DNA from: Oscillospiraceae bacterium
Lineage (GTDB): Bacteria > Bacillota > Clostridia > Oscillospirales > Oscillospiraceae
DNA: 64,000 nucleotides
Direction: 5' to 3'
NCBI GenBank assembly: GCA_015068155.1
Contig: SVLC01000001.1
Location: 21,850 to 85,849, forward strand
Part shown: positions 1-64,000 of the stretch, piece after piece
Layout of the letters: the number at the start of each line of letters is the position of its first letter
Position numbering within the stretch: the first letter of the stretch is position 1
The notes under the pieces: generated by a model
What the model was told of the DNA's origin: nothing
Databases searched by the model: none
What the model saw: the letters and a program-made list of their open reading frames with translations, nothing else
Translations under genes and position numbers: made by a program

Positions 1-8
1 TGACCGGC

Positions 9-542
9 ATGGACACCGCCACCTATCAAAGCGGTATGCAGGCCATCTCCTGGCTGCTGACCCCCGCCACCATATGTCTGGCGATCCCACTGTATCAGCA
101 GTTCTCTCTGCTGAAAAAGGAGCTGCCCGGCATTTTGGCGGGCATTGCGGCCGGCACAGTGGCCAGCCTGGCATTTGTGGCCGGCTGGTGTTTGGTATTC
201 CGATATGACCGGGCATTGCTGGTAAGTCTGCTGCCCAAAAGCGTTACTTCCGCCATCGGCGTTCCTTTGGCCCAGATGGGCGGCGGACTCAGCCCCATCA
301 CCACCACCGCCATCATCCTTACCGGCATTTTGGGCAGTCTGCTGGGACCGTTGTTCTGCAAGCTCTTCCGTATCAAAACGGAAATTGCCCAGGGCGTTGC
401 CTACGGCACTTCCGCCCATGTGATCGGCACCGCCAAAGCCGGTGAGCACAGTTCGCTGGCCGGCGCCGTCAGCAGCTTATCCTTGGTAATTGCAGGCCTG
501 ATGACCGCCGTTTTGTTTCCCTTGCTGCTGCAGATCCTATAA
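9..542 (+). CDS. LrgB/CidB-family membrane protein (5' end probably outside the window)
   Basis: Multi-TM protein with LrgB-like 'LLPKSVTSAIGVPLA' and 'GTSAHVIGTAKA' motifs; frame is open to the window edge. Confidence 0.85.
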   Translation: MDTATYQSGMQAISWLLTPATICLAIPLYQQFSLLKKELPGILAGIAAGTVASLAFVAGWCLVFRYDRALLVSLLPKSVTSAIGVPLAQMGGGLSPITTTAIILTGILGSLLGPLFCKLFRIKTEIAQGVAYGTSAHVIGTAKAGEHSSLAGAVSSLSLVIAGLMTAVLFPLLLQIL

Positions 543-545
543 AAT

Positions 546-575
546 CACGGCTCTCTCCGATCGGAGAGAGCCGTG
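546..575. terminator. Bidirectional intrinsic terminator
   Basis: Perfect inverted repeat CACGGCTCTCTCCGATCGGAGAGAGCCGTG between convergent genes. Confidence 0.75.
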
Positions 576-596
576 TTCTTCGTTGATCCGCAGCGG

Positions 597-1517
597 TCAC
601 GGGCCAAAGAAATAGGTTTCCAGGGTTTCATAGGCCTGCGCCCAGCGGTGATTGGGCTTAAACTGGAACAGTTCCTTTTCCACCACATAGGCCCGGCCGT
701 TTTTCGCCGCCGTCAGGTTCGGCCACCGGGGATCGTCCCCCAATGTTTGATTCAGCAACGCCTGCATGCCCACCTCGTCATCGCCGGAAGGCACCACAAA
801 AATGTAATCCGGATCCAGGGCCGCAATATCATCCATGGTAACCCTGTCGGGATCCACGAAGGCGCCGGGTTCTTCTGCCACATTCCGGCATCCCAATTCC
901 CGCAGCATCACTCCCAGCACCGTTTCATCGCCGGTTTTGGCCCGGATGGCCTTATGGGACGCCCGCAGCACCAGCACCCGGGGGCCGTCGGCATCAGGGA
1001 ATCGGTGGCGCACCGCGTCAATGGCGGATTGCTGGGATGTGCCGTAGGTCTCGTATCGGTCGGTGCAGCCGGTGATATCCGTGCAGATCTTCAGCATCCG
1101 CAGATAGTCCGAAAAGCCATCGACCCGGAAATAGGCCACAGAAATCCCGGCCTCTTCCAATTGCTGCTGCCATTGCAAATGCTGGGTGGAATTGGCGCTG
1201 GCAATCACAAAATCCGGCTGGATCTGCAGCAGTAATTCCAGGCTTAATTCCTTGGTTTCACCTAAATTCACCGCCATTTCATCCCGGGGTACCTTCAACT
1301 CCGAAAACGCATCGTCCGGCGCGGCCGCCACCCGGCCGCCGGCCAAATGCCACACCTGGGCAAAGCTGCCCAGCAATGCCGCCACTTTTTCCGGCTGGCG
1401 CAGGGTGATCTCCCGGCCCAGGTCGTCGGTAAAGGTGATCTTCTTGTTGCCACCGCAGCCGGCCAAGCTGCCGCACAGCAGCGCCGCCAGCAAAACAGCC
1501 GTAAGTACTCGTTTCAT
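597..1517 (-). CDS. ABC transporter substrate-binding lipoprotein (iron-siderophore/cobalamin BtuF-like)
   Basis: Lipobox signal (LLCGSLAGCGG) and periplasmic-binding pattern 'PDFVIASANSTQHLQWQQQLEEAGISVAYF'. Confidence 0.8.
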   Translation of the reverse strand: MKRVLTAVLLAALLCGSLAGCGGNKKITFTDDLGREITLRQPEKVAALLGSFAQVWHLAGGRVAAAPDDAFSELKVPRDEMAVNLGETKELSLELLLQIQPDFVIASANSTQHLQWQQQLEEAGISVAYFRVDGFSDYLRMLKICTDITGCTDRYETYGTSQQSAIDAVRHRFPDADGPRVLVLRASHKAIRAKTGDETVLGVMLRELGCRNVAEEPGAFVDPDRVTMDDIAALDPDYIFVVPSGDDEVGMQALLNQTLGDDPRWPNLTAAKNGRAYVVEKELFQFKPNHRWAQAYETLETYFFGP

Positions 1518-1681
1518 AAAACATCCCCTCCGTATTTGCGCCTATTATACACCATTCCCAGCCCCTTGGGAACAGCAAAACCGGAAATATTTCGTAAATT
1601 TTCCGTTCTACCCTCACCGCCGGGGACATACCCTATAACAAACCATGGCAGGAGCATACTGCCTGCCGAAGGAGGCTGGCT

Positions 1682-3145
1682 ATGGAAAACATTTACGCCG
1701 ATATTGCCGCCCGCACCGGCGGAAATATCTACATCGGAGTGGTGGGCCCGGTCCGCACCGGCAAGTCCACCTTGATCAAACGGATCATGGAACAGTGGGT
1801 GATTCCCGCCATCGACGATCCCTATCGTAAGGAACGGGCCAGGGATGAGCTGCCCCAAAGCGGCTCCGGCAAAACCATCATGACCTCAGAGCCGAAATTC
1901 GTGCCGGAGGAAGCAGTGGAGATCTCCCCCGACGGCACTGCCCGGCTGCGGGTGCGGATGATCGACAGCGTAGGCTACATGGTGGATGGCGCCGTAGGCG
2001 CCCAGGAAGATGGGATCCCCCGGATGGTGGCCACTCCCTGGTTCGATTATGAGATCCCCATGACCGACGCCGCAGAGCTGGGCACAAAAAAAGTAATGGA
2101 GGAGCATTGTTCCATCGGCCTGGTGGTGACCACCGACGGTTCGATCTGCGACATTCCCCGGGAGGACTATCTGCAGGCGGAACGCCGGGCCATTACTGAT
2201 ATGCAGGCCACAGGAAAGCCTTTTTTGGTGGTGATCAACACCCGGCAGCCCCAAGGCGCTGCTGCCCGGCAGGTACAGCAGACAATTTGGGAGGAATTCG
2301 GTATCGAGGCCGCCATCGCCGATTGCCAGGCGCTGGATAAAGACGGCATTGCCCGGCTCTTCCGGGATCTGCTGTACGCCTTCCCCCTGACCCGGCTGCA
2401 GATTCATCTGCCCCGGTGGATGGATGCCTTGGAACCGGAGCATCCCATCCGCGCCGCGCTGTACGCCGGGCTTTTGGATGCCGGCCGTCAGATCCAATCT
2501 CTGCAGCAGGCAGAACCGGCGCTGCAGACACTGACCCGGCTGGATTGCGTGGATGGCCTGGCCATCCGGGATGCCGATCTCAGCAACGGCACCGCCAAGT
2601 GCGTGATCACCGCGCCGGAAGCCCTGTTTTACCAGGTCCTCAGCGAAAAGGCCGGCATCACGGTCCGCACCGACGGCGAGCTGCTGAAATTGCTGATGGA
2701 GCTGTCCAGCGCCAAGCAGGAATACGATAAGGTCTCCGATGCCCTCAGCTCCGTGCGGGCCACAGGTTACGGCGTGGTGATGCCAGGCGCGGAGGAAATG
2801 ACCCTGCAAAAACCGGAGGTTCTGAAAAAAGGCAGCAATTTTGGTCTGAAGCTGAAAGCCGGCGCCCCTTCCATCCACATGATCCGGGTGGATATCGACA
2901 CGGAGATCAGCCCCATGGTGGGTGATGAGAAGCAATCCAAGGACCTGATGGGTTTCCTGGCGGGAGAATCCCCGGAAAAGCTATGGCAAAGCAATATCTT
3001 CGGAAAATCCGTCTACGAGCTGCTGCAGGAGGGCATCACCACCAAATTGCTGCAGATGCCCGAGGAGGTTCGGAGCAAATTCCGGGGTACCCTGTGCCGC
3101 ATCGTCAACGAAGGCGCCCAAGGTCTTATTTGCCTGATTCTGTAA
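1682..3145 (+). CDS. spoIVA: Stage IV sporulation protein A (SpoIVA)
   Basis: Full-length 487 aa; 'NIYADIAARTGGNIYIGVVGPVRTGKSTLIKRIMEQWVIP' and C-terminal 'CRIVNEGAQGLICLIL'. Confidence 0.95.
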   Translation: MENIYADIAARTGGNIYIGVVGPVRTGKSTLIKRIMEQWVIPAIDDPYRKERARDELPQSGSGKTIMTSEPKFVPEEAVEISPDGTARLRVRMIDSVGYMVDGAVGAQEDGIPRMVATPWFDYEIPMTDAAELGTKKVMEEHCSIGLVVTTDGSICDIPREDYLQAERRAITDMQATGKPFLVVINTRQPQGAAARQVQQTIWEEFGIEAAIADCQALDKDGIARLFRDLLYAFPLTRLQIHLPRWMDALEPEHPIRAALYAGLLDAGRQIQSLQQAEPALQTLTRLDCVDGLAIRDADLSNGTAKCVITAPEALFYQVLSEKAGITVRTDGELLKLLMELSSAKQEYDKVSDALSSVRATGYGVVMPGAEEMTLQKPEVLKKGSNFGLKLKAGAPSIHMIRVDIDTEISPMVGDEKQSKDLMGFLAGESPEKLWQSNIFGKSVYELLQEGITTKLLQMPEEVRSKFRGTLCRIVNEGAQGLICLIL

Positions 3146-3221
3146 AAAATCCGCTGCATTCCATTGACATTTGTACGCCCTTGGGGTAGAATAAAAGAAA
3201 ACCGACTGGGAGGTAACTGTC

Positions 3222-3614
3222 ATGGCAAAACAGAAAATGAACTATCTTTGGAAAGACCGTCGCCGCCGCATGGGCATGCCCCTGAGTTTTACCCGCTACG
3301 CCCTCAGCGAGGACCGGCTGTTCCTGTCCGTAGGCTTTTTCAGTGTGAAGGATGATGAGCTGCTGCTGTATCGCGTTCGGGACATCACTACCCGCCGCAG
3401 TCTGTGGCAGCGGCTGTTTGGCATGGGTACGGTGACCATCATCTCCACTGACAAAAGCCAGCCCACGCTGGTGTTGAAGAACATCAAGCGTCCCCTGGAG
3501 GTCAAGGAGCTGATTCACCAGCAGGTGGAGGAAATGAAGCTGCAGCGCCGTGTCCGGGTTGGTGAGATCATGGGCAGCTACGATGACGAGGAATTTGAGG
3601 ACGACGAAATCTAA
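3222..3614 (+). CDS. PH-domain-like (bPH) protein
   Basis: Short ORF with 'DELLLYRVRDITTRRSLWQRLFGMGTVTIISTD' pattern and an AGGAGG-like RBS upstream. Confidence 0.7.
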   Translation: MAKQKMNYLWKDRRRRMGMPLSFTRYALSEDRLFLSVGFFSVKDDELLLYRVRDITTRRSLWQRLFGMGTVTIISTDKSQPTLVLKNIKRPLEVKELIHQQVEEMKLQRRVRVGEIMGSYDDEEFEDDEI

Positions 3615-3621
3615 TACAAAA

Positions 3622-3641
3622 CGCACCGCAAATGCGGTGCG
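3622..3641. terminator. Intrinsic terminator
   Basis: CGCACCGCAAATGCGGTGCG followed by TTTTCTTT. Confidence 0.7.
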
Positions 3642-3647
3642 TTTTCT

Positions 3648-6600
3648 TTATTGTTCCAGCCGCTTTTTTCTGCGGCGCAGCAGACAATCGGTGGTAATGA
3701 TGCCGCCAAATATCACGGCGCAGCCAATGCTGATCAGCGCGCCATAGCGGAACGCCCGGTTTTCATACCGGAATTCCACCTCGTGGACGCCCTCGGTCAA
3801 GGGCACGGCCACCATACAATCGCCTACCAGCACCACATCCACGGCAACACCGTCCACATAGGCCACCCAATTACCCACAGGGCTGGTGGTGGCCGGGATC
3901 AGTTCGCCGTTTTCATCCTCGCCTTCCTCGGTGCGCGCATTGCCGCACTGGGGAATGGAGGTATACAAAAGGCCATCCCGGTCGCAATCAATCACGCCCC
4001 GGATCCTGGTGGTGGAGAATTGGGTCAGCTCCAATGTGGAGGCCGCCAGCACATCATAGCCTGCCCGGAACACGGCTTCATCCAGCACCGCGCCATAGAT
4101 CACCACCGCAGAGCTGGTGTTGGCGGCGCACTCGATGACCAGCTCCACCGTATCCCCCGGCGCTACATCGCACACAGCCATGGTAAAAGGCAGGGTGTAA
4201 TTTTCCGAGTAGAGCTTGATGCCATTGTGCCAAACGCTGAAGTTTTTCTGGGCATACAATGTCAGGTCCAGGCACATAAAGCCGGTTTGGGTAATGTTGT
4301 AGGTGTAGGTGATCTTACCGGGATTGGCGCCGGAGGTAAAACCGGTGTAGCCGCCAATATTATTGGCGGTGATGTTGATGCCATCGGTAGCAGTCACTTC
4401 CACATCCTTTTTTGCCACATCCATCCATACGGCTTCGGTCAGGCCGGTGGCGCTGCTGAACAGTGCATTCTGCACGGCAAAGGTATTGCCGCCCATGTTG
4501 AAATCCATGTCCTCCAGGTCCGCATTGGCCAAAAAGCCCAGGGGCAGATAGGCATTGTTTTCCATCAGTGTCAGGCCCTCATAGGAATGCAGTACGTCAA
4601 AATAGGCATTGCTGCCGGGCGTGCCATCCCGATGGATCATATATTTCAGATTCAGGAACAGGTTTGCCACCGGGGACGATTCCTCCCAGCAGTACCGGTT
4701 CCAGCTATTGCGGCCGCCATAACCCAGCGCCTCCATAAATTCCGTCATTCGTACATTGGCGGAGCTGGTGAATGTGGAAAGGCCGTCGTAGCCGTTGAGG
4801 GGGCCATCGTTCAAGGTCTGGGCGTGGGTCACCTCCGCCCGGTAGAACTGATTTTCGTCGTTTTCCAGATCCTTCATCACCTGGAACATGGATGCGGCCG
4901 CCTCTTCCTTTTTGGGGTAGTCGTAATCGTAGATGGAGAAGGAGGTGGCAAAGGAGATCACATTGACCACCAGCTCCAGCAGCATCACCGCCGCAATTCC
5001 CAGAGCCGCGTAACGGCTGCGCTGGGCATGGGGCGGCAATCTGTCCACAAGATCCTTCCACCAATTGTCCCGGGGGCGGATATCCGCCGGTTCTTCCCGT
5101 TCCTCCGGAAAGCTTTCCGTTTCCGGCTCCACCGGCTGACCCATATCCTCCAGCAACCGGTCAACCCGAGCCATCAGTTCCGCATCGGATTGCGGCTCGT
5201 CAGCAGCCGGCTGCTCCATTTCTTCCTCCGGCGGCAGGGCAGGTGCTTCTGCCTCCACCGTAACCGGTTGGGGCACCAGCCGATGGCCGTAGAGCATCAA
5301 AATAAAATACAGCCCCAAAAATGCCAGATTGAATATCACAAAGGCGGTATCGCTGCGCATTTCCTTATTGATCATCAGCAGCAGTCCGCTGAGAATTCCG
5401 GCGCCGGCGATCTGCCACAGTTTCCATTCTTCCCGCACCAGCCAGGCCCGGTAGGCCATATACAGCAGCACGAAGCAGAACAGGAAACTGAAACGGTATG
5501 GGATTTGGTTGGTGAAATGGAAGCCATGCCAAATATAATCCAGTTGACGAATAATAAAGCTGCACATAAACAGCAGCAGCAGCGCCACGGCGCAAATCTT
5601 ATCCCGGAGCTTCACCTGACCGGACAGCAGGAACAAAAAGCCCAGCGCCACCGCAAAGACGCCGCAATAGATATTGGGCAGGCCGTCGATATAGGTAGGC
5701 GTCAAGCCGCCGGCCATTTGACCCGCCACGGTCTTCATGCCCTCCAGCACCGGCGGGAAAGAAGCTATCAGCGCATCCCACCACAAGCCGAAGCTGCCGG
5801 CGCCGGCTTCTTTTGCCTCCTTGAAAGCCGCCCAGGCCTCGTAGGCATTGGTAACGGTTTCTCCGGAAACCATGTTCACCTGGAATCCCTCGGGGAACTG
5901 ATTGATGCTGGAGTAGGTATCCTGCAGCGCCGCCAGGGCCGGCAGTTCCAAAAAACAGGTCATGCCAATGGACAGCACCGTGAACACACCGATGCAGGCA
6001 AAATCCTTTATGGATCGCCACACACTTTTAAATCGGCAAATTTCATAGCAGAAGAACAGCAGCAGCACGAAGATGCATACAAAGAAGCCCACATAATAGT
6101 TGGCCAGAATGGCCAGCGCCAGGGAAACGGTGTAGAGGATGTATTTCCGGTCCCGCAGAAGCCACACCGTACCCAGCGCCACCAAGGGCAGCATGGCGAA
6201 GGAATCCACCCACATAATATTCCACTGATAGCCCAGGCCCCAGGCGCACAGGCCGTAGCAGCCGCCGAATACCACCAGCGACAGGTCATCCCGGCCGTAA
6301 AGTTTTTTCAGCATAATGGCAAAAAAGCCGCTGGCCAGGCTTAGTTTGATAGGCGTCAGCAGTGTGAAATAGTCCAGCACATACGCCTCCGGCACAAATA
6401 CGCTGAGCAAATTCAGCGGCGAACCGAGATAATAAGCAATCAGGCCCAGATAATCCATACCACCGCCGGCGCTCCAGTTCCACAGCAAGGAGTCACCGGA
6501 ACGCAGCGCTTCCCTGAATTCTTTGAAGAACGGGAAATACTGATGGTACATATCGGAATACAGCAGGGTGTAATCACCGAAGGGCGCCACCGAGGTGACG

Positions 6601-6689
6601 AACATCAGCACCAGCAGCATGGTGGCCGGCGTGGCAAACGCCAGAGCCGTATAATTCCATTTTCGTTTTTTCAGATCCGGCAATCTCAT
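3648..6689 (-). CDS. YfhO-family large membrane protein
   Basis: 1013 aa, many TM segments, 'YSDMYHQYFPFFKEF' N-terminal signature, 'FRYENRAFRYGALISI' C-terminus. Confidence 0.85.
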   Translation of the reverse strand: MRLPDLKKRKWNYTALAFATPATMLLVLMFVTSVAPFGDYTLLYSDMYHQYFPFFKEFREALRSGDSLLWNWSAGGGMDYLGLIAYYLGSPLNLLSVFVPEAYVLDYFTLLTPIKLSLASGFFAIMLKKLYGRDDLSLVVFGGCYGLCAWGLGYQWNIMWVDSFAMLPLVALGTVWLLRDRKYILYTVSLALAILANYYVGFFVCIFVLLLFFCYEICRFKSVWRSIKDFACIGVFTVLSIGMTCFLELPALAALQDTYSSINQFPEGFQVNMVSGETVTNAYEAWAAFKEAKEAGAGSFGLWWDALIASFPPVLEGMKTVAGQMAGGLTPTYIDGLPNIYCGVFAVALGFLFLLSGQVKLRDKICAVALLLLFMCSFIIRQLDYIWHGFHFTNQIPYRFSFLFCFVLLYMAYRAWLVREEWKLWQIAGAGILSGLLLMINKEMRSDTAFVIFNLAFLGLYFILMLYGHRLVPQPVTVEAEAPALPPEEEMEQPAADEPQSDAELMARVDRLLEDMGQPVEPETESFPEEREEPADIRPRDNWWKDLVDRLPPHAQRSRYAALGIAAVMLLELVVNVISFATSFSIYDYDYPKKEEAAASMFQVMKDLENDENQFYRAEVTHAQTLNDGPLNGYDGLSTFTSSANVRMTEFMEALGYGGRNSWNRYCWEESSPVANLFLNLKYMIHRDGTPGSNAYFDVLHSYEGLTLMENNAYLPLGFLANADLEDMDFNMGGNTFAVQNALFSSATGLTEAVWMDVAKKDVEVTATDGINITANNIGGYTGFTSGANPGKITYTYNITQTGFMCLDLTLYAQKNFSVWHNGIKLYSENYTLPFTMAVCDVAPGDTVELVIECAANTSSAVVIYGAVLDEAVFRAGYDVLAASTLELTQFSTTRIRGVIDCDRDGLLYTSIPQCGNARTEEGEDENGELIPATTSPVGNWVAYVDGVAVDVVLVGDCMVAVPLTEGVHEVEFRYENRAFRYGALISIGCAVIFGGIITTDCLLRRRKKRLEQ

Positions 6690-6783
6690 ACACGGGCCTC
6701 CCGGGGCAAAATTTATCTACAGTTGGTAATTATAGCACAGTTTCGCGCCGGGGTAAAGGAAAATACACAAAATGTGGAAAATT

Positions 6784-7152
6784 TTACATTTTCCCCTTCC
6801 CTTCCAGAGCCTGCCGCAGTTTCTCCAACGCCCGCTTCTCAATGCGGGATACATAGCTGCGGCTGATGCCGGTCCGATCCGCAACCTCCCGCTGCCGCAA
6901 CGGCGGTGTACCCGCCAAGCCGTAACGCAGTTCGATCACCAGCCGTTCCTGATCTGTCAGTTCTTCCCGCACCGCCACGCACACTGCCCGCACTGACTCC
7001 CGGCGGCTGACAGTTTCCAGCAGATCATCCTCCTCCGCCACCACATCCATCAGCGAAAGCGCCGCCCCATCGCTGCCGGTTTCGATATAATCTGACAGCG
7101 ATACATCCTGGGCGCTTTTCTTCTGCGCCCTGAAATGCATCAGGATCTCATT
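6784..7152 (-). CDS. sigK: RNA polymerase sigma-K factor, C-terminal half (split gene)
   Basis: 'NEILMHFRAQKKSAQDVSLSDYIE...LSLMDVV...RQREVADRTGISRSYVSRIEKRALEKLRQAL' matches SigK from the AATGA (Asn-Glu) codons onward; upstream residues of the ORF are recombinase DNA read out of frame. Confidence 0.92.
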   Translation of the reverse strand, partial: NEILMHFRAQKKSAQDVSLSDYIETGSDGAALSLMDVVAEEDDLLETVSRRESVRAVCVAVREELTDQERLVIELRYGLAGTPPLRQREVADRTGISRSYVSRIEKRALEKLRQALEGKGKM

Positions 7153-8956
7153 TGCTATCCTCGCCCCAACGACTTTTAGAGTCCGTGGCAGCGTTTTCGT
7201 CTTCAAAATCGTCATAATCGACGTCTGCGAAGGCTTCCAAGGTGTCTTCTTCGCCACTTTCGTCGTCCATGTGATCTAATCTGTCATCCATATCGGGGAA
7301 CTCGATCTCATCCTCGCTGGCTCCGAACAGCACCACATGGGCATTCACACCATCCCAAATTACCTTGCGGACAACCGTCCGGATGGCGGCTCGCTTTTCC
7401 TCAACAGACATATCGTCAATACTGGTGCGGAACATAGAAAGCATCTGCCGCAGCAGATCGAACTCTGTATCGCTGAGGGCATTGGCATTCACCAGCCCCT
7501 CCAGCTCATGGACGCGGTTCTCAATATCCCGATTTACCTCGGTCAATTCCTCGATACGCTTGAGCACATGGGGTCTTGCAATGGACTCGCCAACCATGCC
7601 CAGACTATCGATCAGACCGCTAATGATGGATCCATTCTCCGCAAATTCTGCCCGGAGATCTTCCAGCTGTCTTTCGTATTGCTCTCGCTTGCCGGTATAG
7701 AACTCACGGCTCTTTACAAGCTGAGAAATAAAGGTGCTGTCATGGTCGGTCAAGGATTTGATCTGTTCAATGATGACAGCATCCAGAATATTGCCGTTGG
7801 CATTTCGGCGGTTGCAGCGCTCCCGCTTGCTCCGTTCTTTCATCTTACACACATAGGTGTAAATGATCTCACCGGAAGCAGTTTTGCGCTGAGAAAGCTT
7901 GGGGTACATTCTCTCACCACAGGAGCAGTAAACCAAGCCAGTCAACAGAGCTTCGTTATTCCGGGGCTTGCGGTATGCCTTGGATTTGTTTCTGTCTAGA
8001 GATTCCTGCACCTTGATCCACTGCTTAGATGGAACTACACCGGCATGCTTTCCGATTGCGACAATCCACTCACTGACCGGAAGAAGCTGGGTTGTTCTGC
8101 CTTTCTCCTGATTTGTACGGTTGTAGGCCATGATACCGCAGCTTCCGTCAAAGTCTTCTTTGGGGAAGAAAATCTCCGCTTCCTTTTCTACAAAGTAGTT
8201 GTAGGCATCTTCGTCCGCAACCATGTAGACCGGGTTCTGCAGGATCGCCTTGATCGCAAAGCGGGTAAAGTCCTTTCCCTGCTTGGTCTTGATTCTTTGC
8301 CGCAGCAGCTCTGCTTCCACAGCCGTCAGAGAATCGGTTTCTATATAGAGGTCAAAGATCATCTTCGGGATCTCGATTTCTTCGGGAATCGGGATCAGCT
8401 TATAGGATTTTCTTTCTTTTCCGTCAATGGTGATTTTGCTGACGGAACCGGATTTGAAACCGGTAGGTGTGTTGCCGCCCAGCCAGCGGCCCGTCTTTGC
8501 CAGTTCGTGCATATTGTCGCGGATGCGCTCGGCAATCGTTTCCCGTTCCAACTGGGAGAACACAGAGATAATGAACATCATCGCTCTGCCCATGGGGGTG
8601 CTGGTATCAAACTGCTCCTTGATAGACACAAAGGACACATCCAGCCTGGTCAGTTCGTCGATCAATCCAGTAAAGTCGCTGATGTTACGGCTAATTCTGT
8701 CCAGGCGATAAACAACGATGGACTTAAACTTGCGCTTACGCACGGCCTCCATCATGCGTTTGAAATCCGGTCTTTGCAGATTGCCGCCGGAGAAACCTTC
8801 ATCCTCAAAGACCACACAGCGATCCACATATTCCTCGCCAAACATATTGCGGACATACTCTTTGCAGAGTTCCACCTGGTTGCCGATACTTTCACCCTTG
8901 CCGGTAAACTTGGACTTTCGGGAATAGATCGCAATTTGTTCTTCATTTTTTCGCAT
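7148..8956 (-). CDS. Large serine recombinase (SpoIVCA/TnpX-like)
   Basis: 602 aa; N-terminal resolvase domain 'IAIYSRKSKFTGKGESIGNQ...YRLDRISRN', zinc-ribbon 'GLVYCSCGERMYPK', coiled-coil C-terminus. The TGA stop overlaps the sigK AATGA junction. Confidence 0.92.
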   Translation of the reverse strand: MRKNEEQIAIYSRKSKFTGKGESIGNQVELCKEYVRNMFGEEYVDRCVVFEDEGFSGGNLQRPDFKRMMEAVRKRKFKSIVVYRLDRISRNISDFTGLIDELTRLDVSFVSIKEQFDTSTPMGRAMMFIISVFSQLERETIAERIRDNMHELAKTGRWLGGNTPTGFKSGSVSKITIDGKERKSYKLIPIPEEIEIPKMIFDLYIETDSLTAVEAELLRQRIKTKQGKDFTRFAIKAILQNPVYMVADEDAYNYFVEKEAEIFFPKEDFDGSCGIMAYNRTNQEKGRTTQLLPVSEWIVAIGKHAGVVPSKQWIKVQESLDRNKSKAYRKPRNNEALLTGLVYCSCGERMYPKLSQRKTASGEIIYTYVCKMKERSKRERCNRRNANGNILDAVIIEQIKSLTDHDSTFISQLVKSREFYTGKREQYERQLEDLRAEFAENGSIISGLIDSLGMVGESIARPHVLKRIEELTEVNRDIENRVHELEGLVNANALSDTEFDLLRQMLSMFRTSIDDMSVEEKRAAIRTVVRKVIWDGVNAHVVLFGASEDEIEFPDMDDRLDHMDDESGEEDTLEAFADVDYDDFEDENAATDSKSRWGEDSK

Positions 8957-9032
8957 ATCCTTTTCCTCCCTCTTGATATGTGATGTATTTTGTGCTATTA
9001 TATCACAGCGTAACTAAGTTGTAAACAGGAGG

Positions 9033-9416
9033 ATGACAATTATGGCATGTTTATTTGAAGAAATGGGCGGTACTTACACCCTGGGAGCTGATGGAATGTA
9101 CTATCCCAACCTGGAACTCCCGGAAGAAGAAACACCCCGGTACGGCAAGTACGGCAGAATGCGCCATACTTACCTCCGGGAGCATAAGAAGGCATACTAT
9201 ACCACGCTGCTGTTCGATGGCAAGCTGGTAGCCCATCTGAACGAAATGGACGATGCTGCCACTGCCCAAATAAAACAGATTACCAAGCAGATGGCAAAGT
9301 CGCAGGGCATTACTGAAGCACTGAAAGTGCAGGATCAAACGGCCTGGGTCGGTGCCATGAATAACATCCGCAACGCAGGGGAAGAAATTGTATTTTCCGA
9401 GCTAATCTATCGCTAA
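9033..9416 (+). CDS. tnpV: Transposon-encoded TnpV-family protein
   Basis: 'LGADGMYYPNLELPEEETPRYGKYGRMRHTYLREHKKAYYTTLLFDGKLVAHLNEMD', typical TnpV. Confidence 0.8.
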   Translation: MTIMACLFEEMGGTYTLGADGMYYPNLELPEEETPRYGKYGRMRHTYLREHKKAYYTTLLFDGKLVAHLNEMDDAATAQIKQITKQMAKSQGITEALKVQDQTAWVGAMNNIRNAGEEIVFSELIYR

Positions 9417-9424
9417 TCAATCAG

Positions 9425-9455
9425 CCTCCGGTTTCTATCCTTAAGGAACCGGAGG
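9425..9455 (+). terminator. Intrinsic terminator after tnpV
   Basis: CCTCCGGTT...AACCGGAGG followed by TTTTT. Confidence 0.7.
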
Positions 9456-9508
9456 TTTTTCTTATATGTAAACCAAAACGGCGTTTGCATCTACACGTCC
9501 CAAAACGC

Positions 9509-9560
9509 AAAATCCCCACCGTCGATCCTCCAATAAGGAGAGGAACGCCTGTGGGGATTT
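9509..9560. repeat. Inverted repeat (possible terminator of the kdpDE fragment)
   Basis: AAATCCCCAC...GTGGGGATTT arms separated by about 31 nt. Confidence 0.5.
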
Positions 9561-9653
9561 CCAAATGCCGCATTCATAAGAATCGAGGAAAACTCATGCG
9601 TCACACATCGCTGCGGCGATACGCATTCAGAGCACACTTGTATTCTGCAAAAG

Positions 9654-10346
9654 CTACTCAACCTTCAGCATACGGTAACCGATACCGATATGGGTCTGGA
9701 TATATTGGGTGTCAGAATTCTTTTCGAGCTTCTTTCGGAGGGTTGCCATATGGACACGAAGGGATGCCATATCGCTTTCCCAGGAGCTACCCCAGATCTT
9801 AGCAGTTAGAAAGGTATGGGTCAGTACTTTACCTGCATCCTTAGCAAGTAAGCACAGCAGTTTGTATTCTGTAGGCGTCAGCTTCAGCTCTTCACCGTTC
9901 AAAGAAGCACAGCCTGCGGCGAAATCTACAGTCAGCTTTCCGTTGCGGAACACAGAATCGCCCGGTTTTGTATCAATGGTCACGATCCGGCGCTGTGCTA
10001 CACGGAGCCTTGCCAGTAATTCTGTCACAGAAAAGGGCTTTGTTAAGTAATCATCTGCACCGGCATCCAGAGCGGCAACTTTATCCGTATCCTCACTCCG
10101 TGCGGAGATGACTATAATTGGCATCTGCGACCAAGAACGGATGCGCTTGATGATCTCAATGCCATCCAAATCTGGCAGACCAAGATCCAGAAACAGGATA
10201 TCCGGCTGCTGGGTCGTAGCTGCCGCAATCGCTGCTTCTCCGGTAGGTGCAGTGATGAAGCGGTATTCATTTGACTTCAGCGTAGTGGTAATGAGATTGC
10301 GGACGGTGGAATCGTCCTCCACCACCAAGATCAAAGGTTTATTCAT
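9654..10346 (-). CDS. kdpE: KdpE-like response regulator
   Basis: Receiver domain 'LILVVEDDSTVRNLITTTLKSNEYRF', OmpR-type wHTH 'LTPTEYKLLCLLAKDAGKVLTHTFL'; start at MNKPLIL. Confidence 0.85.
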   Translation of the reverse strand: MNKPLILVVEDDSTVRNLITTTLKSNEYRFITAPTGEAAIAAATTQQPDILFLDLGLPDLDGIEIIKRIRSWSQMPIIVISARSEDTDKVAALDAGADDYLTKPFSVTELLARLRVAQRRIVTIDTKPGDSVFRNGKLTVDFAAGCASLNGEELKLTPTEYKLLCLLAKDAGKVLTHTFLTAKIWGSSWESDMASLRVHMATLRKKLEKNSDTQYIQTHIGIGYRMLKVE

Positions 10347-11375
10347 GAACTTCCACCTCCCCGGCTGGAATGGTAAATGTAAAGATTGTACCGGCAGGCT
10401 GATTATCGGAAACGGTGATAGCGCCACGATGAACATTCACAATAGACCGGCATAGGCTTAAGCCCAATCCAAGACTTCTGCGGCAATCGGCAATGGGATT
10501 GCTGCCGCTGTAAAACATCTCGAAAATCTTTTCCTTTTCACTGTCCGGCACACCGGCACCGTTATCCGCGATCCGAATTTCTATGGTATCCTGATCTCCG
10601 GTTGTGGTAATGTCGATATGGGAACCCGCAGGCGTATACTTAATGGCATTGTCCACCAGATTGATAATGACCTGGATGATCAGCCGGGCGTCGCATTTGG
10701 CAAGAAGCAGTTCGTTGTCATGGTGTACAGTGATAATATGTTCTTCTTGCTTTCTGCTGATATGCTGCAGCGCTTCAGAGACGATCTCTTCGATCAAATG
10801 GGGCTGCATTTTCAGTTCCATCCGGCCCTCTTTGATCTTCGTAACTGCCAACAGGTTTTCCACCAGATTGGTCAGCCATGCGGAATCGTCATAGATATCA
10901 CCGCACATTTGCCGAATGGTATCGCTGTCCAGCTTTTCCAAATCGGAAAGCAGCATACCTGCGTTTCCGGAGATAGAAGTCAGCGGTGTGCGCAGATCGT
11001 GAGAAATAGAACGCAGGAGATTGGCACGCAGCTTTTCCTGCTCAGCCTGCAATTTTGCGTCTTCCATTTCCTTCGCATTGCGGCTGTTTTCCAAAGCCAT
11101 GGCACATTCACCAAGGATGGAGAGCAGCACACTGTTCTCAAATGCTTCCAGAGGTTCTGCTCCCTCAATAATGACCGTGCCATAAACCCGGTCCTGAACC
11201 TTAATAGGATACTGCAACGCATCCTTGCGGCCGCTGGATGCAACTCCCGGGAGTACGGATGCGTGACGGCCCAACAGTTTCGCAACCTGGGTTCTGACTG
11301 TCTGGAAGATCTTATCGTCTGATGTTGCCTTTTGCAGCATCTGATTGGTTTCAAACAGCAAATTTGTACGGTAGC
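10339..11375 (-). pseudogene. kdpD: KdpD-like sensor kinase, N-terminally truncated
   Basis: HisKA 'LLRSISHDLRTPLTSISGNAGML' and HATPase domains present; the KdpD/USP sensor and TM regions are absent because the reading frame runs into gcvPA at about 11375. Confidence 0.8.
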
Positions 11376-12398
11376 GGACACGTAGACACCGGCGGTCAGA
11401 GCGCACAGGGCCTGGTTGGAGCAGATGTTGGAGCTGGCCTTCTCACGGCGGATGTGTTGCTCACGAGCCTGCAGAGCCAGGCAGAAAGCGCGGCGGCCTT
11501 CGGTATCGACGGTCTCACCGACGATACGACCGGGCAGCTTGCGCAGATGCTTAGTGGTGGTAGCCATGAATCCCAGGTAAGGCCCGCCGTAACTCAGGGG
11601 CATACCCAGAGGCTGTGCTTCGCCGACAGCAACGTCAGCGCCGCACTCAGCGGGGGGCTTCATGATAGCCAGAGCGATGGGGTTGCAGCCCATGACGTAC
11701 ATGGCGCCGGCCTCATGCACCAGCTTGCCCAGTTCCTCAGCCTCTTCAAACTGACCGAAGAAGTTGGGCTGCTGCACATAGAAGGAAGCGATATCAGCGC
11801 CCAGCATTTCCTTCAGGGCAGCCATATCGGTCTTGCCGTCCTTGGCAGGAACGAGTCTCATCTCGTCACCGGTGCCGTAGCAGTAGGTGCGGATGGTATT
11901 GATGACTTCGGGGTTGGTGGTAGCGGAAACCAAGGTCACCTTGCGCTTGCGGTCGCGGCACATGGCAGCGGCTTCGGCAGCAGCGGTAGCGCCGTCGTAG
12001 ACGGAAGCATTGGATACATCCATGCCGGTCAGTTCGCAGATGATAGACTGGTACTCGAAAATGGACTGCAGAATGCCCTGGCTCATTTCGGCCTGATAGG
12101 GGGTATAAGCAGTCAAAAACTCTTCCTTGGCGGGAACGTACTTAACGATGGAGGGAATGTAGTGGTCGTAAGCACCGGCGCCACGGAGCACAACGGGGAA
12201 CACATGGTTCTTGGCTGCCATAGCGGCAACAGCGCGGCCGACTTCCATCTCGCTCATGCCTTCAGGAATGTTCAGGTCGCCGTCATTCAGGAGCATCTCC
12301 TGGGGAACGTCCTTGTACAGATCCTTAAAGTCGTTCAGGCCAATGGCCTTGAGCATTTCAAGCCGCTCCTCCTGGGTGGAAGGAATATAGCTTGCCAT
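11373..12398 (-). pseudogene. gcvPA: Glycine dehydrogenase (decarboxylating) subunit 1, C-terminally truncated
   Basis: N-terminal about 340 aa 'YIPSTQEERLEMLKAIGLNDFKDLYKDVP' ... 'ASSNICSNQALCALTAGVYVS', then an out-of-frame join to kdpD sequence; no gcvPB follows. Confidence 0.88.
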
Positions 12399-12401
12399 GT
12401 A

Positions 12402-12794
12402 TTAGCCCTCCTCGGCGCAGAAAGCCTCGTAAGCGGCAGCATCCATCAGCTCTTCGGTGGCGGTGATGTCCTTTACCTTGATGATCCAAGAGCCGTAGGG
12501 ATCGGAGTTCAGATTCTCGGGGGCGTCAGCCAGATCCTCGTTGACCTCGACGATAACGCCGGTCACGGGAGAGTTGACATCAGAGACAGCCTTAACAGAC
12601 TCAACGTCGCCGAAGGACTCGCCGACGGTAACAGTATCGCCAACTTCGGGCAGGTTAATGAAAACGACATCGCCCAGAGCGTCCTGTGCGAAATCAGAAA
12701 TGCCGACAACAGCAATGTCGCCCTCCATAACCATCCACTCGTGGTCCTTGGTGTACTTCAGTTCAGCCGGGAAATTCATGGTAATTACCTCCAA
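12402..12794 (-). CDS. gcvH: Glycine cleavage system H protein
   Basis: 'LKYTKDHEWMVMEGDIAVVGISDFAQDALGDVVFINLPEVGDTV...ESVKAVSDVNSPVTG', with the lipoyl-lysine region. Confidence 0.95.
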   Translation of the reverse strand: MEVITMNFPAELKYTKDHEWMVMEGDIAVVGISDFAQDALGDVVFINLPEVGDTVTVGESFGDVESVKAVSDVNSPVTGVIVEVNEDLADAPENLNSDPYGSWIIKVKDITATEELMDAAAYEAFCAEEG

Positions 12795-12892
12795 AAATAA
12801 TATGTGTTGTGAAAATATCTATCCGTCTAAAGACGGGTAAATGATGAAAGGAATAAGCTTGCCAGATAAACATGCAACGTGTCGATCTGCAC

Positions 12893-13048
12893 GTCAAAGC
12901 CCTCTCCTTGAGGAGAGGGTGGCCCATAGGGCCGGGTGTGGTGTAGCCCCAACGGGGCGTTATCTAATCAAACGGATGCTTCGCATCCTACACCACATCA
13001 GTCACCTTCGGTGACAGCTTCTCCTCAAGGAGAAGCCTTGCGAATATG
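12893..13048. repeat. MITE/BIME-like imperfect inverted repeat element
   Basis: AAAGCCCTCTCCTTGAGGAGAGGGTGGCCC...GGTGTGGTGTAG facing CTACACCACATCAGTCACC...GCTTCTCCTCAAGGAGAAGCC, between gcvT and gcvH. Confidence 0.7.
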
Positions 13049-13094
13049 GATTTCCATGTGTCTAACGGTGCCCGGGATAACAGGGAAGCAAAAA

Positions 13095-14282
13095 TTACTT
13101 AACGATAACAGCCTTGCCGTAGGGAGGATCGTTCTGGATCATGTGCTTGGCAACGACCTCAGCTTTCATCTTCTTGCCACGGACATCCACATAAACAATG
13201 TCTCCGGTCTGGGGATTGCCCTCAATGCAGGCAAAGCCGATGGAACGCTTGCCGGTGGTCTCCAGCAGCTTGGTTTCGGCGCCTTCGCCCTCGTAGTCAT
13301 AGTAGGGAACCATGGTACCGGAGGTGACCCAGCCGGCCTTCTGGTCGTCCTTGTAGATCTCCATGCCGGCACGGATGACACCGCGGTCAACCAGACGGAT
13401 GGGAACGATCTTGGTGGTCAGGTTGGCCTTCTGGTCTTCCAGCAGAGCCTTGCCGATGAATTCGCCCTTCTCCTCAGCGAAGCTGACAGCGAAACGGGAC
13501 AGCGGCACGGAGAAGATCTTGATCTCGGAGCCATCGGGGGCTTCGCCCATCTCGTGGCCGTACAGGGGCAGACCGGCTTCCAGACGCAGGGTATCACGGG
13601 CGCCCAGAGCGATGGGCTTGGCGCCCAGCTCCATCAGGCGGTTCCACAGCCACACAGCCTCGGCGCTCTCGATGAACAGCTCGTAGCCGATGGGCTCGCC
13701 GGTATAACCGGTGCGGCTCAGCCAAACCTTGCGGCCTTCCATCATGGCAAAGCCCAGGTCGTTTTTCTTGGGGCCAACGGGGACAGGGCCGCCGATGAGC
13801 TGGCTCAGGATCTTATCGGACTCGGGGCCCTGAACAGCGATGGAAGCGCACTTGCTGGTCATGTTGGTAACGGTGCAGTCATACTGGGGCAGAATGGTGG
13901 CAAAGTGCGCCAGGTCCTTATCGGTGTTGGAGGCGTTGACCACCAGCATGTAGCGGTCTTCCTCATACATGTAAACGTAGGCATCATCCACAGCGCCGCC
14001 GTTGGCGTTGGGGATCATGCAGTACTGGGCACGGCCAGGCTTCACGGCAGCCACATTGCTGGATAGAACATGCTGCATGAAAGCCAGACGGTCGGGGCCT
14101 TCAATCAGCAGACGGCCCATGTGGGACACATCAAAGATACCGCAGCCGCTGCGGGTTGCCAGGTGCTCGGCCACGATACCGCTGGGGTACTGGATAGGCA
14201 TTTCCCAACCGCCAAAGTCGACCATCTGGCCTCCACAGGCCAGGTGTGCTTCATACAGCTGGGTACGCTTCAATTCACACAT
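13095..14282 (-). CDS. gcvT: Glycine cleavage system T protein (aminomethyltransferase)
   Basis: 'LYEAHLACGGQMVDFGGWEMPIQYPSGIVAEHLATRSGCGIFDVSHMGR', 'RTGYTGEPIGYELF'. Confidence 0.95.
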   Translation of the reverse strand: MCELKRTQLYEAHLACGGQMVDFGGWEMPIQYPSGIVAEHLATRSGCGIFDVSHMGRLLIEGPDRLAFMQHVLSSNVAAVKPGRAQYCMIPNANGGAVDDAYVYMYEEDRYMLVVNASNTDKDLAHFATILPQYDCTVTNMTSKCASIAVQGPESDKILSQLIGGPVPVGPKKNDLGFAMMEGRKVWLSRTGYTGEPIGYELFIESAEAVWLWNRLMELGAKPIALGARDTLRLEAGLPLYGHEMGEAPDGSEIKIFSVPLSRFAVSFAEEKGEFIGKALLEDQKANLTTKIVPIRLVDRGVIRAGMEIYKDDQKAGWVTSGTMVPYYDYEGEGAETKLLETTGKRSIGFACIEGNPQTGDIVYVDVRGKKMKAEVVAKHMIQNDPPYGKAVIVK

Positions 14283-14313
14283 TTTAATCTCCTCCTAAAA
14301 TGTACTTTATGTA

Positions 14314-15231
14314 TTAGATACCTGCCATTTCCAAAATGGCGGGCACGTTTTTCTCTGCACCGATGGCCATGATGTGCACACCGGGGCAGATATTTTCTTC
14401 CCTGATCCTGGCGATCATTTCGGCGGCCATTTCCATACCCAGCTTCATGGGCAGGCCCTTGACGCCCTTTTCCTTGCCTTCGGCGGCAGCGGCCTCCAGA
14501 CGGTCGATCATGTGCTGGGGAACATCAATGCCGGGCACGTTCTGGTTCATGAACTTGGCCATGCCGGCGGCCTTCAGGGGAATGATACCGACCATGATCG
14601 GCACGTCGATGCCTGCGGCAGCCACATCGTCCATAAACTGCTTCAGGCTGTCCATATCAAAGATGCCCTGGGTCTGAATGTAGCGGGCACCGGCCTCCAC
14701 CTTCTGACGCAGCTTGTTGATCTGCAGCATACGGGGCTCGTACACGGGGGTAACCGCAGCGCCCTTGAAGAACTTGGGGGCGCCGCCGCTTAGCTCGTTG
14801 CCGCCGCAATCCAGGCCGGATGCTTCCATTTCGCTGAGCATCTTCAGAATACCGACGGAATCCAGATCATAAACGGGTTTACTCTGCTTGCAATCGCCCA
14901 CTACGGGATGGTCACCGGTGAGGGCCAGCATGGTGTCGATGCCAAAGGACGCGGCAGACAGCACATCGCCCATAATGGCCATGCGGTTGCGGTCGCGACC
15001 GGTAATCTGCAGGATGGGCTCGATGCCAGCCTGCTTCAAGTGGATGCACATGCCCAGGGAAGAAGCCTTCAGGCAGGCGGACTGCATATCTGTGACGTTG
15101 ACGCCGTGAACCTTGCCCTTGAGCAATTCAGCGTCGGCCATTTGGTGGGCAAAACAAAAGCCCTTGGGCGGAGCCATCTCCGCGGTGATGGCAAACTGGC
15201 CATCCAGCAATGCTTTTTCTAACAGGCTCAT
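14314..15231 (-). CDS. metF: Methylenetetrahydrofolate reductase
   Basis: 'FAITAEMAPPKG', 'VHGVNVTDMQSACLK', 'GARYIQTQGIFDMDSLKQFM'. Confidence 0.88.
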   Translation of the reverse strand: MSLLEKALLDGQFAITAEMAPPKGFCFAHQMADAELLKGKVHGVNVTDMQSACLKASSLGMCIHLKQAGIEPILQITGRDRNRMAIMGDVLSAASFGIDTMLALTGDHPVVGDCKQSKPVYDLDSVGILKMLSEMEASGLDCGGNELSGGAPKFFKGAAVTPVYEPRMLQINKLRQKVEAGARYIQTQGIFDMDSLKQFMDDVAAAGIDVPIMVGIIPLKAAGMAKFMNQNVPGIDVPQHMIDRLEAAAAEGKEKGVKGLPMKLGMEMAAEMIARIREENICPGVHIMAIGAEKNVPAILEMAGI

Positions 15232-15878
15232 TATTTCTTCTCCCTCAGATTGATGTGTCTGGGGTATGCAACGGTTGCATAGCCCTTGTCGGCCCGGGTC
15301 TGACCCAGCTTGTCCAGCTGACCGATGGCCTCCAGACGGTTGTAGATCTTGATCCATGCGCAGTCGTTATTGGGGTCAACTTCGCACTTGCCGTTCTTCT
15401 GACCGCCGCAAGGACCGTTCACCAGGCTCTTGGCGCACATGGTGATGGGGCAGATGCCGCCGGTAGAGCCAAGCACGCAGTCGCCGCACATACGGCAGTA
15501 TTCGTTGAACATACCCACGCGCTCCACCTGACCCAGGAACATGGTGTTATTAGCGGGATAAATCGGCAACTGGATGTTGTCAGCTACGGTTTGCACGCCG
15601 TCGCCGCAGGCCATGCCCACCACAGCTTCGGCACCGGAGTCCTTGATGGGCTTTGTGTCCTTCTTGACCAGCAGCTTGTGGCAGCACTCATCGGGGACGA
15701 TGGTGGCAACTACCTCAAAGCCCTGCTCTTCCAGAAATGCCTTCATTTCCAGAACTTCCTTTTCGCCGCCGGTCTGGCAGGCGGCAGCGCAATTGCCGCA
15801 GCCTACAATGGCGACCTTATGGACACCCTCCAGCATAGCAAGCAATTCCTCGCGGGGTTTCTTACTTGTGATAATCAT
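15231..15878 (-). CDS. Methylene-THF reductase C-terminal (MetV-type) cysteine-rich subunit
   Basis: 'EYCRMCGDCVLGSTGGICPITMCAKSLVNGPCGGQKNGKCEVDPNNDCAW'. Confidence 0.85.
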   Translation of the reverse strand: MIITSKKPREELLAMLEGVHKVAIVGCGNCAAACQTGGEKEVLEMKAFLEEQGFEVVATIVPDECCHKLLVKKDTKPIKDSGAEAVVGMACGDGVQTVADNIQLPIYPANNTMFLGQVERVGMFNEYCRMCGDCVLGSTGGICPITMCAKSLVNGPCGGQKNGKCEVDPNNDCAWIKIYNRLEAIGQLDKLGQTRADKGYATVAYPRHINLREKK

Positions 15879-15944
15879 GTTGTTTCCTCCTTTTGGGCAA
15901 CAAAAAATGCACAAAATCCCTAATCATAGGGATTTTGTGCCTCC

Positions 15945-16110
15945 GTTACTTGACCTGAGAGATTCCCGAAATTCTTCGGTTGCACCTTCGGTGTGGCATT
16001 TGCCAGCTTTACAGAGCATCGTCATGCCGCGGTTCATTTACCTGAGAGCTTTTGCATTCCCCTTCGGTGTCACAAGAAGTGATCTCTCCCGCGCCAATCT
16101 TCCGACATAT
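15945..16110 (-). ncRNA. Tandem glycine riboswitch
   Basis: On minus: GGGAGAGATCAC...ACACCGAAGGGGAATGC...GCTCTCAGG then a second ACACCGAAGGTGCAA...ATCTCTCAGG; upstream of metV-metF-gcvTHP. Confidence 0.9.
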
Positions 16111-16285
16111 ACTGGAACATTTTAGCATGGAATTTGGACATTTTCAACTCTAAAACCAGCATTTTTCGTATTTTCTACATTGTTATTTTGTATACATTGC
16201 CCATTCTTATCGATAAATCCGATAATATTTCCATGTACAGCCTCCGTTCCCTCTGCGTCATAAATCATCGCCTCCAAAATAAAAA

Positions 16286-16346
16286 GGTTCTATAATAAAT
16301 GTTGGGATCAGGCGATGAGCCTGACCCCAACATTTATTATAGAACC
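16286..16346. repeat. 61-bp near-perfect hairpin (28-bp arms)
   Basis: GGTTCTATAATAAATGTTGGGATCAGGC-GATGA-GCCTGACCCCAACATTTATTATAGAACC, 27/28 arm pairing. Confidence 0.85.
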
Positions 16347-16418
16347 AAAATCACTTTGAGACAGCACCCTTTTATTGGACCTTATTTTACAGCCTCTGCT
16401 TGTTATTTGGTTACTGGG

Positions 16419-17378
16419 TTATCCATGCAACAGTTTCTCGACCTCATCTGCAGAAGGCATTACTTTCAATGCGCCTTTTCGTGTGGTGATCATAGAAGCT
16501 GCTGCATTGGCAAACCGCAGCATTTCGTGGAGCTGCGCCTCTGTCAAGTTCTGCAAATCGTGTTCCAGCACATAATTCAGTACACAGGCACAGAATGTGT
16601 CGCCGGCACCAGTTGTTTCGATGGTATTTTTCTGCAGGAAAGGTGGTTCCTCCACCCGTAAATCACGGTAATAGGCGCGGCTGCCGGCAGGTCCCATAGA
16701 CAGCAGGATCAGCGGAATACGATACGTATTCTGCAAATAGCGGATACCGGCATCATAATCCGCCAGCCCGGTAAACCACTGGATCTCATTATCGGAGATC
16801 TTCAGAATATCGCACTGGGTCATGCCAAATGCGATCTGCTCCCTGGCTTCCTCCAGAGTATTCCATAGCGGAGGACGTAGGTTTGGGTCATAGGAAAGGA
16901 TACAGCCCTGCTCCTTCGCAATCCGCAATGCCTTTTTCGTGGCTTCCCGGATACCGGGATGGGTCATGGACAAAGATCCGAAATGGAAGATCTTCGAATC
17001 CGCAATCAGTTCTCCGTTCACTTCCTCAATACGGAGGTTCATGTCCGCACCGGGATCTCGATAGAAGGAGAAATCTCTATCTCCGCCGGGATATGTATGG
17101 ACAAAGGCCAATGTGGTATGCACTTTTTCATCCAGCAGCAGATTGCGGGTATCAATTCCCACCTCTTCTACTACGGATTTCAAATGTCTGCCCAGGAAAT
17201 CGTCACCCACTTTACCAATGAAAGCAGTCTTTTTTCCCAGTTTAGCCAGCATCGCCAGCACATTACAGGGGGCACCGCCGGGATTGGCCTCCATGAGATA
17301 ATTTCCCTGATTGCTCAGGCCATTTTGTGTAAAATCAATGAGCAATTCGCCCAATGCGGTTACATCCAACTGCTTCAT
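16419..17378 (-). CDS. PfkB-family fructokinase
   Basis: 'ALGELLIDFTQNGLSNQGNYLMEANPGGAPCNVLAMLAKLG', 'TTGAGDTFCACVLNYVL'. Confidence 0.9.
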   Translation of the reverse strand: MKQLDVTALGELLIDFTQNGLSNQGNYLMEANPGGAPCNVLAMLAKLGKKTAFIGKVGDDFLGRHLKSVVEEVGIDTRNLLLDEKVHTTLAFVHTYPGGDRDFSFYRDPGADMNLRIEEVNGELIADSKIFHFGSLSMTHPGIREATKKALRIAKEQGCILSYDPNLRPPLWNTLEEAREQIAFGMTQCDILKISDNEIQWFTGLADYDAGIRYLQNTYRIPLILLSMGPAGSRAYYRDLRVEEPPFLQKNTIETTGAGDTFCACVLNYVLEHDLQNLTEAQLHEMLRFANAAASMITTRKGALKVMPSADEVEKLLHG

Positions 17379-17382
17379 ATTC

Positions 17383-18870
17383 TCATTCCTCAAACAGATC
17401 ATACTTGACGATGTCCATTTCCACCTGGCCATCGGTGCAGAAAGAAATGGCATCCGCCACAAGGTCGGTCATCACCGTGGCAGTCATCACCTGCTCACCA
17501 TCGTTTACAAACACTTCTGCGCTGAAACGGTCCAGAATGATCCGCAGTTTCAGCTCACCGTTGTTGGTATTCACCTGGGCCCGGCGCTGATTGATAAAAG
17601 CTCTGCGAGAACCGGAATACTTCCGGTCCAGCTTCAGCACAGACTCGTAGGGTTTAAAGCTAACAGAGGTGCGGAACTGTTCGTTCTGGGCAAACCACAC
17701 AGAGAATTTGCGGAAGATTTTTTCTTTATCCTTGGGACGAACGGTGATTTCCATATCCACTGTACGGCCCTGGATGCCCTCCAGCACAGTTGTACCATCC
17801 AGCAGTACATTCTTGTACTCCACCTTATTGGACCGATACTGCTCCAATTCCCGGATGGGGCGCTGGTACAAACGGCCATTTTCAATGGTAATCTCTCTGG
17901 GCAGCGTCATCTGGCCGAACCAACCACGTTCCTTGGCTCCCTGCTGATCGCAGGTATCCCAGTTTTGCATCCAGCCGATCATAATGCGGCGTCCATCGGG
18001 CGCCAGTGTGGTCTGAGGCGCATAAAAGTCGATGCCGTAGTCCACCGACTGATGATGGTCATATGTAAAGTGCTTTTTCGTTTCATCAACCTGACCGATC
18101 AGGCACAACGTACCGTTACCGTTGTGATACTCAAAGCCTTCCGGCAACATATCCTGAGGGCTGCAAATCAGCACTTGCTTGCCATCCAGGGCGAAGAAAT
18201 CGGGACACTCCCACATCCGGCCGAACCGATTGTTATTCTCAATCAGAATGCTCTCAAATTCCCAGGCAAAACCATCCTTGCTACGGTACTGCAAAATAGC
18301 GCCGCTGCGGTCAGCCCGGCAGGAGCCTACCACACAGCGATAAGTGCCGTCCTCGTCCTGCCAGATCTTCGGATCACGGAAATCGTTACGGCTCATGTCC
18401 TCAGGCAGATCCGCTACGTCAATAACGGGGTTCTTTTCGCACTTGCGATAATTCAATCCATCGCCCACGGCGACACACTGGGTCTGAATATCCAGGCCAT
18501 GATCGCCGCCTTCCTTGCGGACGCCGGTGTACATCAGCAGCTGCTTGCCATCGGGCATGGTCAGCGCGGTACCGGAGAACACACCATAGGAATCGTAATC
18601 CTCATCCGGCGCCATAGCGCAGGGCAAGTATTCCCAGATCAGCATATCTTTACTGACAGCGTGTCCCCAATGCATAGCATTCCATACAGTATCATAGGGG
18701 TTATTTTGATAGAACAGATGGAACTTACCATCGTAGAAAGAGAAGCCATTGGGGTCATTGGTCCAGCCCACACATGGTGTCAGGTGGAACTTGGGACGGC
18801 TGGTTTTGGGAATTTGGGTTTCCATTTCTTTTTCGTATGCTCTTGCGAACAACAGTTTTTCATTGATCAT
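17383..18870 (-). CDS. Glycoside hydrolase family 32 (sucrose-6-phosphate hydrolase/invertase)
   Basis: 'RPKFHLTPCVGWTNDPNGFSFYDGKFHLFYQNNP', 'DFRDPKIW', 'WECPDFF'. Confidence 0.93.
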   Translation of the reverse strand: MINEKLLFARAYEKEMETQIPKTSRPKFHLTPCVGWTNDPNGFSFYDGKFHLFYQNNPYDTVWNAMHWGHAVSKDMLIWEYLPCAMAPDEDYDSYGVFSGTALTMPDGKQLLMYTGVRKEGGDHGLDIQTQCVAVGDGLNYRKCEKNPVIDVADLPEDMSRNDFRDPKIWQDEDGTYRCVVGSCRADRSGAILQYRSKDGFAWEFESILIENNNRFGRMWECPDFFALDGKQVLICSPQDMLPEGFEYHNGNGTLCLIGQVDETKKHFTYDHHQSVDYGIDFYAPQTTLAPDGRRIMIGWMQNWDTCDQQGAKERGWFGQMTLPREITIENGRLYQRPIRELEQYRSNKVEYKNVLLDGTTVLEGIQGRTVDMEITVRPKDKEKIFRKFSVWFAQNEQFRTSVSFKPYESVLKLDRKYSGSRRAFINQRRAQVNTNNGELKLRIILDRFSAEVFVNDGEQVMTATVMTDLVADAISFCTDGQVEMDIVKYDLFEE

Positions 18871-18888
18871 ATGCGTATCCTCACCAAA

Positions 18889-19542
18889 TCAATCTTCCAT
18901 AGCTTTCCGTTTTTCTTCCAGGCGCTGTCGGTCTTCCTCCCGTAAATGCTGCGAAAACACGCCTGCGATTACAAAATCGCAAAGCCAACAAGCCAGAGCG
19001 GGCACAATGGACAGCGCCACCGGGCCGATTACAACCAATGCAGCGCCTGCCAGCAGAATCAGCAACACCAAAACCGCTTTCACCGGGTGCAGCACCATCA
19101 GCAGAAAACTCAACTTTAGTACATCCTTGGTGTTGCCGTCAAACCGCTCAGCATAGCAAAATAAATAGGCCATCCAGGTGGCTACCACAGCAATCAGCAG
19201 CATCATCAGCCAGTAGAGCTTGCCCAAAAACTGACCATTGATGGCCATGGTGCGGAACACCAGCACATCCACCGCCAGCAGCGCCAAAATTAGCAGCACC
19301 ACAAACCAGCAAAGCGTAGAACGCTTGAAGTTTTCCCGGAATGCTTGAAAAAAAGTTTTCAGCAATCCACCCTCTTCCAATCGGATATAACGATGGATCA
19401 CAGCAAACAACGCCGTCGTGGCTGCACCGACGGTAAAAACCGGTAAGCAGGCGGCTACCCACAGGATACTCAGACAAACACAATCAAAGATCTTGACGAT
19501 CCATCGCATGATTGGATTGTTAATATCAAACAGCCATCCCAT
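18889..19542 (-). CDS. DUF624/YesL-family membrane protein
   Basis: 'NPIMRWIVKIFDCVCLSILWVAACLPVFTVGAATTALFAVIHRYI'. Confidence 0.8.
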   Translation of the reverse strand: MGWLFDINNPIMRWIVKIFDCVCLSILWVAACLPVFTVGAATTALFAVIHRYIRLEEGGLLKTFFQAFRENFKRSTLCWFVVLLILALLAVDVLVFRTMAINGQFLGKLYWLMMLLIAVVATWMAYLFCYAERFDGNTKDVLKLSFLLMVLHPVKAVLVLLILLAGAALVVIGPVALSIVPALACWLCDFVIAGVFSQHLREEDRQRLEEKRKAMED

Positions 19543-19566
19543 ATTGGCAACCTCCCTTCTACTTCA

Positions 19567-21303
19567 TTATCGTGTATACTGCCGCAAGGATGTAAACAGC
19601 ACGGCATTATTTTCTGCGAACAGCATGATAGGCTTGCCGCTGGCGCCATAAATACGCACCGTTAGTGCTGCCATGCCGTCGATATAGAACACACCTACAG
19701 AGCCTTCCTGGATATAGGTAAAGCTATAGGTCTTTCCCTGCTCCAGGCTGATCTCTGTTTCGGCGATCAGTGTTTCGCCCTCGTTAAACAAAAGCTGCAG
19801 TTTATTGTCACTGGGGCTGATCGAAATCATTTTATATTTATCGGTTTTTCCGTTATAGTCAAAAGCAAGGCCAAAAGAGCCGGTACCATCGAAGGTAAAC
19901 TCGCCGGTGATCATAAAGCTCTCATAGCAGTTAAACGCCTGGGTGTAAGCATAGCGGGAACCGGCTCGGATAAAGCTATGGCTCTCATGGAACAGAAGTT
20001 CTCTTCTTTTATTGAACTGTTCTGCCACACTGTCCACAGGCAGCAACACCAAGTCACCATTCTCCTTCTGTGCAATCTTCTGCACCACCAGATTGCCCGC
20101 CCATGCCGCAACATCCTGGGTAGAGGAAGCGGATTCTGAGCGACGGGCCCATCCCACCATATAAGAATTCTCACCGTCCTCCACATGCTTGGCTGCGTAG
20201 AACAGTTTGCCTTCCAGTCGCTTAGGTTCCCCGTAAGGACCATAGCGATTCTCGGAAGATGCATACCAAAGCGTATCATCCTGGGCAGAATAGGTCACAT
20301 ACCAGGTGTCACCGATCCGGAAGGTATCGGTACACTCTAAATTCCAGAATTTTCCTACAGGATTGGTAAAAATGATACCATCATAGGTCACATTTTGCAA
20401 GTCCGCACTGACAGAATATTTGAGGATACGGGCAGTATTATTCTGCGATGCGGTAATGGTCATCGAAATGATACCCGTTTCGGGATCGTAGTAGGCCTGG
20501 GGATCGCGGAAGTCATTCTTCTGTCCCAGGGTAATGTCGGGCGTAATTTCCCAGCCCGCAAGCTTCTCGAAAGAAGTCAGATTGTCGCTGACCGCCACCA
20601 TCACCTTTTCCTTATACTCCATGGCGCCGGAGCCATTGTGTCCGGTGTAGAAAAGATAATACTTATCCTCCACCTTTACCACAGAACCGGTGCCGATCCA
20701 GCTGTCCTGGCCGCCGGTACGGGAGGATTCCAGCACAGGCTCCTGTTGCTCTTCGTAGGTAATAAAGTCACGGGTGGTGGCCAAATAGATGGAGTGATTG
20801 AAAGAATCGCCGCCATCTTTCAGATAGTACATATAGTATACCCCATCCTCATAATAGGGCATGGGATCGCCCACATAGGGCTGGCGGGTACCATCTTTTT
20901 GAGGCAGGAAAAAAGTCTGATAGCCATAGGCAGATTCCTGACTGCCGGGTGTCCGAAGAGAAGAAAAATCCATATCATCGGTAGGATACACGAAGCTGTC
21001 GCCGGTATCTTTATCCCAACCGGCATACAGCGTCATATCCGCCGTAATTTTGTCCTTCTCCACGTCCCATTTCCGGGTCAGGTTCGCATCCGTATACCAA
21101 CCCAAAAATACATAGCCTTCCCTGACAGGATCTGCCGGCCGCTCTACCTTGCCGCCATGGCGGACAGTGATTGGCTCATACTTTTCGCTTCCCGAATAAT
21201 TACCGTCGAAATGGACAGTGCAAGGGACCTGATTGCAGCCGCAGAGCAGAATACTCAGCGACAGGCAAAACGCTACAACAAGCGCCAAAACTCTCTTTTC
21301 CAT
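19567..21303 (-). CDS. Secreted lipoprotein: InlB-type B-repeat plus GH32-like levanase/inulinase domain
   Basis: Lipobox 'LLCGCNQ'; B-repeat 'HGGKVERPADPVREGYVFLGWYTDANLTRKWD'; GH32-like 'DFRDPQAYYDPETG', 'WNLECTDTFRIGDTWYVTYSA'. Confidence 0.8.
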   Translation of the reverse strand: MEKRVLALVVAFCLSLSILLCGCNQVPCTVHFDGNYSGSEKYEPITVRHGGKVERPADPVREGYVFLGWYTDANLTRKWDVEKDKITADMTLYAGWDKDTGDSFVYPTDDMDFSSLRTPGSQESAYGYQTFFLPQKDGTRQPYVGDPMPYYEDGVYYMYYLKDGGDSFNHSIYLATTRDFITYEEQQEPVLESSRTGGQDSWIGTGSVVKVEDKYYLFYTGHNGSGAMEYKEKVMVAVSDNLTSFEKLAGWEITPDITLGQKNDFRDPQAYYDPETGIISMTITASQNNTARILKYSVSADLQNVTYDGIIFTNPVGKFWNLECTDTFRIGDTWYVTYSAQDDTLWYASSENRYGPYGEPKRLEGKLFYAAKHVEDGENSYMVGWARRSESASSTQDVAAWAGNLVVQKIAQKENGDLVLLPVDSVAEQFNKRRELLFHESHSFIRAGSRYAYTQAFNCYESFMITGEFTFDGTGSFGLAFDYNGKTDKYKMISISPSDNKLQLLFNEGETLIAETEISLEQGKTYSFTYIQEGSVGVFYIDGMAALTVRIYGASGKPIMLFAENNAVLFTSLRQYTR

Positions 21304-21374
21304 AATTGCCTCCTTTAGGGGTAATTGCACTTGCAGAGGGGATGTCAAACGGCATCCCCTCTGCGAATGAGAAC

Positions 21375-23210
21375 TTACTGAACCTTGCTCTGATAGATCT
21401 TGATGCTAACAAATTCGATGGTCACTTCGCCCAGGGCTGCAGTGGCCTCGGAACCAAACTGGAACAGCATTTCGAAGTTCATATCGGTCACCAGGGTATC
21501 CGTGGTGGTGAAGGTGAAGGTCTTCTCCTCGGTGGTGATGTCCATGCCCTCGGACAGTCTGGGGTCCCAGCTGCCCATGGGGTTCAGGAAGAAGCCGCAG
21601 GAAATGTTCTTGCTGGCCTTCACGGTGATCTCGATGGTGTAGTAGCTGTCAGCTTCCAGCACCAGAGGGTTGTCGCCGAAGCCGCAAACCAGCTTGTTGT
21701 GCCAGTCGGTCTTGCCGCCCTGGTCGATACGGTAGAACAGCTTGCCGTTCTCCATCCAGATGGTGCCAACGCCCAGATCATTGTCCTCATCGGTGCCGTT
21801 GAAGGTGAACCAGGGGAAGTTGGGGTTGGTGGCGTTGGCGGTATTGTTACCGAAGGCCATGAAAGCGTAGATGTTCTTGTTGGTTTCCTTGTCGCCTTCC
21901 ATCTTGCCGAAGGCAACGTTGTCAATGGTGATCACATTGTTGGTAACGCCTGCATTGGGGTTGCCGATCTGCATGCGGATCACGGGGTCAGCAACAGTCT
22001 TCTCAGCGGTGAAGACATGGGTAATGGTGATGGTCTCGCCAGCAGGAACATCCAGGCCGAAGAACTTGGCACGATTCTCATGTGCCGTGCTGCCGCTTTC
22101 CACCAGCAGCTCGCCCTGCTGACCGTTGGTAGCAGTAATGTCGAAGCGGATGAAGTACTTCTGGCCCTCTTCAATGCTGTTTTCGGGCAGAGGCATATTG
22201 ATCTTGGTGCTCCAAACGCCACCGCTGGTCTGGTAAGCGTCGATGGTAACCTTAGCAGCGCCATTGTCGGCAGCAGCGGAGGCAGAGGCGCCGTCACCGG
22301 CGTCAACGGTCAGAGCGTTGTCGATGCCGTTGGCAAAATCGTTGCTGTAAACGGGCACTTCCACTTCGGTGCCGGTAATCTCATAGATCTCGATCTTGTC
22401 GATGGTAACGGTGAAGTTTTCGGGAGTGGTATCAGCGGCATTGTCGGGATTGGGGGTGATCTTACCCAGGTTGATCATCAGCTCAGTGCTGCCTTCAGCG
22501 CCAACAGTGAAGTTGATTTCCAGAGGCTTGATGGTCTCGTCGATGACCATATTCCAAGCACCACCGAAGGTGGCCCAGCCCTCAGCATTTTCATCACGGG
22601 CAATAACGTGTGCGTAGGTCTTGGCGGTGGACTTGGCCCAAACCTTGACCTTGTAGTCAGCAGCCTTCACAGCCAAACCGGCCAGGAACAGCTTGATCTG
22701 ATCATCGCGCTCGCCGGGATTTGTGATATCAAAGACGAAAGCGCCCTGCTTCATTTCGCCGGTGGCTGCAACACCCTCAGCAATGTAGGCAGCCCAGCCC
22801 TTGGCATCCACAGCGTGGTCACCGGTGAAGTCAAATTCCTTATACAGGACAGCCTCGGCGGTCTTCTTGGTGACAGTCAGAGTAGCATACTCGGAAACGG
22901 ACTCACCGTTCTTGTCAGTAACGGTGTAGGTCAGCTCATAGGTACCGGCCTTCTCGGGAGTAGCCTTGCCGTTCTTGAAGGTCAGAACAGGGGTGGACTC
23001 CACAGCGATCATAGCGGTCAGATCACCGTCTTCTGCATCAGAAGCGGCAACGCCGGCCAGAACGTCGATCTCCGTACCTGCCTGCACAGTCAGGTCCTTA
23101 ACGCCAGTGATGGTGGGCTTGTTGTTGACGGTTTCGTTGCCGCAAGCTGCCAGAGCCAGGAACATAGACAGCGACAGCAGCAAGCACAGTACTTTGCGCA
23201 TTTTTTTCAT
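21375..23210 (-). CDS. Secreted lipoprotein with DUF5011-like and carbohydrate-binding-like domains
   Basis: Lipobox 'ALAACGNE'; 'VKDLTVQAGTEIDVLAGVAASDAEDGDLTAMIAVES'. Confidence 0.7.
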   Translation of the reverse strand: MKKMRKVLCLLLSLSMFLALAACGNETVNNKPTITGVKDLTVQAGTEIDVLAGVAASDAEDGDLTAMIAVESTPVLTFKNGKATPEKAGTYELTYTVTDKNGESVSEYATLTVTKKTAEAVLYKEFDFTGDHAVDAKGWAAYIAEGVAATGEMKQGAFVFDITNPGERDDQIKLFLAGLAVKAADYKVKVWAKSTAKTYAHVIARDENAEGWATFGGAWNMVIDETIKPLEINFTVGAEGSTELMINLGKITPNPDNAADTTPENFTVTIDKIEIYEITGTEVEVPVYSNDFANGIDNALTVDAGDGASASAAADNGAAKVTIDAYQTSGGVWSTKINMPLPENSIEEGQKYFIRFDITATNGQQGELLVESGSTAHENRAKFFGLDVPAGETITITHVFTAEKTVADPVIRMQIGNPNAGVTNNVITIDNVAFGKMEGDKETNKNIYAFMAFGNNTANATNPNFPWFTFNGTDEDNDLGVGTIWMENGKLFYRIDQGGKTDWHNKLVCGFGDNPLVLEADSYYTIEITVKASKNISCGFFLNPMGSWDPRLSEGMDITTEEKTFTFTTTDTLVTDMNFEMLFQFGSEATAALGEVTIEFVSIKIYQSKVQ

Positions 23211-23228
23211 ATTTGTTTCCTCCTAATA

Positions 23229-24911
23229 TCAATTATTTGCCAGGTATCTGTCGTAGGCATCCTGGTAAACTTTCTTGATGTCCGGCAACTTGATCTTGCC
23301 GTTCAGATCATTCTGGAAGGCCTCCCACTGAGCATCGGTAACGCCGCCCTTCATGAGCCAGTTGATCAGATTTGTGCGGATGTAGTCATTGAGGTTGGTT
23401 TCATAACTGCCCAGGGTGTTCAGTTCATCCAGCGTGAACTGCAGGTTGGGACAGGGCTTGACTCCTGCGGGAACAAAGGGAGTAGCGCAAGCCTTCAGCC
23501 GCTCCAGGCGCAGCTTTGCGCGGGGCTCCATGTTGACCACGTTTTCCCATGCGTAATCAGACAGGTAAATGATACCAAAGGGTGCATTCTGCAGACGCAG
23601 TTCGTCGGTAGTCATGCCCTCGGGGATGGGCTTCTGCACCAGCATGCCGTTGGCATCCCGTTCCTCTTCGTAAACCACACCGATGGGGCCGTAGTTGATC
23701 TGTGCAGAGATTTCGGGAGCATAGTAGCGATCGAAGTAAGCCAGCAGGACTTCCACGTTGGCGCAGTCACTGAAGAAAATCAATTCGCCGGTGCCCACTT
23801 CGGGGTTATTGGAGACGCAAACAGTCTGGTCACCGTTGGGGCCGATCAGGGGGTTGCAGATAATGTAGTTTTCGGGATGAGAAACCACGGTCTCGCTCTC
23901 CCACCAGTAGAAAGCGCCATAGGTTTCCATGCCCTTGCCGTTGGCCAGGAAATTATCCTGGGACTGCTCGAAGGAAACGGGGTCGATCAAACGGTTAGTC
24001 ACCCAGTTTGCAATAAAGTTGGTGGCTTCCTTGAAGCGCTCGTCCTGTACCGTGTAGGTAACCTTGCCGTCCACGATCACTCTGTGTTCCAGGTTGTCGT
24101 TCAGGCCGAACATGCCATACAGATCGCACTGATTGCCCTGCCAGTTGTTGTAAACAAAGTTCAGAGGACGCTCGTCGGCAACATTGCCATTGCCGTTCAT
24201 GTCATGGTCGCGGAAGTAGATCAGCATCTGCTCCATCTGTGCGGCGGTCATGTTGATGCCGTCCTTCAGGTCATCAGCGGTCAGGCCGGTAACGGCACCG
24301 GCATTGATAGCCTCCAGAGCCCAGGCCTTGTTCAGGAAAAGCAGGTTGGGGTTCTGCAGCAGACCCATCTCCTCAATACGGGGCAGGGAGTAAATCTTGC
24401 CATCTTCCACGTTGATCAGCTGGGCATGGATATCGGGGCGCTCTTCCAGGATCTTGGCGAAGTTGGGCATGTACTCCAGGTAATCGCTGATGGCCACCAG
24501 CACGCCACGCTTGGCATACTTGATGATCTCACCTGCGCTCATACCTGCATGGTAAATAGCATCGGGACGGTCGTTCTTGTTGCTGAAAATCAGGTTCTTC
24601 TGCTGAGTGTATACGGATTCGGAAACGTTCTCCCAGTTCACATTCACGTTGGTGCTGGCAAAAAGATCCTGCATGATCTTCATGTCATTGTAATCCAACG
24701 CAGATGCGTTCTTGGAAGAATAGACAGTGAAAGACAATTCCTGTGCACCCTGCGCATTGAGGATAGGCGCATTGGCGTCGGTCCACTGGAAGCCATAGTC
24801 AGCTACCAGCTTTTCAACACCCAGGTCATCCTTCTTGTTGCCGCCCTTGTTACAGGCCGCCAGAGACAGCACCATAGCCAGCAGCAAAATGACGGAAATC
24901 ATTTTTTTCAT
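23229..24911 (-). CDS. Extracellular solute-binding lipoprotein (LplA-like, type 2 family)
   Basis: Lipobox 'LSLAACNKG'; 'YAKRGVLVAISDYLEYMPNFAKIL'; adjacent to two LplB/LplC-like permeases. Confidence 0.85.
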   Translation of the reverse strand: MKKMISVILLLAMVLSLAACNKGGNKKDDLGVEKLVADYGFQWTDANAPILNAQGAQELSFTVYSSKNASALDYNDMKIMQDLFASTNVNVNWENVSESVYTQQKNLIFSNKNDRPDAIYHAGMSAGEIIKYAKRGVLVAISDYLEYMPNFAKILEERPDIHAQLINVEDGKIYSLPRIEEMGLLQNPNLLFLNKAWALEAINAGAVTGLTADDLKDGINMTAAQMEQMLIYFRDHDMNGNGNVADERPLNFVYNNWQGNQCDLYGMFGLNDNLEHRVIVDGKVTYTVQDERFKEATNFIANWVTNRLIDPVSFEQSQDNFLANGKGMETYGAFYWWESETVVSHPENYIICNPLIGPNGDQTVCVSNNPEVGTGELIFFSDCANVEVLLAYFDRYYAPEISAQINYGPIGVVYEEERDANGMLVQKPIPEGMTTDELRLQNAPFGIIYLSDYAWENVVNMEPRAKLRLERLKACATPFVPAGVKPCPNLQFTLDELNTLGSYETNLNDYIRTNLINWLMKGGVTDAQWEAFQNDLNGKIKLPDIKKVYQDAYDRYLANN

Positions 24912-24944
24912 TAACTTTTCCTCCTAATATATTCTTGCCTGGCA

Positions 24945-25862
24945 TTACTCTTTCAGAGAACCGATCATAACGCCCTGCTTAAAATACTTTTGTACAAAGG
25001 GATACAGCATCAGCACCGGCAGGCTGGATACGATCACAGACACGTATTTCAGCTGATTGGCCAGGCGGTACTGTTCCAAAATGGTCTCGCCACTTCCTCC
25101 GGTGGTGTTTTCTGCCGCAAGCAGGATCTCCTTCAGTACCAACTGCAGGGGATACATGGTCTCTTCCTGCAGGAAGATCATGGCGTTGAAGTAACTGTTC
25201 CACTGCCCCACTGCATAGTACAGTGCCATAACCGCAATGATTGCCTTGGCCAAAGGAATGACCACCAGGAAGAAGGTTTGGAAATGGTTTGCACCGTCAA
25301 TGGTAGCCGCTTCAATAAGGCCGCCCGGCACACTGGACGCAAAGAACGTCTTTGTCATGAACAGATTCCATACCGACAAGATCGCCGGCAGGATCACCGC
25401 CCATGGGGAATTGATCAGGCCCAGGGTGCTCATAACATTGTAAAACGGGATCAAACCGCCGCCGAAGAACATGGGAATGATAAAATAGATCATCCAGAAT
25501 TTCTTACCGGGCAGGGTTTTGCGGCTCAGTGCCCAACCTGCAGGAATCGTAACCACCAAAGACAGCACCACGGTGACAACCGTATAAATAATGGTGTTGA
25601 AATAGCCCGTCCATACATCGGTGCGTTCCAGGATCTTTGCGTAACCATCAAAGTTAATGCCCACCGGATAGAGGACAACCTTGCCCGCCAGAACCGCGTC
25701 GGGATCGGAAATGGAGGCGATGATGATAAAATACACGGGGTAAAGAATAATCAGTGCCAACAAACCCAAGACGATATAGGTAATAATATAGAATACCTTG
25801 TCGCCCAGGGAATCTTTGACGATGTTGCCGGACTTTTTCGGAAGTTTCAATTTATCAGACAT
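24945..25862 (-). CDS. Carbohydrate ABC transporter permease (LplC/YtcP-like)
   Basis: 'LYPVYFIIIASISDPDAVLAGKVVLYPVGINFDGYAKIL', 'EAATIDGANHFQTFFLVVIPLAKAIIAVMALYYAVGQWNSYF'. Confidence 0.9.
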   Translation of the reverse strand: MSDKLKLPKKSGNIVKDSLGDKVFYIITYIVLGLLALIILYPVYFIIIASISDPDAVLAGKVVLYPVGINFDGYAKILERTDVWTGYFNTIIYTVVTVVLSLVVTIPAGWALSRKTLPGKKFWMIYFIIPMFFGGGLIPFYNVMSTLGLINSPWAVILPAILSVWNLFMTKTFFASSVPGGLIEAATIDGANHFQTFFLVVIPLAKAIIAVMALYYAVGQWNSYFNAMIFLQEETMYPLQLVLKEILLAAENTTGGSGETILEQYRLANQLKYVSVIVSSLPVLMLYPFVQKYFKQGVMIGSLKE

Positions 25863-25875
25863 AATGTAAACCCCC

Positions 25876-26853
25876 TTACCACAGCGAGTTCTCGGAGAAC
25901 TTCTTGGAGGTGGTGTTGGCAATGATCAGCAGCACCACGTTGACAACAGAGTTAAACAAACCAATAGCCGTTGCATAGCCCTGGTCCGGCACGCCGGTAA
26001 GACCCTTCTTATACACATAAGTAGCGATCAGTTCGCTGACGGTCAGGTTGCCGTCGGACTGCATCAGCAACGCCTTTTCGTAACCGACACCCATCAGGCC
26101 GCCAATGGACATAATCAGCATCACGCTGATCATCGGCATGATGGCGGGCAGGTCAATATGGATCATACGCTGCCAGCGGGAAGCACCGTCCAAAATAGCG
26201 GCTTCATGCTGCTGGGGATCCACATTGGACAGCGCCGCAATGTAAATGATGGCGCTCCAGCCGAAATCCTGCCAGTTACTGGAAAGAATGTACAGGGGGC
26301 GGAAAGCTGTAGGCTCCAGGAAGTAGGAAAAACGTTCCCATCCCAGGCTTTCCGCAATATTGTTAATGAGTCCATAGCGGCCAAAGAACAGCTGCAGCAT
26401 ACCAACCAAAACCACCAGAGAAATAAAGTGGGGAGCCGTGAAGATGGTCTGCAGCACCTTGGAAGTCCGCTTGCCCTTCAAGGTGTTGATCATCAGCGCA
26501 ATGATGATAGGAAGTGGGAAACCGATCAAGAAGCCTTCAATACACAGCAGGAATGTATTCTTCATCAATGTCCAGAATTGGACATCAGAGAAGAATCTGT
26601 TGAAGTTCTCAAATCCCACCCAAATAGTGTACTCTGAGAAGATATCGTCACCAGGCATATAGTCCTGGAAGGCAATCAGGACACCATAGATCGGCAGATA
26701 GTTAAATAAAAATACAACAATGATTGCTGGCAGAAGCATCAGAAAGAAAGGGAAATTCTTCCAAAATGCTTTCGTCTTCCCTTTCCGGTTGCTCTTTAAA
26801 GCATTTTCCGGCGGTTCGCATACTTCTGCGATAACCTGAGTCTCTTTTTCCAT
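25876..26853 (-). CDS. Carbohydrate ABC transporter permease (LplB-like)
   Basis: 'LPIYGVLIAFQDYMPGDDIF', 'EAAILDGASRWQRMIHIDLPAIMPMISVMLIMSIGGLMGVGYEK'. Confidence 0.9.
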   Translation of the reverse strand: MEKETQVIAEVCEPPENALKSNRKGKTKAFWKNFPFFLMLLPAIIVVFLFNYLPIYGVLIAFQDYMPGDDIFSEYTIWVGFENFNRFFSDVQFWTLMKNTFLLCIEGFLIGFPLPIIIALMINTLKGKRTSKVLQTIFTAPHFISLVVLVGMLQLFFGRYGLINNIAESLGWERFSYFLEPTAFRPLYILSSNWQDFGWSAIIYIAALSNVDPQQHEAAILDGASRWQRMIHIDLPAIMPMISVMLIMSIGGLMGVGYEKALLMQSDGNLTVSELIATYVYKKGLTGVPDQGYATAIGLFNSVVNVVLLIIANTTSKKFSENSLW

Positions 26854-26981
26854 GGGCAGCCTCCTCTTAGTATTGGTAAATCTGCTTATTATTGGGCACA
26901 AAAACACCAATTTTTACAGCTTTATAACTAAAGTGTAGTCTATGTCATATAAAAAGTCAACTTTTGTGCATATAAATGTGC

Positions 26982-27015
26982 AAATGCACAAATTTACGAG
27001 TAAATTTGTGCATTT
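26982..27015. promoter_or_regulatory. Palindromic operator candidate for the divergent LacI regulator
   Basis: AAATGCACAAATTTA-CGAG-TAAATTTGTGCATTT, 15-bp perfect arms between the permease and lacI genes. Confidence 0.6.
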
Positions 27016-27136
27016 TAAGTCTTTTTATTTGACATTTCTACTTTTGCGTTATATACTATATTCACAAGTTTTAATTTGTTCAGCATAAAGTTTTGTTGAT
27101 TTTACACAATCATTTTAGGTTGGAGGCGCAATCGCC

Positions 27137-28153
27137 ATGAAAAATTCCATCACCATCCAGGATCTTGCCAATGCGCTGGGAATGTCGCGCAACACTGTTT
27201 CAAAAGCGCTCAACGGCAAGCATGTTCCAACAAAAACCCGCAACGCCGTTATTAACGCCGCTATCGAAATGGGATACAAAGGCTATAAGCTTGCTGCAAG
27301 TTCTGAAGGCTCCCTGGGGCAAAAGCGTTTTTTGATTCTCTCGTCCCGTCTGCTGATGAATATCAACTACTATATCCACGTTCTTCGCGGCATCGAGGAA
27401 AGCTTGACGGATTACGACATCGAACTGATGCAATTCAACGTCACCAACGCCGCGTCCTTCTCCAAGTTTAAGCGCTATGTGGCCGACTATAAAGTGGACG
27501 GGATCATTTGCATTGAGTTCTTTGAGTCCCAATATATCGCAGAGCTGACAGAATTGGGCATCGCGCTGGTGTTTCTGGATTTTCCCCTGACGAATGCAGG
27601 CTTTAAAGGAAATTATGATATTGTATTGCCGGAAAGTCACGACGCGGTAAAACATCTCTGCACACAGCTGATTACAAAAGAAAACTGCCGAACCTTCGGT
27701 TTTGTGGGTGATTTTCGCCACTGCCGCTCTTTCTACGAGCGCTTTACCGGGATGAAGGAGGCTTTATTTCTTTCCGGTCTAACCCTGGATCTCCAACAAT
27801 CCATTTCCTACGATGATGCCATGTCTTATGAACCCAAGGATCTGGCTGATGCGCTCGGCCGGATGGAATCTCTGCCGGATTGCTTCATTGCCGCCAACGA
27901 TTCTATCGCGCTGAATTTGTTAGCCGCTTTGAAAAGTCGTAAAATTATCGTTCCGAAAGACATAAAGGTGGTGGGATTTGATAATATCGCAGATGCCAAA
28001 CTGTCCGCGCCGCCTTTGACCACCTTTAACGTCAACAAAAATGCGCTGGGTAAAAGAATCGTATCTATTCTCTTGGACCGCATATCTAATCCCACGCAAG
28101 CGAACCAGATCATCTACATAGCCTCTAAGAAAGTCATCCGTAGTTCGACATAG
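27137..28153 (+). CDS. LacI-family transcriptional regulator
   Basis: 'ITIQDLANALGMSRNTVSKALNGKHVPTKTRNAVINAAIEMGYK', PBP-like effector domain. Confidence 0.93.
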   Translation: MKNSITIQDLANALGMSRNTVSKALNGKHVPTKTRNAVINAAIEMGYKGYKLAASSEGSLGQKRFLILSSRLLMNINYYIHVLRGIEESLTDYDIELMQFNVTNAASFSKFKRYVADYKVDGIICIEFFESQYIAELTELGIALVFLDFPLTNAGFKGNYDIVLPESHDAVKHLCTQLITKENCRTFGFVGDFRHCRSFYERFTGMKEALFLSGLTLDLQQSISYDDAMSYEPKDLADALGRMESLPDCFIAANDSIALNLLAALKSRKIIVPKDIKVVGFDNIADAKLSAPPLTTFNVNKNALGKRIVSILLDRISNPTQANQIIYIASKKVIRSST

Positions 28154-28215
28154 ATTGTAATCCTGTTGAAAAATTCGTAATATTTCGCATAAAATTTTCA
28201 GTAGAGATAGCATAT

Positions 28216-28244
28216 GCTCCGGGAATGGAATCCACTCCCGGAGC
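28216..28244 (+). terminator. Intrinsic terminator after lacI-family gene
   Basis: GCTCCGGGA...TCCCGGAGC followed by TTT. Confidence 0.6.
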
Positions 28245-28419
28245 TTTGTATTGGCGGTTAAAAATTAATGCAAGGATTTGGATCACATTTAGCAGACGCT
28301 CCGGCAGACTTAGTTTCACTTGCATATATTTCAAATGCATCAAGCCGCTGTCTTAGAAAATCACGTGCCATCAACACGGATCTTTGATGTCTGCATTACC
28401 TGCAATGACCTTTTGCTTT

Positions 28420-29223
28420 TTATTTACTCGCCATCCATCGTCCCTGCAGATCAAATGCATGGTTCATGGGGCCGGAGCCTTTTCCCAAATCAAGCATAGC
28501 GGATAGAGCACCAGAGATATAGTCTTTCGCGCTCTGCACAGATTCGGTAAGCGTAAATCCCTTGGCAAGGTTGGATACAATGGCAGACGATAGGGTGCAG
28601 CCCGTCCCATGGGTATTGGGGTTTTGAATTCGTTTTCCCCGGAGCCATCGGACATCCCGCCCGTCAAACAGCAGATCGTTGGCATCGCAGATGCTGTGGC
28701 CGCCTTTGATAAGAACGGCGCATCCGCATTCTGCATAGATTGCGAAAGCAGCAGCGATCATATCCGCTTCTGTTCGGATGGTCATGCCGGACAGCACCTC
28801 CGCTTCCGGAATATTGGGCGTTGTCAGCATTGCCATAGGCAGCAGTTTTTCCTTTAGCACCCTTACTGTGGCCGTTTTCATCAAATCCGCACCGGAAGAT
28901 GCCACCATCACAGGATCCACCACCGCATTTCCGGCTTTCCAAAAACCCAATCTGTCCACGATGGTTTCCATCAGCGCCGGGGATGGCACCATGCCGATCT
29001 TCACCGCATCCGGGTATATGTCCTCAAATACGGCATCGATCTGCTGTTTCAAAAATTCAGGGGATGATTCTAAAATGGCTCGTACGCCGGTGGTGTTCTG
29101 GGCCGTCAAAGCCGTAATGGCGCTCATGGCATACACACCATGCACGGTCATGGTCTTGATATCGGCCTGGATACCGGCGCCTCCGCTACAATCGCTTCCT
29201 GCAATGGATAAAACTGTCTTCAT
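28420..29223 (-). CDS. thiD: Hydroxymethylpyrimidine/phosphomethylpyrimidine kinase
   Basis: 'VLSIAGSDCSGGAGIQADIKTMTVHGVYAMSAITALTAQNT', 'NTHGTGCTLSSAIVSNLA'. Confidence 0.95.
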   Translation of the reverse strand: MKTVLSIAGSDCSGGAGIQADIKTMTVHGVYAMSAITALTAQNTTGVRAILESSPEFLKQQIDAVFEDIYPDAVKIGMVPSPALMETIVDRLGFWKAGNAVVDPVMVASSGADLMKTATVRVLKEKLLPMAMLTTPNIPEAEVLSGMTIRTEADMIAAAFAIYAECGCAVLIKGGHSICDANDLLFDGRDVRWLRGKRIQNPNTHGTGCTLSSAIVSNLAKGFTLTESVQSAKDYISGALSAMLDLGKGSGPMNHAFDLQGRWMASK

Positions 29224-29233
29224 ACTGCGCTCC

Positions 29234-29530
29234 TTATCGATATTTTCCTGTTTTTTGTTCGATAGTCAGAATATCGCCCTCCGGGCAATAGACGGCTTTG
29301 ATATAGGCAGAAACCTTGGGCGCGCCGGATCGGACAGCCACCTGCAGGCACGCCTTGGCAATGTCCATCAGCATGTCTATGTTTTCTCCCTCAATGGTGG
29401 TTTCAAAGGCTCCCACCTGGTAGCGATGCCCGGTGCTTTGGATATAGGCGATCACCTCGTCCACAATACGGACAACTTCTTCATCGGTTTCCACCTTCGG
29501 CAACACTTGAATAGCAATGCTTGCGCTCAT
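29234..29530 (-). CDS. Thiamine-binding (MTH1187/YkoF-like) protein
   Basis: 'AIQVLPKVETDEEVVRIVDEVIAYIQSTGHRYQVGAFETTIEG' in a thiamine operon. Confidence 0.8.
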   Translation of the reverse strand: MSASIAIQVLPKVETDEEVVRIVDEVIAYIQSTGHRYQVGAFETTIEGENIDMLMDIAKACLQVAVRSGAPKVSAYIKAVYCPEGDILTIEQKTGKYR

Positions 29531-30159
29531 ACCGTTTCCTCCCAATTGACAATGATTTCATCGGCTGTTTCCCTTATGGTCTGCCAGTTGCCGGCGGCGC
29601 TGTCGTCATACACACCAACCACATAGTAGCCTGCTGCTTTGGCTGTCTGCAGGGCATACAGGGCATCTTCGTATACGGCAATCTCCCCAGGGTTTGCGCC
29701 CAGCCTTTCGGCAGAGGCATGATACACCAAGGGGCTGCGCTTTCCTGCGCCAACGGTTTCACAGGAAAGAAGAAACGCAAAATAGTGCCGTATCCCTAAT
29801 CGGCACAGACAGGCTTCCATCAAATGTTCCGCTGTTGCCGATGCAACACACATCCGTACGCCTCTGCTGTGCAACAGCTGGAGGTATTCCTGCACACCGG
29901 ACTTCAACGGAATGTCATTGCGGTAATGCTCTTCCATCATGGCGTTCATTTCTGCTTCCGGATCACCGGTCAGGCCAAATTCCTGCTGGAAAAGAGCAGC
30001 GGATTCCGACATGGTCATGGGTTTGATCCGTTCCAAAAGATTCCCGGGGATTTCCTTGACACCCTTGCTGCTTAAATATTCAACCGCAAGATTCTTCCAG
30101 AAGCGCATGGAATTGATTAGGGTCCCATCCATGTCAAAGATGGCTACGGGCTTATTCAT
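29527..30159 (-). CDS. HAD-family phosphatase
   Basis: 'VAIFDMDGTLINSMRFWKNLAVEYL'; overlaps thiE in the thiamine operon. Confidence 0.85.
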   Translation of the reverse strand: MNKPVAIFDMDGTLINSMRFWKNLAVEYLSSKGVKEIPGNLLERIKPMTMSESAALFQQEFGLTGDPEAEMNAMMEEHYRNDIPLKSGVQEYLQLLHSRGVRMCVASATAEHLMEACLCRLGIRHYFAFLLSCETVGAGKRSPLVYHASAERLGANPGEIAVYEDALYALQTAKAAGYYVVGVYDDSAAGNWQTIRETADEIIVNWEETV

Positions 30160-30811
30160 TGGCGACCAGCTTTCTTGCCAGCTCCAGAAGCCGGGCCGTT
30201 GCCTTGCCGGGGTCTTCCGCCGCAAAGATAGCGGACACCACCGCAACACCGTCCACACCGCTGCCGGACAGCTCCATCAGATTCTTACCGTTGATACCGC
30301 CGATGGCAACCACGGGAATGGAAACAGCGCTGGAGATCTCTCTCAGCTTTTCCACCGTCAAATTCCGGGCGTTTTTCTTGGTGCTGGTTCCGAACACCGC
30401 ACCGACACCGATGTAGTCCGCACCGGCCTTTTCGGCAGCAATAGCTTCCTCTACCGTTCCGGCGGAGATACCCAGGATTTTTTCCGGGCCAATCAAGCTG
30501 CGAATATCCCGGCCTTGGATATCGGACTGGCCCACATGAACGCCGTCCGCGTCAATGGCCAGGGCGATTTCTGCGCTGTCATTAACCACATAGGGCACCT
30601 TATACCGGGCGCAGAGGCCCTTCAGTTTTGCCGCTTCCGCTTCAAATGCATTGGCATCCAAATCCTTTTCCCGGATCTGCAGGAAGGTAGCGCCGTTTGC
30701 CAGCACATCCCGGCAGACAGAGAGCAAGGTTTGCCCCTCTTTCAGCCAACCTTGGTCTGTTACCGCATACAGTAGCATGGCTTTGCGGATCTCATCTTTT
30801 GTAAATTTCAT
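30152..30811 (-). CDS. thiE: Thiamine phosphate synthase
   Basis: 'FLQIREKDLDANAFEAEA', 'DADGVHVGQSDIQGRDIRSLIG', 'GADYIGVGAVFGTSTK'. Confidence 0.95.
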   Translation of the reverse strand: MKFTKDEIRKAMLLYAVTDQGWLKEGQTLLSVCRDVLANGATFLQIREKDLDANAFEAEAAKLKGLCARYKVPYVVNDSAEIALAIDADGVHVGQSDIQGRDIRSLIGPEKILGISAGTVEEAIAAEKAGADYIGVGAVFGTSTKKNARNLTVEKLREISSAVSIPVVAIGGINGKNLMELSGSGVDGVAVVSAIFAAEDPGKATARLLELARKLVANE

Positions 30812-31616
30812 ATCGCACTCCTTGTTTTAGTTGTTCCTGTGTCAAATTGAACAGGGCATCGATCAAATCGTTACGAAAAGTAGCATTGCCGGTGCCATTG
30901 CGAAGGCGCTTTTCTTCTGCGATCTCACCGCTGATGCCCATGGCTGCTATAGCTGCGCAAGTGGCCAAGAACGGATCGTCCCAAGCGCCGCCATACGCGC
31001 CTATCAAAGCGGTCAGCATACATCCGCTGCCGGTGATCCGGGCCATGGTGGCACATCCATTACGCAATACGCAGCTTCTTTTGTCATCGGAGATTACATC
31101 GATTTTACCGGAAATAGCGATCACAGCCCCCGTCTTTCTTGCCACGTTTTCTGCCATAACCACAGCCCCAGGCAGGTTTTCTTCGTTGATCTCGTCCAAA
31201 TCGTTGACATCCACACCACTGCCGATAGTTTCCTGACCTGCCAAATAACGAATTTCGGAGGCATTTCCCCGAATTGCCGTAAAGTGGACTTCCTCCAGCA
31301 ATCGTTTTACCGCCTCCCGGCGAAGCTGAGTACCGCCTGCGCCTACAGGATCCAAAATTACCGGTTTCCCAAGTTGATTGGCTTCCTTGCCGGCCAGGAT
31401 CATGGATTCCACCTGGTCAATGGCGCCCATATTGCATACCAGGGCCTGCACATTGCGGACAGCTTCCTCCACTTCCAATGGATGGCTTGCCATGGTGGGA
31501 CTGCCGCCGGAGGCCAGGAGAATGTTGGCGCAATCGTTGACGGTCACAAAGTTAGTAATGCATTGCACCAACGGTTTTTTCGCCCTGACCGTCGCCAAAA
31601 CAGTTTCAAATTCCAT
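30792..31616 (-). CDS. thiM: Hydroxyethylthiazole kinase
   Basis: 'PLVQCITNFVTVNDCANILLASGGSPTMA', 'GNASEIRYLAG', 'ITGSGCMLTALIGAY'. Confidence 0.95.
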   Translation of the reverse strand: MEFETVLATVRAKKPLVQCITNFVTVNDCANILLASGGSPTMASHPLEVEEAVRNVQALVCNMGAIDQVESMILAGKEANQLGKPVILDPVGAGGTQLRREAVKRLLEEVHFTAIRGNASEIRYLAGQETIGSGVDVNDLDEINEENLPGAVVMAENVARKTGAVIAISGKIDVISDDKRSCVLRNGCATMARITGSGCMLTALIGAYGGAWDDPFLATCAAIAAMGISGEIAEEKRLRNGTGNATFRNDLIDALFNLTQEQLKQGVRYEIYKR

Positions 31617-31618
31617 CG

Positions 31619-32125
31619 TTAACGCTCCCATTCTTTCAAAAAACGATCCAGCACCTTTGTCCGCTTTAAGATCAGCAGCACCATCACGCCCATGATGCCG
31701 CCTACTACTGCGGAGGGGGTATAGAAGGGAATATAGTACAACGGATTCTGCGCATCCAGCGCATAAAACCATTTCATCAGCGGATAAGATGCCAACGCGC
31801 CAAGCAGACCCGTTCCGATCACTTCACCAACACAAACCAAATAGATATTCTTCGTTTTCTTCCACAGAAGGCCGCCCAGGATGGGGCCAAAGATGGCACC
31901 GGTCACCGCCTGGATGGTTCTGCCGGAGGCCATTCGCATCGCACCGCACAAAAATGCACTGAGGCAGGCCCACCAGGGCCCCAGGAACACAGCGGCTACC
32001 ACATCCACAAAATGCTGGAAGGGCGCCATAGCCGGAAAATACACGAAAGTATTCAGGACGAAAGCCAGGCTGGCGAAGATGGCGCACAGCACCATCTTTC
32101 TGACATTTAAGTTATTTTTCTTCAT
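31619..32125 (-). CDS. thiW: ThiW-type ECF transporter S component (thiazole/thiamine precursor)
   Basis: 'VRKMVLCAIFASLAFVLNTFVYFPAMAPFQHFVDVVAAVFLGPWWACLSAF', downstream of TPP riboswitches. Confidence 0.85.
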   Translation of the reverse strand: MKKNNLNVRKMVLCAIFASLAFVLNTFVYFPAMAPFQHFVDVVAAVFLGPWWACLSAFLCGAMRMASGRTIQAVTGAIFGPILGGLLWKKTKNIYLVCVGEVIGTGLLGALASYPLMKWFYALDAQNPLYYIPFYTPSAVVGGIMGVMVLLILKRTKVLDRFLKEWER

Positions 32126-32506
32126 AAAATCTCCTTTGCAAAGCAGGAAACGGCTGCAATCAGCGACGCTTCCAAAAATGGTTGCAGCGATTCCATCAAT
32201 CACTGCATGGAAGTTCGGTCGATGCTTACTGGCATCCTCTCACGCCGGAACACGGCTTCCCATCGCTGATAGGAAGCGATGATTCAATCGGCAAGAGCGG
32301 TCAGCGAGAGATTTTGCACCAAATGAAAAGTTGAAAAGCGCAGGAATACTGTATGTATTTCAAGTTTTTCAACCTGCACAGTTGGGGCAAAAGATCCGCT
32401 GTCCGCCGCAGGCGAATGAATCAGCGTTTCCTAAAATACAAGACTCAGGGCGCTCCCCCTCAGTCCGCCACTTATGTGGACTCGTTTCCTCCTTTCTCAA
32501 AAGAAA

Positions 32507-32544
32507 TAAAAAACAGGAGCATACCTTTTGTGGTATCCTCCTGT
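32507..32544 (-). terminator. Intrinsic terminator of the gene-proximal TPP riboswitch
   Basis: Minus strand ACAGGAGGATACCACAAAAGGTATGCTCCTGTTTTTT. Confidence 0.8.
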
Positions 32545-32560
32545 AACAGAGCAAAAGCGT

Positions 32561-32640
32561 TTCCTACGGCGGCATTATCCACATCAGGTATAAGGGTCGA
32601 AGGTCACACCTTCCTCTCAGCCTGTCACACAAGCTCCCCA
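32561..32640 (-). ncRNA. TPP riboswitch (gene-proximal copy)
   Basis: Minus strand GGGGAGCTTGTG...CAGGCTGAGAGGAAG...CGACCCTTATACCTGATGTGGATAATGCCGCCGTAGGAAACG. Confidence 0.92.
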
Positions 32641-32656
32641 TGTATTTAGTTGCAAA

Positions 32657-32691
32657 CAAAAACAGGGGACACCCTCCCGGATGCCTCCTGT
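32657..32691 (-). terminator. Intrinsic terminator of the distal TPP riboswitch
   Basis: Minus strand ACAGGAGGCATCC...GTCCCCTGTTTTTG. Confidence 0.7.
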
Positions 32692-32710
32692 AAAAAATCC
32701 TTTGTGAAAC

Positions 32711-32796
32711 GACTTCCTACGGCGGCATTATCCGCATCAGGTTAAAGGGTCGAAGTTCGATTACTTCCTCTCAGCCTGCTTCACAAGCTCCCCTGT
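32711..32796 (-). ncRNA. TPP riboswitch (distal copy)
   Basis: Minus strand CAGGGGAGCTTGTGAAGCAGGCTGAGAGGAAG...CGACCCTTTAACCTGATGCGGATAATGCCGCCGTAGGAAGTC. Confidence 0.92.
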
Positions 32797-32903
32797 ATTT
32801 GTTTGTTACATACATTATACACAACAGAAAACAATAATGCAAGCATTTTCTTAAAAATTAGGAATGTGCAAATAAATAGTTTCTTTGCTGGATACTCTTC
32901 TTT

Positions 32904-33434
32904 TTATTCTTCATCAGAAAACATCCGGTCCACATCAATGTTCCACCGACCAGGGCCAAACTCGTCCGGGTATTCTTGCTGCAGCCATTCCTTTTTCCAT
33001 TTCAATTTTTCGATAAAGGGCGCAATATCATAACCAGAGTACATTCTGGCACCCTTCAAGATGCTGACGATCTCGCTTCCCCAAACCCGCTCGTCCCATC
33101 CTTCGTAGCGTTCATAAATGGTCACTCTTTCGGAAATTTCAGCTTCCCGAATTTTCCCTCCATAGGATATCAACAGGCAATCATCTTTCAAATAGTGATT
33201 GCTGAAGCGGCTCGGAATATACAGCAGGTCTGTGATCCCTTTTGTGGACATATACCCGAACCGCTTGTAATACCGCCCATATACATACCATTCCGGAAGA
33301 TCTTCCGGTTTCATCTTGGTCCTGTATGGGCCGGAGAATAAAGTACCATCTTCGCTCCGAACATATTGCCAGCGGCCATTTATGAACTTGATGTCCTCAA
33401 CGGTGTATAGTGTATTTTTGAATCTGTTTCTCAT
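32904..33434 (-). CDS. Hypothetical protein
   Basis: ORF with start MRNRFKNTLYTVEDIKFINGRW; overlaps the metallophosphoesterase start. Confidence 0.6.
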   Translation of the reverse strand: MRNRFKNTLYTVEDIKFINGRWQYVRSEDGTLFSGPYRTKMKPEDLPEWYVYGRYYKRFGYMSTKGITDLLYIPSRFSNHYLKDDCLLISYGGKIREAEISERVTIYERYEGWDERVWGSEIVSILKGARMYSGYDIAPFIEKLKWKKEWLQQEYPDEFGPGRWNIDVDRMFSDEE

Positions 33435-34138
33435 TGGACCCTCCTTTTCAGGTCGTCGCTGCAAATAAAGTCATGGTACATGAACTGCAGCCTATCAATG
33501 CGCTTGTTAATATGCCAATGGCCGCAGAGCCAAGCGCCATAGTCTGCACTTTCTTCGATTTTGTCCAGCCACACTTCCGTGCTGGTATCGACCGTGCTTT
33601 GATCGATCATGGGAAGAAATGCCTCTACCGGCTCGTACTTGAAGGGGCAGGTATGAGACAGAATCACATCAATACGCCTTCCCTGGATCTGTTGCTCCAC
33701 ATAGGCCTTGATTTCCTCGGAAGGCTGCTCATCGGGCCACCAACCATAGTGCCGCGCAATCCGGTAGTATTTATCGACGCTGTAGGCACCGCCGATCACC
33801 AGATGGGTCAGGCCGTCCAATTCAAATATTTCGCCGTCCTTGGCGAACAGAATGTTGGGATACCGTTCTTCATACCAAACGATGCCGCCGTTCCATTCCT
33901 TTGTCTGATAGGTGAGGATATTGGCAGGGCGCATTTCGTGGTTGCCATGGATGCAGAATATTGTGGGTTTGAGCTTGCTGAAAACGCGTTTCAGCTCATC
34001 ATCTCTCTCGTTTCCGTAATAATTGGCGCCCACATCGCCCAGAATGACGATCACATCATCGGCGGTCAGATTCATTCGTTTCGTAAAGCGGACGATTTCA
34101 TATTTGCCGCCATGGATATCACCGGTATAATAGATCAT
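33431..34138 (-). CDS. Calcineurin-like metallophosphoesterase
   Basis: 'IYYTGDIHGGKYEIV', 'VIVILGDVGANYYG', 'CIHGNHEMRP', 'GHWHINKR'. Confidence 0.88.
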   Translation of the reverse strand: MIYYTGDIHGGKYEIVRFTKRMNLTADDVIVILGDVGANYYGNERDDELKRVFSKLKPTIFCIHGNHEMRPANILTYQTKEWNGGIVWYEERYPNILFAKDGEIFELDGLTHLVIGGAYSVDKYYRIARHYGWWPDEQPSEEIKAYVEQQIQGRRIDVILSHTCPFKYEPVEAFLPMIDQSTVDTSTEVWLDKIEESADYGAWLCGHWHINKRIDRLQFMYHDFICSDDLKRRVQ

Positions 34139-34197
34139 AAAATCATTCCTCTCACTTAACATTTTGGCAGGTGTCAGTATCATGCGCAAAGAAAAAC

Positions 34198-34232
34198 AGG
34201 ACGCAGAATGGATCACTTTCTGATCTCTGCGT
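34198..34232 (-). terminator. Intrinsic terminator of the doc/phd pair
   Basis: Minus strand CAGGACGCAG...CTGCGTCCTG followed by TTTTTC. Confidence 0.65.
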
Positions 34233-34245
34233 CCTGTTCAGATGT

Positions 34246-34626
34246 TTAGCTTTCTCTGTGGATTCTGATCCATTGCAACAATTCTTCATAGCCCATGGCA
34301 CCGGAGGCCACACCCAGCCCTGCTTCCACAACATCCTCGTTTGTACAGTTGAAACGGATGCCGTTGACCAGCAAAAAGGTCAGCATAACATGCATACCGA
34401 TTCTCTTATTTCCGTCCACAAAGGCGTGGTTGGAAATCAAATTGAATCCAATACGGGCACCTTTTTCTTCTTTTGTGGGATATAACTCCTGTCCACCAAA
34501 GGTTGAGAATGCTGCTTCCAACGCGGATTCCAGCAGCCCCTCGTCCCGCACACCGATGCTGCCGCCGGTTTCTTCGGCGATCAGCTGGTGGAGAAGGAGT
34601 ACCTGTTCTTTCGAAAACTTAATCAT
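34246..34626 (-). CDS. doc: Doc-type Fic-fold toxin (death on curing)
   Basis: Fic/Doc motif 'HAFVDGNKRIGMHVMLTFLLVNG'. Confidence 0.9.
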   Translation of the reverse strand: MIKFSKEQVLLLHQLIAEETGGSIGVRDEGLLESALEAAFSTFGGQELYPTKEEKGARIGFNLISNHAFVDGNKRIGMHVMLTFLLVNGIRFNCTNEDVVEAGLGVASGAMGYEELLQWIRIHRES

Positions 34627-34868
34627 TTGGCAAGTTCCTCAAAGGCAGGCTTATACTGTTTCAAAATTCGCTTGGATGCAATTTCCAGCTTTTCTTCATC
34701 TGTCAGATCGTAGATCAGCGATTCCTGTTCCAGATCTATCATTAAATATTTGGGTTTATTGTTCTTGAAAATCACGGCACGGCCATTGCTGTCTGCCGTG
34801 CGTGCGACACGGGAGAAATTTTTGTTCGCTTCGGAAACGGATACGATCATTTTGGTATCAATTTGCAT
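34623..34868 (-). CDS. Phd/YefM-family antitoxin
   Basis: 'MIVSVSEANKNFSRVARTADSNGRAVIFKNNKPKYLMIDLE'; overlaps doc by 4 nt. Confidence 0.85.
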   Translation of the reverse strand: MQIDTKMIVSVSEANKNFSRVARTADSNGRAVIFKNNKPKYLMIDLEQESLIYDLTDEEKLEIASKRILKQYKPAFEELAK

Positions 34869-35017
34869 AAAGAACACCTTCCTTTGCTACTATTATATAC
34901 CAAAGCAGCAGAAAGTCAACCTATAAATTTATAGGTAATATTTTACCATTAAATATTCCTATCCGTTCCTCCAATATTGCGGATTGTCGGAATTTTTGGC
35001 AATCCTAAACCTGCGTG

Positions 35018-35332
35018 TTATTCAGTTTCCGTCCGAAGCAACTCAGACATCAGGTGTGCGCCGTACTGCAGGCCGTCGAGGAAGGCTTTGTATTCGTAGA
35101 AGGTGCAGAGGCGGCAGCAGAGGTTAAAGACGGCGTTGTTATCGTCCAGGGGCAGGGTTTCCAGGAAATTCTCCAGTTCGGCAAAGCCGGCCTGGATTTC
35201 CGGTGGATCAGACTCGCGGGACTCTGCATAGGCTTGGTAAAGCTGATCCAGGACGGTTTCGTTGTTGCTGTCGCCGACGTCAAATGGATGGGTTTCTATG
35301 TAGGCCTTTAATCGTTGGGCAAGGTTATACAT
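35018..35332 (-). CDS. Hypothetical protein (DUF6809-like)
   Basis: 104 aa ORF overlapping the next small ORF, near TnpV. Confidence 0.55.
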   Translation of the reverse strand: MYNLAQRLKAYIETHPFDVGDSNNETVLDQLYQAYAESRESDPPEIQAGFAELENFLETLPLDDNNAVFNLCCRLCTFYEYKAFLDGLQYGAHLMSELLRTETE

Positions 35333-35498
35333 ATTGACACCTCCTGGCTCGCTGGAGCTTCAGTAGAAGCTCATTGACGGCATCCGGGTATCTTCCCTGT
35401 TCGATCAGCTTGTTGCGGACGTGGAGCAATCCATGGAGCATGAGCTGATATTCTGACGGACTGAGAGCCAAGATCCTTTTAGGCTGCCTCATACGCAT
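35325..35498 (-). CDS. Small hypothetical protein
   Basis: 'MRMRQPKRILALSPSEYQLMLHGLLHVRNKLIEQGRYPDAVNELLLKLQ'. Confidence 0.5.
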   Translation of the reverse strand: MRMRQPKRILALSPSEYQLMLHGLLHVRNKLIEQGRYPDAVNELLLKLQRARRCQYV

Positions 35499-35854
35499 AT
35501 CAGCTCCTTCTCTACCGCTTCCGCAGCCTCGTGGCGGATCGTATTCATCCGCTGCACCCACTCCAATTGGTTGGCTGCTTTCAATTCCTCTGTGATGCAA
35601 TTGCGGCGTTTCAACTGTTCTACAAGCCGGTCAAACATTTCCGTTGTGGATTTGTCCACTTCCTCAAGATGGGCATTTAGGGTGTCACACAGCAGCATGA
35701 CCGTGTAGAGTACCCTTTTATTTGTCTGCAGGTACTTACGCCGCCGCTCACCCCAAGAGCCGATCTTTGGACTCTCTGGTGCCTCCATATCAGGCAGTAG
35801 ATAATCACCCACTTGCTGATAAGAGCCATCCATTCGTTCATATGTTGATTTCAT
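35489..35854 (-). CDS. tnpV: Second TnpV-family protein
   Basis: 'QVGDYLLPDMEAPESPKIGSWGERRRKYLQTNKRVLYTVMLLCDTLNAHLEEVD', TnpV-like layout. Confidence 0.7.
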   Translation of the reverse strand: MKSTYERMDGSYQQVGDYLLPDMEAPESPKIGSWGERRRKYLQTNKRVLYTVMLLCDTLNAHLEEVDKSTTEMFDRLVEQLKRRNCITEELKAANQLEWVQRMNTIRHEAAEAVEKELICV

Positions 35855-36041
35855 AAGCAACACCTCCTTTGCTGGCTTTATCATAGCAAAGAAGGCATTA
35901 CGAGTCGAATCTGCGAGCGCAGATTCAAATAAGAAAAGCTGACAGGGATTGCACACCTGTCAGCTTTTCTTGTTCGCAAACATGACTGCGCATGCTACCA
36001 AATCGTGATTTACTAAATCGTGATTTGGTAAAACTACATCA

Positions 36042-36137
36042 TTTTACGCAATCAGCATGGCTGCATAGCAGATTTTCGCATGGTGATTATAGCCAGCTGA
36101 CAGACGCCCTTTTTCACGAGAGGGTCATTCGTTCATC
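36042..36137 (-). repeat. Cassette-boundary repeat R1 (diverged)
   Basis: TTACGCAATCAGCATGGCTGCATAGCAGATTTTCGCATGGTGATTATAG shared with R2/R3; the core is diverged. Confidence 0.75.
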
Positions 36138-36142
36138 CACTT

Positions 36143-36706
36143 TCATTTTGCAATAAAATGTTCTACTTTTTTGACCTGCGCCATATCAATTTTCCAAAGT
36201 GTTGCCTGAATGCTTCTCTTTTCCGGTTCGGGATCCCAGTTAGGGGTGTAGTGTGACAAATCGAAAATACGCGCCCAAGATGATTCTACATCACCCTGTT
36301 TTGGATATGGGTTTTGCTCATAAAACCGTTCCCATTCGTTTTCATCATTTGCCACATACTGATTCATCAGCACCGTGTGCCATTTTTCAAAATCAGAAAG
36401 TAAGCAAGTATTGACATCTGCTTCGAAGGTAATCTGCACTAAGGGCGTGCCTCGTTTAGCATATCCGCTCAATCGCAGATCTCTGCGTTTCCGTTTTCCT
36501 TCCCATTGATACCACGCCCATATAGGATAATTAATGCCTTCCGGAGGCTGTCCAATTCGAATCCGCATTTGGTTAGAAAGCCAATCATACGCAAAACGCA
36601 GATCATCTCCGCAAAAGAGATAATTCTCGTTTGCAACCAGCACTCCGGTTTTTTCAAGCGCTTGGTAGGCATCTTCATGCTGAATTGTCCAAAGCAATTG
36701 CTTCAT
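36143..36706 (-). CDS. DUF3841 domain protein
   Basis: 'LLWTIQHEDAYQALEKTGVLVANENYL...AYDWLSNQMRIRIGQPP...YPIWAWYQW'. Confidence 0.7.
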   Translation of the reverse strand: MKQLLWTIQHEDAYQALEKTGVLVANENYLFCGDDLRFAYDWLSNQMRIRIGQPPEGINYPIWAWYQWEGKRKRRDLRLSGYAKRGTPLVQITFEADVNTCLLSDFEKWHTVLMNQYVANDENEWERFYEQNPYPKQGDVESSWARIFDLSHYTPNWDPEPEKRSIQATLWKIDMAQVKKVEHFIAK

Positions 36707-36787
36707 CTTACACCTCCGTCCGTGTCATTTTATCAAATCTATTATGATAATAGTACAATAATCTCTACATAATTGCAACAGGAAAAC

Positions 36788-36814
36788 ACCCCGACTCGGA
36801 ATGAGTCGGGGTGG
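36788..36814. terminator. Intrinsic terminator adjoining repeat R2
   Basis: CACCCCGACTCGGAATGAGTCGGGGTG hairpin. Confidence 0.7.
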
Positions 36815-36820
36815 ATAAAA

Positions 36821-36944
36821 CTTGTCTATTTTACGCAATCAGCATGGCATTATAGCAGATTTTGGTATGGTGGTTATAGTCGGCGAACAGAAACTCCCCT
36901 AGTGTCCGCCAGAGGGAGTTTGTTTGCGCATCAACCGTTCTTAT
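36821..36944 (-). repeat. Cassette-boundary repeat R2
   Basis: Shares CAGAAACTCCCCTAGTGTCCGCCAGAGGGAGTTT (34 bp exact) and GCGCATCAAxCxTTCTT with R3. Confidence 0.88.
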
Positions 36945-37043
36945 AGAACCGAATAGAAAGAAGATGTCCTGGGATGCGTCGAATACTCGCCCTAGGACAT
37001 AATCGGTTTTCAGTTTTCCAGGAACAGTTTCCCGTTCCGACCA

Positions 37044-37745
37044 TTATTTCAGTGCCTTACATTTAGCATTTCGCTCTGCAAGCAGGTTCGCTGCCTTATG
37101 CTGCAATTGTCCAGCCAGCTCCACATCATTACTATCTAATGCCTCACCGCACGCAATTACCGTTGCAAACAAACTTTCTTCCAGTTTGCAAAGCGACGGG
37201 TCACTCATTGGATCAGAAAAGCGAATATCTTCCGCCAGCTTCTGCAGTTTGGCTTTCAGCTCAGGATCACTACATTTTTGACACAACATCTGTGCATCTG
37301 CCTGCAGCAGCGCAATGTAACGGGTCTTCTTCTCCACCTTTTCGCCAACCTGGGTAATAGCCGTCTTGGACGCAAAGCACGAAAGCATAAACACTGCATA
37401 TACGCCCATCAACAGGATTTGGATAACAAAGGGCAACGCCCATCCCAAATCATACTCAAGCAACATGAAGATCACAGACAGCACCATTTCAACCACAACA
37501 TAGATTGCGCAATGGTACATGATAGGATATCCGAACAGCCAATCTCTCAGGATCATTCCCGACTTTCCAAGATAAACAAAGGTCAATACCGTCATCCCAA
37601 ACGCCAGTAGCACGAATGCATAGCTGATCCAGAAAGGTGCTTCATGATCTGCAAATCCAGCAATAGCAAACAGTACAATGTTGTACATTGCCAGCAGGAT
37701 TACGCCAATACCTATAAACTGTTTTGCAGTCTTACGCATAGTCAT
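37044..37745 (-). CDS. Four-TM membrane protein with cytoplasmic helical tail
   Basis: Four hydrophobic segments followed by about 100 aa soluble region; 8 nt from the SPFH gene. Confidence 0.7.
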   Translation of the reverse strand: MTMRKTAKQFIGIGVILLAMYNIVLFAIAGFADHEAPFWISYAFVLLAFGMTVLTFVYLGKSGMILRDWLFGYPIMYHCAIYVVVEMVLSVIFMLLEYDLGWALPFVIQILLMGVYAVFMLSCFASKTAITQVGEKVEKKTRYIALLQADAQMLCQKCSDPELKAKLQKLAEDIRFSDPMSDPSLCKLEESLFATVIACGEALDSNDVELAGQLQHKAANLLAERNAKCKALK

Positions 37746-37753
37746 TTCCTCCG

Positions 37754-39550
37754 TTACTCAGGCCGCTTCGCGCCGCATTCAGGGCAGCACTTGCCGGTAT
37801 TACCCTTCTGACCGCAGGCGCAGTCCCAACTGGTACGCTTGGGAGCGCCGCATTCCTCACAGAATTTGCCCTTGTTTCCCCTATGGCCGCAAGCACAATC
37901 CCATGCTTCCGGCTTGGGTTTGCCGCAACTCATGCAGAATTTTCCGGTGTTCCCCTGTTCGCCGCATTCGCAGGTCCATGTGTTGGCTGCCGGTGCTGCA
38001 GCAGGCGCTGCAGGTGCAGCGGTATTCTGCTGTCCAAAGCCGGCAAATTCCATTTTATCAAACACAGTGCTGGCCATTTTCATACCTGCCGCCATACCCA
38101 GCATATCAGTCATGAAATTACCGCCGCCGTTGCCGCCATTACCGCCGCTGCCAGCATTGCTGCCCAACTGGCCGATACCGGCTGCATAGGCCTTCTGTAC
38201 ATCGGCTTCCAGCACATCCTTCTGACTGTAACCCTTTGCCTGCATGACCTCCGCCTCTGCTAAACCCTGCGCACGGGTAGCTTCTGCCTTGCCCTGGGCC
38301 TTGATAGCTTCCAACTGTGCATCGGTCTGCGCCTGGATGATCTTTCTTCTCTGCTCTGCGGCAGCTTTTTCAGCCAGGATTTCTTCTTCCCGAACGCCAA
38401 CATAGGATGCCACACGCATCTCACGCAGCTTCTTGAAATTGGGATCATCCTCCGGCAGAGAAATGTATGTAATGTTAAACATGGGGATCGTAACGCCATA
38501 CTCTTCCAGTTTGGGTGCGATCCGCTGACGCAGAGCCTCCGAGAGCATGCTCATGTGCTCATCAATGGCCATAATATCGATCTGTTGTTGCTTGATTGTT
38601 CCGGCCAAATAGCTCTTGATCTCAGTCATAATAGGGGCGCGGAAGAAGTTCTGCAAACTTCTCTGTGCCGTCTGCTCCATGCGCACCTGGCCGTTTTCCA
38701 CAATTGCTTTTGTGGACAGCACATCCTTGTTGGTCAAGCCACTGGTGGTGCCCACCAGTTTAACCAGCAAACGACGAGCATCGGACACCTGCAGGCTCAT
38801 CTCACCGGATGCACCGATATCGAGGGGGATATTGGTGGCAGGATCGATGAAACGCACGCGGGAATCCGTCCCCCACTTCAGACCCATCTGCACGGTCTTG
38901 TTAATGAAGTAGACCTCAGCATGGAAGGGGGTCTGAGAACCTTCGGGAATCTTGTAAATTTGCTTCAAAACAGGGATGTTCTGGGTTTCCAAGGTGTGGC
39001 GACCCGGGCCGAACAGGTCCAGTGCCTGACCGTTCATGAAGAATACGGCCTCCTGGGATTCATGAACGATCAATTGAGAGCCGAAATTGAAATCCTCAAT
39101 GGGGTGCTTCCAGACGAAGGTGGAATTATCACCTTCGTACTGGATCACGCTAACACCAGTAGTAGATACCAGCTTGGCTTTCTTCAGCGCCAGCTGCACA
39201 TCGATCATCTTGTCGCAAAGCGGGCACTGATGGACCGTTTCATTCTCTTCTACTTCCACCGCGCACGCGCACTGGGGGCAATTAATGGGGATCAAGGGTG
39301 CTTTGGCTTGCCGTTTTCTTTGGGCATCCTGAATGCTGTGACCGCAAACCGGGCACTTGGCATCCTTGCCCTTGGATTGGTCATAGAAGAAGGTGTTACC
39401 GCAATCCGGGCAGACCCGGGCGACCATTTTATCCTTTTTCACATCGATGTCCCGGCCGCAGTTACAGCGGATGGTTTTCTTTGCAAACAAGGAATTGGAT
39501 GCTTTGTGAACCATGCCGCAGCTGGGACACGCAATTACAAATTTTGCCAT
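37754..39550 (-). CDS. SPFH-domain protein with N- and C-terminal zinc ribbons
   Basis: N-terminal CxxC pairs; SPFH core 'VHESQEAVFFMNGQALDLFGPGRHTLETQNIPVLKQIY'; three C-terminal 'CxCGxxGNxGKFCxxCG' ribbons. Confidence 0.88.
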   Translation of the reverse strand: MAKFVIACPSCGMVHKASNSLFAKKTIRCNCGRDIDVKKDKMVARVCPDCGNTFFYDQSKGKDAKCPVCGHSIQDAQRKRQAKAPLIPINCPQCACAVEVEENETVHQCPLCDKMIDVQLALKKAKLVSTTGVSVIQYEGDNSTFVWKHPIEDFNFGSQLIVHESQEAVFFMNGQALDLFGPGRHTLETQNIPVLKQIYKIPEGSQTPFHAEVYFINKTVQMGLKWGTDSRVRFIDPATNIPLDIGASGEMSLQVSDARRLLVKLVGTTSGLTNKDVLSTKAIVENGQVRMEQTAQRSLQNFFRAPIMTEIKSYLAGTIKQQQIDIMAIDEHMSMLSEALRQRIAPKLEEYGVTIPMFNITYISLPEDDPNFKKLREMRVASYVGVREEEILAEKAAAEQRRKIIQAQTDAQLEAIKAQGKAEATRAQGLAEAEVMQAKGYSQKDVLEADVQKAYAAGIGQLGSNAGSGGNGGNGGGNFMTDMLGMAAGMKMASTVFDKMEFAGFGQQNTAAPAAPAAAPAANTWTCECGEQGNTGKFCMSCGKPKPEAWDCACGHRGNKGKFCEECGAPKRTSWDCACGQKGNTGKCCPECGAKRPE

Positions 39551-39564
39551 AATGTTTCTCCTTC

Positions 39565-42500
39565 TTACTCGAACGTGATATTTTCACCGTAACCATAGCG
39601 TTTGCCGTAGTTGGAACTTGCGCTGACGGTTCCGGTAGCCGTGACATCCATAACGGAAGAGTTTGCGGAGTCTGTGACAATGTAACCAAACAAGCCGCCG
39701 GCATATTTATTGGCAGTTACATTGCCGGAGTTGGTCATCTTATTGGCATAGAAGGTAGTATTTCGGCTGCTGCTATAGGTATTTTCAACATATACATAGC
39801 CAATCAAGCCACCTGCATAGCTTCCGCTGGCGGTAACCTTGCCGGAGTTCTTCAGTTCCGATAAGGTAATTGTATAATTGGAGCTACCATTACTCTTGCT
39901 GTTTAGTGCGCCGAAAATGCCACCTACATAACTGCTGCCGGAAATATTGGCTTGATTTTCCAGTTTGGTCATTTCAAATGTTCCGGTCGCATCGGTATAG
40001 CCCATGATGCCGCCTACATATCTGCCGCCGCCCTTATAGGTGATCGCTACGGTATTGATACAGTTATTCGCCAAATAACCCCGTCCGACATAACCGCCTA
40101 CATAAGCATACTTCACACTGTCTGCGGTAACATAGCCGGTAGCGGTGATGGTGGAACCTGCGTTACTGCAGCCATTGATCCCAATATGGCTCAATTGTCC
40201 GGCAATAGCGCCTACATATGCCTCACCTTCAACAATAGATGCATTGATACAATCTGTGATGGTGGATCTGTTGTCATCGCTATAACCATAGCCGAAAATG
40301 CCGCCTACGTACTGCTTGCCCGTGATGGATCCGGTATTGCTCAGCTGGCTGACACTCAGCAAGGTATTTTTGGATGTACTATAGGTGTTTTCTGCCAACA
40401 CATAGCCTGCAATACCACCCACATAGCTGCCGCTCGCAGTAATTGCGCCGGTGTTCTTCATATTGCTCAATGTCAATGCGTGCACGGTAGATGTATCACT
40501 GCCGCCATCGCTTGCGCCAAAAATACCACCTACATAATCGCTGCCGGAGATGTCAGCCGTGTTTTCCAGGTTCTTCATTTCATAGGTAGCAGAAGCATAT
40601 GTATAGCCCATGATACCGCCTACATATCTGCCGCCGTCCTTGTAGGAAATCGCTACGGTATTGGTGCAATCGTTGATCCGATAGCCATAGCCAACATATC
40701 CGCCCACATACGCGTACTTTTCGCCATCCACGGCCACATAACCCGTAGCCGTGATTGCGGAACCTGCATTGGAACAGCTGTTAACAACAATATTCTTCAG
40801 CTGGCCTGCAATTGCACCTACATAAGTTTCGGCAGTAATCACAGATGTATTGATGCAGTCTGTGATGGTAGATCCGGTATCATCGCTATAACCGTAGCCG
40901 AAAATGCCGCCTACGTACTGCTTGCCCGTGATGGATCCGGTATTGCTCAGCTGGCTGACACTCAGTAAGGTATTTTTGGATGTACTATAGGTGTTTTCTG
41001 CCAACACATAGCCTGCAATACCACCCACATAGCTGCCGCTCGCAGTAATTGCGCCGGTGTTCTTCATATTGCTCAATGTCAATGCGTGCACGGTAGATGT
41101 ATCACTGCCGCCATCGCTTGCGCCAAAAATACCACCTACATAATCGCTGCCGGAGATGTCAGCCGTGTTTTCCAGGTTCTTCATTTCATAGGTAGCAGAA
41201 GCATATGTATAGCCCATGATACCGCCTACATATCTGCCGCCGTCCTTGTAGGAAATCGCTACGGTATTGGTGCAATCGTTGATCCGATAGCCATAGCCAA
41301 CATATCCGCCCACATACGCGTACTTTTCGCCATCCACGGCCACATAACCCGTAGCCGTGATTGCGGAACCTGCATTGGAACAGCTGTTAACAACAATATT
41401 CTTCAGCTGGCCTGCAATTGCACCTACATAGGCTTCCGCCGTGATCGCAGATACATTGGAGCAATCAACCATAGCGCCTGTATTAACATCACAGTATCCG
41501 CAACCGAAAATACCACCCACATATTGCTTGCCGTTTACTGTGCCATTGTTTACCAGGCTGTTCACTTGCAGTGTGGTATTACGGGAGGAGCTGTATGTGT
41601 TTTCTGCATATACATATCCCACAATGCCGCCCGCATAGTTGCCCTCCGCCTTAATTGCGCCCGTATTTTTCAGCGTCTTTAGCGTTAAAATGTAGTCTGT
41701 ACTCTTATCTGTCTTGTTGTTTACAAAACCAAACACGCCGCCGACATTTTCATTACCGGTCACATTGGCCTCATTTTCCAGGTCGGCGATCTCATAGGTG
41801 CCGCCACGGTTCACCAAACCGGCGATGCCGCCTACATTGGTGCAGGTTTCCGCCGTCACGGTGCCGCCGGTAACCACATCGCTGGCATTGCCCTTCAGGG
41901 TGCCACAAAGAATGCCCACATTCTCGTTTCTGCCGGTAACCGTCACACTGGCATTTTCAAACACCAGATCGGTGACCGTGCCCCCCAAAGTGGCAAAGAA
42001 GCCTATGTTACCGGTATCTGCGTGGATGGTCAGGTTTTGGATGGCGCAGCCGTTGCCTACCAGGGTACCGGTAAAGCCTTCGATGGGCGTCCAGGCAATG
42101 CCTGCCAGGTCAATATCATTGGTCAGCAGGAACTTTTCTTCGGAATTGGCCAGCTGATACAGATCGTCCGGATTGCGCAGAGGAATGTACACTTCGGTAT
42201 AGTTCTGTACGAATGCTTCAGACTTGGGAGATGTCAAATAATCTTCTCCGTCACCCAAGACCCGAATAGCGATGTTCGCGCTGCCGCTTTGATCATAGAA
42301 CCGCATCACATTCAGAGATGTTGCATCGGCATCAAAAGTGTCATACAGCACACCATTGACATATACTTCATAGCCCACAGCACCGTCAATGCTGTTCCAG
42401 CTCAATAATCCATCTGTCACAGTGATGTTCACCGCATTGGACAGCACCGTATAGTACCACTCTCCGGACTTTGCCGAACTGACCGTATTGTTTCCGTCGG

Positions 42501-44565
42501 TTCCGTGGGCCGTTACGGCTACCGTGTGTTCGCCGACACGGTTGACTTCCATAAGATCAAAGGTAGTTCCCTCGACCGTAGTGAACAGCTTGCCGTCAAT
42601 ATAAATATCATATTTCGTTGTTTCTTCGGACTCTTCAATGGTGATCACGCTTCCGGTACGCTCCAGAATCGCCACCTGCTCCAGTTTCGTAACCGTAATA
42701 CTCTTGGAATATTCCGAATCATTGACGCAGGGATCCTTACTGATCGCCTTTGCCCGAATGGTGTATTCCCCTGCCATGTACTCATCGCCGAGCTTCAAAG
42801 AAGCCATGCCGTTGGAAAGGTTTTTCCCCTCCAAAGTCAACATGTCTCCATTGATCTCCACCTGGAGTTGCCCCACATATTCTGCACCGAATTGGGCAAA
42901 TACCTCGCCATCCTTCACAGCGAGTACAGGCTGCTGCAGATCGATGGGCATGACCTCCACCGTTGCGGTTGCGGTTTTTCCCTTATAGGAGACCGTAATA
43001 TCGTGCTTGCCCAGCTTGGTGGAATCAAAGCCATCAATGGTGACCTCACTGAGGTCGACCGTTTTCCAGCCGCCTATGAGGAAATTACCTTCAACCGTAA
43101 AGCTCATGGCTTCTTCCGTATCCCGGTAAGAAACTTCCACGCCGCCTTCCGGCAGGATCACCCGCAGCTCCTGCATGGGATTAATATAGACAACCGCACC
43201 GGCAGCCGCTGCCAGCAGAAGTACGATGACCATTGCAACCTTTAAGAAACGCTTTCTAGCCGCCGCCTTCTTAGCCTTTCGAATCCGCTTGGCTTCTTCA
43301 GACTTTTCATATGCTTTTCTGCGTTCCTCTTCGGCAATTCGCTTTTGTTCGGCTTCCCGGCGGGCAGCTTCTTCCCGCATCTGCTTAAGCCGGATGGAAT
43401 CCGCATGGGAGATGCCGCAATTGGGATTGTGGCAAGCATCGTGAGTATTCTTCGCGCCGCACTCCGTGCATATCCACAGACTCTTTTGGTAAGCCTTGTC
43501 GGAAGAGATATAGCTAATAGATTCATTGACCTTGCCTTGCTTCAGAATCAGAACTTCCGCGGCGAAATCAGGCTCACAGTCCAATGCGTCACAAACCCTC
43601 CCCACATTTTCCTTGGTAGCATACTTCTCTGCCAGCAGATTCATGTTGCCGGCTTTTTTCGCCTGGGGCGCAGCTCCCATTTTCCGCTTGACAATGTCGT
43701 AAACACGCTCGGTCAGATTGAAATCGTCGCCATCCAGAGCCTGCATCTGGCTCAGGCCTACGGGCAGCGCCTCTTCGGGCTTGCACTTGATGCACACGGG
43801 TACCAGACTCTTGCTCATATCCTGTTCAGCCAGCAGCAGGAAACGCTTCCATTCGTTTTTGACCCAAACCGCCTCGAAGTATTCCCGGCAGCTGCCCAGC
43901 AGCACCATCACCTTGGAGGATGTTAAAGCCGCAAAGATATAGGGCTCGTACATGTGACCGGCCTTGTCCATCAGGGTTTCTTCCGCGAAGAAGACTTTAA
44001 GGCCCTTGTCGGTGAGGAAATAGTAAAGACGGCGGGCATAGTCGCTGTCCACGGTGGCTCTGCCGTTATCACCGGTCTTCTTGTAGCTGATGAACACATC
44101 GTAGGGTGCTTCCTGATCCACGATCTTCAGGAAGCGGGCAGAGATCCGGTCGATCTCCCGGGCCAAACCCTCGTAGGTAGCCTTCGCCTGGGGAGCCGCG
44201 TGACGGATGGCTGCCAGATAATTCTTGTCCTCCAGAATGGAGGTACGGTTGATACGGTTGCAGGTAGGCATTTTTTTGCCCCGCAGAGGGTCTACCACAA
44301 ATGCCACGCCATAGCGGCACATGGCAGCGCTCCAATGGGCTTCTGCCTGGGTGTTATCCTGGGCTACGATCTGCTCGTAGAACTTCAGGGCTTCGTCAAA
44401 GTCCTTCCGGTCCCAGGCATCGTCCGCCTTGCTGAACAGGTCCTTGAACCTGGCCCGGTCCGGGCCCAGGTCGATGGGGTTTCCGCAGTATTCGCAGAAC
44501 CAACTGCCCGACAGCGATTCCACCTCATTGTGACCGCCGCAGGTTTTACAAATTATCTTTTCCAT
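39565..44565 (-). CDS. Zinc ribbon-TPR-TIR-TM protein with long GLUG-like tandem-repeat ectodomain
   Basis: Start MEKIICKTCGG with RBS; TIR 'APYDVFISYKKTGDNGRATVDSDYARRLYYFLTDKGLKVFFAEETL'; TM 'VAMVIVLLLAAAAGAVVYI'; many 'YVGGIFGYGYS' repeats. Confidence 0.88.
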   Translation of the reverse strand: MEKIICKTCGGHNEVESLSGSWFCEYCGNPIDLGPDRARFKDLFSKADDAWDRKDFDEALKFYEQIVAQDNTQAEAHWSAAMCRYGVAFVVDPLRGKKMPTCNRINRTSILEDKNYLAAIRHAAPQAKATYEGLAREIDRISARFLKIVDQEAPYDVFISYKKTGDNGRATVDSDYARRLYYFLTDKGLKVFFAEETLMDKAGHMYEPYIFAALTSSKVMVLLGSCREYFEAVWVKNEWKRFLLLAEQDMSKSLVPVCIKCKPEEALPVGLSQMQALDGDDFNLTERVYDIVKRKMGAAPQAKKAGNMNLLAEKYATKENVGRVCDALDCEPDFAAEVLILKQGKVNESISYISSDKAYQKSLWICTECGAKNTHDACHNPNCGISHADSIRLKQMREEAARREAEQKRIAEEERRKAYEKSEEAKRIRKAKKAAARKRFLKVAMVIVLLLAAAAGAVVYINPMQELRVILPEGGVEVSYRDTEEAMSFTVEGNFLIGGWKTVDLSEVTIDGFDSTKLGKHDITVSYKGKTATATVEVMPIDLQQPVLAVKDGEVFAQFGAEYVGQLQVEINGDMLTLEGKNLSNGMASLKLGDEYMAGEYTIRAKAISKDPCVNDSEYSKSITVTKLEQVAILERTGSVITIEESEETTKYDIYIDGKLFTTVEGTTFDLMEVNRVGEHTVAVTAHGTDGNNTVSSAKSGEWYYTVLSNAVNITVTDGLLSWNSIDGAVGYEVYVNGVLYDTFDADATSLNVMRFYDQSGSANIAIRVLGDGEDYLTSPKSEAFVQNYTEVYIPLRNPDDLYQLANSEEKFLLTNDIDLAGIAWTPIEGFTGTLVGNGCAIQNLTIHADTGNIGFFATLGGTVTDLVFENASVTVTGRNENVGILCGTLKGNASDVVTGGTVTAETCTNVGGIAGLVNRGGTYEIADLENEANVTGNENVGGVFGFVNNKTDKSTDYILTLKTLKNTGAIKAEGNYAGGIVGYVYAENTYSSSRNTTLQVNSLVNNGTVNGKQYVGGIFGCGYCDVNTGAMVDCSNVSAITAEAYVGAIAGQLKNIVVNSCSNAGSAITATGYVAVDGEKYAYVGGYVGYGYRINDCTNTVAISYKDGGRYVGGIMGYTYASATYEMKNLENTADISGSDYVGGIFGASDGGSDTSTVHALTLSNMKNTGAITASGSYVGGIAGYVLAENTYSTSKNTLLSVSQLSNTGSITGKQYVGGIFGYGYSDDTGSTITDCINTSVITAETYVGAIAGQLKNIVVNSCSNAGSAITATGYVAVDGEKYAYVGGYVGYGYRINDCTNTVAISYKDGGRYVGGIMGYTYASATYEMKNLENTADISGSDYVGGIFGASDGGSDTSTVHALTLSNMKNTGAITASGSYVGGIAGYVLAENTYSTSKNTLLSVSQLSNTGSITGKQYVGGIFGYGYSDDNRSTITDCINASIVEGEAYVGAIAGQLSHIGINGCSNAGSTITATGYVTADSVKYAYVGGYVGRGYLANNCINTVAITYKGGGRYVGGIMGYTDATGTFEMTKLENQANISGSSYVGGIFGALNSKSNGSSNYTITLSELKNSGKVTASGSYAGGLIGYVYVENTYSSSRNTTFYANKMTNSGNVTANKYAGGLFGYIVTDSANSSVMDVTATGTVSASSNYGKRYGYGENITFE
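40285..41430 (-). repeat. Near-identical tandem duplication (606-bp period) inside the TIR-GLUG gene
   Basis: For example, AACCTGCATTGGAACAGCTGTTAACAACAATATTCTTCAG ends at 40800 and at 41406; flanking sequence is nearly identical over several hundred bp. Confidence 0.85.
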
Positions 44566-44602
44566 TTTTCCCTCTCTATGTACTATTTCTGTAGTGATAC
44601 AA

Positions 44603-46414
44603 TCAGTAGTCCTTAGGGCTACCGCAGTTGGTGCATTTCTTGGTAAACAGGCCCTTGAAGGAACCGCCACAGTATTGGCAGAGGCCTCTGCCTCGCCACT
44701 GATTCTGCTGGCTAATCCATGCTGCCTCTGTGGCAGCCCGTGCTTGGGCTTCCTGGAGTTCTCTGCGAAGCAGCTGTGCCAAACCCTTGCTGTTTTGTAG
44801 GAGTGTATCGGCGTTACCATACCCGGGAATAGACTCAAATCCCGCAGCCGCCTCAGCCGCCAATCGGATTCGCTCCTGCCACGATCGATTTTGCTCATTG
44901 GCTTGGCACAACTTCGCGTAAGCCGCCGTATATGTGCCGCGTTTTTTACTCTGAGATGCCTTTTCTTCACACTGTGCTGCCATTATGCGACTGTCTCTAA
45001 ATTCACCTAACGAATGAAATTCATTTGCCGCATTCTGCAACGCCCGTTCATCATTGCTGTTTTCCAATATTTCGCGGGCGTTGATATATCTTGTCTGTCT
45101 ATCCCGTTCTTCCTGCTCAGCCTCTCTTTGGGTGCGCACCTCCGCGTCCTTTTTCTGGCACATGATCTTTTTCAGCCCCACTGTCAAACACTTGGCAAGA
45201 TATTTACGGTGTGCTCGCTCCCGAATCTCAGAAAGTGTTTTGCTAACAGCGGGATCACTGAAACGAATAGCACGTTCAAAATTCTTATCGTCATGCAGTT
45301 TGATGAAATATTCGTCAATCTGTTGTGCATTGTTTAAATGCAGCGCAGACAACACCTTGCCCAAATACGCTCCACCATCCTGAGGATTTTGGTCCAAGGC
45401 TTTTTCAAAAAACTCATTTGCCTTGGCAAAATCGTTGTCCTCCAGGGCAAACTGACCACGCATAACCATAGCGCTGGCGTTGGAAGGCGGTGTCTGCACC
45501 ACAATGGTGGTCTCCTTCTGTCGGGGTAAAATCTTTTCAATGCCCCGCAGCAGATCCTGCATAGCTCCCACCTTACCCAGATCCTGAGCCTGGAGCTTGG
45601 CAAATTCCTTTGGCATATCGTAAGCATCCAGGCCCTTGAAGCAGGGGATCAGGTGCTTAGTCTTATCCCTGGCCATCAGTTTCAGATATCGGCTCCACTC
45701 ATTCTTCACCCAAACCGCATTGTAATACTCAAAATCCGTACCCACTGCCAGCATGATTTTGGCAGAATTCAGCGCGGCAAAAATATAGGGCTCATATTCC
45801 TGCCCCAACTTGTCTTCCAGAGTAATGCGTGCAAAGAAAACGCGGTAACCCTTTGCCGTCAAGGCATCATAAATATCCTGAGCCAACACGGAATCCAGGG
45901 TACGGTCACCGTTTTCCGCCGTCTCCTTGTAGCAAATAAAGATATCATAGGGTACTTCGTTATTGGACACTGCTACAACGCTGCGGCGGATATCTTCAAT
46001 GCGTTTAGCCTCTGTCCGGTACACTTTTCGGGAAACCACATCCGCATTGTCATACACCTGTTCATAGTCCGGATCATCGAAAACGCTATCGAAGCTCGAT
46101 CGATGGCAGGTAGGAATCTTTTCACCGGTAGCTGGGTCATCCACATACTCAATGCCGTACTTACACAGCACCAAACCCCAATAGGCTTCTGCCTCCTGAG
46201 GGTATTCTGCCACGATAGACTCAAAAACCCCTGCGGCTTTATCAAATTCACAGGCAGTGCGCAACCGCTCCGCACGGGCAAATAAGGTTAGCTTCTTTTC
46301 GTTATCCATGGAGGGGATGGTCTGCTCCCTGCCGCAAAAATCGCATGTTGTTACTGTTACGCCAGGGGTTAGCGGCAACGGAGCTCCGCACATTTTGCAA
46401 CTAAGCACTGCCAT
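44603..46414 (-). CDS. Zinc ribbon-TIR-TPR protein
   Basis: 'MAVLSCKMCGAPLPLTPGVTVTTCDFCG', TIR 'VPYDIFICYKETAENGDRTLDSVLAQDIYDALTAKGYRVFFARITL', C-terminal zinc ribbon. Confidence 0.88.
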   Translation of the reverse strand: MAVLSCKMCGAPLPLTPGVTVTTCDFCGREQTIPSMDNEKKLTLFARAERLRTACEFDKAAGVFESIVAEYPQEAEAYWGLVLCKYGIEYVDDPATGEKIPTCHRSSFDSVFDDPDYEQVYDNADVVSRKVYRTEAKRIEDIRRSVVAVSNNEVPYDIFICYKETAENGDRTLDSVLAQDIYDALTAKGYRVFFARITLEDKLGQEYEPYIFAALNSAKIMLAVGTDFEYYNAVWVKNEWSRYLKLMARDKTKHLIPCFKGLDAYDMPKEFAKLQAQDLGKVGAMQDLLRGIEKILPRQKETTIVVQTPPSNASAMVMRGQFALEDNDFAKANEFFEKALDQNPQDGGAYLGKVLSALHLNNAQQIDEYFIKLHDDKNFERAIRFSDPAVSKTLSEIRERAHRKYLAKCLTVGLKKIMCQKKDAEVRTQREAEQEERDRQTRYINAREILENSNDERALQNAANEFHSLGEFRDSRIMAAQCEEKASQSKKRGTYTAAYAKLCQANEQNRSWQERIRLAAEAAAGFESIPGYGNADTLLQNSKGLAQLLRRELQEAQARAATEAAWISQQNQWRGRGLCQYCGGSFKGLFTKKCTNCGSPKDY

Positions 46415-46593
46415 ACGTACTACATTTCTCCTTTTTCCTGCATTCTGTTATTTTTAGGGGCAATCGATTTCCAATCTTTCCAAGCACTCCTTTGGGATGC
46501 TTTCTCGTCAATTGTGTAGGCCGCTTTTTCCAGTATTTCCCCAGGGGTGGGCAGTATGCCCACCCGGGGATCTGTTTACTGTTCCTTCTGCCT

Positions 46594-47133
46594 TTATGTG
46601 TTCCACGCAAAGGGCTTATAGGCAGCATGGTCTTCCGATACCAATGCACGGGCAATCAGGGTGCGGTCAGCCGAGTTGATCTTGCCGTTTCCGTTGACAT
46701 CTGCGGCAAAGCGCTGGGGATCCGACAACGTCTGATCGGATACCAGATAGCCGGCCAACAGAGTATTATCGGCTTCTTCCAAGATGCCATTACCGTCCAC
46801 ATCACCAATTACCACCAACAGCACTTCTTCTACCCCATCAGGCGCGATGAAGGAATAGCTGCGGTCACCATTGTCAGTACAAGGAATTTCCACATAGCTT
46901 TGCGCCATAGCATCCCAGTAGCCCAACTTGCAGGCCTGGGTGTTTTTCACCGTGACCACATTGCCATGAACGGTGTAAGGCACATTCCGGGAGATCACTT
47001 GCAGCGGCTTCTCCGCGCCACAGATGCACGAGCCGGTGCTGAAATCGTGGGTTTCTCCTTCGATTTCTGCTTCCCCGCATTCCAAAATAAGCCATGTCGT
47101 ATTTTCCGTCACATATTTCGCATTATGTGGCAA
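46594..47133 (-). CDS. Dockerin type I domain-containing C-terminal fragment (no signal peptide)
   Basis: 'GDVDGNGILEEADNTLLAGYLVS...ADVNGNGKINSADRTLIARALVS' calcium-binding dockerin duplicate; ORF opens inside a palindromic site. Confidence 0.75.
   Translation of the reverse strand: MPHNAKYVTENTTWLILECGEAEIEGETHDFSTGSCICGAEKPLQVISRNVPYTVHGNVVTVKNTQACKLGYWDAMAQSYVEIPCTDNGDRSYSFIAPDGVEEVLLVVIGDVDGNGILEEADNTLLAGYLVSDQTLSDPQRFAADVNGNGKINSADRTLIARALVSEDHAAYKPFAWNT
47109..47130 (+). repeat. Palindromic recombination-site candidate, copy 1
   Basis: TCACATATTTCGCATTATGTGG. Confidence 0.75.
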
Positions 47134-47347
47134 GAATGTTCACAATTTAATTAAAATTTTACTCCTTTGCCATATGAAAGTCAAGTGTTCCAGTATTTAT
47201 TGTGAAATTATTGTGAATTTTGGGGTTCGCAATTAAAAATAAATGCGAAAAATACACCCTTATAGACCTTTAAAATTGGAAGGCATGATAAGGGTGTGTT
47301 TGTCATGCTTGCTGCGTGTATATGTAAATTTCATTGTATCGCTTTTA

Positions 47348-47369
47348 TCACATAATGCGAATTATGTGA
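47348..47369 (-). repeat. Palindromic recombination-site candidate, copy 2 (inverted)
   Basis: + strand TCACATAATGCGAATTATGTGA; reverse complement matches copy 1 except for two bases. Confidence 0.75.
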
Positions 47370-47375
47370 CGATTG

Positions 47376-48215
47376 TTAAATTACCAGTCCCAGGCGTTCG
47401 TTCTTGTGGCGGTGCTCGGTGCCGGTGGTCATGATATAGATACGGGTAGTATTGATACTGCTGTGGCCCAGAATGTCCGCCAGCTTGGCGATGTCCTTTT
47501 CGATGCCGTAAAATGTGCGGGCAAACAGTTTTCTTAGATTATGAGGAAACACCTTCGTTTCCTTCACGCCTGCCGTCCGGCAAAGCGCCTTCATCTGCCG
47601 CAAAATGCTGCTGCGGTCCAGCGGTTTTCCGTTCCGTCCAACAAAGATCTCCCCTACCCGGATGTTTTTCTGCTTAGCGTAATTTAATAATAACTTTTTT
47701 AGCTTGCCCGGAACAAAAATGGTCCGGGTCTTATTTTTGCAGCTGACAACGATCTGCCCCTGGCGCACCGATTCAACCGTGAAGTATTTCAGCTCCGACA
47801 CCCGGATGCCGGTACCGCAAATGGTCTGCAGTACCAGATTTAGTTGCGGATTTTTCTGCGCTACGGCCAAAAGACGCAGGTATTCAGCTTTCGTCAATTC
47901 TCGTTCCTCTGCACAATAGGTCTGCCGCTGCAGACGGATATTTTTCACCCGGCAATCCTGCCATCCTAAAAAAGCAAAAAAGCTGTTGAGGGAGGCCAGC
48001 ATGGAATTGATCGAGCGCACCGCATAGCCTTGTTCCGACAATCCCCTTTTCCATGCCACCACCAATTCCTTGGTTACTTCCCGGCTATCCGCAAAACGAC
48101 AGAACAGCCCCACATCACGAAGGTATTTTTCTACCGTCGCTTCGCTTTTCTCCTCCTGCCGCAGATAAATTCCAAATGCGTTAATCTGCTTCTCCGCCAA
48201 AAACCGTTGTTCCAT
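47376..48215 (-). CDS. XerC/D-like tyrosine recombinase
   Basis: SAM-like N-domain; catalytic pattern 'GTGIRVSELKYFTVE', 'HNLRKLFARTFY', 'LADILGHSSINTTRIY'. Confidence 0.93.
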   Translation of the reverse strand: MEQRFLAEKQINAFGIYLRQEEKSEATVEKYLRDVGLFCRFADSREVTKELVVAWKRGLSEQGYAVRSINSMLASLNSFFAFLGWQDCRVKNIRLQRQTYCAEERELTKAEYLRLLAVAQKNPQLNLVLQTICGTGIRVSELKYFTVESVRQGQIVVSCKNKTRTIFVPGKLKKLLLNYAKQKNIRVGEIFVGRNGKPLDRSSILRQMKALCRTAGVKETKVFPHNLRKLFARTFYGIEKDIAKLADILGHSSINTTRIYIMTTGTEHRHKNERLGLVI

Positions 48216-48370
48216 ATAAATGCCTCCTGCGAATATAGATAACCTTATTTTACACAGAAATCTGCGAAAACAACACTTCTCCCCTTTTAATTGATAAACC
48301 AAGTTTAGCTTTGGTAATATTGCCCCTTAAAAGCACTACCGCCCCGGGTCACTACGATCCGGGGCGTGTT

Positions 48371-48495
48371 GCTTGTCCACTTATGCAATCAGCATAGCTG
48401 CATAGCGGATTTTGGTATGATGGTTATAGTCAGTGGACAGAAACTCCCCTAGTGTCCGCCAGAGGGAGTTTCCTCGCGCATCAATACTTCTTCAT
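48371..48495 (-). repeat. Cassette-boundary repeat R3
   Basis: Shares arm, 31-bp stem-loop and CGCGCATCAATACTTCTTCAT core with R2 and the sigK junction. Confidence 0.88.
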
Positions 48496-48531
48496 TACCC
48501 TCGCCTCAAATGGCGGTTTTTCGACGAAAGA

Positions 48532-49821
48532 TTACTTGCCACAGCAGTTTTTATATTTTCTGCCGCTACCGCAGGGGCAAGGGGCATTACGAGATGGGCC
48601 ACCGACAAGCGTCAGTTTTGGTTTTTCTTCCGGCCCATCAAACAGGCTCATTTGTCCCACCGGCGCAATCCTTTCAGCAAGCTTCTTCCCCTTATCAGAC
48701 ATAGCAAACATCTCGTTAGGGGTACGTCCGCAATTTGCATGCTTGTGGGTGGTGTTGTTCAAATCTTTATACAATGCTGCAAACTCTCCGATGTCCCAGT
48801 GTTTGTTGAATGTAAGTCCCTCTGCTTCTACAATGTTGACAACTTCCTGCATCGGGGCATCGATTACAATAATCTCCTGAATTGCGGTACAGAAGTCCTC
48901 CACTGGCAATGTCAGTTTTGCCGCTCTGCGCTGCAGATATTTTAGCATCGCAGTACGTGCTGGCGTAACAGGATAGTAGTCCGGATCCGCATATTTCAAA
49001 AATTCTGCTTTGGGAAGCACTTTATATTCTTTCCCTTTTTGCTGACGACGGAGATCATAAATATCACTTTCTGGGTCATCTACGAACAAATAGTCTGCGA
49101 TGACTTCCCCAGCTTCCAGTATTTCTTTATCTGTGTTTGTGGGCATATCCCTGCGCTCAAGGACTTCATAGTCGTTATCCATACGGCCAATCAAGCTTGC
49201 GGCTCTGATAAATGCGACTGTGTCCACGGGAGCATTTTGCTCATTATAAATTTCATACAGTTTTGCCAGCGAAACCAACCCATACAGTCTGGCCGCCGCA
49301 TCCATGTAAGTATGAATCAGGTCGACTTGTTCTTTGCTGAGGGGAACCAACGCATATAACTCATCGATCTCTTCCTGAGACATTGGGCGATATTCGTCTT
49401 CATCATCGTATTCCCATTCTTCTTCGTCCCAATCGGGATGCTGTTCAGGAGATTCTCCCACAGAGCGGATGACGCGGGGAATATCAAGCTGCTCGTCCAA
49501 TTCACGCAGTACCTTGCACTGAAAACGCCATTCGTCACCAAAGTCAAACACATATTTGAATTGGTCGCCTTTGGACAATTTCAATTTTTCCAGCTTATAG
49601 CTCTTGGTCAAGCGCTCGTCTCCGCGCATTTTCATGGAAAAGAACGCAGCATAGCCACTCCAATAATGGTTGTCCATAAAGAACGCATGGGCATGGTCAT
49701 CATCAAAATCAAAGGCGCTGATAATAGCCTTATGCAGTTTGTAAAGGGTTGCGGACTTGGATATTTGAATATGCCGGTAACAGCCTGTTCCGGCAGATAC
49801 ACTGATCACATAACTTCCCAT
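48532..49821 (-). CDS. pRiA4b ORF3-like protein with C-terminal SEC-C zinc motif
   Basis: 'ATLYKLHKAIISAFDFDDDHAHAFFMDN', 'YVFDFGDEWRFQCKV', 'NAPCPCGSGRKYKNCCGK'. Confidence 0.85.
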   Translation of the reverse strand: MGSYVISVSAGTGCYRHIQISKSATLYKLHKAIISAFDFDDDHAHAFFMDNHYWSGYAAFFSMKMRGDERLTKSYKLEKLKLSKGDQFKYVFDFGDEWRFQCKVLRELDEQLDIPRVIRSVGESPEQHPDWDEEEWEYDDEDEYRPMSQEEIDELYALVPLSKEQVDLIHTYMDAAARLYGLVSLAKLYEIYNEQNAPVDTVAFIRAASLIGRMDNDYEVLERRDMPTNTDKEILEAGEVIADYLFVDDPESDIYDLRRQQKGKEYKVLPKAEFLKYADPDYYPVTPARTAMLKYLQRRAAKLTLPVEDFCTAIQEIIVIDAPMQEVVNIVEAEGLTFNKHWDIGEFAALYKDLNNTTHKHANCGRTPNEMFAMSDKGKKLAERIAPVGQMSLFDGPEEKPKLTLVGGPSRNAPCPCGSGRKYKNCCGK

Positions 49822-49835
49822 ATCAAATCCTCTTT

Positions 49836-50177
49836 CTATATTCGTTCTGCATAAGCTTTGCTTTGCCGTGCCGCATATTTTACTGTTTCTGACAGTTCTT
49901 CGCTAAATCCATCCAGATCATCTTCCTGGATAATCTCATTGGCAAGCAGTGAAAGCAGATTGGAATACAACTGGCTTCTTCGCATATCCGCCACAACACC
50001 AACACTTTTCTTATCCATACGGATACGCTTTTCCAATTCCCAAAATTTATCGGAGGCAAGTCCTTCTCCCGAAAGAAGCCGAATATATTCCTGATTCAGC
50101 TTGTCCATATAAGCTTCCTGCCAGAGGGGCAGTTTCTCTCGGAATAGATTCCAGTCCTGTTCTTTTACATGATACAT
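49836..50177 (-). CDS. Hypothetical helical protein
   Basis: ORF immediately downstream of the DUF1016 gene; start MYHVKEQDWNLF. Confidence 0.6.
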   Translation of the reverse strand: MYHVKEQDWNLFREKLPLWQEAYMDKLNQEYIRLLSGEGLASDKFWELEKRIRMDKKSVGVVADMRRSQLYSNLLSLLANEIIQEDDLDGFSEELSETVKYAARQSKAYAERI

Positions 50178-50245
50178 CGTGGTTTCTCCCCTTACAGGCA
50201 CATCGTCATATAAGGCAGATGGATGATGCCTGTCAGCTTTTTGCT

Positions 50246-51265
50246 TCAATCATTCAATTTTTGAAAATCATCCAGCCGCAGCTCGCGTTTCAGTTCTTCC
50301 TCGGTCGGGAGGTAGGTGAAGTACTTGGAAGCGAAAATTTGGTTATTACTTTCTGGGAGCGTGTATTTTACGATGGCATCGCTCTTATCAGCGCAGAGGA
50401 CAATACCGATGGGAGGGTTATCACCCTCATTCATCAGTTCGCGGGTATAGTAGTTCACGTACATCTGCATTTGGCCAATGTCCTGGTGGGTGAGTTGGTC
50501 CATTTTCAAATCAATCAGCACAAAGCATTTCAGAATATAGTTGTAGAACACTAAGTCGATATAGAAGTTCTGGCCATCCAATGTGAACCGCTTCTGCCGT
50601 GCCACAAAGGAGAAACCACGGCCCAACTCCAGAAGGAACTGCTGCAAATGATCGATCAAAGCCTGCTCCAAGTCGCTTTCAAACACATGAGTATCCGGTT
50701 TGATTTGCAGGAATTCCATAACATAGGGATCTTTCACGATCTTCTCATATTGGGGCTTCGGCTCGGTTAACTGAATTTCAGCAGACACGGAGGCCTTGTC
50801 CTGGCTGGAAAGCAACCGCTGATAATACATTGTGTGAATTTGCCGCTCCAACTGACGGACGCTCCATGCGGATTTCGCACATTCTTCGGCGTAAAAAGTG
50901 CGTTCCTTCTCATCGGCGATCCGCATCAGCAAACGGTAATGCGACCAGCTCAATTCGCTACACAGTGTGTAGCGAATTGGGAACATACAGTAAAACTGCC
51001 GCATATTCTTCAAATTTGCAACGCTAAAGCCCTTGCCAAATTCGGAGGTTAGCTGCTGGGATAAGAACTGCAGGAGCTTCTTGCCATACTCAGCACGATC
51101 ATTTTCGCCGCAGGCTTTATAGATCTGTTCGCCAATTTCCCAGTAAGCCGTAACCATTGCAGAGTTGACAGCAGCGGCCATTGTGTGCTGAGCCTGAACG
51201 ATGGACTGACGAATAGCTGTATATGTTTGCTCCGGATTTTGGATAGTTTGAAGCTGATCGTCCAT
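50246..51265 (-). CDS. DUF1016/YhcG-family PDDEXK nuclease
   Basis: 'FSFVARQKRFTLDGQNFYIDLVFYNYILKCFVLIDLKMDQLTHQDIGQMQMYVNYY'. Confidence 0.92.
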   Translation of the reverse strand: MDDQLQTIQNPEQTYTAIRQSIVQAQHTMAAAVNSAMVTAYWEIGEQIYKACGENDRAEYGKKLLQFLSQQLTSEFGKGFSVANLKNMRQFYCMFPIRYTLCSELSWSHYRLLMRIADEKERTFYAEECAKSAWSVRQLERQIHTMYYQRLLSSQDKASVSAEIQLTEPKPQYEKIVKDPYVMEFLQIKPDTHVFESDLEQALIDHLQQFLLELGRGFSFVARQKRFTLDGQNFYIDLVFYNYILKCFVLIDLKMDQLTHQDIGQMQMYVNYYTRELMNEGDNPPIGIVLCADKSDAIVKYTLPESNNQIFASKYFTYLPTEEELKRELRLDDFQKLND

Positions 51266-51435
51266 AATAGACCTCCCTGTAGTCGCCGTTTTGTTTTATT
51301 ATATCATATCTGGAAAAGGAGTTGCAATAGAAATATGCGCCGTATTTTTATAAAGCAAAGGCTGCTTGGGCCATAATTACCCCATGCTTGTCCGCAACAC
51401 TTCGCTGTGCAGGGAAACCGCAAAGTTTCTTCCAT

Positions 51436-51476
51436 CCATGTAATAAACTTTTATTTTTTAGAAGTTTGTTACATGG
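51436..51476. repeat. Inverted repeat upstream of the YhcG gene
   Basis: CCATGTAATAAACTT...AAGTTTGTTACATGG, 14/15 arm match. Confidence 0.75.
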
Positions 51477-51585
51477 TGTGTTTTCACGTCATTTTATTGC
51501 GAACATTCCGCTCCACAAAATGCGGCTTTTTGTTCCAAAATAGTTAAAATTCAAACTTCCAGCCATAGTCCAGAAAATCTTTGCC

Positions 51586-51606
51586 CGCGCATCAAACCTT
51601 CTTCAT
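51586..51606 (-). repeat. Cassette core site at the sigK junction (R4)
   Basis: CGCGCATCAAACCTTCTTCAT, 19/21 identical to the R3 core (CGCGCATCAATACTTCTTCAT), exactly where sigK homology ends. Confidence 0.8.
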
Positions 51607-51789
51607 AATGTGCGCCACCAGGCGGAGGTTGCGCTCGATCAGAATATTGCGGGCCTCCAGGTCACCCTGGGCGGCTTTTTCCAAATAATAGCGCTCCTCT
51701 TTTGCGGTCAGCGGTTTGGGAAAGCTGCCAGACTGCAATTGCAGTGAATAGAGCATATTGCTGAGCATCAGCCAGACGGCGGTTAACAT
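51592..51789 (-). CDS. sigK: RNA polymerase sigma-K factor, N-terminal part (split gene)
   Basis: 'SFPKPLTAKEERYYLEKAAQGDLEARNILIERNLRLVAHIMKK', then a stop. Confidence 0.9.
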   Translation of the reverse strand: MLTAVWLMLSNMLYSLQLQSGSFPKPLTAKEERYYLEKAAQGDLEARNILIERNLRLVAHIMKKV

Positions 51790-51884
51790 CGCCTCACCTC
51801 CGCTACTACCCTATTCGCCCCAGCCCGTCCTTTTTCTCAGAATTTTATGGAGGTCACCCCTTACTGCCACATCCAGCGCAAAAC

Positions 51885-51909
51885 GCCCATTTCCTTTGCG
51901 GAAATGGGC
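51885..51909 (-). terminator. Intrinsic terminator
   Basis: GCCCATTTCCGCAAAGGAAATGGGC followed by GTTTT on minus. Confidence 0.7.
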
Positions 51910-51970
51910 GCCATTAGACTTATACAATTCCCTTTCTCAGGTCTGCATGGTTCGGGAGAAGTATCCCCCA

Positions 51971-52660
51971 TTACAGCTCACCGTTTTCGTTGCTGCGGAT
52001 ACTCATGCTGATTTCCAGGTTGCCGTTCCGGCAGCGCAGCGCATCGATCAGCGCCTTCTCGGTGCCGGGTTTTTTCATAACGATCTCATAGGTCAGCCGA
52101 TTCAGGCTGCCCAGGTTGGTGGTCTTTACTGCGATCAATGTGGCGGAAGAGGTGTACTCGGCGAACAGATCATCAAAGATCTCCGCGTAGTCCAGATCCT
52201 CCGGCACTGTGATCCGCAGGTGCTTCTGCATCCGCCAATCCCGCCGCTGGCCAAAATTCATCAGGCTGTAGCACAGAATCATCACGCACATGATCGCCGC
52301 GAATAAGCCGGCGAACAGCGGATAACCCATGCCGCAGGCCAGGCCTACCGCCATAGCCAGGAAAATAGCGCCGATCTCTTTAGCCGTGCCGGGCACACTG
52401 CGGAAACGGACCAGGCTGAATGCGCCTGCCACCGCCACACCGGCGCCCAGGTTGCCATTGACCATCATGATCACCACCGTAACAATAGCCGGCAGCAGCG
52501 CCAGGGTCATCAAAAAGCTGCCGGAGCAACGGGCCCGGAAGCTGGAAACCGCCGCAATGGCCACGCCCAACACCAGCGCCACACCTACGCAGATCAAAAA
52601 CGCTTCCACGGTGATGCCGGTGGCGATATCATAAATACAAGCAAATGTCTTATCGAGCAT
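51971..52660 (-). CDS. DUF4956 membrane protein
   Basis: 'LALLPAIVTVVIMMVNGNLGAGVAVAGAFSLVRFRSVPGTAKEIGAIFLAMAVGLA'. Confidence 0.88.
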   Translation of the reverse strand: MLDKTFACIYDIATGITVEAFLICVGVALVLGVAIAAVSSFRARCSGSFLMTLALLPAIVTVVIMMVNGNLGAGVAVAGAFSLVRFRSVPGTAKEIGAIFLAMAVGLACGMGYPLFAGLFAAIMCVMILCYSLMNFGQRRDWRMQKHLRITVPEDLDYAEIFDDLFAEYTSSATLIAVKTTNLGSLNRLTYEIVMKKPGTEKALIDALRCRNGNLEISMSIRSNENGEL

Positions 52661-53357
52661 AGCCCAATCCTCTACTTTCCTCAATTGTTTCCCGCAGACC
52701 CATTTCATAGGCTCTGCCATATTTAGAGAAGGATATCCGCTGGATCTTCTGCTGAGACAAAAGATTGGTCAGCCACAGCGGAATGGCGTATTCCGCCTTT
52801 ACCTCCAGCAGCGACAGTTCCGGCGGCAGGATCGCCTGTCCATCCGGCGATGCTGCCAGGCGCAGATCGCTTCTGCGAAAACGGATCTCTCGATCCATAG
52901 TGATCCGCAGGCCGGGATCTTCCTTACCCAGCCAGGAATCCCGTTCATAACTCAGGTAAACCGCAGGCTGCAAGTCCCGGTAAAAATCCCGGAAATATGT
53001 CATTTCTCTGGTGATCTGACTATCCGGCAACCGGCCTTGGCAAGTCATGAACTGCTGCGCCTGGGCCTCCGTCACGGAAATCCGGCGCTTATAAACGATA
53101 CCTTTATACTTTTTCTTCATTTCCAAAAAAGCTTCCTGGCTGTCGCCGTAGCAGCGCAGACGCAGTTTTTCCTTATACACCGGCTTTTCCAGAGAATGGC
53201 GGATCAGCCGATGATCCGGCGTATCGTAGTAAATATTACGAATGGAGCTGTGGGGATACCGGTCCGGCATCATTTTTTCCCCGAACACCTGCTCTAAAGC
53301 TGCCCGTTGGGTGGCATCGATCAAATATTTCAGTTCTCTTCTGCAAAAAACATTCAT
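52650..53357 (-). CDS. VTC-domain (polyphosphate polymerase-like) protein
   Basis: 'FCRRELKYLIDATQRAAL', 'SIRNIYYDTPDHRLIRHSLEKPVYKEKLRLRCYG'. Confidence 0.88.
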   Translation of the reverse strand: MNVFCRRELKYLIDATQRAALEQVFGEKMMPDRYPHSSIRNIYYDTPDHRLIRHSLEKPVYKEKLRLRCYGDSQEAFLEMKKKYKGIVYKRRISVTEAQAQQFMTCQGRLPDSQITREMTYFRDFYRDLQPAVYLSYERDSWLGKEDPGLRITMDREIRFRRSDLRLAASPDGQAILPPELSLLEVKAEYAIPLWLTNLLSQQKIQRISFSKYGRAYEMGLRETIEESRGLGYAR

Positions 53358-53380
53358 CCTGCCACCTCCTGTTTCCAAAA

Positions 53381-54109
53381 TCAATAACCCCAAGTGTACA
53401 AAATAATCAGGTACAGCACCAGCAAATGCACCGGGTAGAACAGATAGAACGCCCACTGTACCCATTTGCTGTGGGTCAGCTTACGGCCGCTGTAAAGTCC
53501 GATAGGCAGCATGGCCACCACCGCGCACATTTGCACCCGCATCTCCATTCCGAAAACCGGCAGAACTGTAGGATCCATCAGCCAGGAAATTGCCAGCATC
53601 CAAAGGGTCTGGATCAGCCATTTCTTCGGCATATTTCTGGTAAGTACAAACAACGCCATCAGCACGATGCCCAAGGCGCCGTACTGCGTATGCAACAGTT
53701 CCGCCCCGTAAGCAAAGGGGATCACCACCAGCAACTGCAGCGCCCAATGCTTGCATTTGATCATGCATATCGCCATCAAGAAGCCCAGCAGCAGGGAGAA
53801 CATCACGTTTTGCTCCTGCCAGACCAACATACCAAAGCAGGCAAAGTCCAGCGGTATCTCCGAGATCACAGCGCCAATACCCAGACGGAGCCCATACTTT
53901 ACCGGGTTTTTCGTGCGATACGCGCCCTCTGCCAGCAAATAGCAGTAGATTGGAAAAGCCAAACGGCCAATGGCCCGCAGCCAATAGACCTGGGGCAGCA
54001 GCAGCGCGCCGATATGATCCAGCAGCATACTGATACAGGCAATGATTTTCAGTCCCTCCTGGGACAAATTGGGCCTACGGATACGCCATTCCTCCTTATT
54101 TTTCCACAC
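53381..54109 (-). CDS. TraX-family membrane protein
   Basis: 'LKIIACISMLLDHIGALLLPQVYWLRAIGRLAFPIYCYLLAEGAYRTKNP'. Confidence 0.85.
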   Translation of the reverse strand: MWKNKEEWRIRRPNLSQEGLKIIACISMLLDHIGALLLPQVYWLRAIGRLAFPIYCYLLAEGAYRTKNPVKYGLRLGIGAVISEIPLDFACFGMLVWQEQNVMFSLLLGFLMAICMIKCKHWALQLLVVIPFAYGAELLHTQYGALGIVLMALFVLTRNMPKKWLIQTLWMLAISWLMDPTVLPVFGMEMRVQMCAVVAMLPIGLYSGRKLTHSKWVQWAFYLFYPVHLLVLYLIILYTWGY

Positions 54110-54228
54110 ATACCTTTAGTGTCCCTAAATTATACACTACTTTTCATTATTTTGCATCATTTTTTTGAAAATTTTTTCTTTTTTTTTTAAAACTCCCCCC
54201 GCCACGGCTGCGGCGGGGGCAAATTGCG

Positions 54229-56454
54229 TTATTTCGGTATCCGATTGAGCTGGGCATTGATATCCAGCAACTGTTGCTTGGTGAATTTCGCATCCGCCAT
54301 GCCGCCCATCAGCGTCAGCAGCCGCAGCACCGTAAAGCCGTTCATCATGTCCATCATCTCCGGGGTCATATCGAAGCCCATCATCTGCCCGGAAGCGCCG
54401 CCCAGGCCGGCCATCCATGCGCCAAACAACGCGGCGCCTTCCCGGGTGGAAAGCACATCCCCCACCTTGTCGTTCAAAGACAGGAAACCCGCCGGCGCTT
54501 CCACATCAAACCAGTTGAGGACCGCGCCCTTTTCCACCAAGCGGTAGGCCGGATTGGGTTCTGCCACCTTGCGGATGAAGCTTTCATCCCGGCAATTACC
54601 TGCCACCGCCTCCAATCTGGTCTGTCCGGCATTGGGTACATCAAAATAGAAGAAATGGTCTTCCGCCTGCTTCTTGTCCAACAGCGCCCCATTGGCATAC
54701 AGCTCCACCTGCGGCTGATTGGAATAAACCGTGATCCTGGTCACATCCTCCACCCGATCAACATACCGTTTGCCGCACAGATGGACAAAGGGTTCCTCGC
54801 TGAGCCATGCTTTATAGGCGTAAAAGGCGTCCTTTTTATAGGATCGGTCAAAGGTGACCAAACCCTTGTGGTTTTGACCGTTTTCGCCGCCCTCAGCCCG
54901 GGCATCGGCGCCGAAGTCGAACATATTCCAAACATGGGTAGCCCAGAGATAGGGGCGGGTGAATAGCTGCTTGATCAGTTCTTCGTGATAATACGCCTGG
55001 TATTCCTCGGTGTAGTCCCCTTGCATCGGATGGGAAGTATGCCAGTTCAGCGCTTCGCAGCCATACTCCGAGCAGCCGATGGGGATCTGAGGATGCATGG
55101 CGTGGAACTTGTCAAACCAGGGGCCGTTCATGTCGGTCTGCCCGCCGTACCAGCCGAAATAATGGTTATAGCTGACCACATCCGGAATCTGCAGATAGGG
55201 ATCGTCCATTTTGCACATGGATACCGCCGCAACGGCAGTCAGCCGGGTCTTATCCATTTCATGGCACAAATCATTGAGGATACGGTGGTTTGCCAACAGA
55301 TCCTGGCCGGAACCGCCGATGCCGATCTCATTACTCAGACCCCACACCACAATGGATGGGTGATGATAATTCTGGATGATCAGCTCCTTCATCTGGCTGA
55401 TGGTGTTTTCTCTGCCGGCAGCCATGTGCTTGGAGATATAGGGGATCTCCGCCCACACCACCATGCCCTCCCGGTCACACAGATCGTAAAAGTATTGGTC
55501 GTGCTGATAGTGAGCCAAGCGGATGGTGGTGGCGCCCAGTTCGCAGATCAGCGCCATATCTTCCTGGTGATGGGCCGCAAGCAGAGCATTGCCGACACCC
55601 CAGCGGTCCTGATGTCGGGAGACGCCCCGCAAAGGATATGCCTCCCCGTTAAGCAGAAAGCCCCGCTGCGGATCAATGGCAAAGCTGCGGCAGCCAAACC
55701 GGACAGACACCTGATCCGTCACCTGCTCTCCCTCCAGCAATTGCGCCTGCAGGGTATACAGATAGGGATCCTTGCGGCCATGCCACAGGCGGACATTTTC
55801 CAGCAGCATGTCTGCCTTCGTCTGCCCGGTGATCACCTGGGCAACGATTTTTCCCGCGGCATCCAAAATAGAATATTTCAGACGCTGGCCGGCTTTGGCA
55901 TTGGTCACAAAGGCTTCTACCGCCACATGGGCGTTGCTGCCCTCCACAGTCGGCGTAACCTGCAGACCGGGACCGCCGTAATGGGACAGGTCAAAATGGC
56001 TGTCGGATACGCAGAGGATATTCACATCCCGATACAAGCCGCCGTAAAAGGTAAAATCCGCCATCTGCGGATACACCCGGTCATTGGCGGCATTGTCCAC
56101 CAAAACCGCCAACAGATTTTCCTGGGCCAGTTCCCGGGTGATCTCCACCCGGAAGGTGGAATAGCCGCCATCGTGATGACAAAGGCAGCGGCCATTGAGA
56201 TAGACATCAGCAGAAGCATTGGCGCCGTTGATCTCCAGGAAATAGCGGTCCGCCTGGGGCAGTTCCGCCTTGCTCAGCTTTTTGGCGTAGCAGCAGGTGC
56301 CCCGGAAGTAATCGTTATCCCCATCCTGGCCGTCGATGGCGTTCCAGGTATGGGGCAGATTCACCCAATGCCAGTTTTCCGGGATCTGCGCCGGTACCCG
56401 GCAGATCGCTTTGGCAAATGCCCATTTGTGGTTGATATTATAAATGGTTCTCAT
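54229..56454 (-). CDS. Glycoside hydrolase family 2 (beta-galactosidase-like)
   Basis: 'YPLRGVSRHQDRWGVGNALLAAHHQEDMALICELGATTIRLAHYQHDQYFYDLCDREGMVVWAEIPYI', 'VVWGLSNEIG'. Confidence 0.93.
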   Translation of the reverse strand: MRTIYNINHKWAFAKAICRVPAQIPENWHWVNLPHTWNAIDGQDGDNDYFRGTCCYAKKLSKAELPQADRYFLEINGANASADVYLNGRCLCHHDGGYSTFRVEITRELAQENLLAVLVDNAANDRVYPQMADFTFYGGLYRDVNILCVSDSHFDLSHYGGPGLQVTPTVEGSNAHVAVEAFVTNAKAGQRLKYSILDAAGKIVAQVITGQTKADMLLENVRLWHGRKDPYLYTLQAQLLEGEQVTDQVSVRFGCRSFAIDPQRGFLLNGEAYPLRGVSRHQDRWGVGNALLAAHHQEDMALICELGATTIRLAHYQHDQYFYDLCDREGMVVWAEIPYISKHMAAGRENTISQMKELIIQNYHHPSIVVWGLSNEIGIGGSGQDLLANHRILNDLCHEMDKTRLTAVAAVSMCKMDDPYLQIPDVVSYNHYFGWYGGQTDMNGPWFDKFHAMHPQIPIGCSEYGCEALNWHTSHPMQGDYTEEYQAYYHEELIKQLFTRPYLWATHVWNMFDFGADARAEGGENGQNHKGLVTFDRSYKKDAFYAYKAWLSEEPFVHLCGKRYVDRVEDVTRITVYSNQPQVELYANGALLDKKQAEDHFFYFDVPNAGQTRLEAVAGNCRDESFIRKVAEPNPAYRLVEKGAVLNWFDVEAPAGFLSLNDKVGDVLSTREGAALFGAWMAGLGGASGQMMGFDMTPEMMDMMNGFTVLRLLTLMGGMADAKFTKQQLLDINAQLNRIPK

Positions 56455-56617
56455 AGACTCAGCCTCCAAAGGTTCAGTTGCTCCTATGGTATCACAAATC
56501 CGAGAAAAGTAAATATCCATCCTTCGTTTTTTACGGTTTCTTTACGAAATAGTTACTTATTTCCAACTTTTCACATTTTTTCTATACGCAAAAAGTCCGG
56601 CCTGTCTGCCGGACTTT

Positions 56618-57073
56618 TTACAGGTTCTTATGGAAGCACAGGCAGTTTTCCGCGCCGGCGGGGCTGCCATAATAATCCCGGATCTGATATCCGGCGGACA
56701 AATACAGTTTATGAGAATCCGTGGTATTCACCGCAGTTTCCAGGATCATCTGCCGGATGCCGGCAGCAGCGGCATCCGCCTCCAGCGCCGCCATCAGCGC
56801 CCGGGCCGCGCCTCGGCGCCGGTACGCCGGCAGCACATACAGCCGCTTCAGTTCCGCGGTCTTCTCGTCCAGCCGCTTCCATGCGCCGCAGCCCACCGGA
56901 ACCTCCGCTTCATAAGCCACCGCCAGGGCGGTCATGTTTTCCGGGCGGTTTGGCTCGGCATAACGGTTTTGGATCTCCCCCACCAGTTCAAAATAATATG
57001 CGTCCAGTTTTGCCGCCAGCATCCGAAAATCCGGGCTGGAGGCAGGCACAAAGCAGATCTGCATAGCCATCAC
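56618..57073 (-). CDS. GNAT-family N-acetyltransferase
   Basis: 'KRLYVLPAYRRRGAARALMAALEADAAAAG'. Confidence 0.9.
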   Translation of the reverse strand: MMAMQICFVPASSPDFRMLAAKLDAYYFELVGEIQNRYAEPNRPENMTALAVAYEAEVPVGCGAWKRLDEKTAELKRLYVLPAYRRRGAARALMAALEADAAAAGIRQMILETAVNTTDSHKLYLSAGYQIRDYYGSPAGAENCLCFHKNL

Positions 57074-57180
57074 CTCACGGTTATTTTAGCACAACCTTCT
57101 ACAATTGGCAAGAAAAACCAAAGCACCCCCGGATGGGAGTGCTTTGGTTGGAAAGGAGGGGCCTTGCGACCGAAACGGGT

Positions 57181-60100
57181 TTATTCCTCGGATTGCAGTT
57201 CCGGGGGCCACTGCACATCTTCAGGCATGGTATCCTTGAAGTAGAAGGTCACCCGCGGGTCTGCATCTGCCATAACGGTGTCGATAATGCTTTCCTTTGC
57301 TTTGATCTCCTCATAGGTATGATTGTAGAAGTAGACGGTCAATTCGCCAGCCACATTTACGAAGGTCGCCGCGGTCATATCCAGTTCGGTAGGATCGATC
57401 CACACTTCCTTCAGATCGGGAGCATTGGCAAAGCCGGTCTTGCTCTCATCGGTCTGCCAGCAGAACAGAGGACCTGTGAGGATAATGTAGCGGTTGGGAT
57501 AACCGGCCAGGACATTTTCCATGAAGGTGGTGTCATACCAGTCGTAGAGATCCATCAAATTCAGCTTATAGCAGCCGACAAAGCAGTACCGCGCAGGGAA
57601 ATTGGACATCCGTGTCGTACTCAGATTCTTGTAAGCGACCACAGTGCCGTTTTCATCCCGCACAAAATTGGATTCCTGCAGCTTGGGATAGGCATTGATG
57701 GTAGTCAGGTTGCTGCACATGTAGAAGCAATAGGTGCCGCCAAGGGTGGGAGAAGAATTGTGGGAATAGACATTCACCGTCTCCAAGGAGGTACAGTACG
57801 CAAAGGCATAGGCACCCATGGCTGTCACATAATAAGGAATGGACATTTCCTTGAGCTTCTCACAGCCGTAGAAGAAGTAGTTGCCCAGGCTGGTCTTTTC
57901 TGTGTACTTCAGTTCCTCAAACACCGCCGTCTCCAGCAACTTGCAGCCGTAGAATACGCCCTCTGTGGTCAGGTTGGTGATGTACCTGGGGATCACCACA
58001 TTGGTAATGCTGGTATTGGCAAACATATAGGACGGAATGCTGGTCATACGGTCGTGCAGGATCAGCTCGGTAATGCCGGTACAGCCGTCCAGCAGATGGG
58101 TGCCCAGCTTGGTGGGTTCCACGGTGGCAGGGATCTCCTCAAAGGAGAAGTTGGTCAGGCCGGTGCAGTTGGCGAAGGCATAGTCGCCGATCTCCTTGAC
58201 GGTGTACGGAATCGCCACATTGTTCAGGTTCTGGCAGCCCTCGAAGGCGTGGGCGCCCACACTCTGCACACCGGGATGGAAGGTGATGCTTTCGATGGCT
58301 GCGCTGCTGAAAGCGTAATCCGGGATCTCCAGGATCTGCTCCGGCACCACAAAGTTCTTCATCTGCGCGCCGGCAAAGGCGCCGGGAGCGATCTCACGGA
58401 CGGTTTCGGGGAAGGTGAAAACTTCTGCCGTGAGGCTTGCGGGATAGTACAGCAGCACAGTCATATCCACATTGTACAGCACGCCTTCATATTCTCTGAA
58501 GTCGGTGCTGTCGGGATCCAGTTCAAAGCTCTGGATACCGGAGCAGCCCATATAGGGGTTGCCTGCGATGCTGGAAATGGAGGCGGGGATGTACGCCTTC
58601 TGCAGTTTTTCGCTGTAGGCAAAGGCATAGGCACCCAAATATTCCAGGCCGAAGACCACATCGGCCTTTTCCAGCATATCGCAATCGAAGAAGGCCTCGT
58701 CGCCCAGATACAGCAGTTCCGGAGACAGATCTGCATTCACCAAGTTGTCACAATTCTTGAAGGCCTTGCTGGCGATGGTACGCACGGTAACGGGCATATC
58801 AAAATACGCCAAGCCGCTGTTTTCGAAGCAGGAAACGCCAATGGACAGCAGACCCTCGGGCAGAATGATGGTCTGCAGGGCGGTGGTGTTGGCAAAGATG
58901 CCGATGCCCCAATCCGGATTGTCTGCAAGAACATCGTTGACACCCAGAGCAATCATCTGGCTGTCTTCAGCAAAGGTCACCTTCTCCAGGCTGGTGCAGC
59001 CGTCAAAGGCATAGCCGCCGATCTCCGTGACACGCGCGGGGATGACGATCTCCTTCAGCCCAGTCAGGCCGTATGCGGCATAGCTGTTGATGGTCAGCAG
59101 GCTCTCGGGCAGCAGCAGAGTCTCCAGGCTGGTGCAGCCGTCAAACATTCTGCTGGGCCAAACCGTGATGTTGGTACAGGCGGACATATCCACATTCTTC
59201 AGGCTGGTGCAGCCGTTGAACAGGTCCACTCGCTTTACGCCGCTGATGGTGGCTTCCTGAAGCGTGGTCAACGAAGCGGGCAGCGCGATGGATTCCAGGC
59301 TGGTACACTTGTTAAACACACCGTAAGCCAGGAAGGTCAGTTGACTGCCTTCGGCGAAGTAGACACGCTTCAATCCGGTATGGTATGCAAAGGCGCTTTG
59401 ACCGATCTCTCTGACGGTGGAGGGAATGGTGATCTCCTCCAATGCATAGTGGCGGGTATTTTCATCGGACAGGACATTGCCTTCGATAAATTCCAGGCCT
59501 TCCTGCATCACGAACTTGGTCAGGCCGGAGCAGCCACGGAAGGCATACCGTTCCAGATTGCTCAGGGCAGCAGGCAGAATGACCTCTGTCAGAGACTTGC
59601 AGCCGGAGAACGCGCTACCGCCGAGGATCCTCAGATTATCCGGCAGGTTCGCGCTCTTCAGGGCGGTGCAGCCGCTAAAGGCACTGTCTTCGATCACATT
59701 CAGCGCGCTGTTTTCCGCAAAGGTCACGGTCTGCAGGTCCAAACAGTTGATAAATGCGCAGTAGCTGATCTGCTTCACGCTGGCAGGAATGCGGATGCTG
59801 GTGATCTTCGCGCCATGCAGCGCATAATCGCCAATATTCTCCAGGCCTTCCGGCAGCACCAGTTCGGCACCGGGGAAGTCCTTCAGGGACAGTGGCGCCA
59901 GCATAACCACCGTATTGGGGATCTTAAAGCCGGTGGGATCCTTGCCTTTGGGATAGTAATACAGAATGGTCTCGGCAAGGTCATAGATAACGCCATCCAC
60001 CATCTTGAAATTGCGGCTGTTTTCAGGAATGATCACAGTCTCCAGGTTGGGCGCCATGAAGAACAGATGCATATCGCTGCCCAAGCTGGTCAGATTTCTG

Positions 60101-63100
60101 GACAGCTTCACGGTTTTCAGATTCTCGCAGCTGGAGAAAATACCTTCCGAGATGGACAGCACGCTATCCGGCATTTGGAATTCGGAAATAGCGGTGCCGG
60201 AGAAGGCGTAGGAGCCGATAAAGCGCAGGCTGCTGCCTTCCGCGAAGGTGATGCTGGCCAGGGAGGAACAATCCTTAAATGCCCATGTGCCAATAGAAGT
60301 AACCGTGGCAGGTACCTCGAAGGCGGTCAGCGCTGTACAGCCATTGAATACGCTGAGGGGCAGCTCATCATACTGGCTATCCTTGCCGATGGACAACGCA
60401 GCCAGCTTTTTGCAGCCATAGAAAGCGCACGCGCCTATACGGTCCACCGAAGGAATGATCAGTTCGGTGAGGTATGCGCAGTCCTTGAAGGCGCTGTCTT
60501 CAATGCTTCTCAGATGGGCATCCTGATTGAAGATGATCTGCGTGTTGTTTTTCAGCCCGTAGAAGCACTGCAGACCGATGACTGCCAGGTGAGAAGGCAG
60601 ATAGACGGTGATCTTAGCGGCCGGAGAGAAAACTGCGTAAGTCTCGCCGGGACACTGGCTGTCATGGACGACGGTAGTATTGCCAATCTCCAGCAATGCT
60701 TCACCGTAGTTGGCATCGGTGGTGTCGTATTCCTCGAAGCGGATGGTAGAAAGCTTGGTCTTGTAGAAGGCGCCGTTTTCCACCTTACGGACCTCCTTGG
60801 GAACCGTCAGTTCGCCGTTCTTAGCGGGAGGACAGTAAAGCAGGATCTCCGGCACACCTTCGACATTCAACTCGTAAACCACGCCGTCAATGGAGGTAAA
60901 GTATTCGCCGCCGGGTTCCACATCCACGACCTTCAGCGACGTGTTGCCCTTGAACACATCCGCAAAGTTCTTGAACGTACTCTTACCATTCCAGTCAGTC
61001 CGATCGTAAGCCTTTGTCAGTCTGGCGGGGAGCACGATTTCCTTGAATCTGGCATTGTAGAAAGCCTCTTTCATAATGGTCAGCTCCGCGGTGCCCTCCA
61101 GTTCAAAGGTCACATTGGTCAAGCTGGTGGTGGAGAATGCCCGGTAGTCGATCATGGTTACGGATGCCGGAATATGGACCTTGGTGATCTTGGTATTATA
61201 GAACGCATTTTCTCCGATTGTCTCCAGCTTGGCGCCCAGCGTCACGCTGGTCAGCGCGTTGGCGTAGGCAAATGCGTTTTTGCCGATGACCGTCAGTTGG
61301 CTGTTCTCGCCCATGGTCACCGTCTTGAGGGAGGTCTGATTGGAGAAGGCGTAAGCGCCGATGCGGACGGCACGGTTGGGTACCGCAAATTCTGTGAACT
61401 TTGTACCGTAGAAAACGCCGTTGGAATTGGTGCTGTTTTCCAAGGTGCCGATGGTCAAAGGCTTGTCGCCATCCTCGAAGGTAACAGAGGTCAACGCAGT
61501 GCTTGCAAACGCGCCGTCGCCGATGGTCTCCACGGCAGCGGGAATCACAATGCTGGTGATCTTTGTCTTTTTCAGCATGCCCGCAGGCAGCTCCTTGATG
61601 CCGGCAGGAATGGTAAAGCTTTCCAATCCGGCTTCTTCAAAGGCGCTGGCACCGATGGCAGTGGTGCCGGTGGGCAATAAGATCGTCGCCAATTTGGTAC
61701 ATCTTGCGAAAGCATTGTCGCCAATCACCATAGCAGAATTGGGGTTTTCAAACACCACTTCGGTTATGTTGAAGCAATTATCAAAGGCATAGGCGCCGAT
61801 TTCGGTGACATTTTTACCGATGGTCACCTTGGTGATCTTGGTATTGCCCTGGAACACCGTATTGCCGATCTTCCTCATATCCGGGTGCAGCTTGCTCAGG
61901 TCGCCATCCAGCGCCTTGGGGTAGAACAGGATCTCTTCGTAATCCTTGGTGTACAGCGCGCCTTCATAGGAAACCAGGTGACGGTTCGCCGGATCCACCT
62001 CGATTTGCCGCAGCGCATCGCAACCGGAGAAGACAGAACCATCAAAAGAAGTGATGGAAGCAGGCAGATTGACCGTACTCAGCTTGGTGCAGCCGCCAAA
62101 CACGTTGACACCAAAGCTGATCTGCTTGCCGTAAGGCGCGAAGGAAACTTCCCACAGGGCGGTACATCCGGAGAAAGCGCCATCACCCACGCTGGTGGTA
62201 TCGGCAGGAATCGTCAGTTCCGCCAGAGCGGTGCAGCCGGCAAAGGCTTCTGCGCCGATGCTTTCGATCCTGGCGCCGTCAGTGAAAACCAAACTGCTCA
62301 GGCTGTTGTTCGCCGCAAAGCTACGGTAGCCGATGCTGATGCGGGTGCCTGCCTCAAAGACTATGTTACGCAGCTTTGCCAGGCCCTCAAATGCGCTGTC
62401 GCCGATGACGGTCAGGCCCTTATCTGTTTTACCGGCACCCCGGAAGGTCACGGTGGTGATATTGCTGCAGCCGGCAAAGGCGCGGTTCAAGATTTGCAGA
62501 TTGTCATTGCGGCCGCCCAGTATCTCCAACTCCGTAATGCCGGTACAGCCTTCAAAGGCGGATATGCCGATAGAGGTAACATAAGCAGGAATGGTCAGCT
62601 TAGTCAGGTTCGGGCGGTTGGCGAACGCCTTGGGGCCTATATGACGGATGCCCAGGGGGATCTCATATTCGCCGCTGACCGACATGGTCACATACAGAAT
62701 GGTATCGCCAATGTCGTTGCAGATCATATTATTCCGGGTGCTGTACTGATTGCCGCCCTCTTCGATCTCCAGGGTCTGCAGTTTCACGAACTGGTTCAGC
62801 ATTTGCAGATCCATTTCCGCCAAACGGGCGGGCAGCCGCAGCGTTTTCAGGTTTGCCGTTCTGTAGAAGGCTTCCGGATCAATGGTCAGGGAATTTGTTC
62901 CGCCGGTTTTGAATTCCAAAGTCTCCAGGCTGTTGCAGGAATAGAACGCATTGGGCATGATCTCTGCCACACCGGTGCCGACAGTCAGATGGGTGATCTT
63001 GGAGTAGCGGAATACCTTGTCACGGATCACGTTTACATGATCCGGAATCACATATTCGCCGGTCTTGCCTCTGGGGAAAATTTCCAGATACACAGTGCCC

Positions 63101-64000
63101 ATATCGTGACGCAGCAGAGCGCCGTCATGGGAGCTGTAGAATATCTCATAGTTCTGCTGAACAGTGTTGGTGTAGACATTGATCTCCTTGAAAGTATCAT
63201 TGCTATTGGGGATCGCGCCAACGCCGATGGACCGGATGGTTGCAGGAATATCCAGTCTCTCCAGGTTGCCGACGCCGGCAAAGGCATTTTCCAGGATAAT
63301 GGTTACTTCCACGCCTTTGTAGTATTCCGGGATCCGCACGCTGGCCACGCTCCTGATGCTGGGGCCCTGGGTAACGCCATATGTACCGTCAGCCTGGGTC
63401 ACATAGGTCAGCACGCCGGTGTCGTAGAAAGGATATGCAGGGGTATCACGGGTCAGATCATACTCCGCAAAGCAATTGCCCATAGAGTCAGTCAAAGGCG
63501 TACCGGAGGCGCCGGGGCCGGTGTACCAGCCAACAAACTCGCCTTCGGCATCGGGATTAACGGGAACAGGCAGCTTGTAGGTGGTCTTGTACACCACAGC
63601 CAGCGTCTCGTTCTCCGTAATGTTGGTCACGCCTTCGCCCAAGCCCACAAATTCGATGTAGTAGGTCCTGGCCGTCCAGTTGCCGTAAAGGATCACGGTG
63701 CCGGTGGCGTTGAACTGGGTATCGGTATGCACGGCGCCGTTGCCTGCGGCGGCATCCGGAGCGGTGTACCAGCCGGTGAAGCTGTAGCCGGGCTGCTCCA
63801 GCTCGCTGGGCAGCAGCATGGTGTCGCCCATGGCCAGATACTCGGTGATGGTGCCGTTCTCCACGGAACGGGTGTCGTAGATCACGGTGTAGGCGTATAC
63901 CTCCGTGGCGGTCCACTTGCTGCCGCCCAGGTCGGTGTAGCGCACCTCGATCAGGTTGGTGCCGGCCTTGGTCAGGGCGATCCTGGCGGTGTTGGTGTTG
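57181..64000 (-). CDS. Giant BspA-type LRR (LRR_5) surface protein with InlB B-repeats, 5' end outside the window
   Basis: Dozens of 'IGDxAFxGCTxLxxVxIPxxVTxIGxxAF' repeats; B-repeat 'LEQPGYSFTGWYTAPDA'; frame open to the window edge. Confidence 0.93.
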   Translation of the reverse strand, partial: NTNTARIALTKAGTNLIEVRYTDLGGSKWTATEVYAYTVIYDTRSVENGTITEYLAMGDTMLLPSELEQPGYSFTGWYTAPDAAAGNGAVHTDTQFNATGTVILYGNWTARTYYIEFVGLGEGVTNITENETLAVVYKTTYKLPVPVNPDAEGEFVGWYTGPGASGTPLTDSMGNCFAEYDLTRDTPAYPFYDTGVLTYVTQADGTYGVTQGPSIRSVASVRIPEYYKGVEVTIILENAFAGVGNLERLDIPATIRSIGVGAIPNSNDTFKEINVYTNTVQQNYEIFYSSHDGALLRHDMGTVYLEIFPRGKTGEYVIPDHVNVIRDKVFRYSKITHLTVGTGVAEIMPNAFYSCNSLETLEFKTGGTNSLTIDPEAFYRTANLKTLRLPARLAEMDLQMLNQFVKLQTLEIEEGGNQYSTRNNMICNDIGDTILYVTMSVSGEYEIPLGIRHIGPKAFANRPNLTKLTIPAYVTSIGISAFEGCTGITELEILGGRNDNLQILNRAFAGCSNITTVTFRGAGKTDKGLTVIGDSAFEGLAKLRNIVFEAGTRISIGYRSFAANNSLSSLVFTDGARIESIGAEAFAGCTALAELTIPADTTSVGDGAFSGCTALWEVSFAPYGKQISFGVNVFGGCTKLSTVNLPASITSFDGSVFSGCDALRQIEVDPANRHLVSYEGALYTKDYEEILFYPKALDGDLSKLHPDMRKIGNTVFQGNTKITKVTIGKNVTEIGAYAFDNCFNITEVVFENPNSAMVIGDNAFARCTKLATILLPTGTTAIGASAFEEAGLESFTIPAGIKELPAGMLKKTKITSIVIPAAVETIGDGAFASTALTSVTFEDGDKPLTIGTLENSTNSNGVFYGTKFTEFAVPNRAVRIGAYAFSNQTSLKTVTMGENSQLTVIGKNAFAYANALTSVTLGAKLETIGENAFYNTKITKVHIPASVTMIDYRAFSTTSLTNVTFELEGTAELTIMKEAFYNARFKEIVLPARLTKAYDRTDWNGKSTFKNFADVFKGNTSLKVVDVEPGGEYFTSIDGVVYELNVEGVPEILLYCPPAKNGELTVPKEVRKVENGAFYKTKLSTIRFEEYDTTDANYGEALLEIGNTTVVHDSQCPGETYAVFSPAAKITVYLPSHLAVIGLQCFYGLKNNTQIIFNQDAHLRSIEDSAFKDCAYLTELIIPSVDRIGACAFYGCKKLAALSIGKDSQYDELPLSVFNGCTALTAFEVPATVTSIGTWAFKDCSSLASITFAEGSSLRFIGSYAFSGTAISEFQMPDSVLSISEGIFSSCENLKTVKLSRNLTSLGSDMHLFFMAPNLETVIIPENSRNFKMVDGVIYDLAETILYYYPKGKDPTGFKIPNTVVMLAPLSLKDFPGAELVLPEGLENIGDYALHGAKITSIRIPASVKQISYCAFINCLDLQTVTFAENSALNVIEDSAFSGCTALKSANLPDNLRILGGSAFSGCKSLTEVILPAALSNLERYAFRGCSGLTKFVMQEGLEFIEGNVLSDENTRHYALEEITIPSTVREIGQSAFAYHTGLKRVYFAEGSQLTFLAYGVFNKCTSLESIALPASLTTLQEATISGVKRVDLFNGCTSLKNVDMSACTNITVWPSRMFDGCTSLETLLLPESLLTINSYAAYGLTGLKEIVIPARVTEIGGYAFDGCTSLEKVTFAEDSQMIALGVNDVLADNPDWGIGIFANTTALQTIILPEGLLSIGVSCFENSGLAYFDMPVTVRTIASKAFKNCDNLVNADLSPELLYLGDEAFFDCDMLEKADVVFGLEYLGAYAFAYSEKLQKAYIPASISSIAGNPYMGCSGIQSFELDPDSTDFREYEGVLYNVDMTVLLYYPASLTAEVFTFPETVREIAPGAFAGAQMKNFVVPEQILEIPDYAFSSAAIESITFHPGVQSVGAHAFEGCQNLNNVAIPYTVKEIGDYAFANCTGLTNFSFEEIPATVEPTKLGTHLLDGCTGITELILHDRMTSIPSYMFANTSITNVVIPRYITNLTTEGVFYGCKLLETAVFEELKYTEKTSLGNYFFYGCEKLKEMSIPYYVTAMGAYAFAYCTSLETVNVYSHNSSPTLGGTYCFYMCSNLTTINAYPKLQESNFVRDENGTVVAYKNLSTTRMSNFPARYCFVGCYKLNLMDLYDWYDTTFMENVLAGYPNRYIILTGPLFCWQTDESKTGFANAPDLKEVWIDPTELDMTAATFVNVAGELTVYFYNHTYEEIKAKESIIDTVMADADPRVTFYFKDTMPEDVQWPPELQSEE

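What the first reader, a model, noticed from the sequence alone, without database searches (positions are those of the whole stretch)
47109..47369. Possible invertible segment: inverted palindromic sites between the tyrosine recombinase and a dockerin ORF
TCACATATTTCGCATTATGTGG (47109-47130) and TCACATAATGCGAATTATGTGA (47348-47369) are inverted relative to each other (20/22 match after reverse complement). Each is made of 9-bp arms around a 4-bp asymmetric core, as expected for tyrosine-recombinase sites. They enclose about 217 bp of AT-rich DNA next to the recombinase 3' end.
Basis: partly seen in the sequence, partly recalled or inferred. Interest (0 to 1): 0.75.

Follow-up and report, generated by a model that had tools for sequence, protein, structure and literature searches.

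The report
Flip-flop promoter beside its recombinase
A 217-base stretch holding a promoter lies between two mirror-image recombination sites next to a gene for a DNA-flipping enzyme; the same switch recurs in many gut Clostridia, mostly in front of surface or secreted protein genes, but here the gene it would turn on has lost its front end.

Summary
Two 22-bp sites (9-bp arms, 4-bp core) enclose 217 bp of AT-rich DNA, beginning 6 bp after a complete tyrosine recombinase. This is one copy of a widespread cassette: recombinase, then IR-segment-IR, then target gene. A close recombinase relative is in 78 of 297 genomes of the order. A perfect IR of at least 16 bp lies 3' of the recombinase in 53 of 59 loci, against 0 of 59 on the 5' side. 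The 4-bp core is identical in both sites in 77 of 77 loci, with 40 different cores. Homologous segments occur in both orientations between conserved flanks, and assemblies break exactly at the inner IR boundary. Each segment carries an outward sigma-70-type promoter and a hairpin, so it works as an invertible promoter. In the window the promoter faces the dockerin ORF (ON). Two local features are unusual: the dockerin-side site has a substitution at a position invariant in the other 149 sites, and the dockerin ORF has no ribosome site or signal peptide, so it looks like a C-terminal remnant. The family probably corresponds to inverton group 139 of PMC11892184. Flipping of this copy is untested.

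The parts
47376..48215 (-). Tyrosine recombinase (279 aa from ATG), the presumed invertase; putative catalytic residues R138, K162, H225, R228, H251, Y260
   Evidence: Pfam Phage_integrase 5e-20 and Phage_int_SAM_1 6e-12; these residues are invariant in 18 relatives at 51-69% identity
47348..47369 (+). Recombinase-side recombination site (IR_L), consensus ACATAAT-GCGA-ATTATGT
   Evidence: matches the family consensus
47109..47130 (-). Dockerin-side recombination site (IR_R); outer arm ACATATT instead of ACATAAT
   Evidence: A at this position in 149 of 150 sites tallied, the one T being this site
47131..47347 (.). Invertible segment (217 bp)
   Evidence: position and size as in relatives; inversion of homologous segments
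47156..47184 (-). Sigma-70-type promoter TTGACT-17-TAAAAT facing the dockerin ORF (ON orientation)
   Evidence: (10 of 12 matches); family position 35-85 bp inside the IR end
47247..47304 (.). Terminator-like hairpin, 3' of the recombinase and behind the promoter; U tract (AUUUUU) on the minus strand
   Evidence: I2; folding z = -3.8 (minus) and -4.85 (plus)
46594..47133 (-). Dockerin ORF (179 aa from TTG inside the site; no Shine-Dalgarno, no signal peptide): probable 5'-truncated target gene
   Evidence: Pfam Dockerin_1 3.7e-9; most listed homologous stretches lie in much longer open frames, up to 3540 aa; no SD-start found within 400 bp of IR_R

Best explanation
This is a cis-encoded phase-variation switch. 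The Xer-like tyrosine recombinase binds two inverted sites (ACATAAT-N4-ATTATGT), exchanges strands within the shared 4-bp core and flips the segment between them. The segment carries a promoter near one end and a terminator-like hairpin. In ON (as assembled) recombinase transcription meets the hairpin, and the promoter behind it fires outward through the distal site into the target. In OFF the promoter points back at the recombinase. Shown: conserved architecture, core covariation, segments inverted between conserved flanks in relatives, assembly branching at the inner IR boundary. Inferred: that the adjacent recombinase does the flipping, promoter and terminator activity, and that the window copy still flips. 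In relatives the targets are mostly surface or secreted proteins; in the window the target (dockerin protein) has probably lost its 5' part, so the switch now drives a remnant.
For: Perfect IR >=16 bp, gap 150-450: 53/59 loci 3' of the recombinase, 0/59 5', 0/59 in shuffles. Core identical in both sites in 77/77 loci with 40 distinct cores. Segment pairs aligning only when one is inverted, e.g. L070/L077 (200 vs 26; null maximum 49) and L108/L120 (180 vs 71) with both flanks collinear (536, 384); 112 comparisons in one 39-locus group without an inconsistency. Promoter direction and hairpin position agree in 71/77 (18 ON, 53 OFF), window ON. 15 of 80 contigs end within 300 bp 3' of the recombinase, 0 on the 5' side. 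Flank contigs stop or start exactly at the inner IR boundary in four assemblies. Read-level flipping was reported for a Clostridia inverton group tied to a tyrosine recombinase group (PMC11892184).
Against: No reads, and no second orientation, are available for the window's own species. Its dockerin-side site carries a substitution at an otherwise invariant position. Its segment has no closely alignable relative (best score 45, below the null maximum of 49). The target ORF looks non-functional. The spacer promoter is a consensus match only.
Confidence: 0.88

Rival explanations
1. The cassette is a real inverton family, but this copy is decayed: locked ON by the mutated distal site and left without a functional target.
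For: The T at position -3 of the distal site is the only one among 150 sites; dockerin ORF headless and without SD; most other loci have perfect IRs.
Against: The recombinase is intact with conserved residues; a few other loci also have 1-2 mismatches; a single arm change need not abolish recombination.
Confidence: 0.4
2. The palindromes are operators for a regulator or parts of terminators, with no recombination.
For: Each site is an imperfect palindrome and could in principle bind a dimer.
Against: Core sequence changes in step in both sites, segments are found inverted between conserved flanks, and assembly branches fall at the inner IR boundary.
Confidence: 0.03
3. The recombinase is a phage or integrative-element integrase and the repeats are attachment sites.
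For: Some relatives lie in contigs called viral, several of them cut at the recombinase; best phage-record match 44%.
Against: Sites are inverted and mostly 190-345 bp apart rather than direct repeats flanking an element; targets are cellular surface genes; isolates carry the same layout on large replicons.
Confidence: 0.04
4. Inversion fuses an N-terminal segment to the dockerin ORF (coding switch) rather than flipping a promoter.
For: In the inverted orientation a 36-residue partly hydrophobic stretch would join the dockerin frame.
Against: The site sequence is stop-free in that frame in general; relatives mostly have complete targets with their own SD and start after the IR, median 70 bp; the fusion has no proper start region.
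Confidence: 0.05

Closest known systems
Inverton group 139 with invertase group 35 of gut Clostridia (PMC11892184)
   Same: Class Clostridia, adjacent tyrosine-type recombinase; published examples have IRs of 14 and 26 bp and gaps of 227 and 205 bp; flipping seen in reads
   Different: Its IR motif is in a supplement that could not be read, so identity with ACATAAT-N4-ATTATGT is not proven
Clostridioides difficile RecV switches (cwpV, PMC2784873)
   Same: XerC/XerD-type tyrosine recombinase, 21-bp imperfect IRs 195 bp apart upstream of a surface protein gene
   Different: In cwpV the promoter lies outside the inverted segment and control is by a terminator; recV was picked from a genome-wide set of candidates rather than by adjacency
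E. coli fim switch (FimB/FimE)
   Same: Invertible promoter controlling a surface structure, with tyrosine recombinases encoded in the same locus (described in PMC2784873)
   Different: Two recombinases and a regulated terminator downstream of fimE
PsrA-type tyrosine DNA invertases (PMC7096588)
   Same: Tyrosine recombinase that catalyses DNA inversion (abstract); a plasmid protein named PsrA is about 31% identical
   Different: Described for DNA inversions in S. pneumoniae; from my own knowledge it shuffles restriction-specificity coding sequence rather than flipping a promoter

Membership tests
Tyrosine-recombinase-driven invertible promoter (inverton) | Pair of inverted site repeats flanking a short segment | tested here: met
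Tyrosine-recombinase-driven invertible promoter (inverton) | Recombinase with complete catalytic set | tested here: met
   residue roles assigned from general knowledge of the family
Tyrosine-recombinase-driven invertible promoter (inverton) | Promoter within the segment directed at the target in one orientation | tested here: met
   (sequence prediction only)
Tyrosine-recombinase-driven invertible promoter (inverton) | Both orientations exist among family members | tested here: met
Tyrosine-recombinase-driven invertible promoter (inverton) | Both orientations in this species | not testable with these tools
   no reads or second strain; one representative genome per species
Inverton group 139 / invertase group 35 | Same IR motif | not testable with these tools
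   motif is in the paper's supplement; size, taxon and adjacency fit
Cellulosomal dockerin protein (target) | Dockerin repeat | tested here: met
   Dockerin_1 3.7e-9
Cellulosomal dockerin protein (target) | Secretion signal and complete reading frame | tested here: not met

The most novel reading that the evidence does not exclude
A self-contained recombinase-plus-invertible-promoter cassette, spread across the order and beyond, places different surface programmes under ON/OFF control, including dockerin/cohesin-bearing secreted proteins in the window's genus, so that cellulosome-like surface complexes in gut Clostridia would be phase variable.
Probability: 0.45. Interest if true: 0.6.

Novelty: new member of a known kind. 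Interest (0 to 1): 0.45.

Why it matters
It gives a defined site motif (ACATAAT-N4-ATTATGT), a matching recombinase family and a fixed gene order with which phase-variable genes can be found in uncultured Clostridia without read data. Targets include dockerin, cohesin, BspA-type repeat and signal-peptidase genes, which suggests that adhesion and complex assembly vary between sister cells. Cultured carriers exist (Hespellia stercorisuis, Holdemania sp., Collinsella tanakaei), so the idea is testable.

Tried and rejected
Shufflon or cassette exchange with other genomic sites: no further good sites in the assembly; the C45 match is an imperfect palindrome inside an unrelated ORF. A coding fusion by inversion: rejected as the general mechanism. 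Linking the TIR/TPR genes to the switch: a close homolog in G033 lies on a different contig from its recombinase. Near-identical viral contigs as a source of both orientations: same orientation or truncated. Literature search for phase-variable dockerins: no paper in the library.

Full report
The repeats are real. TCACATATTTCGCATTATGTGG (47109-47130) and TCACATAATGCGAATTATGTGA (47348-47369) are inverted copies with 20/22 identity and extend to 22/23; shuffled windows never give them. They enclose 217 bp and lie next to the 3' end of a complete tyrosine recombinase. The window's genome is a draft of 1.86 Mb in 79 contigs, 82% complete, and holds no further good copy of the site.

The recombinase has many close relatives. 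Among 99 related genomes a set of roughly 50-69% identity appeared at scattered places; in a broader draw from the order, 78 of 297 genomes and 54 of 133 genera had one at E <= 1e-50. A scan of public genomes returned 80 loci, mostly uncultured Clostridia but also Hespellia stercorisuis, Holdemania sp. and Collinsella tanakaei. Putative catalytic residues R138, K162, H225, R228, H251 and Y260 are invariant in 18 relatives.

The layout is conserved. In 59 loci with at least 700 bp on both sides, 53 have a perfect inverted repeat of 16 bp or more 3' of the recombinase, none 5', none in shuffles (listings). The consensus is ACATAAT-N4-ATTATGT. In 77 of 77 loci the four core bases are the same in both sites, although 40 different cores occur. 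This is the pattern expected if strands are exchanged within the core.

Inversion has happened. Segment interiors of some loci align only when one is reverse-complemented (L070/L077: 200 against 26; L108/L120: 180 against 71; null maximum 49), while for L108/L120 both outside flanks remain collinear. One group of 39 loci gives 112 comparisons without a contradiction, split 10 to 29 between orientations. Independently, promoter direction and hairpin position agree in 71 of 77 segments, 18 ON and 53 OFF. Exceptions are L009, which the homology grouping places with the ON set but both other markers call OFF, and L069, whose promoter scores are nearly equal.

Assemblies also show it. Fifteen of 80 contigs end within 300 bp 3' of the recombinase and none within 300 bp 5'. 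Several end exactly with the site. In G386 and G389 the left-flank and right-flank contigs both stop at the same inner boundary; in G389 contig C21 starts exactly at the inner boundary computed from contig C58; G376 and G388 show right-flank contigs that start there too. A branch at that point is what an assembly graph gives when both orientations are present; this is inference, since reads were not seen.

How it works. In the window the minus strand carries TTGACT-17-TAAAAT (47184-47156), facing the dockerin ORF, and behind it a hairpin followed by AUUUUU. The likely sequence of events: the recombinase is transcribed and its transcript meets the hairpin; the promoter beyond it fires outward through the distal site in ON; flipping turns it back toward the recombinase in OFF. 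In 16 of 41 relatives with room between recombinase and site, a terminator-like hairpin would stop the OFF transcript before it enters the recombinase. The window has almost no gap there, so an OFF transcript could run antisense into the recombinase; that is a guess to test.

Targets. In relatives the next gene usually has its own ribosome site, median 70 bp from the IR. Of 42 downstream proteins scanned (the window's own included), Dockerin_1 is the most frequent family (6), followed by List-Bact repeats, BspA repeats, TetR, SPFH, signal peptidase S26, cohesin and collagen. Same-genus L009 drives a secreted M23/lectin/dockerin protein and same-genus L011 a collagen-cohesin protein followed by a cohesin/dockerin protein; L022, from another family of the order, is followed by a dockerin/cohesin protein as second gene.

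The window copy differs in two ways. Its distal site reads ACATATT, with T at a position that is A in the other 149 sites. Its dockerin ORF begins inside that site, with no ribosome site or signal peptide, while most listed homologous stretches lie in much longer open frames, up to 3540 aa. The simplest reading is that the target has lost its 5' part; misassembly at the site cannot be excluded. Whether this copy still flips is open.

Comparison with known systems. Clostridia inverton group 139 in PMC11892184 (33 invertons, 32 from Clostridia) is tied to a tyrosine recombinase group, with read-level flipping and matching sizes; this window is probably a member, but the motif could not be compared. 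C. difficile cwpV differs in keeping its promoter outside the segment (PMC2784873). The finding is therefore a new member of a known kind, with a clear motif and an unusual set of targets.

Noticed in passing
window 39565-46414 (-): Two large adjacent TIR-domain proteins (603 aa with TPR-like repeats; 1801 aa with Big_3 domain and long internal repeats) follow the dockerin ORF; the first has homologs of about 52-78% identity, with 11 matches in G062.
   Followed up: partly
L062, L014, L190 (switch region): Tandem duplicate sites at one or both ends of the segment, which would allow deletions as well as inversions.
   Followed up: no
G389 and G390: Several contigs in one genome carry sites with the same 4-bp core, so exchange between switches is conceivable.
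   Followed up: partly
L291 (Pusillibacter faecalis plasmid pMM59_01): A 50% identical recombinase precedes an IR of a different sequence (GACAAAAACAACATTTCGT) and an S-layer-homology protein gene: site and recombinase seem to co-evolve.
   Followed up: partly
G066: At least seven copies of the recombinase family in one 1.9-Mb genome, several at contig ends.
   Followed up: no
16 of 41 loci: A terminator-like hairpin between recombinase and site, oriented to stop the OFF-state transcript before it enters the recombinase gene.
   Followed up: partly
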